DNA of 30,366 nt from a virus. A program made the position numbers and the translations under genes. Shown piece after piece: positions 1 through 30,366 of the stretch. The stretch lies in the IMG/VR virus record IMGVR_UViG_3300022072_000086, positions 1 to 30,366 of that record. One strand, given 5' to 3'. The notes beneath the pieces were generated by a model. It ran no database searches, had not been told where the DNA came from, and saw only the letters and a program-made list of their open reading frames with translations. Position 1 is the first letter of the stretch. The number at the start of each line of letters is the position of its first letter.

Positions 1-283
1 GGGGACGCGCGCTTCACGGATGCTGGACCGGGGGTCATTATCGGCCTGACCGCTAAAGGCAAAGCCAGACACGACGCTAGCGGCTTCGTGGTCCCATCTG
101 AAATACTGAATTGATGCGGGATTCTTATCCTTTCACCGCAGCAACAACCCCCAGCGGAGGCCATGGCACGTGGCCCGAGAACCTGGGTTCCGTCAAGGTA
201 GGCGCAGGGCCCGCAGCGTGATTAAGTGTCAACGTAGCGCCGGGCCAGTTTGGAATGATTCTAATGCGCAAGCGCACAAGGGC
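1..283. other. G+C-rich edge region, no assigned gene
   Basis: The first 120 bases are about 60% G+C by hand count, while 601-660 in the adjoining phage sequence is about 32%. A plus-strand frame is open from base 1 and stops at 114 (37 residues, ending PSEILN). A minus-strand frame starting at an ATG at 165 is open to the window edge. Neither is recognised, and in G+C-rich DNA both can be open by chance. A GGAGG followed by ATG at 163 opens only 12 codons. This could be the end of a neighbouring gene, a region acquired from elsewhere, or an assembly join. Confidence 0.5.
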
Positions 284-409
284 TCAAGCTTCGAGCAGCA
301 AGCGCTCAAGCTCCGACCAAGACGCAAGCTCACAAGCTCCGGGGGCCGCAAGCCCTAGCTGCGAGAGCTCAAGCGCACAGGCTCCTGGATAAAGTTTCGG
401 GGAGCAAGC
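269..409. repeat. Degenerate CAAGC repeat cluster
   Basis: Nine copies of CAAGC (starts 269, 285, 299, 307, 325, 333, 349, 370, 405), several as GCTCAAGCTC or CACAAGCTCC. The early copies are spaced about 8 or 14-18 bases apart. The cluster covers the 3' end of the VRR-NUC gene and the first bases beyond it, so on the coding strand it becomes Gly-Ala-Cys-rich and Glu-Leu-rich C-terminal sequence. It is locally much richer in G+C than the rest of that gene. Confidence 0.55.
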
Positions 410-652
410 ATCGCGGGTCTGGATAAGGATAAAGGTTTTCGTGGGGTGCTTAACGTGGAACGATATTTGGTGTGGTGATAGCCTAACAGAATTACTTTTC
501 GTTACTTTTAACTCGACTGTAAAAAAACCAGTGTTCTCAGTGTAACCAACTAGATCAGGAAAGCCAAAACTGGCCCAAGACTCTACTCTTGTCCAGGTAA
601 TATTAGGTGTATATTTCTTGACACGTTGCCAAAGTTTAGATTCGGGTTTCAA
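284..652 (-). CDS. VRR-NUC-type PD-(D/E)XK nuclease
   Basis: A 122-aa protein with the compact phage nuclease core. Visible: Glu24 in VESW, Asp33 in GFPDLVG, the ELK triad (Glu47, Lys49) after a beta-strand, then LSPHQ with Gln62. This order fits the VRR-NUC branch of restriction-like nucleases, whose members cut branched or replicating DNA and in phages often sit near terminase genes. The core ends near residue 80. The last 35 residues are encoded by the CAAGC repeat cluster and are unusually Ala/Leu/Glu-rich, although a final W-x-x-L-x-x-L-L pattern looks like a real end. It follows the 85-aa gene by five bases. A resolvase-like role in packaging or recombination is inferred. Confidence 0.75.
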   Translation of the reverse strand: MKPESKLWQRVKKYTPNITWTRVESWASFGFPDLVGYTENTGFFTVELKVTKSNSVRLSPHQISFHVKHPTKTFILIQTRDACSPKLYPGACALELSQLGLAAPGACELASWSELERLLLEA

Positions 653-657
653 AGTAA

Positions 658-915
658 TTACTCAACGGTAATAACGCATCTATACTTCTCTGTTGCGCCG
701 ATGATTTGATTCTCAATTAGTTTTATTTCTCTAATATTAAATTCTTTTTGCAACGGGTTTCTGCCCTCAGGAAGCACAAGCATTACTCTTGCGCTAGCAC
801 CAACAGGGCTTTCGCAAAACTTTTCTAAAACTTGTACCAAAGATTTAGTTGTATAATGTAGGTAGCCAGTACGTAATTGTTTACTAACCTCACCATATCT
901 AGATTCTTTTTTCAT
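658..915 (-). CDS. Hypothetical protein, 85 aa
   Basis: Not recognised. It begins MKKESRYGEVSKQLRTGYL and has a mixed alpha/beta appearance with a final CVITVE strand. A strong Shine-Dalgarno (AAGGAAGGAGAT) lies upstream, inside the coding sequence of the preceding small basic gene, and the junction is TAATG, so translation is probably coupled. No signal peptide or membrane segment. Its place between the small terminase and the nuclease suggests a packaging-region accessory protein, which is inference from context only. Confidence 0.7.
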   Translation of the reverse strand: MKKESRYGEVSKQLRTGYLHYTTKSLVQVLEKFCESPVGASARVMLVLPEGRNPLQKEFNIREIKLIENQIIGATEKYRCVITVE

Positions 916-1061
916 TAGTTACATCTCCTTCCTTGACCTTTATATTTTTTATGTTGTCTACGCTTTTGTTTGTTTTTAGGTTTGGATCTAATACTATTAC
1001 CAATAGATGTTCGTTTAGGTGGGCCAGCAACGTGCTCTGTGTGTAGCTTGGCTTTTCTCAC
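915..1061 (-). CDS. Small basic protein, 48 aa, GTG start
   Basis: Found by hand translation. It starts with GTG overlapping the terminase small-subunit stop (GAGTGAG) and ends with TAA sharing its last A with the next ATG. The 48 residues include GPPKRTSIGNS and a Lys/Arg-rich tail ending KGQGRRCN, giving a very high positive charge with almost no acidic residues. Proteins with this look are familiar as small conserved products beside terminase genes in marine podoviruses, but I cannot name a family. The gap between its neighbours is exactly filled by this frame, and the next gene's ribosome site lies inside it. DNA or RNA binding is a reasonable inference. Confidence 0.6.
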   Translation of the reverse strand: MRKAKLHTEHVAGPPKRTSIGNSIRSKPKNKQKRRQHKKYKGQGRRCN

Positions 1062-1576
1062 TCAGCACCTTCGTCTGTGTTAAATGTTTTGTAAGGTTCT
1101 TTGGTTGTGTCATCAAGTACAGTAAACTCACCGTTGATTAAGACTTCATTCTCTTTGTATATCTTCTTCATTTTATTTTCTAGCTCTTCGATAGACATGT
1201 CTTCTAGTTTACCAGTACGTATTATTTTTTGTTCGATGTAGAGTCCTGCTGCTTTGCCTCGCGCAACCTCTGCGTTTGTAGCTGCCGAGAAAGCTCCTTT
1301 TGCCAAAGCTTCTTGGCGTATGCGACCGAGTTCTGTGATATGTCTCTCAAAACTAACCTCATATTTTTTTTGGATTTCTGACCTGAGCTCACCAATATAT
1401 TTAACAACAAGGGGGAATTTATTCGGGTTACGAAGTTCAGAAGCACGGACATGACACGATCCCTCAGCATAGCCAGCTTCTTTTGCACATTCTGTAGGTG
1501 TTTTACGTCCTTCATTATAAACCAATAGCTCGCAAAATTTCTTTTGTTGTTCTGTTAATAGCTTGGGTAGTCCCAT
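1058..1576 (-). CDS. terS: Terminase small subunit
   Basis: A 172-aa protein beginning with the small-terminase pattern: LTEQQKKFCE at residues 7-16, then TECAKEAGY and a helix-turn-helix-like stretch through VRASELRNPNKFP, followed by a long helical region (about residues 60-110) suited to oligomer formation. This is the Terminase_2-like DNA-recognition subunit, which binds the packaging site and feeds DNA to the large ATPase subunit. The ATPase gene is not visible and may lie past the left edge. The C-terminal 50 residues are acidic (LEDMSIEELENKM), as expected for contact with the large subunit. The start follows a short non-coding gap. Confidence 0.8.
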   Translation of the reverse strand: MGLPKLLTEQQKKFCELLVYNEGRKTPTECAKEAGYAEGSCHVRASELRNPNKFPLVVKYIGELRSEIQKKYEVSFERHITELGRIRQEALAKGAFSAATNAEVARGKAAGLYIEQKIIRTGKLEDMSIEELENKMKKIYKENEVLINGEFTVLDDTTKEPYKTFNTDEGAE

Positions 1577-1613
1577 GTAGGTAAATATAAGTAATTTTAC
1601 TAAAGATTACAAG

Positions 1614-1841
1614 TTATTTTATTATCTTATCACAATGCTTGACACCGGTTTGATCGGTCTTCATTTCGCATTGTTCTAATGAACAAGTGTATTGAACTTG
1701 GTTGCCGGAGTTTCTTTCTGCTGTACGCTTAGCCGCTAGGCATGTGCTAAGGTTGTCCTGGTGATACCAGCCTTCTATATTTTTATTACCACCGTCATAG
1801 ACGTACAAACTAAGTATAATAACTGTTTCAATGATTCCCAT
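1614..1841 (-). CDS. Hypothetical small Cys-containing protein
   Basis: 75 aa with a short hydrophobic start (IIETVIILSLYVY), then a polar region with four cysteines (CLAAKRTAER, YTCSLEQCE, KHCDKII). The N-terminus is long enough for a weak signal or anchor, and the cysteines could form disulfides outside the cytoplasm, but neither is certain. The start overlaps the previous gene by 14 bases, so it belongs to the same operon as the two membrane coiled-coil genes upstream. Family not recognised. Confidence 0.55.
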   Translation of the reverse strand: MGIIETVIILSLYVYDGGNKNIEGWYHQDNLSTCLAAKRTAERNSGNQVQYTCSLEQCEMKTDQTGVKHCDKIIK

Positions 1842-2202
1842 TCTTTCTCTCTTCTAGATCTATAAGTCTGTCTTCGTGAAACTGTATGATCATTTCGTTT
1901 TTAAGTATCAATGGAATCTCTGCTTCCATTTGTTGTTTTAATTTTTCTACATTAGTTGATAAGTATTCAACCAACATGTAGAGCTCTTGGACTTGTGGAC
2001 TGACCATGTCGCCTTTGGGGACACCTTCAATAAAAATATTAGCAGCTTCGATGTCTTTCTCCATAAGTTGTAGTGTAGTCTCTATAGAATTTAATCTTTC
2101 AACAATAGTGAAATAACTCATTGTACCGATTGCAACAGCTGCAAGTATAGCTAATAAGTTACGCGCCGGTAACGAAATTTGTGTCGAGTCTGATAGCTTC
2201 AT
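1828..2202 (-). CDS. Membrane-anchored coiled-coil protein, 124 aa
   Basis: One membrane segment near residues 14-34 (LLAILAAVAIGTMSYFTIV), followed by about 85 residues of heptad-like helix (IETTLQLMEKDIEAANIF, VEYLSTNVEKLKQQMEAE). A short N-terminal cytoplasmic tail and a long coiled coil outside would match the architecture of inner-membrane spanins (Rz-like), but no sequence match is claimed. The gene starts in the stop of the previous one (TAATG at 2202), which encodes a protein of the same design. A structural or lysis-timing role is an alternative. Confidence 0.65.
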   Translation of the reverse strand: MKLSDSTQISLPARNLLAILAAVAIGTMSYFTIVERLNSIETTLQLMEKDIEAANIFIEGVPKGDMVSPQVQELYMLVEYLSTNVEKLKQQMEAEIPLILKNEMIIQFHEDRLIDLEERKNGNH

Positions 2203-2477
2203 TACAATAACGGATTATCTAACGATGCTTTTAGTTCATCTATCTTTGCATCAAGAAAATTTATAGCTGCATCATTTATTTTTATGTCAGCCTTTAAACC
2301 TTCTAGTTCTTTTATAATGCCTGATAAGTCTACAGTCTCGTTGACTATAAATTCTTTGTCTTCTAGCTGTGCTATACGGTTGTTGAATTCACCCCAAGCC
2401 ATAAAACCACCGCCGATAGCGCCAATGACGCCCGCGAGTGCTGCATAGCTAGCTAATTTATTGAATATTCCTTGCAT
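2202..2477 (-). CDS. Membrane-anchored coiled-coil protein, 91 aa
   Basis: Gly/Ala-rich membrane segment around residues 8-28 (YAALAGVIGAIGGGFMAW), then a heptad-patterned helix (IIKELEGLKADIKIND, INFLDAKIDELKASL). Same plan as the 124-aa product directly downstream, but without obvious sequence similarity, so the two may work as a pair. The start lies inside the end of the 618-aa gene (20-base overlap), and its stop forms TAATG with the next gene. Candidates are an Rz-like inner-membrane spanin or a small holin or antiholin; neither is established. Confidence 0.65.
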   Translation of the reverse strand: MQGIFNKLASYAALAGVIGAIGGGFMAWGEFNNRIAQLEDKEFIVNETVDLSGIIKELEGLKADIKINDAAINFLDAKIDELKASLDNPLL

Positions 2478-4314
2478 TTAATAACTCCATAAGATTTCTA
2501 TATGCATCGCTGGTATTCTTTTTGTATTCTTGCATTTTTATTTGATGCTGTATTACCGGATCTGTACCTGCAATGCTTGGTTGGCTAGCATATATGCTTT
2601 TGTCATAACTGGCAAGACTGACCTGCATAAAGAAACTAGGGTTACCGCTAGGTAATTGGCGTGTGTCAAACAAAGCCGCATTGGTATTAAAATAACTAGA
2701 AATATCAGCTTGTTCTGCTGTCATTTCACGAGATACAAACTCATTAATTACATCTAAAGTTATACTAACTCTTTGCATTTCATTTGATACTTTGTCTTGT
2801 ATAGCTTTTTCTATAGCGGCAACCTTAATATCTAAATCAACTTCCACTGGTTCTGCAGGTTCTGGTTCTGTTGTTTCTGCAACTGTTGTAGGTTCTGCTT
2901 CAATTGGTTCCTCGATTGTTTCTTCTTGTTCGGCAACTTCTGTTGTCGGTTCTGGTTCGTCTGCAACAACGTCTTCGCTACCGGGTTGTTCTTCAACTTG
3001 TTCATCTACTATCTCCTGTTCGACCGGCTCTTCTTGCACTTCTTCTATTGCCGGTTGTTCGTCTATTGGTTCTGGTTCTTCCTGGACCATAGCTACCTCT
3101 TGTATTTCTTCCATTGGTTCTGGCTCTGGTTCAGGTATTGGTTCAGGTTCTGTTTCTATTACAACTTCTGCATAAGCTTCGTCAATAAATTCTTCTTGCA
3201 TTTCTTCTGTAAAAGTTTCTACAAACATTTCCTCTTCCATAACTATATCTTCCATGTACACCTCCTCCAGCGGAGGCAGTTCACTAAACATTTCTAGTGA
3301 TGGTAGTTCGTCGTAAATCTCTACATTAGAATCATTCCAATCTATCTCCATGTCCATGTCAATAGTTGTTTCAGGAATGTATGCCAATTCAAACTCTTCG
3401 TAATAGTCAGGTTCAAAGTAATCCTCTTCAAAAAAAAATTCGTCAACTGACAAAATTTCATAATCATCAATTTCTATATCGTCATCAAACTCATCATTGA
3501 ATGAGTATTCAATATCTATTGGTATAGGATCATATTCAATAATTTCTTCAGGCAATACAAAGTCTGCAATAATTGTATCTAAGTCATTTATAATTTCTTC
3601 TACTGCTTCTATTTCTTCTTGTCCTGGACATGTTGGTGGTGTCTGCTGCCAACAATAAGTTATTTCGCTTATAGTTGTACTAGACAAAGCTGTATAGTCT
3701 ATCTTGGCTGATGGGTCTCGCACATCCACGCCGGCGTGGCCTCCGTTATATCCTGCTTGGTTGTCGTTTATAATATCAAAATCAAATCGATAAGTTGCTG
3801 TGCCGTGTGTCATATTTGGGTCAGGGTTTACTATTAAAGAGTTGCCGTATGGATTTACCTGATAACTAGAATTTGTTGTGTCTTCAAAAGTTGTGCTTTG
3901 TGTTGTGGTGTCGATACCATTACTAATAGATTGCGTCATGGTAACCGTAGATTCTACTTGATTCCACCACCTAATATTAGCTGTAAAGTTTGAAGTGAAA
4001 CCTAATTTTAATTCTTCTACCGAAACATAATCTTCTGAGTTTATTGACGTCTCTGCGTACTTACCTTCTTGACCAGTCAACCAAGTTGAGTGATTTAAGT
4101 CAGAATTATCCGGGAACATAGTACCATTCCAAGTACCATCAGAAAAATCTTGTGATATTAAATTATTACTAGTTACAGGATTACCTGTGGTCACAGTGGT
4201 GACTGTAGTAAAGTCGCCTTCGTTAGGTGTGTTAGGAATAATTACAACGGTGTCAGCAAAACTACTTGTTATAATTAATCCGATTGCCGTTACCGTCGGT
4301 AATAATTTGTTCAT
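2458..4314 (-). CDS. Secreted Glu/Pro-rich protein, 618 aa
   Basis: Begins with a clean Sec signal peptide (MNKLLPTVTAIGLIITSSFA, cleavage after Ala20 before Asp21). Residues 21-230 look like a beta-rich Thr/Asn/Ser domain with two cysteines (Cys221, Cys229) near its end. Residues about 232-500 are extremely acidic and low in complexity, first Asp/Glu/Tyr/Phe-rich, then Glu-Pro-Val runs such as EPEPIPEPEPEPM. Residues about 505-618 form a separate, probably helical domain. The Glu-Pro run recalls the extended periplasm-spanning section of TonB, as a physical analogy only. The product should act outside the inner membrane or on the virion surface. The first 53 bases overlap the preceding gene in another frame. 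Function not recognised. Confidence 0.75.
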   Translation of the reverse strand: MNKLLPTVTAIGLIITSSFADTVVIIPNTPNEGDFTTVTTVTTGNPVTSNNLISQDFSDGTWNGTMFPDNSDLNHSTWLTGQEGKYAETSINSEDYVSVEELKLGFTSNFTANIRWWNQVESTVTMTQSISNGIDTTTQSTTFEDTTNSSYQVNPYGNSLIVNPDPNMTHGTATYRFDFDIINDNQAGYNGGHAGVDVRDPSAKIDYTALSSTTISEITYCWQQTPPTCPGQEEIEAVEEIINDLDTIIADFVLPEEIIEYDPIPIDIEYSFNDEFDDDIEIDDYEILSVDEFFFEEDYFEPDYYEEFELAYIPETTIDMDMEIDWNDSNVEIYDELPSLEMFSELPPLEEVYMEDIVMEEEMFVETFTEEMQEEFIDEAYAEVVIETEPEPIPEPEPEPMEEIQEVAMVQEEPEPIDEQPAIEEVQEEPVEQEIVDEQVEEQPGSEDVVADEPEPTTEVAEQEETIEEPIEAEPTTVAETTEPEPAEPVEVDLDIKVAAIEKAIQDKVSNEMQRVSITLDVINEFVSREMTAEQADISSYFNTNAALFDTRQLPSGNPSFFMQVSLASYDKSIYASQPSIAGTDPVIQHQIKMQEYKKNTSDAYRNLMELLNARNIQ

Positions 4315-4984
4315 CAGGGTTAGCCTTTTGTTCTGCTTCTATTGCAATTTTATTGTCAACTCTTTCCATGTATCTTAAAGTTTTAGTATACTCCTCATAG
4401 TCTGGTCTTTGTTTATCATACTTATTCCATTCAGCTAAAGCGTCAGCTCCAATTTTTCCTTGAAATGGACAGGGAGTTCCTGCTTGAATCATGCTTTGAA
4501 AGACTCTAGCGTCTTGACAAAGTATAGCGACTGCTGAAACTTTCATGTTAAAGTCAAACAAAAGTTTAGCTAACTTCATACGCTCACAATTCATATCACG
4601 TTTTGTAATACCTATGCTGCCACCTATTAATGGTTTTTGGATTCCTATACCAACGCCAACAGTACATAGATCTTGAGACATAGCAGAGATACCAGGAGCA
4701 GATGCTGAAGGTACCGTTCTAGTGTCTCCTGGATAAGAGTTATTACTATTGTTTGTAGTGTTATTTGTAGTGGTAGACTGTGAAGACCCTGTTTGGTAGT
4801 TTGTGGTGGCTTCACTGTGGTATCCGCCTGTAATCGCAGTATTGCTAGATGATGATCCAGAGGTTACTTGATCATTTGTTGTTGATCCTGCACCAGTGAC
4901 GTCTGCGATAGCAGAGTCCATCATACATCCCATTAACCAAAGAAAAAACACCAAAGGTGCTATAATAATTAAAATATTTTTCAT
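4262..4984 (-). CDS. Putative lipoprotein or secreted protein, 240 aa
   Basis: The N-terminus is hydrophobic (ILIIIAPLVFFLWLMGC). Cys20 follows L-M-G, a near lipobox, giving a possible outer-membrane lipoprotein; a second possible cleavage follows AIA at residue 27. Residues 30-95 are a Ser/Thr/Asn/Gly-rich linker. From residue 105 a conserved-looking domain follows (DLCTVGVGIGIQ, ITKRDMNCERMKLAK, ILCQDARVFQ, AGTPCP) with four cysteines that could pair in an oxidising compartment. I associate this domain with marine podoviruses but cannot name it. The gene has a good GGGGGA ribosome site. It overlaps the next gene by 53 bases. An outer-membrane partner of the coiled-coil proteins downstream is an inference. 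Confidence 0.7.
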   Translation of the reverse strand: MKNILIIIAPLVFFLWLMGCMMDSAIADVTGAGSTTNDQVTSGSSSSNTAITGGYHSEATTNYQTGSSQSTTTNNTTNNSNNSYPGDTRTVPSASAPGISAMSQDLCTVGVGIGIQKPLIGGSIGITKRDMNCERMKLAKLLFDFNMKVSAVAILCQDARVFQSMIQAGTPCPFQGKIGADALAEWNKYDKQRPDYEEYTKTLRYMERVDNKIAIEAEQKANPDEQIITDGNGNRINYNK

Positions 4985-5005
4985 GTGTCCCCCGACAAGT
5001 TTAAA

Positions 5006-5302
5006 TTAACATTTCCACCTTCTTCTAGCTTGTCTGATTCTAGAGTTAGGATCGTTTTTAGTTTTTGCAGAACTGTTTCTTAACTGACCAGCGGATCTAG
5101 CGCAATAAGATTTTCTTCTTTTTGATGCTTTACTACCGGCTTTGACTTTACCAGTTACTGCTGTCTTAAGTTTGCTACCAGGGTTTGCACGTCTATAGGC
5201 ACGTACACCTTTAGCTGTCATACCAGCGCCAGACTTTGTCTTGCGATAGTTTGCGCCTTTACCTGTAGTGGTTTTTGGTATGCTCCCCCGAGACATAGCC
5301 AT
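5006..5302 (-). CDS. DUF6321-like basic phage protein
   Basis: 98 aa, strongly basic, with the pattern I associate with a family widespread in marine phages: GAGMTAKGVRAYRRANPGSK, then TAVTGKV, SKASKRRKSYCARSAGQL, and a C-terminal NSRIRQARRRWKC. Two conserved cysteines (one mid-protein, one last). Charge and small size suggest nucleic-acid binding, which is inferred. It follows the Lys-rich 130-aa gene after three bases and has two possible starts two codons apart (MAM); the first is used here. Function in the phage is unknown. Confidence 0.7.
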   Translation of the reverse strand: MAMSRGSIPKTTTGKGANYRKTKSGAGMTAKGVRAYRRANPGSKLKTAVTGKVKAGSKASKRRKSYCARSAGQLRNSSAKTKNDPNSRIRQARRRWKC

Positions 5303-5306
5303 GGTA

Positions 5307-5699
5307 TTAAACTTTCTTTGCTGTCTTAGCTGAACGTCTTAATGCTTTATCTGTTACTGTACCTTTACCTTTACGACTAGTGCCTTTTTTCTTGGCTCTA
5401 TTCATGTAATAGTACAAACCTTTTTTAACAGTACGACCGTCTTTAGTTACATGTGTGTCTTTACCTGCAGATCCACCTTTTTTCATTCCTTTAGGTCCTG
5501 CTGGTTTTTTAATTACACCTTTAGCAATAAGAATATCTTTCTTAGTAACTTTACCGTCGCCTGACATATCAGGAAAACTTTTTTTCTTAGCTGTGCCACC
5601 ACGTTTCATTCTTTTTTTCATCATGCCACCGCCCATAGCTTTAGCTCTTTTCTTTTTAGCTGTGCCACCACGTTTCATTCTTTTTTTCATGCCCATCAT
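5307..5699 (-). CDS. Lys-rich protein with EF-hand/dockerin-like loop
   Basis: 130 aa with three parts. Residues about 4-40 contain a tandem repeat of MKKRMKRGGTAKKK with a 23-residue period. Residues about 44-60 carry DMSGDGKVTKKD, which matches a canonical calcium-binding loop of the dockerin/EF-hand type (Asp1, Ser3, Asp5, Gly6, Thr9, Asp12). The rest is a Lys/Gly-rich tail ending in GTVTDKALRRSAKTAKK. High positive charge suggests DNA or membrane contact; the loop suggests calcium-dependent folding or binding. Both are inferences. It begins at the end of the 178-aa gene (4-base overlap). Family not recognised. Confidence 0.65.
   Translation of the reverse strand: MMGMKKRMKRGGTAKKKRAKAMGGGMMKKRMKRGGTAKKKSFPDMSGDGKVTKKDILIAKGVIKKPAGPKGMKKGGSAGKDTHVTKDGRTVKKGLYYYMNRAKKKGTSRKGKGTVTDKALRRSAKTAKKV
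5587..5690. repeat. 35-bp exact direct repeat, 69-bp period
   Basis: Bases 5587-5621 and 5656-5690 are identical over 35 bases. They lie inside the Lys-rich gene and encode its two MKKRMKRGGTAKKK copies. The 69-base spacing is 23 codons, so gain or loss of a unit keeps the frame. Confidence 0.85.
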
Positions 5700-6232
5700 A
5701 GTCTGTATCTCCTATAGGATTTTCTTTTGTTAACTGTGCCATCGTAATAATCTAAGGGCCACTTATCATAGTATCCCTTTTTGCGCATCATATCACTAGC
5801 ACGCTCTAACTTATCATAATTTTGTATTAATACCATTAAAAAATCATTATCTGGTTCCCAATCATCTGTTTCTAAAAACTCTACAGGTTCGTCCTCTTCA
5901 TCATCATAAGGATGAGATGCCATCAAGTATATATCTTGTGGTACAAACAATACATTATAGCCATGTATAAGTATGTTTAGCTCTTCTACTGTTATTTCTA
6001 TATCAGTACAGGCAACAATAACTATATCTGTCTTAGGATCTTGGATTAGTTTGGTGCCTTCAACAATTTTATCTATCAAGTTACAGTTTTTGGTAACTTC
6101 TAATACTTTCAAAGCATTATCTTGTCTAGCCTTAGCAGCATAAGGACAAACTGGTACATTACCTAAATATTCATTAGGTTTTTCTATAAAGTTTTTAGAC
6201 CAGTCTAGGATATCTTCAGTTATTGTCTTCAT
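5696..6232 (-). CDS. Conserved hypothetical protein, 178 aa
   Basis: Starts MKTITEDILDWSKNFIEKP and contains NVPVCPYAAKAR near residues 25-36, a pattern I recall from uncharacterised marine phage and bacterial proteins. A central hydrophobic strand (DIVIVACTDI) and an acidic linker (PYDDEEDEPVEFLETDDW) are followed by a helical part and a basic, Tyr/Arg-rich tail (KRKSYRRYRL). No catalytic motif is visible. It overlaps the preceding gene by 17 bases and the following one by 4, so it is part of a coupled operon. Function unknown. Confidence 0.65.
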   Translation of the reverse strand: MKTITEDILDWSKNFIEKPNEYLGNVPVCPYAAKARQDNALKVLEVTKNCNLIDKIVEGTKLIQDPKTDIVIVACTDIEITVEELNILIHGYNVLFVPQDIYLMASHPYDDEEDEPVEFLETDDWEPDNDFLMVLIQNYDKLERASDMMRKKGYYDKWPLDYYDGTVNKRKSYRRYRL

Positions 6233-6491
6233 TTTTGGATAAGAATTGTATGTCTAGCACTACACCTTTGGGTATTACTTGTGCTCTACCATAAATATCG
6301 TCTTTATTGTAAGTATCTTTGTCGCCGGCGATGATTACACAATCCTCTTTATCAGCTATAAGATAACCAAGTGAATCAACTGTACAAAATTTACTATCTA
6401 ACAACTCTTCTTTGCTTTGCCATGTAGACATACTGCATTCGTTGGTGTCTAACCATACTACATTCACCATAGGTGGTATCTCATTACTCAT
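6216..6491 (-). CDS. Conserved hypothetical protein, 91 aa
   Basis: First gene leftward of the 6492-6785 non-coding stretch. Short alternating beta-strands (VNVVWLDTN, FCTVDSLGYLIADKEDCVIIAG, AQVIPKGVVLDIQFL) suggest a small beta-barrel or SH3-like fold; similar small proteins of unknown role occur in cyanophages and pelagiphages. There is only a distant AGGAT before its ATG. If the inverted-repeat element at 6522-6540 is a promoter, its transcript would reach this start after about 30 bases. Confidence 0.6.
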   Translation of the reverse strand: MSNEIPPMVNVVWLDTNECSMSTWQSKEELLDSKFCTVDSLGYLIADKEDCVIIAGDKDTYNKDDIYGRAQVIPKGVVLDIQFLSKNEDNN

Positions 6492-6521
6492 AGTTTAATA
6501 TATCCTAGTTTTAGGTCGTGG

Positions 6522-6540
6522 TATAGTGGGGATTTGACCC
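6522..6540 (-). promoter_or_regulatory. Inverted-repeat element, left copy
   Basis: On the minus strand this reads GGGTCAAATCCCCACTATA, pointing toward the 91-aa gene at 6491. It matches the right copy at 18 of 19 positions. The CACTATA core resembles the core of T7-type promoters, but the window shows no phage RNA polymerase, so promoter activity is a hypothesis. It partly folds into its own hairpin. Confidence 0.4.
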
Positions 6541-6737
6541 CCCACTGTTAAAAAAAGTTGGAGAAAAAACTCTATCGCGCCAAGTGTGAAAAAACTGGGA
6601 AAAATTGATTGTACTCTACCGGGACAAAAGTAGAACGGTAGATGCGTGGTAGAGTGTTTCTTTAATAAAATCATATGTTTAACTCAATTACCACCACTAC
6701 CGCGTGTTTGAAACGTTCGTGCAAAATGAACATGCTA

Positions 6738-6756
6738 GGGTCAAATCTCCACTATA
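6738..6756 (+). promoter_or_regulatory. Inverted-repeat element, right copy
   Basis: Plus-strand GGGTCAAATCTCCACTATA followed by GG, the mirror partner of 6522-6540. As a promoter it would read rightward, antisense to the genes between 6786 and 16600. A protein-binding site or half of a large stem is equally possible. Confidence 0.35.
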
Positions 6757-6785
6757 GGCACGGCGTGGTAAGTGTTGCATAAATG

Positions 6786-7001
6786 TCACACTTCTTCTCC
6801 ATAACGGCTCTCACAGAACAACTCAAAGCTTTTTAGATTGTCCCCATAGTCAATTATATGCTGACCTATTAGCAAAATCTTGTTTTCGTGAATAAATTCA
6901 TGGCATGCCCAGTCGTCCTGGAAGCTCTTAACCTTGTATTCTCGTTCTATTGTGGTCTCAGTGCCATGGAACATTAACATTATTGTAATAACCCAGTACA
7001 T
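6786..7001 (-). CDS. Hypothetical protein, 71 aa
   Basis: The start is placed at the ATG of MYWVITIML, one base after the stop of the exonuclease gene and behind an AAGAGGT site. A longer frame would run back into that gene. Short hydrophobic N-terminus, then a mixed domain with a Cys-His pair (WACHEFIHENK) and a final FELFCESRYGEEV. It could be a small exported or nucleic-acid-associated protein; no family is recognised. It ends the leftward operon before the non-coding stretch. Confidence 0.55.
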   Translation of the reverse strand: MYWVITIMLMFHGTETTIEREYKVKSFQDDWACHEFIHENKILLIGQHIIDYGDNLKSFELFCESRYGEEV

Positions 7002-7002
7002 A

Positions 7003-7686
7003 TTAACCTCTTGTATAAAATTGATCGAGACGGCGTAGGAACTCATGTTTTGCTTGCCTGTACTCTTCTCCTTCTATCGTAAACTCTTGATAGTATAAGT
7101 CTTTTGAGCACATCAAAATCACCCCTTTCTCAATAGTTGTACCGTAAACTGCATCATGAGCCATACCGTACGCCGCCATTTGCAGAAAATAATCCCCGAT
7201 CCATTCTCTTTGTTTCGGTTTATTAGTCTGCTTGAAATCGATGATAGCAATGTCGCCATCATGTTGTCCAACTAAATCGACACTACCAGCATATAATCCT
7301 GGATAGTAAAGCGTAGCCTCATTACCATATATCTCGGTAAGTCTGTTATCAATCCCGCGGTCCACGATGCATTCTGCCATATGCTTGGCTGTATTACCAA
7401 CATCCGTTAGATCGAGGTACCCTTCACCTAGACAATACTTCTCCAGGTACATATGCATAGACGTACCGCGCGTCGCGGCGTCATGCGTAATTTTCTTAGC
7501 TTGCTCTACTCCGACCCGTTGTCGCCATCGTTGTAAAGAATCTCGTTTACTTTGCTCCTGAGTTTCACCAAGAACCGTCGTAACCGAGGGTAACCGTTCT
7601 GTAGAGCCATCAACATTATAATGGCGAAGACCTTCGATACTAGCGCGGGTACTAGAGGGATAATCATACTTCCTAATTAATTTCAC
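7003..7686 (-). CDS. RecB/Cas4-like PD-(D/E)XK exonuclease
   Basis: 227 aa. Visible in order: the GTSMHMYLE helix with His78, a Glu near 118-123 (LTEIYGNEA), GSVDLVG with Asp137, IIDFKQT with Asp150 and Lys152, and the downstream QMAAY motif (Gln169, Tyr173). This is the active-site layout of RecB-family/Cas4-like nucleases. In phages such enzymes resect DNA for recombination or degrade host DNA; which applies here is not shown. The start is GTG, overlapping the preceding stop as GTGA. It is placed with replication genes, as expected. Confidence 0.8.
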   Translation of the reverse strand: MKLIRKYDYPSSTRASIEGLRHYNVDGSTERLPSVTTVLGETQEQSKRDSLQRWRQRVGVEQAKKITHDAATRGTSMHMYLEKYCLGEGYLDLTDVGNTAKHMAECIVDRGIDNRLTEIYGNEATLYYPGLYAGSVDLVGQHDGDIAIIDFKQTNKPKQREWIGDYFLQMAAYGMAHDAVYGTTIEKGVILMCSKDLYYQEFTIEGEEYRQAKHEFLRRLDQFYTRG

Positions 7687-7943
7687 ACCATTCTCGAGTT
7701 TTTAAAATACACAATACCTTCCAAGTAGTCTATTTCATGCGGGTTGCGACCCAACTCTTCGGGGAATATAGCCCCCATACGGGCCCAGTTAGTATGGCCA
7801 AACTTCTTCTTACAGATACGATCGACGGTGCTGGCTGGTAAATCTACCAGTTCATTGACACCTTGCGCGTTTTCTACTGTTAGCGAATGTTTCGTTTCCT
7901 CTTCGGGAATCCAGATAATATCAATTTCTTCTGTCATCTTCAT
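7683..7943 (-). CDS. Hypothetical protein, 86 aa
   Basis: Not recognised. Starts MKMTEEIDIIWIPEEE; a possible helix-turn-helix-like stretch lies at about residues 36-58 (PASTVDRICKKKFGHTNWARM). Ends FKNSRMV. A GAGGAAA site is suitably placed for the first Met. It overlaps the upstream 50-aa gene by 23 bases, and its stop overlaps the GTG of the exonuclease gene. A DNA-binding accessory role is a guess from the helix pattern. Confidence 0.55.
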   Translation of the reverse strand: MKMTEEIDIIWIPEEETKHSLTVENAQGVNELVDLPASTVDRICKKKFGHTNWARMGAIFPEELGRNPHEIDYLEGIVYFKNSRMV

Positions 7944-8073
7944 TGTTTATTTCCTCTAAAAATTTTTTCGTAGTCTTAGGACTTAAGTTAATACTTTTCT
8001 TCTTAGGTTTAAAGATGCTGTTAAAGTTTTCTTTAAATTTTTTCGTAGGGTAATGTGCGCCGTCTTTAGCCAT
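7921..8073 (-). CDS. Small basic protein, 50 aa
   Basis: Found by hand translation; shorter than usual ORF cut-offs. It begins MAKDGAHYPTKKFKENF behind a strong AAGGAG site, three bases after the previous stop, and ends NNEDDRRN. Basic middle (FKPKKKSINLSPKTTKKF), acidic end. The frame fills what would otherwise be an empty 130-base gap in a tightly packed operon, which supports it being real. Confidence 0.6.
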   Translation of the reverse strand: MAKDGAHYPTKKFKENFNSIFKPKKKSINLSPKTTKKFLEEINNEDDRRN

Positions 8074-8075
8074 AG

Positions 8076-8450
8076 TTACTCCTTCATCTGCGACGCATAC
8101 GGATCTGTTGACAGCATGCGTTGTTTTTTATTCGATTGTTGGCCCATGATAATCTCTTCTACATTCTTGTTAAAGTAATTTACCATTTGGCCGATAATAT
8201 TATCTTGTGATAGCGTTTCTGCTAGTTCTTTTAAATCTTCACCGTGTTGTAGACAGCGTGAGATTAGTTTACCGGACGCGCGTAGTTCTCGGTCAATATA
8301 AGAATCGGTTGGTTTAATCTTTACCCAAAATGCTAGCGGGGTAATACCTTCAGCACCTGCAGTATAATTTACAATCCCAATTACTTTACGATTGTCGATC
8401 GGTAAAGTGAAAGTGGTACTCATCATCCTATTCGGAATCTCATGTCGCAT
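8076..8450 (-). CDS. TSCPD-like domain protein
   Basis: 124 aa using the ATG (MRHEIPNRMM) four bases after the previous stop; a further ATG eight codons upstream is possible. The section FWVKIKPTDSYIDRELRASG and the following LISRCLQHGEDLKELAETL resembles the TSCPD domain found at the C-terminus of B12-dependent ribonucleotide reductases and in stand-alone phage proteins. No reductase catalytic domain lies nearby. The domain is thought to bind nucleic acid or nucleotides; the role here is unknown. Similarity judged by eye, so moderate confidence. Confidence 0.5.
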   Translation of the reverse strand: MRHEIPNRMMSTTFTLPIDNRKVIGIVNYTAGAEGITPLAFWVKIKPTDSYIDRELRASGKLISRCLQHGEDLKELAETLSQDNIIGQMVNYFNKNVEEIIMGQQSNKKQRMLSTDPYASQMKE

Positions 8451-8454
8451 AATT

Positions 8455-8676
8455 TTATCGTCCTGTAATGTCATTCCCGTGTTCCTCGATAAATTGGTAT
8501 AAACTAATATTAGTCTCCTTCACCTGTACTATCTCGTGCCACATTGTGTCTATTGTATTATTTAGTCTATCAATATATCTAAAATTTACAACCATAACTG
8601 TTATGCAGAAATGTAAAATTATCAACAGTAAGATAAGATTAATGTATTTTGCCAGCGGCCCTAAGTATTCTTTCAC
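8455..8676 (-). CDS. Small membrane protein, 73 aa
   Basis: GTG start (KEYLGPLAKYI) behind a GGGAGGAA site located inside the 57-aa gene. A single strong membrane helix spans about residues 11-31 (YINLILLLIILHFCITVMVV), followed by a charged helical tail of about 40 residues. Length and topology would suit an anchoring or holin-like protein, but it lies among nuclease and regulator genes, not lysis genes. Function unknown. Confidence 0.6.
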   Translation of the reverse strand: MKEYLGPLAKYINLILLLIILHFCITVMVVNFRYIDRLNNTIDTMWHEIVQVKETNISLYQFIEEHGNDITGR

Positions 8677-8812
8677 CTTGTTCCTCCCAATATTTTTTTA
8701 ATAGTTTTTCGTAATTGCGTTTCCACATTAGTCGCATACGTGGACATTGTGCTTGTGTTAGCATGTCGCGACAGTTATTGATGCGATGCATTGTAAGTGC
8801 TATTGTTACCAT
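8639..8812 (-). CDS. Small basic protein, 57 aa
   Basis: Found by hand translation. Starts MVTIALTMHRINNCRDML with a GGAGG sequence about ten bases upstream and ends RAAGKIH. Helical, rich in Arg, Lys and Trp in the middle (CPRMRLMWKRNYEKLLKKYW). It overlaps the downstream membrane-protein gene by 38 bases and carries that gene's ribosome site. It closes an otherwise empty 165-base gap. Not recognised; nucleic-acid binding is possible from charge. Confidence 0.55.
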   Translation of the reverse strand: MVTIALTMHRINNCRDMLTQAQCPRMRLMWKRNYEKLLKKYWEEQGERILRAAGKIH

Positions 8813-8840
8813 CCGTATTCATCCTCCGGGTTTAGTGGCA

Positions 8841-9110
8841 TTACTCTTTCCCTACTTCCGGCAACGTCTCACCTGACCATTTAATTTTTGATTCGCGCCC
8901 CCCTTCTATATTCTTGCGCGTGTCTTCTATCGGCAACATTACATAACCATTGTGGGTAGTAATACGTTGACCCATGTGTGTAATTACTTCTTCACACATT
9001 GGACAATCAGCTTCGGTTGCCTTATCAAACACCCCAGCAACTACTGGTGGGATGCGAATATAGCCGTTTCCATCACAGCGTGGGCAAATTGTCTCAACTA
9101 GCTTTGGCAC
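8841..9110 (-). CDS. DnaJ-type zinc motif protein, 89 aa
   Basis: GTG start overlapping the preceding gene by 17 bases. It carries CPRCDGNG (Cys9, Cys12, Gly14, Gly16), the CxxCxGxG repeat of the DnaJ central zinc domain, and a second pair CPMC (Cys36, Cys39), so one zinc site is likely. The rest is short beta-strands and a polar tail. DnaJ has four such repeats; here there is one plus a plain CxxC, so it is not a J-protein. A small zinc-binding adaptor or regulator is the best description. Confidence 0.6.
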   Translation of the reverse strand: MPKLVETICPRCDGNGYIRIPPVVAGVFDKATEADCPMCEEVITHMGQRITTHNGYVMLPIEDTRKNIEGGRESKIKWSGETLPEVGKE

Positions 9111-9261
9111 GTTTTTTGACCTTTAATTCTTTAGCTAATAGAAACTCTATTACCTTCTGAATGCTGACCGGCACCTCGAAACGTGATTTAGCCAATGATT
9201 CCAGGTGCTTATGTGTACTTGTGGACACCGAAACCGACTTAAATCTACTTGTATCTGGCAT
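9094..9261 (-). CDS. Ribbon-helix-helix-like regulator, 55 aa
   Basis: The start is the ATG of MPDTSRFKSVSVST behind AAGGAGA; the longer frame would extend into the promoter region. Beta-strand FKSVSVSTSTHKHLESLAKS followed by SIQKVIEFLLAKELKVKK is the size and pattern of CopG/Arc-type ribbon-helix-helix DNA binders: one strand for the groove, two helices for dimerising. It is the first gene behind a candidate promoter (9296-9323), which suits a phage autoregulator. Family assigned by pattern only. Confidence 0.5.
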   Translation of the reverse strand: MPDTSRFKSVSVSTSTHKHLESLAKSRFEVPVSIQKVIEFLLAKELKVKKRAKAS

Positions 9262-9295
9262 TATTTTTCTCCTTGTTTGTGTTATACTATGGGAT

Positions 9296-9323
9296 AATAT
9301 AGTCATTTTATTTCATTTGACAA
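9296..9323 (-). promoter_or_regulatory. Candidate sigma70-type promoter, leftward
   Basis: Minus strand TTGTCA (9323-9318), 16-base spacer, TATATT (9301-9296), followed after about 35 bases by the RHH-like gene. It lies in an A+T-rich gap directly after the polymerase operon, so it probably opens the second run of small genes. Host RNA polymerase use is inferred. Confidence 0.45.
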
Positions 9324-9367
9324 GTTTTTATATTAATATATTTTAAAATAATCTTCTCACCTTCATA

Positions 9368-9402
9368 TGCCGGTGGTTTTTTGATCAATTTAACTACCGG
9401 CA
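9368..9402. terminator. 11-bp stem-loop at the polymerase operon end
   Basis: TGCCGGTGGTT (9368-9378) pairs with AACTACCGGCA (9392-9402) with one G-T pair and a 13-base loop containing TTGATCAA. On the minus strand it spans the stop of the 55-aa gene. It lacks a following T run, so it is a weak intrinsic terminator candidate or an mRNA 3'-end stabiliser. Confidence 0.4.
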
Positions 9403-9557
9403 TTATCTACATTACAATGATATACTATCACTTCAGCAGTACAGTTGGGGCAAGATAAGTTCGTCATAACCATATGTTGTTCTTCATCATTATCTTCCCA
9501 TTCCGTGTCGTGATCACCACCCCAAATTAATTCGTGATTGCAAGACCAGCATTTCAT
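9390..9557 (-). CDS. Zinc-ribbon protein, 55 aa
   Basis: Start chosen at the TAATG junction with the polymerase gene, giving MKCWSCNHELIWGGDHD. Two CxxC pairs (Cys3/Cys6 and Cys36/Cys39) form a zinc ribbon, with the IWGGDHD stretch and an acidic loop between them. Small proteins with this exact style are common in marine phages. Its coupling to the DNA polymerase suggests a role in replication or in expression, but no activity is known. Confidence 0.7.
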   Translation of the reverse strand: MKCWSCNHELIWGGDHDTEWEDNDEEQHMVMTNLSCPNCTAEVIVYHCNVDNAGS

Positions 9558-11416
9558 TAATGTATATCTCCCCAACTATCGCCTTCTTCATAATCTACTT
9601 TATTTGGCACCTCTAGTTGTACGGCGTCTTCCATAATGTTAATAATTTTTTCTATTTGCTCCGGTGAATCTACTGAGATATCAAGTTCATCATGTATTTG
9701 TATATGCGGTATGACACCTTCTTCGTACAATGCTAACATTGCTTTCTTGGTCATGTCTGCAGCGCTACCTTGGATTAATTTATTTAATGCTTTGTACGTA
9801 AACGCACGTTTAATCCCCGGTCCGTGTTCCCTGAGTGCGTCAGCATGCGGCAAGGCTTTCTTAATCCCGTACCCATGTGGCTCCCACATATCAAAATGAC
9901 ATAAGCGTCCACCAATCGTACGAATCTTACCACTGTCCTCAGCGCGTCTAGTCACGGCTTCTGATAACATTTTAACAAACGGTGCTTTGCGGTGATAGGT
10001 TTTAATTAAATCTTCCGCCGCTTCTTTTAATAAGCCTAACTCGGCCATCAGTTTATTTTTACCCATGCCATACATCAAGCCTAAGTTAATTGTTTTCGCT
10101 TGCTTCCGTTCAATGCCTGCCATGTCCGCGATCATCTGGTGAAAGTCTGCTTCACCATTATTATATTGATCGACAATCATGGATGACCCTTCTAGTTTTA
10201 AGAGTGATGAAAAGTGAACCACGATCCGCGGTTCTTGTTGCGAGTAGTCAAAGCAACCCCACTTACACCCTTGCTCCGGTATAAATAAAGATCGAATCAT
10301 CGGGCCGAGCTCCTTGTGTCGTGCTGGAATTTGCTGTAGGTTCGGATTACTGTAGCTGAAGCGACCAGTTACAGTACCCCCATCATCAGATCTAATCTGA
10401 TTGATGTCACTATGAATTCTACCATTGTGTTCGTGTTTTAAAATCGTCTCGATAAAAGTTGTATTAGCTTTATTAATTTCTCTAGCTTCGTTAATTAATT
10501 TTGGTAACTCGTGCGGGTGTGTAGCTAAAAAGTTTTTCGTAAAACTTGGTGCGCCTTTGTCGGTGCGATCGTACGGTATCTTTTGATTGTCAAATGCTTT
10601 TTGTATTGACGATGCTGCCCATATCTCTACCTCAAACCCAATTAGTTTTTTTATATCACGGTGTAAATCTTTTTCGGTCTTAGTTAATTGTTTCTTTAGT
10701 GCCGCAGCTTTCTCCGCGTCTACTCGGACGCCTTTAAATTTCATATCCACTAGACACGGAAATAAATTTGTCTCCATGTTAAATACATCCCACAGATCTT
10801 GTTGGGTAATCTCATGTTGTAGTGCATGCCATAATTTTAGTGTCACCTCAGCATCGCGTTCGGCATACTCACCTACCAACGGTGCGGGTAATCGCCACAT
10901 TTCCGCTTTAGGGTTGACACCCCAGGCTTTGGCCGCCTCTGCTAAAATCTTTTCGTTCTTACCCATGCCAATAAATTCTTTAGAAATAGAGTCCAGGGTA
11001 AAACTCCAACGGTTCTCGTTTACTAAACTTGCTGCAATCATGGTGTCAATAATACCACCACGGATTTGGAAACCTAATGACCTAATCCAGGAAACATCAT
11101 ACATCGCGTTGTGAAATATCTTGGTAGCATCGGTATGTAAAACTTCTTCGAACCAATCTAACACTAAACCTCGGTCCATGTTCCCTCCGGCTTCGTGCGC
11201 TATCGGAAAATACCCGGACCAACCTTCGACAGCAATAGCAATACCAACCACTTCACCATCGCCCCTGACTGAGCCTGAGCCCATAGTCATAAGGTTTGGA
11301 TCTCTGGTTTCTAAGTCAATCGCAATCTCCGAGTATTCTTTTAAGTCTGGTAAATTTAACGGTGGCACCCATTCAGTCTGTGGACTGAACATTGGCATTT
11401 GTAATGGTTTATTCAT
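9557..11416 (-). CDS. polA: Family A DNA polymerase with 3'-5' exonuclease
   Basis: 619 aa. Proofreading exonuclease motifs: Exo I AIDLET (Asp34, Glu36), Exo II HNAMYD (Asp107), Exo III YAERD (Asp188). Polymerase: TGRFSYSNPNLQQIP at 350-364, motif A DYSQQEPR (Asp390), O-helix RKQAKTINLGLMYG (Arg437, Lys441, Leu445, Tyr449), motif C HDE (His575, Asp576, Glu577). There is no 5'-3' exonuclease domain, as usual for phage enzymes. The residue equal to E. coli Phe762 / T7 Tyr526 is Leu445, the Leu762 type known from viroplankton surveys. The start overlaps the DUF3310 gene by eight bases. This is the replicative polymerase, working with the primase, helicases and ssDNA-binding protein of this operon. 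Confidence 0.95.
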   Translation of the reverse strand: MNKPLQMPMFSPQTEWVPPLNLPDLKEYSEIAIDLETRDPNLMTMGSGSVRGDGEVVGIAIAVEGWSGYFPIAHEAGGNMDRGLVLDWFEEVLHTDATKIFHNAMYDVSWIRSLGFQIRGGIIDTMIAASLVNENRWSFTLDSISKEFIGMGKNEKILAEAAKAWGVNPKAEMWRLPAPLVGEYAERDAEVTLKLWHALQHEITQQDLWDVFNMETNLFPCLVDMKFKGVRVDAEKAAALKKQLTKTEKDLHRDIKKLIGFEVEIWAASSIQKAFDNQKIPYDRTDKGAPSFTKNFLATHPHELPKLINEAREINKANTTFIETILKHEHNGRIHSDINQIRSDDGGTVTGRFSYSNPNLQQIPARHKELGPMIRSLFIPEQGCKWGCFDYSQQEPRIVVHFSSLLKLEGSSMIVDQYNNGEADFHQMIADMAGIERKQAKTINLGLMYGMGKNKLMAELGLLKEAAEDLIKTYHRKAPFVKMLSEAVTRRAEDSGKIRTIGGRLCHFDMWEPHGYGIKKALPHADALREHGPGIKRAFTYKALNKLIQGSAADMTKKAMLALYEEGVIPHIQIHDELDISVDSPEQIEKIINIMEDAVQLEVPNKVDYEEGDSWGDIH

Positions 11417-11726
11417 ATTGTGCTTTCAGTTTATTCAAGAACCAGATTGCTTTGTCTAAGTCCTCGATAGGTTTGCCTTTGTGTTCGTGCCGCCAAATAT
11501 ATTTGACCGCACTGCCTTGTAGATAATATTTAAAACCTTTGCCCTGCATGCTAGCAATAGCATCGATACATTGTATTCCGCCTTGGTTATAGTGTGCCGG
11601 AAAATCAACCGCATCAAATTTTTTCAAATCACTTAACTTGACGGTGTCGTTAACAATACCTTCATCTACCAGTTTTTTAAAATAACCTTCTTTGGTAAAC
11701 CCAGGTATGCCAAATTTATTTTTCAT
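11409..11726 (-). CDS. DUF3310 protein
   Basis: 105 aa. The C-terminal 60 residues carry the DUF3310 pattern: PAHYNQGGIQCIDAI (43-57), YYLQGSAVKYIWRHEHKG (67-84) and LDKAIWFLNKL. This small helical domain is common in phage replication modules, and some members have been described as nucleotide kinase-like; its biochemical role is not settled. Residues 1-40 are a variable extension. It overlaps the helicase gene upstream (ATGA) and the polymerase gene downstream. Confidence 0.8.
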   Translation of the reverse strand: MKNKFGIPGFTKEGYFKKLVDEGIVNDTVKLSDLKKFDAVDFPAHYNQGGIQCIDAIASMQGKGFKYYLQGSAVKYIWRHEHKGKPIEDLDKAIWFLNKLKAQYE

Positions 11727-13231
11727 AATAGGTAAGCCCTTTCATAATCTTTTGGTTCTAAAATATATAATGCTTTTTTTGCACGGGTGACTGCTACATA
11801 AAACAGCCGGTGCAATTCGTCTGCATCAAAATCATTGTGATCCAAAGCAGATTTAGTAATATCAGGAAATAGTAAGACATTGTCAGCCTCCCCGCCTTTT
11901 GCTCCATGTATAGTTGATAGTGTGATGCGTGGCTCTCTAAATATATTTTCTTTCTGCGCCAGCATGTTTCTTATATACATTTCCATGCTTGTGTTCAACC
12001 CTGCAAATGAATCATGCCAAGGTTTATCAGTTTGCAATCCGTGATCCGCGATACATGTCTCAAGATTATACTTTAAATCTACGTCTAAAGTTTTTGCGGT
12101 GCGATAGCCGCGCGTCACGTTGTCGCCAAGATAAGAATATATATTTTTTATTTGTATTGTGTTTAGTGATTCGCCTTTACGTAACTGTTCCCAGGAATGT
12201 ATTGCCGCTAATAAATTTTTATTTACCGATGGTTTGTTGCGATAAGAAAAATACCATCCTTGTTGTTTACATAAATCCATAACTGGATCAAGAAAATGAT
12301 GTGCTTGAGATAAAACCAACCACTGACCTTGTGACATGTCTACTTGTGAAATGTCAGCGTAGCGATGCAGCTTACCTATTTCTTTTTTTGGTAAATAATC
12401 TTTTGCATATCTATTGTTTACTTGTTCAATAATACTTTGTGATAATTTATGTATTGGTCCACCAGGTATACGATATGATTGGTTTAAAGTATTAATGTTA
12501 TCTACTTCTTCCTTAAGTGCGATAAAAGAATCAACATCAGCTCCAGCCCATTTAAATATAGCTTGATCATCGTCCCCAGCAATGTAGGTGTTGTCTGCTT
12601 TCGACCATAAAGCCCTGACCATTCGCCACTGCAAAGGTGAGAGGTCCTGTGCTTCGTCAATAAATAATACGTCAAAAGACGGAGATACATCTTGTTCAAT
12701 AAAGTTTTCCAACATGTCGTCATAATCTATCATACCTTTCTCTTCTTTAAAACGTTTAAGTTCTTGATTTAATAAGAATAATGTGTCGCGTTCGACATCT
12801 ATAGTATGCCTGTTATCATCGTATACGTCCATCAAATCCCGTTCCGTGACGCGTGCTTTATTAATTAATCTTAAATATTCATTGTCAGAATTAAATACCC
12901 CGTCGTTCTCAGAATGAAATGACATCTTAATAGGTATGCCAACTTTCAAACCAAACTCTCTATAGTCTTCCGTTTTCATCACCCGTTCTTTTTTTACACC
13001 GAGCAATCTAAATGCTAGTGAGTGTAGAGTTCTAAAATAAATTAAATCTTGAGTCTGATCTAAATTAAATTTTTCTGCTGCTCTACTAGCTGCTTCATGT
13101 GCAGCCTTACGCGTAAAAGAAAAATAGCCAATACGTTTTGCATCAACGCCGGACTTCATAAAGTCATCAACTAAATTTAACAGTGTCGTAGTTTTACCTG
13201 TGCCTGGTGGACCTAAGATAATTGTTTTCAT
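11723..13231 (-). CDS. UvrD/Rep-like superfamily 1 helicase
   Basis: 502 aa with a full SF1A motif set: Walker A GPPGTGKT (7-14), motif Ia FSFTRKAAHEA (38-47), motif II IDEAQD (191-196), motif III GDDDQAIFKW (219-228), motif IV QSYR (251-254), motif V TIHGAKGGEADNV, motif VI FYVAVTRAKKALY. It is shorter than E. coli UvrD (about 720 aa), so inserted subdomains are reduced. Expected to unwind DNA 3' to 5' with ATP. The start lies at a TAATG junction with the primase gene, which favours a direct partnership in replication. Confidence 0.9.
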   Translation of the reverse strand: MKTIILGPPGTGKTTTLLNLVDDFMKSGVDAKRIGYFSFTRKAAHEAASRAAEKFNLDQTQDLIYFRTLHSLAFRLLGVKKERVMKTEDYREFGLKVGIPIKMSFHSENDGVFNSDNEYLRLINKARVTERDLMDVYDDNRHTIDVERDTLFLLNQELKRFKEEKGMIDYDDMLENFIEQDVSPSFDVLFIDEAQDLSPLQWRMVRALWSKADNTYIAGDDDQAIFKWAGADVDSFIALKEEVDNINTLNQSYRIPGGPIHKLSQSIIEQVNNRYAKDYLPKKEIGKLHRYADISQVDMSQGQWLVLSQAHHFLDPVMDLCKQQGWYFSYRNKPSVNKNLLAAIHSWEQLRKGESLNTIQIKNIYSYLGDNVTRGYRTAKTLDVDLKYNLETCIADHGLQTDKPWHDSFAGLNTSMEMYIRNMLAQKENIFREPRITLSTIHGAKGGEADNVLLFPDITKSALDHNDFDADELHRLFYVAVTRAKKALYILEPKDYERAYLL

Positions 13232-14757
13232 TAAAATGGTGACTCCTGATAAGTTACTTTACTCACACTAGAACCGTTGTCCTTCATTGCTTTAATTTTA
13301 ACAACACGTGGTGTTTGGTTTTTTAAAGTCATTCTAACTTCCTCAACAAAAATATTGTCAAGTTGTTTTATAAGATTACCAGTTTTAGTTTTATCCATTT
13401 CCCAGTTATTACGTTTAGCAAATGCATAAAAGTCTTCCATTCTAAAATAAGAAAAACCTTCATCAGTCCATGCAGTTTTATTAAGTATGTCATCTTTAGT
13501 TCTAGCCTTAGCTCTATGCACAGTGTAGTCGTACAATAAATTTTCTATTTGGTTAGTTGGATTTAATGATTCTAATGGATCTATTTCTTGTAGGTTTGTC
13601 ATTAATGGTATTAAATATACCTCGCGCCAGTCTTTAGCTTTAGGTATTGGTGATATAACATTAGCTTGATCTAATACTGCTATCGCAAATAAATTAGGGT
13701 TATGTAATTGTTCAGTCTTTAGTTCTATTCTTTTACCTGCAACATTTAAAAACCATTGCGGTGGATTAGAATTAATTTTTGTTAATGTGTCTAGTTCCGG
13801 CATTTGCTCTTCTTCAAAACCTACGCCAAACTTTTTAGTTCTACATTTTGCAGCATTACAGACACCACAAATAGGCTGGTCTTTACATCTGTATTTATCG
13901 TAGCCGCGTTTCCCGATTGATGCTAAGAGTGCCTTGACTTCTTGGAAACCTAACGGTGGATTCATCCACTTAGAATTATCTTCCATGACTTTGTCTTCCC
14001 ATGTATCGGGATTAGCTTGCTTGTGATATACCGCTACATTAAATAATGCATTGTTGCGTGAGCCTTCACCAAAACCTTCATCAGCTAATTTATTTAAACA
14101 TGGTGGCCCATCTTTAAATGCTTCGTTGCTGGCTTCAGCTTTTTTAGTAACTATTATCTCGTGTACTTGCTCTTCGGTCTGTACCCATGCATCATATATA
14201 GAATAGAATGATTCTAAACTAGCTGCATTACAATCATCATCAAAAGCATAACGTAAACCTCTAGCACCACCGTGATAAGGTAGGTTTAAAAAGTTACCAG
14301 TGTCACCACGTTCTACTAGTATCTCAGTTTGTTTTGGAAATATCTCACTACCACCAAAGCCTAATGCTTCTGACATCATCTTTAATTTTGCTTGCATCAA
14401 CGATGCCATAATAAAGTCTGTCGTAAACAAAAACAAATGTGCACCACCAGATTTTGATCTAAACATTACCAGTGGGAATTTATGGGACTTAATAGAGGCC
14501 GCTAATTTTTTGTGATCTAAGTTATATTCATCAACGTCGATACAACCCCAACGACAACTGTTGTTTTCGTTAATAGGTATGACACCAAGTGCTGGGTCCT
14601 TACCATCTAAATGATCTTGCCATAGCTGCTCTGGTATTGGTTCACGTTTAATAAATGCTTTACCAACAGCCTTACCTTTGTCGGTAGTTTCACCAGTTAA
14701 AACTAACTGACCATAGGCGCTGTTGTTGCCTTCAAATATTTGTCTAAATTTTTGCAT
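13231..14757 (-). CDS. Archaeo-eukaryotic-type primase (AEP)
   Basis: 508 aa. N-terminal AEP core: CIDVDEYN with the metal-binding Asp74 and Asp76, then RSKSGGAHLFLF with His107 (the sxH motif), and GNFLNLPY at about 155-161. A PriCT-like helical section follows (GEGSRNNALFNVAVY, 230-244). Residues 291-310 hold a probable zinc site (Cys291, Cys297, Cys300, Cys305). The C-terminal 150 residues lack a helicase ATPase. AEP enzymes make primers and often also extend DNA. It overlaps the 80-aa gene by 14 bases and couples to the helicase by TAATG. Which primers it makes cannot be seen from sequence. Confidence 0.8.
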   Translation of the reverse strand: MQKFRQIFEGNNSAYGQLVLTGETTDKGKAVGKAFIKREPIPEQLWQDHLDGKDPALGVIPINENNSCRWGCIDVDEYNLDHKKLAASIKSHKFPLVMFRSKSGGAHLFLFTTDFIMASLMQAKLKMMSEALGFGGSEIFPKQTEILVERGDTGNFLNLPYHGGARGLRYAFDDDCNAASLESFYSIYDAWVQTEEQVHEIIVTKKAEASNEAFKDGPPCLNKLADEGFGEGSRNNALFNVAVYHKQANPDTWEDKVMEDNSKWMNPPLGFQEVKALLASIGKRGYDKYRCKDQPICGVCNAAKCRTKKFGVGFEEEQMPELDTLTKINSNPPQWFLNVAGKRIELKTEQLHNPNLFAIAVLDQANVISPIPKAKDWREVYLIPLMTNLQEIDPLESLNPTNQIENLLYDYTVHRAKARTKDDILNKTAWTDEGFSYFRMEDFYAFAKRNNWEMDKTKTGNLIKQLDNIFVEEVRMTLKNQTPRVVKIKAMKDNGSSVSKVTYQESPF

Positions 14758-14986
14758 ATTCTAATTGATACTCCTTTTGATATGCTCTAATCTTCTCTTT
14801 GTTTTTCTCTCTATATTTTTCGTGATAGCCAGATTCTTTTAATAATCTTTTTTTATATGCAATGCCTTCCGGGCTTTCCATAAATTTTTTCTTGTCTTCA
14901 CGTAAGTTTTTTATAGTCTTTTTTTGACTCCAAATAACTTGCTTACGATAATATTGTCTTTGATAGCTTGTTCTGTCTTTCGCCAT
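14744..14986 (-). CDS. Small basic helical protein, 80 aa
   Basis: Rich in Lys, Tyr, Gln and Glu, with almost no hydrophobic core (MAKDRTSYQRQYYRKQV, KYREKNKEKIRAYQKEYQ). The tail pattern KYREKNKEKIRAYQK is familiar from phage proteins near HNH nucleases, but no nuclease motif is present here. It sits between the ssDNA-binding protein and the primase and has a GGGAGGA site just after a strong hairpin. Likely nucleic-acid binding; not otherwise recognised. Confidence 0.6.
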   Translation of the reverse strand: MAKDRTSYQRQYYRKQVIWSQKKTIKNLREDKKKFMESPEGIAYKKRLLKESGYHEKYREKNKEKIRAYQKEYQLEYAKI

Positions 14987-15004
14987 ATGGTATCCTCCCT
15001 AAAT

Positions 15005-15035
15005 GGTGCCGAGCCGGGGGGATTAGCTCGGCACC
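15005..15035. promoter_or_regulatory. Perfect 10-bp hairpin upstream of a ribosome site
   Basis: GGTGCCGAGC (15005-15014) and GCTCGGCACC (15026-15035) are perfect inverses around an 11-base loop. On the minus strand it stands between the ssDNA-binding gene and the GGGAGGA site of the 80-aa gene, with no T run after it. It fits an RNA-processing or stability hairpin, or a partial terminator that tunes the ratio of ssDNA-binding protein to primase. Confidence 0.6.
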
Positions 15036-15044
15036 TGTTCACAA

Positions 15045-15815
15045 TTAAAATGGTACTTCGTCTTCCGACTTAGCTTCACCTTCACTGTGCTTGGTTTTTA
15101 CATCACCACTTTTACATGACTCCGCAAAACTTTTTGCAGCCGCGTACAGATTTTTATCTTGTACAGGACCAACCTTAGAAATAGTCCAACCATACCAAGT
15201 TCCCTTGTCATTTGATTGTTCTACTGTCTTTAAGTTATACACGTGACTGTATGATGCAGGAGTAAACAAACCATTCTTTCCCTCTAGTTTGATACTGTTC
15301 ATCATTGAGTTCCATGTTCTACTAACTTTTAGTTGCGTAGATTTCATAGATATCAATGCTGTCTGCATATCCTCAGTAAACACATAGTACGATGCAGTGT
15401 TCTCAAGATAATTACCATTTGGTAATCGGTCTTTCCAATCACTGCCTCTAGTGGTTTCTTTTATGATACCACTATTTACTGAGTGGATAGCAACCGGAGC
15501 AGATGTGCCCTGGCCTCTATCTGACCATTCAACATACTCGCGCTTGTAGTAGCACGGTATAATGTTTAGTCCCTTCTCGCCATCATATGCCACCTTAGTC
15601 ACGGTATTAAATATCATACCTGCCTCAGCGCCTTCTACATATTTGGCATCCCGTTTATTTATCTCGGGTGATAGTTGTCCTAATACTCGTAGGAATGGTA
15701 GTGCCATATCATCGGCACCCATATTATCCAAACCAGTATTAGAGTCTGCTTCAAACATACTCGCTAGAGCCATGCTCGTATTTTCTTTTTTCTTGATTGC
15801 TTTTTCTTGAGTCAT
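15045..15815 (-). CDS. Single-stranded DNA-binding protein (putative)
   Basis: 256 aa. The C-terminus is Ser/Lys/Glu-rich and ends EDEVPF, closely like the acidic tip (DDIPF) by which bacterial SSBs recruit partners. Residues about 30-225 form one mixed domain with aromatic residues (IIPCYYKREYVEWSDRG, WYGWTISKVG) suited to stacking on bases. It is the third gene of the replication operon and next to the primase. Known phage ssDNA-binding proteins of this size have a similar layout, but the fold is not assigned from sequence alone. AAGGAG precedes the ATG. Confidence 0.6.
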   Translation of the reverse strand: MTQEKAIKKKENTSMALASMFEADSNTGLDNMGADDMALPFLRVLGQLSPEINKRDAKYVEGAEAGMIFNTVTKVAYDGEKGLNIIPCYYKREYVEWSDRGQGTSAPVAIHSVNSGIIKETTRGSDWKDRLPNGNYLENTASYYVFTEDMQTALISMKSTQLKVSRTWNSMMNSIKLEGKNGLFTPASYSHVYNLKTVEQSNDKGTWYGWTISKVGPVQDKNLYAAAKSFAESCKSGDVKTKHSEGEAKSEDEVPF

Positions 15816-15840
15816 TTTTATTTTCTCCTTGTTTTATGAT

Positions 15841-16401
15841 TCATGATTTCCGGCTAATTTTAGTTTGGTCCTTAACAAAAGTGTTAAAGAACTCCGAGGG
15901 CATATCGAGGCCGGCCTCAATACGCTCCCGGTATAGCGCTTTCAAAGTCATAGGCTCTACCTTTTGTTTTTGGGTAGGCTCATAGCCTTCTTCTGCGGCA
16001 AGGTTGAGCAGTTGCTCCGCCTTGTTATCCTCGCCCTTCCCGAACTGTACCGCCACCTCATTTTTAATAAGATCGCCTAGTCCGTTGTTACGAAGCCATG
16101 TGTACGCTGATTCGACTGAGTCTTTTTTTACGGTACAGCTGTATGTCTTCTTGACATCAACGCCACTACCGTCAGCGAGTTTCAAAGATGCTAACCCTTG
16201 CTCTGCAAGCAAGTTAGGTATTACCTCTGAACTAATTTTGTCTGCTGCTTCTTTCTTTGCTTTAAGTTGTTGTTCTAAAGAATCTATATCATTCTCTATA
16301 CCTTGTAACTCTTGACAAAAAGCAGCTAATGTTTGTATATCTGTCTTCTCTATCAACTGTTGTTGATCGTCTTCTAAATCTTCTAAAGTTATATTACTCA
16401 T
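15841..16401 (-). CDS. Conserved replication-region protein, 186 aa
   Basis: The start is moved to MSNITLEDLEDDQQ, which has GGTGGGAAG before it; the longer frame would run into the 59-aa gene. Residues 25-60 are a coiled coil (IENDIDSLEQQLKAKKEAAD). The second half includes GKGEDNKAEQLLNLAAEEG, MTLKALYRERIEAGLDMP and EFFNTFV, a pattern I recall from phage proteins encoded beside ssDNA-binding proteins, without a named function. The N-terminal coiled coil could pair with that of the 59-aa product. Confidence 0.65.
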   Translation of the reverse strand: MSNITLEDLEDDQQQLIEKTDIQTLAAFCQELQGIENDIDSLEQQLKAKKEAADKISSEVIPNLLAEQGLASLKLADGSGVDVKKTYSCTVKKDSVESAYTWLRNNGLGDLIKNEVAVQFGKGEDNKAEQLLNLAAEEGYEPTQKQKVEPMTLKALYRERIEAGLDMPSEFFNTFVKDQTKISRKS

Positions 16402-16420
16402 CTTCCCACCCTTCTCGTGA

Positions 16421-16600
16421 TTAGTTTGTTTCTTCTTCCTTAATTGTAAAGTCATCAGTCTTTTCTAGTTCTGCTATTCTCTCTTTAGCACCACTAATTT
16501 CTAAATCTTTTGAAGCATTATTTATTTCATGCTGTAAAATTTCCTGATTTAATTTTTGTATCTTAGTAAGTAATACATTGATAATTTGTTTGTCGTCCAT
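16421..16600 (-). CDS. Short coiled-coil protein, 59 aa
   Basis: Found by hand translation, one residue below a common cut-off. Begins MDDKQIINVLLTKIQKLN behind AAGGAG and ends with an acidic tail (KEEETN). Nearly all of it is heptad-patterned helix, so it likely forms a dimer. It is the first gene leftward of the face-to-face promoter at 16628-16664, so it opens the replication operon. It is separated from the 186-aa gene by 19 bases. Confidence 0.65.
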   Translation of the reverse strand: MDDKQIINVLLTKIQKLNQEILQHEINNASKDLEISGAKERIAELEKTDDFTIKEEETN

Positions 16601-16627
16601 TTTTCTTCTCCTTGTTTTAATTTGGTC

Positions 16628-16664
16628 TTGACATTTTATATAACAATCCCATATAGTATGTCAA
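16628..16664. promoter_or_regulatory. Face-to-face sigma70-type promoter pair
   Basis: Plus strand: perfect TTGACA (16628-16633), 18-base spacer, TATAGT (16652-16657). Minus strand: perfect TTGACA (16664-16659), 18-base spacer, TATAAA (16640-16635). The two use the same 37 bases in opposite directions, and the ends are a 7-bp inverted repeat (TTGACAT and ATGTCAA). The plus promoter would serve the SNF2 gene, the minus one the replication operon; both polymerases cannot bind together, so the pair could be mutually exclusive. Confidence 0.65.
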
Positions 16665-16672
16665 GAGAAGAT

Positions 16673-18118
16673 ATGATAAAAAATTATAAATTTAAAACTA
16701 AACCGTACGACCATCAAAAATTGGCTCTAGAGAAGTCTTGGGCCGAGAAAACTTATGCTTTATTTATGGAAATGGGTACAGGAAAATCTAAGGTTCTTGT
16801 GGATAACATGGCTATTTTATATGAACAAGCCGCGATTCGCGGTGCTATAATCGTGGCACCTAAGGGTGTGTACAAAAATTGGCACGACATAGAGATACCG
16901 GTGCATTTACCGGACCACATAAAACACAGCAAAGTATTGTGGACAGCTAGCCAAACTAAGAAAAAACAGTATGAGCTAGACACATTATTTGATGGTAAAA
17001 AAGAGCTTAAGATATTGATAATGAACGTAGAAGCATTTTCTACTAAGAAAGGACTGGACTTTGCACACAGTTTCCTTAACATGCTAGCAGGGAAAGCCCT
17101 ACTAGGAATCGACGAATCAACGACAATCAAGAATCCGACAGCTAAAAGAACCAAAAGTATTTTGAGAATAGGGAATCTAGCCTCGTATCGTAGAATCTTA
17201 ACCGGCTCTCCAGTAACTAAATCCCCCCTTGACTTATACAGCCAGTGTGAGTTTCTAGATGAAAAACATCTAGGACACTCATCATACTATTCATTTCGTG
17301 CACGCTACGCGCACATGATCAAAAGAAATTTTGGTGGCCGTGAAGTACAAATTGTTGGTAGTTACCGTAGACTAGATGAGCTAGCCTTAAAGCTAGATAG
17401 TTTTTCTTATCGTGTGTTAAAAGAAGATTGTTTAGATCTACCACCTAAAGTATTTACTACCAGGACAGTAGAATTATCTGATGAACAAAAAGAAAAGTAT
17501 GCCATGATGAAAGCAACTGCAATTGCTGAACACAAGGGTGAGATTATGAGTTCACAATCTGCTTTGACCACACTATTACGACTACATCAAATTACTTGTG
17601 GTCATATGAAGTTAGATAATGAAGAAGTTGTGCACATAAAAAATAATCGACTCACAGCTTTAATGGATTGTCTAGAAGAAACTGATGGTAAAGTAATTAT
17701 ATGGGCAAACTACGTTGCTGACCTCAAAAATATAGTATCGACTCTAAAAAAAGCTTACGGAGAAGCCTCTACAGTCGAATATCACGGGTCCGTGGATGCT
17801 ACCCTCCGGCAGGACAACATTGCTCAGTTTCAGGACGTTAAGGGCCCTGCGCGCTTTTTCGTCGGAAATGCACAGACTGGAGGGTACGGAATTACCCTTA
17901 CTGCCGCCAACACCGTTATTTACTATTCTAACAACTACGACTTAGAAAAAAGACTACAATCAGAAGACCGAGCGCATCGTATCGGCCAGACTGGCAGTGT
18001 TACTTACGTGGATTTAGTTGCAGAAAAGACTATAGATGAACGTATAATCAAATCACTTAAGGATAAGGTAAACATTGCTAATGAAATTATGGGCGAAGAT
18101 ATTAAAGATTGGATCTAA
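16673..18118 (+). CDS. SNF2-family helicase-like ATPase
   Basis: 481 aa from the ATG of MIKNYKFKTK. An earlier in-frame ATG (16658) abuts the -10 box, and the longest frame starts upstream of the promoter, so both are disfavoured. Motifs: GTGKS (35-39), VAPKGVYKNW (Ia), IDEST (motif II, 146-150, in place of DEAH/DEGH), LTGSP (III), VIIWANYV (IV), GYGITLTAA (V), QSEDRAHRIGQ (VI, 429-439). SNF2 enzymes translocate on duplex DNA; phage members may remodel forks or displace bound proteins. It is the only convincing plus-strand gene. Its stop overlaps that of the convergent endopeptidase gene. Bases about 17760-17940 are distinctly G+C-richer than the rest. Confidence 0.9.
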   Translation: MIKNYKFKTKPYDHQKLALEKSWAEKTYALFMEMGTGKSKVLVDNMAILYEQAAIRGAIIVAPKGVYKNWHDIEIPVHLPDHIKHSKVLWTASQTKKKQYELDTLFDGKKELKILIMNVEAFSTKKGLDFAHSFLNMLAGKALLGIDESTTIKNPTAKRTKSILRIGNLASYRRILTGSPVTKSPLDLYSQCEFLDEKHLGHSSYYSFRARYAHMIKRNFGGREVQIVGSYRRLDELALKLDSFSYRVLKEDCLDLPPKVFTTRTVELSDEQKEKYAMMKATAIAEHKGEIMSSQSALTTLLRLHQITCGHMKLDNEEVVHIKNNRLTALMDCLEETDGKVIIWANYVADLKNIVSTLKKAYGEASTVEYHGSVDATLRQDNIAQFQDVKGPARFFVGNAQTGGYGITLTAANTVIYYSNNYDLEKRLQSEDRAHRIGQTGSVTYVDLVAEKTIDERIIKSLKDKVNIANEIMGEDIKDWI

Positions 18119-18576
18119 AGTAGAATCGGAGAATAAGAAGTTCGGCCTTCTATTCGTTCTGCTGTCAACGTTTGTTTTCGCAAACTTCCCGTCTTACTAG
18201 AACAATGTATCCAACCAGAGTTAGGATCAACCCCATCATAGAACTCTAGTATCAATTGATCAAACTCACAGTTGTCCGCGATCCACGTTGCGAGCTCCTT
18301 GTTATCAACTCCATGAATCTCAAAGTCTGCTGCCTCACCCTTGGCATGTTGTGACTTAGCCGAAGAACCGATAGCTTCGCACAACGCTGGGCTTCTATAG
18401 CCTGAAGATATCATAACCGGTTTACCAAAATGCTCACGCACTGGTTGTAGGATGGTTTTCGCTAGGTGAATAAGATTCTCAATCTCCGCGGTCCCTGGTT
18501 CGTTGTCGATACCTTTACGCGTCGCGGTCTGTGATTTAGTCAATTCTTTTAGTGTAAAGTTGTTTGATAGTTTCAT
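18115..18576 (-). CDS. M15-family peptidase endolysin
   Basis: 153 aa of the Peptidase_M15_3 (DD/LD-carboxypeptidase-like) type. Zinc ligands His77 in SQHAKGEAADF, Asp84, and His124 in WIHCS; SSGYRSPALCEAIGSSAKSQ precedes them. Such enzymes cut peptide cross-links in peptidoglycan and act as phage endolysins. There is no signal peptide, so release would depend on the holin encoded two genes upstream. It starts at a TAATG junction with the 164-aa gene and ends tail-to-tail with the SNF2 gene. Confidence 0.85.
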   Translation of the reverse strand: MKLSNNFTLKELTKSQTATRKGIDNEPGTAEIENLIHLAKTILQPVREHFGKPVMISSGYRSPALCEAIGSSAKSQHAKGEAADFEIHGVDNKELATWIADNCEFDQLILEFYDGVDPNSGWIHCSSKTGSLRKQTLTAERIEGRTSYSPILL

Positions 18577-19070
18577 TATAATAAATCCGTTAGTGACATT
18601 AATCCACCCTCTGCTTTTTTAGGTCTAAATTTAATTATCTCTGCAGTGTCATCAGCAAAACGTAAATCAACAGGAATAGATGCTCCATACTCTGCATTAA
18701 AATAATCAAAAACTTCTTTAACTCTTTTTTTAGTAAAACCTTGAGGAGGTTTTGTTGCTAAAGTTATTTTTTCTATTTCATTTAATAATTTAGTGCGTTC
18801 ACCTACACTTAAACCTTGAAACATTTTAGCGTTGGCACCTTTTGTCATATTATGTACGCCTAAAACTCCTATGTCTCTATACAAATCAAAAATGCCATCA
18901 TAATTTTTTTGTTGAATTAAATTTCTGGTCATAACTTTAGTTGCATCGGTAAGACCAGTAAGATCTCTAGCCGCTTTAACAGGTTTAATCATTGGTCGTA
19001 CGCCCTGCGATGCTAGCTTACCTGCTGCGCCTATACCTTTTAATGCATTTAATATACCACTAAGAACCAT
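18576..19070 (-). CDS. Hypothetical protein in lysis cassette, 164 aa
   Basis: The start is placed at the TAATG junction (MVLSGILNALKGIGAAG); longer frames overlap the holin gene. Gly/Ala-rich amphipathic N-terminus, then a soluble helical region (TKVMTRNLIQQKNYDGIFD, LLNEIEKITLATKPP) and a C-terminus ending KKAEGGLMSLTDLL. That last GGLM motif is shared with the large virion proteins upstream, which suggests it is a virion component rather than a lysis enzyme, although it lies between holin and endolysin genes. Not recognised. Confidence 0.6.
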   Translation of the reverse strand: MVLSGILNALKGIGAAGKLASQGVRPMIKPVKAARDLTGLTDATKVMTRNLIQQKNYDGIFDLYRDIGVLGVHNMTKGANAKMFQGLSVGERTKLLNEIEKITLATKPPQGFTKKRVKEVFDYFNAEYGASIPVDLRFADDTAEIIKFRPKKAEGGLMSLTDLL

Positions 19071-19330
19071 TACATTATACCTATTACCATTTCTAAAAAT
19101 ATTAATGCTACAGCCCCCACTGTAGATAAAACAACCCAATAGATCTTATCTATCTTACCACCCAAAGCTTCTACGTCCGCATGGACGTGTGTAATTTTGT
19201 CGTCTAGATGTTTAAGATGGTTAGTTTTTATAATATCAATCTCACGTTCAACACCTTTGATGTGACCGTAGAGAGAAATAATATGTTCTCTATCATCTTC
19301 TGGTACTATGCCTTTTACTGTATCGTTCAT
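19070..19330 (-). CDS. XhlA-like holin candidate, 86 aa
   Basis: The start is the ATG of MNDTVKGIVPEDD, one base after the stop of the giant gene. A coiled-coil N-terminal part (REIDIIKTNHLKHLDDKI, HADVEALGGKIDKI) is followed by one C-terminal membrane helix (about 66-86, WVVLSTVGAVALIFLEMVIG). This is the layout of XhlA-type membrane proteins that accompany phage endolysins. The M15 endolysin gene lies two genes downstream. Assignment rests on topology and context; a tail-tip or spanin role is a less likely alternative. Confidence 0.6.
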   Translation of the reverse strand: MNDTVKGIVPEDDREHIISLYGHIKGVEREIDIIKTNHLKHLDDKITHVHADVEALGGKIDKIYWVVLSTVGAVALIFLEMVIGIM

Positions 19331-19331
19331 A

Positions 19332-22300
19332 TTAACTTCCAAAAATAGTATCAGTTGGACCAAACACTTGTTGGCCTCGAGCTGCTGTTTGATTTAAATT
19401 ATTACCAACCGTTGGTGTTGTCAAACCTAAATCTTGTAGTGGTTGTAAACCGGTAAACGGTTCAGTTACCGTTGTGCCTAGTGAAGTTCTAAACGGGTTG
19501 TCTAGGATAGGTAAGTCTTCACTTAACGGCATGTTATTATATCTTCTCATTATTCTTTCAACCATACTTCTAGCTTGCCTAAATGCGTCTGGTTGACCAA
19601 TAGCTTTAGCATTATCTGCAAAAGCTTTTTGTATATTTTCTGATGGCACAAATGGTTTAAATCTACCAGCTTTAATATGTCTAACTTGCAAATCAGAAAC
19701 CCTGTCTTGAAAGGTATTGTTTAAAGCATTCTCACTAGCACCTAACGTTCGAGCTGCATAGTAATCATCAAACATTTTTTTCTGTACTCTAAACATAGCT
19801 TGATTAGCTACTTGATATTGATCAATAACTTGTTCAGCTGTGATAGGACCACCTTTTAAAAGTGGTCCGGTAAACTCACGACGTGAGTTGTTTAAACCAG
19901 TTCTAAAATCTGCAATCTTAAATTTCATCGCGGTAACAGGATCTACTTTAACTGCACGCATGCCAGCCACACCTAAAGCTTCATCTAAAAATTCAAACGT
20001 TCTACCGTACTCATCTACTTCTTCAGTAACAGCTAGACGCAGTCTATTAAACGCAGGTAGTGATCCAGGTATTACAGTTGCACCTAAGTGTCTAATAGAT
20101 TCCATAAACTTATCACCCATTGGTGTTTCTTCTGTCCACAGTCTACGTCCCGATGATGTTCTACCATTTCTACCTAAGATTGGTGATATGTCAGCTAACG
20201 CTGAGGTCCAAATTGATTCACTAACAAACGGTGATGCTGTTTCTTTAGTTGCCTCAATCATAGATCTAAACAGTTGGCCTTTTAAATCATCTTCAGCAAT
20301 ACCTTTTTGAATACCGTTAAACATAGTAGTCCATGGTCTAATCATAGCATCGTATGCATTAGCATGTGAAAAATCTATGTATTTTAATTTACCATCGTCA
20401 CCACGTATTGGCACTAGCGTTGAGTTTTTAGACCAGTCTGGTACAAAACGTCTTAGAGCTTGCATTTCATCTTCTGTTACATCATACAGTGCTTGGAATC
20501 CAGCAACTGTGGCTGCAGGCACACCAACAACTGTCGTGCCAAAACCCATAGCTCGTTTCATAGCTATGTCTCTAAATGGGTGTACAATACGGCCGTCCGG
20601 TAAAGCGTGTTGAAACTTAAACTCTTTCATGATTTGACCCATGATATTAAAACTAGTTCTGTATATCTCTGCGGGGAAAGATACAAAGTTACCAAAAGGT
20701 AACTGTCTTAAGCTTTTAACAAAACCGCTAACCATGTCGTAGTTAGGTATGTTATTACGCACAATACTTGCAGCCTCATTATCTAATAGATCATCAGTAA
20801 AATCCATACCATATTTTTGATATGCTTTTTTTAATCTACCGCGCTCCATGGCAAACGATGATATCTTCCAGAAGTCATCTTCCGCGGTATACATATCCTC
20901 TGTCCATTTTTTTAACTTAGATGTTTGACGAGTTAAATTTCTAAATTGTTGAGCACCATTAACTGTTTCACCAAAATTTACATCGTTTAATAATTTTTGC
21001 AAATCACCTAACCTAACGTTACTATTCACTACACCTAATCTTAATAAGTCTCTGTAACGATCGTTAGCTTGACGAGTGCCAGGTAAATTAGTTTGTAACA
21101 TACCAAACGCTTCTTTAAAAGCCGTTCTACTATCATCAAGACTAACTGTTAGACCTGGTATTAAACCATTAGCGGTAGCAAAAGCACCTGCAGATATAAA
21201 GTTACGCATGTGTGTTATTGGACTTAAAACTGTTTTTGCAAGTTGTGAAGTTGCTTTTGGATACAAAATAAAACTATCGTACAATTGTTTTATAGTTGAC
21301 TTATCTCGCGCCAACATTGCTGATTCTTCGATAGCATCAGCTACGCCTTTTTCTGCATACAAACCATCAAGTGGATTAGTAATACCTGCTTCTATAGAAC
21401 GGTTGCCATCTATTTCTATACGTTTAACATTTTTACCTAACTCAGACATTGCTTCTAATTCAGTTTCTCTAAAAAAACCGCGAAGCTCAGGCGGTATAGC
21501 TCTACCTATATTTTCAGGATCTTCTAAAAATGTTTTTCTTGCTGCCGCAGTTGTTGCATTTTCATTTTTTAATGTTTGAAATAATTCATTACGTCGAGAC
21601 ACTAATGATAATTTGTTAGTACCAGTTAGAATAGTTTGCATTGGATCATCAATTTTACCTAACAATTCATCAAATACTGGTCGCGCTGCATCTGTTAAAT
21701 TATCTAGTGGTATGGTTGTTTTATTTAAACCAAGTTTTTCTATGTCAGCTAAAGTTGTTTTGTTAGCAAAAAAATCTGGAGCATTAAAATATACCCCAGC
21801 ACTACGATCACCTTTAGTTGCAAAAGCTGCTGGAGCCCGAGCTGACTCTACTACTTTACTTACGTAATACTCGGCCTCTTCTTTAGTAATAGGTGTACCT
21901 TTTTCATCTGCTGCTTGCCTAAACATTTTAGCAGCTTTATCAATAGCTTCTGCAGACGGTCTAAAATTAAACATAGGTATCAAAGATTTATTTTTAAACA
22001 CTTCGTAAGTTGATCCAAGATAATCACTAAACTTTTTACCGAATGCTCCAGAAAATTCTTCAAATGCAGCATCATCCATAACACCACCAAGACGTGTAAA
22101 CATGTTACCCCAACCACCACGTATATCACCAAACGCGTCTAATACACCTTGTATGTCTTCAGCTTTACCACCTTTGTCACGCATCAAAGATACAATTTCA
22201 TCTACATTCTTTTTATTCATTTCACCAAAACGTACTGTTCTAGCACCAGCATCAAAATTAACATCACCAGATAATAATGCTTTGTTTAGTCTAGACATAA

Positions 22301-23927
22301 AACTACGACGACCTTCGTTGCCTAGTTTGTTGAATGGATTTTTTACATACGGAAATATTTTATCAATGTGTTTATCTAAATCACGAGACACTTGTGATGC
22401 ATAGTTAATATCCCCGGCCCGCGCTCCAATGTTTGCTCTATTTAATTCAAAAAACTCTTGTGGAGTCATGCCACGAGGCCTAAATGCACCAAGAAGTTTG
22501 TCAATAGCATCGTTGTTTGAAGATAATTCGTTACGTCTTTTAACTAATGATTTGATTGCAGAACCTGAACCACCTATAAGACCAATAAGTAAAGATGAAT
22601 CAAGACCAAATTTCATACGGTTTGCAACTTCACGTGATGCACTGTTTTCATCATTTTCTAAAAGCTGTGTTGGCCCACCAAACAAATCACCTATAGTACC
22701 AACATGTTCCGGATCACCTACAAAAATACCATCAGCTACACCAGCAGCGCCAGCAGCGCCAAGTGTTGCGTATAATCTACCTTTAGCATTAAGTGATGTT
22801 TTATATTTATCCACCATACGTGGATCAGTAAGCTTAAAATAGTTACCATTCTTTTTAGCTAATAACGCTTTGGTTGTTAGCTCAGCACCTTTCTTAGCAG
22901 CAAAAGCACCAGGCACACCAAGGTTGACCATAATTTTAGTTAAGTTACCAGCGAAAGTTGCTTCAGCTTTTTCATCAAACTCTGTTAAATCATCAAAAAA
23001 ATTTTCTACTTTAGCTGCATTGCTAGTGCCAAAACCCATGTCCATTAACGCGGCACCAAGAGTAAAAGCACCTTTAGGTATATCTATTAAACCTGAAGCA
23101 ACACCAGCAAGCATTGACTCAAATGTGCCTACTCTATTTTTGCCCAAATCATCAATAGAAAAACCCTTAGTTTTATCTTTTGTAATACCACCAATAGACA
23201 TACCAACACGGCCACCTTTATTAAATCCCGTTTGTAGTGGTGTACCCGCAGATGTTGTTGGTGTAGTACCTACCTTACCCTTGTACAAGTTAGCTAGTTT
23301 AGATGCACTTTCGGGGGGCATGCCAATGTATTTTATTTTTTTAGTTACGGGATCTTTATACATTGTTTCAACTCTAAGACTTTGCATAACGTCATCAAGT
23401 TTTTTTATTTCGTCTGAGTTTCTTTGTAGGTCTGCATAATATTCTGCATCAAAATAATTAACTTCCTCATCATACTTTTTTTGAATATTTTTTCTTTCTT
23501 TTAAAATTTTTTCTAAATTAGTTTCTTGAGTTCTATGACGAGCATTTCTTTTAGACGTAGTTAAAAAACTTTTTTTTAAATTACCGTGTTTAGTAAATAA
23601 ATCACGGTTAACCCCTTGTTTAATATCCATAGTATGTACTGAATAATCGTCAACGTCTCGCATCATTTTCATTTGTGTATGACCACCTTGTAATCTCATT
23701 GGGTTATCAACATTAAATATTTCTTGTGCTTTACTTTTAAGTGTAGGTGACATTTTTGCCTGACCTGTTGCAACAGATGACAAGCCAATTCTTTTTTTTA
23801 ATTGTGTTGTTGGCTCACCTATTACTCCGGTTCCTGCTCCTTGTTTAAATTTTAAATTTTTTGTTAAGTTAGATTTAGTATATCTAGTTCCGCTTGATGA
23901 TTTAAAAGTTTCTGGATTTTTAGACAA
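19332..23927 (-). CDS. Giant internal virion-type protein, 1531 aa
   Basis: The largest gene. The only in-frame start is a TTG at 23927 with no ribosome site, while the frame stays open further upstream (see 23928-24136), so the true N-terminus is probably about 70 residues longer. Residues 1-230 are basic and distinct (QGGHTQMKMMRDVDDY; KKYDEEVNYFDAEYYADL), ending in GGRVGMSIGG. The rest is long, mostly helical, with Gly/Ala-rich hydrophobic patches. No transglycosylase motif was seen. Position after three internal-virion-like proteins and before the lysis genes matches T7 gene 16, so an ejected core protein that helps DNA cross the envelope is the best inference. Confidence 0.7.
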   Translation of the reverse strand: MSKNPETFKSSSGTRYTKSNLTKNLKFKQGAGTGVIGEPTTQLKKRIGLSSVATGQAKMSPTLKSKAQEIFNVDNPMRLQGGHTQMKMMRDVDDYSVHTMDIKQGVNRDLFTKHGNLKKSFLTTSKRNARHRTQETNLEKILKERKNIQKKYDEEVNYFDAEYYADLQRNSDEIKKLDDVMQSLRVETMYKDPVTKKIKYIGMPPESASKLANLYKGKVGTTPTTSAGTPLQTGFNKGGRVGMSIGGITKDKTKGFSIDDLGKNRVGTFESMLAGVASGLIDIPKGAFTLGAALMDMGFGTSNAAKVENFFDDLTEFDEKAEATFAGNLTKIMVNLGVPGAFAAKKGAELTTKALLAKKNGNYFKLTDPRMVDKYKTSLNAKGRLYATLGAAGAAGVADGIFVGDPEHVGTIGDLFGGPTQLLENDENSASREVANRMKFGLDSSLLIGLIGGSGSAIKSLVKRRNELSSNNDAIDKLLGAFRPRGMTPQEFFELNRANIGARAGDINYASQVSRDLDKHIDKIFPYVKNPFNKLGNEGRRSFMSRLNKALLSGDVNFDAGARTVRFGEMNKKNVDEIVSLMRDKGGKAEDIQGVLDAFGDIRGGWGNMFTRLGGVMDDAAFEEFSGAFGKKFSDYLGSTYEVFKNKSLIPMFNFRPSAEAIDKAAKMFRQAADEKGTPITKEEAEYYVSKVVESARAPAAFATKGDRSAGVYFNAPDFFANKTTLADIEKLGLNKTTIPLDNLTDAARPVFDELLGKIDDPMQTILTGTNKLSLVSRRNELFQTLKNENATTAAARKTFLEDPENIGRAIPPELRGFFRETELEAMSELGKNVKRIEIDGNRSIEAGITNPLDGLYAEKGVADAIEESAMLARDKSTIKQLYDSFILYPKATSQLAKTVLSPITHMRNFISAGAFATANGLIPGLTVSLDDSRTAFKEAFGMLQTNLPGTRQANDRYRDLLRLGVVNSNVRLGDLQKLLNDVNFGETVNGAQQFRNLTRQTSKLKKWTEDMYTAEDDFWKISSFAMERGRLKKAYQKYGMDFTDDLLDNEAASIVRNNIPNYDMVSGFVKSLRQLPFGNFVSFPAEIYRTSFNIMGQIMKEFKFQHALPDGRIVHPFRDIAMKRAMGFGTTVVGVPAATVAGFQALYDVTEDEMQALRRFVPDWSKNSTLVPIRGDDGKLKYIDFSHANAYDAMIRPWTTMFNGIQKGIAEDDLKGQLFRSMIEATKETASPFVSESIWTSALADISPILGRNGRTSSGRRLWTEETPMGDKFMESIRHLGATVIPGSLPAFNRLRLAVTEEVDEYGRTFEFLDEALGVAGMRAVKVDPVTAMKFKIADFRTGLNNSRREFTGPLLKGGPITAEQVIDQYQVANQAMFRVQKKMFDDYYAARTLGASENALNNTFQDRVSDLQVRHIKAGRFKPFVPSENIQKAFADNAKAIGQPDAFRQARSMVERIMRRYNNMPLSEDLPILDNPFRTSLGTTVTEPFTGLQPLQDLGLTTPTVGNNLNQTAARGQQVFGPTDTIFGS

Positions 23928-24136
23928 CAGTTTATTAAAGGTGCCTTTTGTAGGAAGTTCACCCTCTATGTTTACGTATGTTTTATGAAAATCAGCTAGA
24001 ATTTCTTCTTTTTGTTTATTAAGAGTTTGATCTTTTTTTGGATTACGAGCCTTACCTTTTCTTCTAGGTATTTTGTTAGGATCAATTAAATCTTGTAACT
24101 TTTGATAAGTTTTTTTACCTTTTTAATTTTAGCCAT
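23928..24136 (-). other. Upstream coding extension of the giant gene, needs -1 shift
   Basis: An ATG at 24136 (MAKIKKV), three bases after the preceding stop, opens only 16 codons in its own frame. A -1 shift at the A7 run (24110-24116 on the minus strand) joins it to a frame that encodes KTYQKLQDLIDP, PRRKGKARNPKKDQ and EEILADFHKTYV and continues without stop into the 1531-aa protein. The joined product would be 1601 aa. This may be programmed frameshifting or slippage, or a missing A in the read consensus. Confidence 0.6.
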
Positions 24137-24139
24137 CGC

Positions 24140-25861
24140 TTAACCCGCTGCGTATTCTCTAGCTGCCTCGATGTCGTTGAATGGTAGTGCTTCACCGTTT
24201 TTATTAATTGCTAAGAACAACGCACCTTGACCTACTAAGTTTCTAGGATCAGCTAACACTCTGCCACGATAACCTTGTTTTTCTAAGGCTTCTAAATCTA
24301 ATTCTTCTTTTTCATTTTGTGGAACTACGGCATCAGCACCAAGCGCCATTGCATAGTTGTATTTTTTAATTTCTTCAGCAGTGCCTATTTGACCAGTTGC
24401 TAATAACTCTCTAGTCATAGCTTCATCAGCTGTTTTTCTAGAAATGTCTTGACCAATAGCTAACTCTGCAGCACCTTGTCGTACTGCTTGTTTTCTTTCA
24501 TCACGTGCTCTAAGTTTTTCTGATAATGGATCATTAAATGCCTGACCTGCGGCACCATAACCTTCACCGGCCATTAACGCTGAGCCAGCACCAATCAAAG
24601 AATCACCTAACATAGCTAGTTTATTTTGATCATCATTGCCTTGTAATAGTTCTACGTATCTAGAAATTTGTTCTTCCATTTGTTGTTTTTGTAAATCATC
24701 AACAGCATCACCATAACTAGCAGGCGGTGCACCAAGATTTTGATTTTGTAAAATTTCATCTCCTGATTTACTTTCTTTTTGATTTCCTGTTAGTCTTCTA
24801 ATTGCTGATCCTAAAGAAAAATCTACATCTCCAAGTTCTGTATCCTCATCAAATAATTTTGGAGTTTGTAACAAAGCCGTAGCACCAATAGCATACGGAT
24901 TAAAATCAGATAAAAATTCAGCACCAAATCTTCCGGTGTCTAAAATTCTTCTTGCAGGAGTTACTTTATCTTCGGTAAAAGGATCAGGACTATCCATAAA
25001 ACCAGAAGCTACAGAAAAAGGTGTTGCTAATAAACCAGCTCTAGATAGTTTACGTAAAACACTAGGTGGTGTTGATGTCATTATACCTTTACCTACTTTG
25101 CCAATCCCAGTTGCACCTGATCCACCTGCTCTAAGTATTTTAAGTATTTCGTCTCTATCTATTACTTTTTTTGTAATAGGTTTATTAATAAATCTTGGTG
25201 CAGCTTTGCCAATCTCAGTTATTGCCTTTATTATTGCCGAAGGGTTTTGCATTTCTCTCATTTTACCGTCCGGACCTTTCATTTGTAAAGGTCCTTTCCC
25301 TACTTGTCCTATAGGAGCAACAGCACCACCAGCATTATAATTGTTACGATATTCTAGACCAGAGGTAATACCAATACCGTGCGTGTTTACCGGTCCGCCT
25401 AGTTTAAACATCTTTCTACGTAGCGCTACATGGCCACCATCTTGATAAGGTAAGTGTTGTTTTAAAAAGTTCATACTTTCTACTGGACCACCAGCAGCAA
25501 AACCACCTTTGTAATCTAGTAATTCTTGCATAGCTTTTTCGTAAGCTTCTTCATAAGAAAAACCCTGTTCTTCAAGTTCTAGTACACGTTCCATACTTGG
25601 TTCGCCACCTTCAGAAAGACCTACACGACCACCCATGTTCATACCTGGATTTATTTGTTGCTGCATCATTTTCATATATTGTGCCATTTGATTATCATCT
25701 TGTTGTGCCATTTGTGCACCCTGATTCATTTTATCTTCTTGTCTAGCTTGCAACATACCTACAATACCAGTCTCTGGTAATTTAATTTTACCCGCACCTA
25801 TTGCTGCTGGTAAACTAAATTTTGCTAATCCGTCTAAGCTACCTGATTTTGATGATCCCAT
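24140..25861 (-). CDS. Large virion-type protein, 573 aa
   Basis: Begins MGSSKSGSLDGLAKF. Residues 60-190 are Gln/Met/Gly-rich and carry several GG-x-V motifs (MGGRVGLSEGG, AAGGPVESM, DGGHVALRR, KLGGPVNTHGIG, NAGGAVAP). Residues about 400-480 contain LAMLGDSLIGAGSALMAGE and RARDERKQAVRQGAAEL; the C-terminus is a compact acidic domain ending AREYAAG. Order and size match a T7 gp15-like internal core protein, although no homology is shown. Coupled to the 455-aa gene by TAATG. GG-x-V motifs of this sort are familiar in marine phage structural proteins; their role is unknown. Confidence 0.65.
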   Translation of the reverse strand: MGSSKSGSLDGLAKFSLPAAIGAGKIKLPETGIVGMLQARQEDKMNQGAQMAQQDDNQMAQYMKMMQQQINPGMNMGGRVGLSEGGEPSMERVLELEEQGFSYEEAYEKAMQELLDYKGGFAAGGPVESMNFLKQHLPYQDGGHVALRRKMFKLGGPVNTHGIGITSGLEYRNNYNAGGAVAPIGQVGKGPLQMKGPDGKMREMQNPSAIIKAITEIGKAAPRFINKPITKKVIDRDEILKILRAGGSGATGIGKVGKGIMTSTPPSVLRKLSRAGLLATPFSVASGFMDSPDPFTEDKVTPARRILDTGRFGAEFLSDFNPYAIGATALLQTPKLFDEDTELGDVDFSLGSAIRRLTGNQKESKSGDEILQNQNLGAPPASYGDAVDDLQKQQMEEQISRYVELLQGNDDQNKLAMLGDSLIGAGSALMAGEGYGAAGQAFNDPLSEKLRARDERKQAVRQGAAELAIGQDISRKTADEAMTRELLATGQIGTAEEIKKYNYAMALGADAVVPQNEKEELDLEALEKQGYRGRVLADPRNLVGQGALFLAINKNGEALPFNDIEAAREYAAG

Positions 25862-27228
25862 TATCTTACTGCTCCCATTGTATTACCAAAATTAAATACA
25901 CCACCTAAATTTGCTAGTATACCACTACCAACTAAACCTGCACCCAATGCTGATTGCGTACCAGTTGGACCAGGTGCCATGGTTGATCCAGTAGTAAAGC
26001 CACCACCATAACCACCCATCATACTAGCTAGCTGTGAACCAATGAAACCCATTTGCTCATACGGTGCATATTGTTGTAATTTATTTCTTTGTGAAATAGC
26101 ATCAAGTCCTGCTTGTTGGTATTTCTGTTGTTGATCACCAAAACTACTTAAGATACCAAACTGTTGTGCATTAAACTGTGGTATTGCACTAGCCATTTGC
26201 ATGTTTGCTTGTAGTGATTGTTGATATGGTGACATTTGTGATTGTGCTAAAGCACCTTGACTTTGTGCTGTCTGCATTAAACCTGAAATGTCTTGAGCCG
26301 CGAGCCCCGCTGCTTGTTGCCCTAGTCCTGATTGTAGTTGTGCTGCAGTACCAGCCATGCCTTGGTTTTGCATTGCTTGATCCATTGCTTGTTTTCCTGC
26401 ACCCATAAATCCTTGACTTAGTCCAACGTTTTGGCCGTAAGCTTGGTTAGCTAATTGATTAGCTGTCATAAATCCTTGTTGTCGTAACTGTGCACCAGCC
26501 ATAGCTTTATTCATAGCACCTTGTGCACCAAGTTGACCTTGAGCTACTCCAAATCTACCCCCACCAAAAGCAGAGCCAGCACTACTACCAAGTTGTGCTT
26601 GTTGTTTAGCCATCTCTTGATCGTATTGTTGCATAGTCGCATCAAGAACTTGTTGTTGATAAGGTGATTGAAATTGTTCATAACCTTGCGGACCGGTAAA
26701 ACCTTGCGCTCTAGTTAAAGCACTACGTGCTTGTTGTAAATCCGCGTCTCCCGCTCCTTGGCCTTGCGCTGCAGCGAGTTGTGCAGCGTCAGCCGCAGCG
26801 CTAGCTTTAGTCATAAATGGTGAAGCCGCAGTACTAGTATAGTACCCTTGAGTTAATCCCTGTGCTTGGTCTAAAGCTGATCTAGCTTGACCAAGTGCGC
26901 CTGCTCCAGCACCTTGAATTTGTCCTGCAGCTTGTCCCGCTGCATCTAAAAATGGTTGGTAAGCCCCGATCCCCGATCCGCTGACCGCTCCTGTTTTTGG
27001 ATCGTAATTAAATCCTTGGCCACGTAGCCCAGACATAATTGCTGCTTGTTGTAATTGGTTTTGACCTGCAACTTTCGGTGCGAATGAATCTGTATTAATA
27101 CTACCAGAAAACATGCCCATAAGTTTAGGCATGTAAAGACTTAATGCAGCTTCAATTGATGGTGACGATAACGTTTGTGACGTTGTTGATTGCGTGGTTT
27201 GCTGTGGTGCTGGTTTACTTGATCCCAT
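25861..27228 (-). CDS. Gln/Ala/Gly-rich virion-type protein, 455 aa
   Basis: Extreme composition: Gln, Ala, Gly, Met and Ser dominate throughout, with no charged clusters. Recurrent pieces include GQARSALDQAQGLTQG and QQARSALTRAQGFTGPQG (about residues 113 and 165), which look like an internal duplication, and SPYQQQVLDATMQQYD. SAGSAFGGGRFGV in the middle is familiar from marine phage virion proteins. The C-terminus is Gly-rich and hydrophobic. Likely an internal virion or DNA-ejection protein (T7 gp14 position). Begins MGSSKPAPQQ at a TAATG junction. Confidence 0.65.
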   Translation of the reverse strand: MGSSKPAPQQTTQSTTSQTLSSPSIEAALSLYMPKLMGMFSGSINTDSFAPKVAGQNQLQQAAIMSGLRGQGFNYDPKTGAVSGSGIGAYQPFLDAAGQAAGQIQGAGAGALGQARSALDQAQGLTQGYYTSTAASPFMTKASAAADAAQLAAAQGQGAGDADLQQARSALTRAQGFTGPQGYEQFQSPYQQQVLDATMQQYDQEMAKQQAQLGSSAGSAFGGGRFGVAQGQLGAQGAMNKAMAGAQLRQQGFMTANQLANQAYGQNVGLSQGFMGAGKQAMDQAMQNQGMAGTAAQLQSGLGQQAAGLAAQDISGLMQTAQSQGALAQSQMSPYQQSLQANMQMASAIPQFNAQQFGILSSFGDQQQKYQQAGLDAISQRNKLQQYAPYEQMGFIGSQLASMMGGYGGGFTTGSTMAPGPTGTQSALGAGLVGSGILANLGGVFNFGNTMGAVR

Positions 27229-28817
27229 TATACTTTAGACTCCAAACTATTCATTAAATCATACATTACTTGTGCACCTTTATTTACACTACCACCGCCA
27301 GCAGCTTTAACTGCATCGGAAGTCATTACAAATTCATTTTTTGCTAACATCGCTGGCACGTCATCGTGTTTTTCTTTGGCACCCATCGGTATAAAACCGC
27401 CACCGCGACCATCTATTTGCATCCCTTGTGGTATAGAGTTTGTTTGTGGTACACTACCACCATCAGCCATACCTTGATCCATCATATCAATCATACCTTC
27501 TAGTACTTCAATTTCTTTTGGTTGTAATTCTTCTAAAGGTCTTTTATACATATCTAAAGCTAAGTTTTCTAACATATCAAATCTCTCTGCCATAGGATCA
27601 GGAGCCGATGCTACTTGCATTAAACCACCGTTAGCTCTGCCTTGATAATTCATACTTGTCATTGGCGCTTCGGCATACGGATCAGGTACTGGGTTGCCTT
27701 GGCTAAAATCAAAACCTTCTGCTTGTAACATTTTTATTTGTTCCATAGCTTCACGCATACGTTGCTCTTCTTCTGTTTCCATTGGGGTAATAATCGGCAT
27801 TTCTTCTAGTGGATCAATCATTCCACCTTCCGCTGCATATTGTGGCATTACATACGGGTTGTATGCACTTGGTCTTCTTTTAAAACGTTCTGTATCAGTG
27901 GTAAAAATATTTAACCCATCATAATTAGTATTAGGATACATTGATACATATCGTGCACCAGCTGGATTATCATCACTAGTTAGTTTATTACCAACGGTTC
28001 CTTTCATAGTAGATAAATAACCACCGGTTGCGTCATTCATATCTTCATAAGACATGCCCATGCCACCTGGACCTCCCATTGCACGGTTTATATTTGCAGC
28101 AGTGTCATAAAAAGCTTGTGCTTGTCGGTTTTCTTTTTCAGTTGCACTATCATCTACTTCAGGTGTTTGCATTGCAGCTGCAGCTAAAGATGGACCGCCG
28201 TAAGCAGCAGCACTTTTAGCAAAACTTGCTAAGTCAGTTGGTTTATTGTACAAAGCATTACTTACACCTCTACCAATATTAGATGTTGTTTGTCCAAGTT
28301 TTTCTAATGTTGGTGCTGTTTTTAAATAATTTGCAAAGTTAGTGGGATTACTAGATGCAAACCTAGCTGCATTAATAGCAGGAGCGCTTGTTAGTCCACG
28401 ACTAGCCATAAGTGCTTTTTGCGCTGCGGTTGCTGTACCTGCTTGATTAGCTGCTAATGCCGCGGCTGCATCTCTAGACATTCCAGCGTAACCTGCTTGT
28501 AAATTTGTTAATGATTGCGGATTCATTGCGGAAGTGCTTTTAGCTAAAAGACCTTTTTCTGCAGCTGAAGCACCACTTCCCATCGCACCAACTCCTGACA
28601 TAATACCTGCCATCAATTGTGCTTTAGGGTCAATTTTACCAGTAGTTGCTTTAGACAAAGCTGCCGTAATGGCTTGATTCATTAAAAACTTTTTAGCGCC
28701 AGCACCCATTATTCCTGATAATGCACCTGAACCACCCGCAGCACCCATTAAAGCTGGACCTGCAAAAGGTAAAGCTAATAATGCTAAAGGAGCTAATTTT
28801 TTTATTTTTGAACCCAT
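27228..28817 (-). CDS. Virion-type protein with conserved C-terminal motif, 529 aa
   Basis: Starts MGSKIKKLAPLALLALPF, with a Gly/Ala-rich hydrophobic first 80 residues that could insert in a membrane. The second half holds GG motifs (AEGGMIDP, ANGGLMQV, ADGGSVPQT) and ends with HDDVPAMLAKNEFVMTSDAV and GGGSVNKGAQVMYDLMNSLE, a C-terminal pattern I recall from many marine phage virion proteins. Tail tube, tail tip or internal core protein are all possible; its place at the head of the internal-protein run favours the last. Coupled to the acyltransferase-like gene by TAATG. Confidence 0.65.
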   Translation of the reverse strand: MGSKIKKLAPLALLALPFAGPALMGAAGGSGALSGIMGAGAKKFLMNQAITAALSKATTGKIDPKAQLMAGIMSGVGAMGSGASAAEKGLLAKSTSAMNPQSLTNLQAGYAGMSRDAAAALAANQAGTATAAQKALMASRGLTSAPAINAARFASSNPTNFANYLKTAPTLEKLGQTTSNIGRGVSNALYNKPTDLASFAKSAAAYGGPSLAAAAMQTPEVDDSATEKENRQAQAFYDTAANINRAMGGPGGMGMSYEDMNDATGGYLSTMKGTVGNKLTSDDNPAGARYVSMYPNTNYDGLNIFTTDTERFKRRPSAYNPYVMPQYAAEGGMIDPLEEMPIITPMETEEEQRMREAMEQIKMLQAEGFDFSQGNPVPDPYAEAPMTSMNYQGRANGGLMQVASAPDPMAERFDMLENLALDMYKRPLEELQPKEIEVLEGMIDMMDQGMADGGSVPQTNSIPQGMQIDGRGGGFIPMGAKEKHDDVPAMLAKNEFVMTSDAVKAAGGGSVNKGAQVMYDLMNSLESKV

Positions 28818-29242
28818 TACAGATGATACTCTCTAGTTGTTAATTTGATGTGACTTCTGATTAAACCATTCGCTGCTAATCTTAACCATTGTACTGGTTT
28901 ACCGATGCCAATTAAGTGTGTGAAAAATGTTCTATAGTATAGCATAGCTTCGTTATGTTTTCGTTTAAAGATTGAATCGATGACCCATAGTCTGTCGCCA
29001 CTGTTCCAATCGTTATAACCAATCTCCCTGGTTTCTAAAAAATTCTTTTCGGTTTCCTCGTTTAAGAAAGCCCAATTTCTATAACCATATACACCGTCTT
29101 CGTCTCTATGGACCTTACATTGTCCTAGTGCTAATGATGGGTATATGTGGTAAAATATTTCTTTAACTTTAGCTCCGCTCCATACAGGATAATCATCTAT
29201 GTATAAATCGATAACGTCTAGTATGTCGTTTATGTCATCCAT
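28817..29242 (-). CDS. HlyC-like (toxin-activating acyltransferase) homologue
   Basis: 141 aa. Residues 31-90 follow the RTX toxin-activating lysine acyltransferase (HlyC, PF02794) pattern: YPSLALGQCKVHRDEDGVYG, then NWAFLNEETEKNF (Trp57), DWNSGDRLWVIDSI (Trp79, Asp83, Asp89). HlyC moves a fatty acyl group from acyl-ACP to toxin lysines using His23 and Asp92. Asp89 aligns with Asp92, but by eye the His23 position (HlyC PLHRNWPV) is Ile15 in LYIDDYPV. So either the catalytic base is elsewhere (His45 is a candidate) or the fold is used without acyl transfer. No RTX toxin is present; it sits among virion genes. Confidence 0.6.
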   Translation of the reverse strand: MDDINDILDVIDLYIDDYPVWSGAKVKEIFYHIYPSLALGQCKVHRDEDGVYGYRNWAFLNEETEKNFLETREIGYNDWNSGDRLWVIDSIFKRKHNEAMLYYRTFFTHLIGIGKPVQWLRLAANGLIRSHIKLTTREYHL

Positions 29243-29271
29243 ATTTTACGCAAGGTGGTTAAACTTGATGA

Positions 29272-29517
29272 CTAGTCTCCCGACTGAGCCCCTATAGGTG
29301 GCATCTCCAGTACGCGTACCGTGATGTCTTTGGTAAAGTATTCTGCCCATGGTTTGCCACAGTTAGAACAGTTACCTTGTGGTTCTTCTTCTGAATTTAC
29401 CTCATTATCACAATTTTTGCAATAAGTTCTAGCATAAATTTCAGGTTGAATTACCGGTATTTGTTGTCCGTCTACAGTCTTATAAGTGATAGGTTTACCC
29501 TCTTTAATTAATCTCAT
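29272..29517 (-). CDS. Zinc-ribbon protein, 81 aa
   Basis: Two CxxC pairs, Cys33/Cys36 (YCKNCDNEV) and Cys50/Cys53 (NCSNCGKPW), with 13 residues between, form a typical zinc ribbon in the middle. Beta-strand-rich flanks. It starts at the stop of the 121-aa gene (TAATG at 29517) within the structural operon. A late-gene regulator or a virion assembly protein are both possible; nothing further can be read from sequence. Confidence 0.65.
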   Translation of the reverse strand: MRLIKEGKPITYKTVDGQQIPVIQPEIYARTYCKNCDNEVNSEEEPQGNCSNCGKPWAEYFTKDITVRVLEMPPIGAQSGD

Positions 29518-29882
29518 TATGATATCTCTAATACTGACAGATGTACATGTATTTTAGCTGCAGTGCCCGCTGTTATATTAATAATGTCACCCTCATTAGC
29601 TACTAAAGGGTTTGTAATAAGCTCTATAGGATTACCAATAGGAAAAGAATCAGTGGTTAAACCAGTAGCTGGTAAACTCATACTAAACAAAGTTGATTCA
29701 GTATTAGCACCTGTATCACTATCCACATCAATAAAATTAATTGTTGCCAATACATTACTAGAATGTGAGTTGTATAATCTAATAGATTTAACAATACTAA
29801 TTGTATTAGCTGGCGCCGTATACAACGTTGTTTTATTAGTGTTTGCTAATACTAAAGTTTTTGATAAAAATAAATCAGCCAA
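29517..29882 (-). CDS. Small beta-rich structural protein, 121 aa
   Basis: TTG start (LADLFLSKTLVLAN) with AAGGA before it; an in-frame stop just upstream rules out a longer form. The whole chain is short beta-strands with Thr/Asn/Ser turns (TLYTAPANTISIVKSIRLYN, ATINFIDVDSDTG, HVHLSVLEIS), typical of phage head decoration or tail appendage proteins. It overlaps the 55-aa gene by eight bases. Structural role inferred from fold type and position. Confidence 0.6.
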   Translation of the reverse strand: MADLFLSKTLVLANTNKTTLYTAPANTISIVKSIRLYNSHSSNVLATINFIDVDSDTGANTESTLFSMSLPATGLTTDSFPIGNPIELITNPLVANEGDIINITAGTAAKIHVHLSVLEIS

Positions 29883-30042
29883 TGAACCAGTTCCTTGCTA
29901 AAGTTTCGTCTTTAGTTTGTTGTTGATAACTAAAGTTAAGTTGTGTAACAATTTGTTCAAGCTCACGAATTAAAGTATCAAACGTTTGTGTTTCATATTC
30001 GGGTGTTGCTTGGGGTAATCTACCTATTACTATTTGTGCCAT
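29875..30042 (-). CDS. Small helical protein, 55 aa
   Basis: Found by hand translation. Begins MAQIVIGRLPQATPEYE at a TAATG junction with the gene to the right and ends ETLARNWFIG. The centre is one helix (FDTLIRELEQIVTQLN). It completes the row of coupled genes and explains an otherwise empty 160-base gap. A structural assembly accessory is possible; not recognised. Confidence 0.6.
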   Translation of the reverse strand: MAQIVIGRLPQATPEYETQTFDTLIRELEQIVTQLNFSYQQQTKDETLARNWFIG

Positions 30043-30366
30043 TATCTACCTCCATCTGGCTTAACATCTAAACGTAACGTACCAAACCGCCAATTATCAT
30101 TTACCGCGTTACTTGATATAACTACATTAGCTTGACGACCGCGACCACGCGTATCTATTTTAGTTGTGGTTGGTGTAACCGTTGACACATTAATTCTAAC
30201 GTTACTATAGTTAGTAACTTTTTTATTGTTGGTATGTGTTGCGGCAGTGGTAGAGCTAGTGCCACGAGTGCAACCAGTTAATGCACCGGTAGTACTATTA
30301 TTAGCAGTGTAAGTTATTAATTCTGTACCTATTAATATTGTACCTGCAGCAGGAAACTGGGTTTTT
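30042..30366 (-). CDS. C-terminal part of an appendage-type virion protein (cut by edge)
   Basis: 107 residues are visible; the start lies past the right edge. The pattern FPAAGTILIGTELITYT, then TGALTGCTRGTSST, then a His (ATHTNNKKV) resembles a recurring module of phage tail and baseplate proteins (F-x3-G-x-I-x-I-x-x-E, T-R-G, H). After it come beta-strands and a C-terminus RFGTLRLDVKPDGGR. It is coupled to the 55-aa gene by TAATG. Confidence 0.55.
   Translation of the reverse strand, partial: KTQFPAAGTILIGTELITYTANNSTTGALTGCTRGTSSTTAATHTNNKKVTNYSNVRINVSTVTPTTTKIDTRGRGRQANVVISSNAVNDNWRFGTLRLDVKPDGGR

Follow-up and report, generated by a model that had tools for sequence, protein, structure and literature searches.

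Replication origins built of iterons, as well as primases carrying winged helices, are already known. In SaPI Rep (SaPIBov1; Cch/Cch2 of SCCmec), a C-terminal DNA-binding domain recognises short iterons (PMC7581432, in part), and the alpha protein of phage P4 is a multifunctional primase whose winged helix binds the origin repeats (PMC4234260, in part). ColE2 Rep unwinds DNA by means of its PriCT-1 and HTH domains (PMC5862659, in part). In RSF1010, an iteron origin is accompanied by the stem-loop sites ssiA and ssiB, which are primed by RepB′ (PMC4234260, in part). Finally, RepA of the V. cholerae satellite PLE has a DNA-binding domain that covaries with the origin, the modules being swapped (PMC8263062, in part).

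The locus described here lies in a 30,366-nucleotide stretch of viral DNA (IMG/VR record IMGVR_UViG_3300022072_000086; hereafter the window), a 30-kb fragment of a genome that encodes DNA polymerase A, a UvrD-type helicase, an AEP primase with PriCT-1, a PD-(D/E)XK exonuclease, and an SNF2 helicase. In a blastn search with the region, the nearest named phages are 023Pt_psg01 (psg01), HTVC027P, and HTVC023P (67–69% identity over 12–30% of the query; genomes of 57.6–60.9 kb), with a short match to phage DSL-LC04, and the window phage is, to judge from sequence, an HTVC023P-type relative. A gene-free element in the window is, on balance, probably the replication origin of this marine phage and its relatives; its iterons would be bound by the C-terminal winged helix of the primase, and the specificity of the two would have changed together. 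The proposed initiator and its parts are as follows:

13231–14757, minus strand: AEP primase with PriCT-1 and a C-terminal winged helix, proposed initiator (Pfam AEP-TOTE and PriCT_1)
13234–13560, minus strand: winged-helix domain of the primase, residues 400–508 (AlphaFold2 pLDDT 87.5, pTM 0.77; fold matches)
13303–13338, minus strand: wing segment, residues 474–485, including K-N-Q-T-P-R, which tracks the iteron type (sequence comparisons)

The PriCT_1 match scores 21.0 bits, just under the cut-off of 21.1. The C-terminal 109 residues of the primase are predicted by AlphaFold2 to form a winged helix whose wing has residue 482 in its turn. Foldseek ranks the SaPIBov1 replication initiator first for this domain, although weakly (8tch, E 0.25, Z 6.5); the best VIA-align match is the C-terminal domain of STY4665 (top Z, 8.2), and further matches include TcpK bound to oriT (Z 8.1), SCCmec Cch (8.0), and ORC/Cdc6 entries (5.7–7.1), with Fur, PadR, and other general winged-helix regulators close behind the top ones. 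Such fold scores are weak, and middling Z values can reflect a common fold only; a search for a sequence-level homologue of known structure gave none that is convincing. Authors who modelled the winged helix of a different AEP primase named the C-terminal domain of STY4665, and origin recognition has been suggested for such winged helices of AEP primases (PMC5862659, in part).

The architecture of the window primase (AEP, PriCT-1, and a C-terminal HTH/winged helix, with no ATPase) is that of a ColE2-like AEP initiator, and the same domain order is seen in ColE2-type Rep and RepE/RepS as they appear in the excerpts cited above; the window phage differs in having a UvrD-like helicase and PolA, and an iteron array with inverted arms. 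SaPI Rep, the structural match apart, belongs to the helicases, and its origin follows immediately downstream; the AEP primase of the window has no helicase fused to it and is encoded about 6.5 kb from the element. P4 alpha carries a TOPRIM-type primase in contrast to the AEP domain found here (PMC4234260, in part). PLE offers the likeness of an initiator domain varying together with the origin among relatives, but RepA has a RepA_N domain and its origin three iterons of about 30 bp (both from the same partial source on PLE). Unlike the stem-loop sites of RSF1010, as partially described in the source cited for it, the arms found here show a local hairpin, by eye, at the left arm and none at the right one, and priming at them is a proposal.

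The element and its parts can be listed as follows:

6492–6785, no strand: gene-free element, proposed replication origin (ORF list; position conserved in relatives)
6522–6540, minus strand: left arm, outward 19-bp site GGGTCAAATCCCCACTATA (window search; pairs in relatives)
6738–6756, plus strand: right arm, outward 19-bp site GGGTCAAATCTCCACTATA (window search; pairs in relatives)
6549–6610, no strand: A-rich tract with CGCGCC, candidate unwinding region (alignments; similar layout in relatives)
6655–6682, no strand: conserved AT-rich block around TTTCTTTAATAAAATCATATGTTTAA (alignment; a like stretch in HTVC027P, by eye)
6519–6523, minus strand: iteron TACCA, overlapping the outer end of the left arm
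6617–6621, plus strand: iteron TACCG
6636–6640, minus strand: iteron TACCG
6647–6651, minus strand: iteron TACCA
6689–6693, plus strand: iteron TACCA
6698–6702, plus strand: iteron TACCG
6766–6770, minus strand: iteron TACCA, outside the right arm (this and the preceding iterons from the TACC(A/G) count)

In the ORF list, the element fills a gap of 294 bp between two genes of the same strand. Its arms face outward, are identical at 18 of 19 bases, and have 197 bases between them. When the window was searched with the 19-bp arm at up to three mismatches, these two arms were the only matches; shuffled windows gave a mean of 0.02 matches, and two matches occurred in 0 of 100 shuffles. The original prediction, made from the sequence of the window, had thus described the inverted pair and its spacing correctly, and the pair exceeds chance. 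The 197-base core is gene-free as claimed, but the full gap is larger, and to call it the only larger gene-free stretch was a slight overstatement, since a second gap of about 212 bp is present at 23928–24139. The block at 6655–6682 resembles an IHF site. A dyad, AAGTGTTGCAT/ATGTCACACTT, at 6770–6793 overlaps the stop codon of the upstream gene and is also visible in some relatives whose iterons differ; it is possibly a terminator or a site for another protein. Elsewhere in the window, at 5006–5699, two adjoining small proteins are very rich in lysine and arginine, one of them with internal repeats.

The smaller dyads and repeated GGTAG that had been noticed between the arms are real and correspond to the seven TACC(A/G) sites, which occupy both strands of the 294 bp (1.66 expected; at least seven in 3 of 2000 shuffles). 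Clustered short repeats in a non-coding region, as expected of an iteron origin, are present. Equally dense 260-bp stretches of TACC(A/G) exist elsewhere in the window, near 25750, so that the window's own iterons are suggestive and the case is made by comparing relatives. There, the iteron type differs by lineage: TGCCA (including TTGCCA), TGACCA, TGTCCA, and TGTWACA are found besides the TACC(A/G) of the window, and six to eight TGTGCCA sites per genome were counted in the distant (psg01) group. In an automatic scan of 144 regions, those called TGGCACA reached z 4.4 to 12.0 against shuffles. An ORF-masked automatic search was too strict and found little, and the de novo caller missed many TACC arrays, that of the window among them, because other words outscored TACC; it was followed by counts of named iteron types and then of XYCCR words.

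The place of the element, between the exonuclease side and the late side, is kept in relatives, and in close ones the regions downstream of the exonuclease align with it; A-rich tracts, candidates for unwinding, are seen in the elements of relatives. Outward arm pairs are found again at the same gene junction. End to end, they mostly measure 235–241 bp where both arms were found; the value is 214 bp in L112/L127, and in the more distant group including psg01 a pair of different sequence (e.g., TTTGCCCAAATATTCCACTATA) spans 219–296 bp. Strict outward CCACTATA pairs, with at most one mismatch over both arms together, occur in 18 of 82 records, many of the others being diverged or cut; the strict core search gave no pair in HTVC027P. 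A pattern search of 11 chosen relatives' records showed exactly one outward pair in nine, a pair with one weak additional site in a 64.7-kb record, and no outward pair in one record. When the halves of each element were matched in inverted orientation, the mean score was 14.8 within an element, 12.8 between elements with the same iteron, 10.6 against other-iteron elements, and 9.6 for shuffled sequence, and 30 of 48 elements lay above the 95% null, with the reservation that some matches are iterons rather than arms, some known arms are missed, and the iteron classes were not blind. In HTVC023P, a candidate equivalent of the element lies upstream of terS (L157:11680-11790), with about five (A)CTAGGAAA(A) repeats and ACTATA sites; the ACTAGGAAAA repeats of this phage, whose candidate iterons are TAGGAAA, were left out of the iteron tests. 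HNH homing endonucleases are annotated near the exonuclease in psg01 and HTVC027P (L155:11090-11491 and L153:12864-13286).

The evidence that points to the primase comes from the wing. A fixed iteron rule, drawn up with the iteron types already in view but without primase data, called 32 of 64 loci and left 32 uncalled. All 15 TGCC loci have QQ in the primase wing, and QQ is found in 0 of the 17 other called loci. The 13 TACC loci comprise ten with QT, one with QN (L213), and two with SR (L005 and L090, from the same contig), and the remaining called loci are one GACC (QY), one GTCC, and two TWACA. Independent cases are fewer than called loci because some records are duplicated: the window (WIN) and L143 are alike, and L116/L214 as well as L267/L040 share a contig. 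With TACC iterons, the wing is K(N/S)QTP(R/H) in the majority of genomes; with TGCC, it is K(K/N/D/S)QQP; of the three TGACCA genomes, two have KKQYP and the third (L010) RTSRP. At residue 482, T prevails where the iterons are TACC and Q where they are TGCC, and Y occurs in two of the three TGACCA genomes. The N-terminal identities obtained in this wing comparison are unreliable, since several of the primases are partial. L005/L090 are an exception, having TACC iterons yet the wing RNSRP. Switches are seen within both lineages: L023 and L028 have TGCC with QQ among QT relatives of the window, and L311 and L318 have TGACCA with QY among QQ relatives of psg01, which supports the association of wing and iteron.

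Comparison along the primase leads in the same direction in several pairs. Between the proteins of L010 (TGACCA) and L006 (TACC), identity is 83–92% as far as residue 240 or so, against 52–58% near the C-terminus. Against the window primase, that of L015 (TGTCCA) falls to 27–30% in the last two segments compared, and that of L016 (TACC) keeps 69–73% at the C-terminus, though its N-terminal half is more distant; between L023 (TTGCCA) and L018, the C-terminal part drops, to 73%, in the last segment alone. The C-terminus of the L005 primase, only 53–55% despite TACC iterons, is again an exception. In L005 (IMGVR_UViG_3300029448_000400), the primase C-terminus and UvrD seem to have been replaced, and the element is still near that of L130; from sequence, it may be a recombinant or a counter-example to the primase–iteron model. 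With the AEP domain controlled for, the partial correlation with iteron type increases from 0.11 through 0.20 to 0.32 along the length of the primase (38 genomes), the iteron classes here, in the pairwise tests, and in the residue scan having been pooled from several counts and not blind. The contrast is small in the psg01-like group (0.79 for the same iteron vs. 0.74 for different ones).

Other proteins were treated in the same manner. In the residue scan, which required that the two switch genomes carry the TGCC-type residue, 7 of 1173 columns passed among those with both switch genomes: primase residues 474, 478, and 482, all in the wing, against 0 of 503 other primase columns, three scattered exonuclease columns, of which column 20 was the best overall, and one column of a ribbon-helix-helix (RHH) protein. 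PolA and UvrD, each lacking one switch genome, and TerS, lacking both, were left out. Pairwise association with iteron type was seen for PolA (r 0.30), UvrD (0.18), SNF2 (0.61; 14 genomes), and g15045 (0.35), and no clear one, with the AEP domain controlled, for TerS, the exonuclease, g15841, g5696, and g8076. The winged helix of the primase itself is unassociated in the g15045, g15841, and SNF2 subsets (r −0.01, 0.03, and 0.11 in 18, 15, and 14 genomes), and reaches r 0.19 to 0.56 in the remaining seven. PolA, UvrD, g15045, and SNF2 track the iterons because they follow lineage; the pairwise test is confounded in this way and fails to single out the primase, and the three subsets lower our confidence in the origin reading. 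As an iteron reader, UvrD was rejected, since it has been replaced in L005 (41%) while the iterons stay TACC. The same holds for the protein encoded at 9094–9306, whose first strand, KSVSV, is the same in 52 of 53 hits whatever the iteron type (KSISV in L148); in the pairwise test it is a borderline case (r 0.21; 70 of 1000 permutations reach this value). This is a conserved small protein, ribbon-helix-helix-like by eye, with a near-invariant KSVSV strand.

SaPI Rep, P4 alpha, and ColE2 Rep serve as models for a proposed series of binding, opening, and priming. The primase would attach to the iterons through its C-terminal winged helix, the A/T tracts flanking them would open with its help, and, together with the separately encoded UvrD-like helicase and PolA, it would start replication at the element. 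Facing outward, one per strand, the arms would let one factor act both ways; most simply, they would be leading-strand priming sites for divergent forks or, alternatively, divergent promoters. The GC-skew check that had been proposed for an origin gave no consistent signal: the detrended maximum lies at the element in psg01, and that of HTVC027P does not. A more specific model, in which a single primase of HTVC023P-type phages reads the iterons by an exchangeable wing and primes both leading strands at co-evolving inverted sites, is put forward tentatively, as a possibility that we rather doubt.

In the literature searched, which was mostly non-subscription, the origin, the inverted arms, and the wing–iteron series of this phage group were not found, and neither was any paper on pelagiphages and iterons; the terms origin of replication, inverted repeat, and intergenic are absent from a genome survey of the group (PMC9599517). 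If right, the origin reading names the replication start, the protein that recognises it, and the residues that may set specificity, can be tested with purified domains and short DNA, and adds a natural series of origin-specificity switches like that of PLE. Repeated switching of origin specificity would perhaps be an escape from origin-directed nucleases, known from the ICP1–PLE system (PMC8263062, in part), or from competing phages.

Three readings had originally been offered for the element, namely T7-type promoters, divergent regulator sites, and an origin, and the last is now the best supported because the lineage-differing iterons track the C-terminal domain of the primase. The reading as T7-type promoters served by a phage RNA polymerase started from the arm core CACTATA, which resembles the core of the T7 promoter family, and is now hardly credible. 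A single-subunit RNA polymerase (PF00940), on which it chiefly depends, was found in 0 of 7 records (the window, itself a partial genome, three complete relatives, and three long related contigs), although the same search finds the polymerase in phage T7; moreover, the arms form one pair per record in nine of the 11 records, and their core varies among relatives to CACTTAT or CTATATA. Less easily dismissed, albeit still unlikely, is a regulatory hub, where the arms are divergent promoters for the host RNA polymerase: transcripts from the left one would cover the genes that follow it, those from the right one would run antisense across the replication genes, and a phage regulator, which may be the primase itself, would use the iterons as operators. 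The AT-rich, TATA-like core at the end of the arms, a −35-like (T/A)NACA about 17 nt upstream in many clade-A arms (by eye), and the direction of the left arm into genes of the same strand agree with it, as does the distance of 30 nt from the left arm to the start codon in the window, which is shorter in some relatives; such proximity is, however, expected, because the element spans the whole stop-to-start gap. A sigma-70 scan gives 0 against 2.3 in shuffles, the right arm would yield an antisense transcript only, and by the rule-based calls the iterons track the primase rather than a dedicated regulator.

A pac/cos packaging site with iterons bound by the small terminase (TerS) is quite improbable. 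The terS gene lies close to the element in psg01 and HTVC027P, and in HTVC023P close to the candidate repeats; in the window the distance to the element is about 5 kb. Site type does not follow TerS type: L065 and psg01 share one exact arm sequence and their iterons, yet their TerS proteins are 32% identical, while those of L070/L071 are 86% identical to that of psg01. Nor does TerS show any association with the kind of iteron in 22 genomes (r 0.01, a value reached in 372 of 1000 permutations). A tRNA or attachment site was discarded, no tRNA having been found, and so was an invertible switch, since the segment keeps its orientation relative to the flanks in the aligned clade-A relatives and no recombinase is seen among the 16 distinct window proteins family-scanned. 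Even less probable than packaging is a structured non-coding RNA closed by a helix of the 19-bp inverted repeat. The plus strand does fold unusually well (z −7.0; minus strand −3.9), and the inner helices show a weak excess of covariation (12 of 500 shuffles as high), but they pair in just 63% of cells, no Rfam family reaches its threshold, and the closing helix, tested for compensatory changes in 25 aligned elements, has none in excess (0.103 vs. 0.100 shuffled; 166 of 500 as high). The arms change independently, which is more in keeping with a pair of double-stranded sites for a single factor than with a stem. Elsewhere in the window, at 6001–6123, an IMES-3 Rfam match of 25.2 bits against a threshold of 55 lies inside a coding gene and is probably due to chance.
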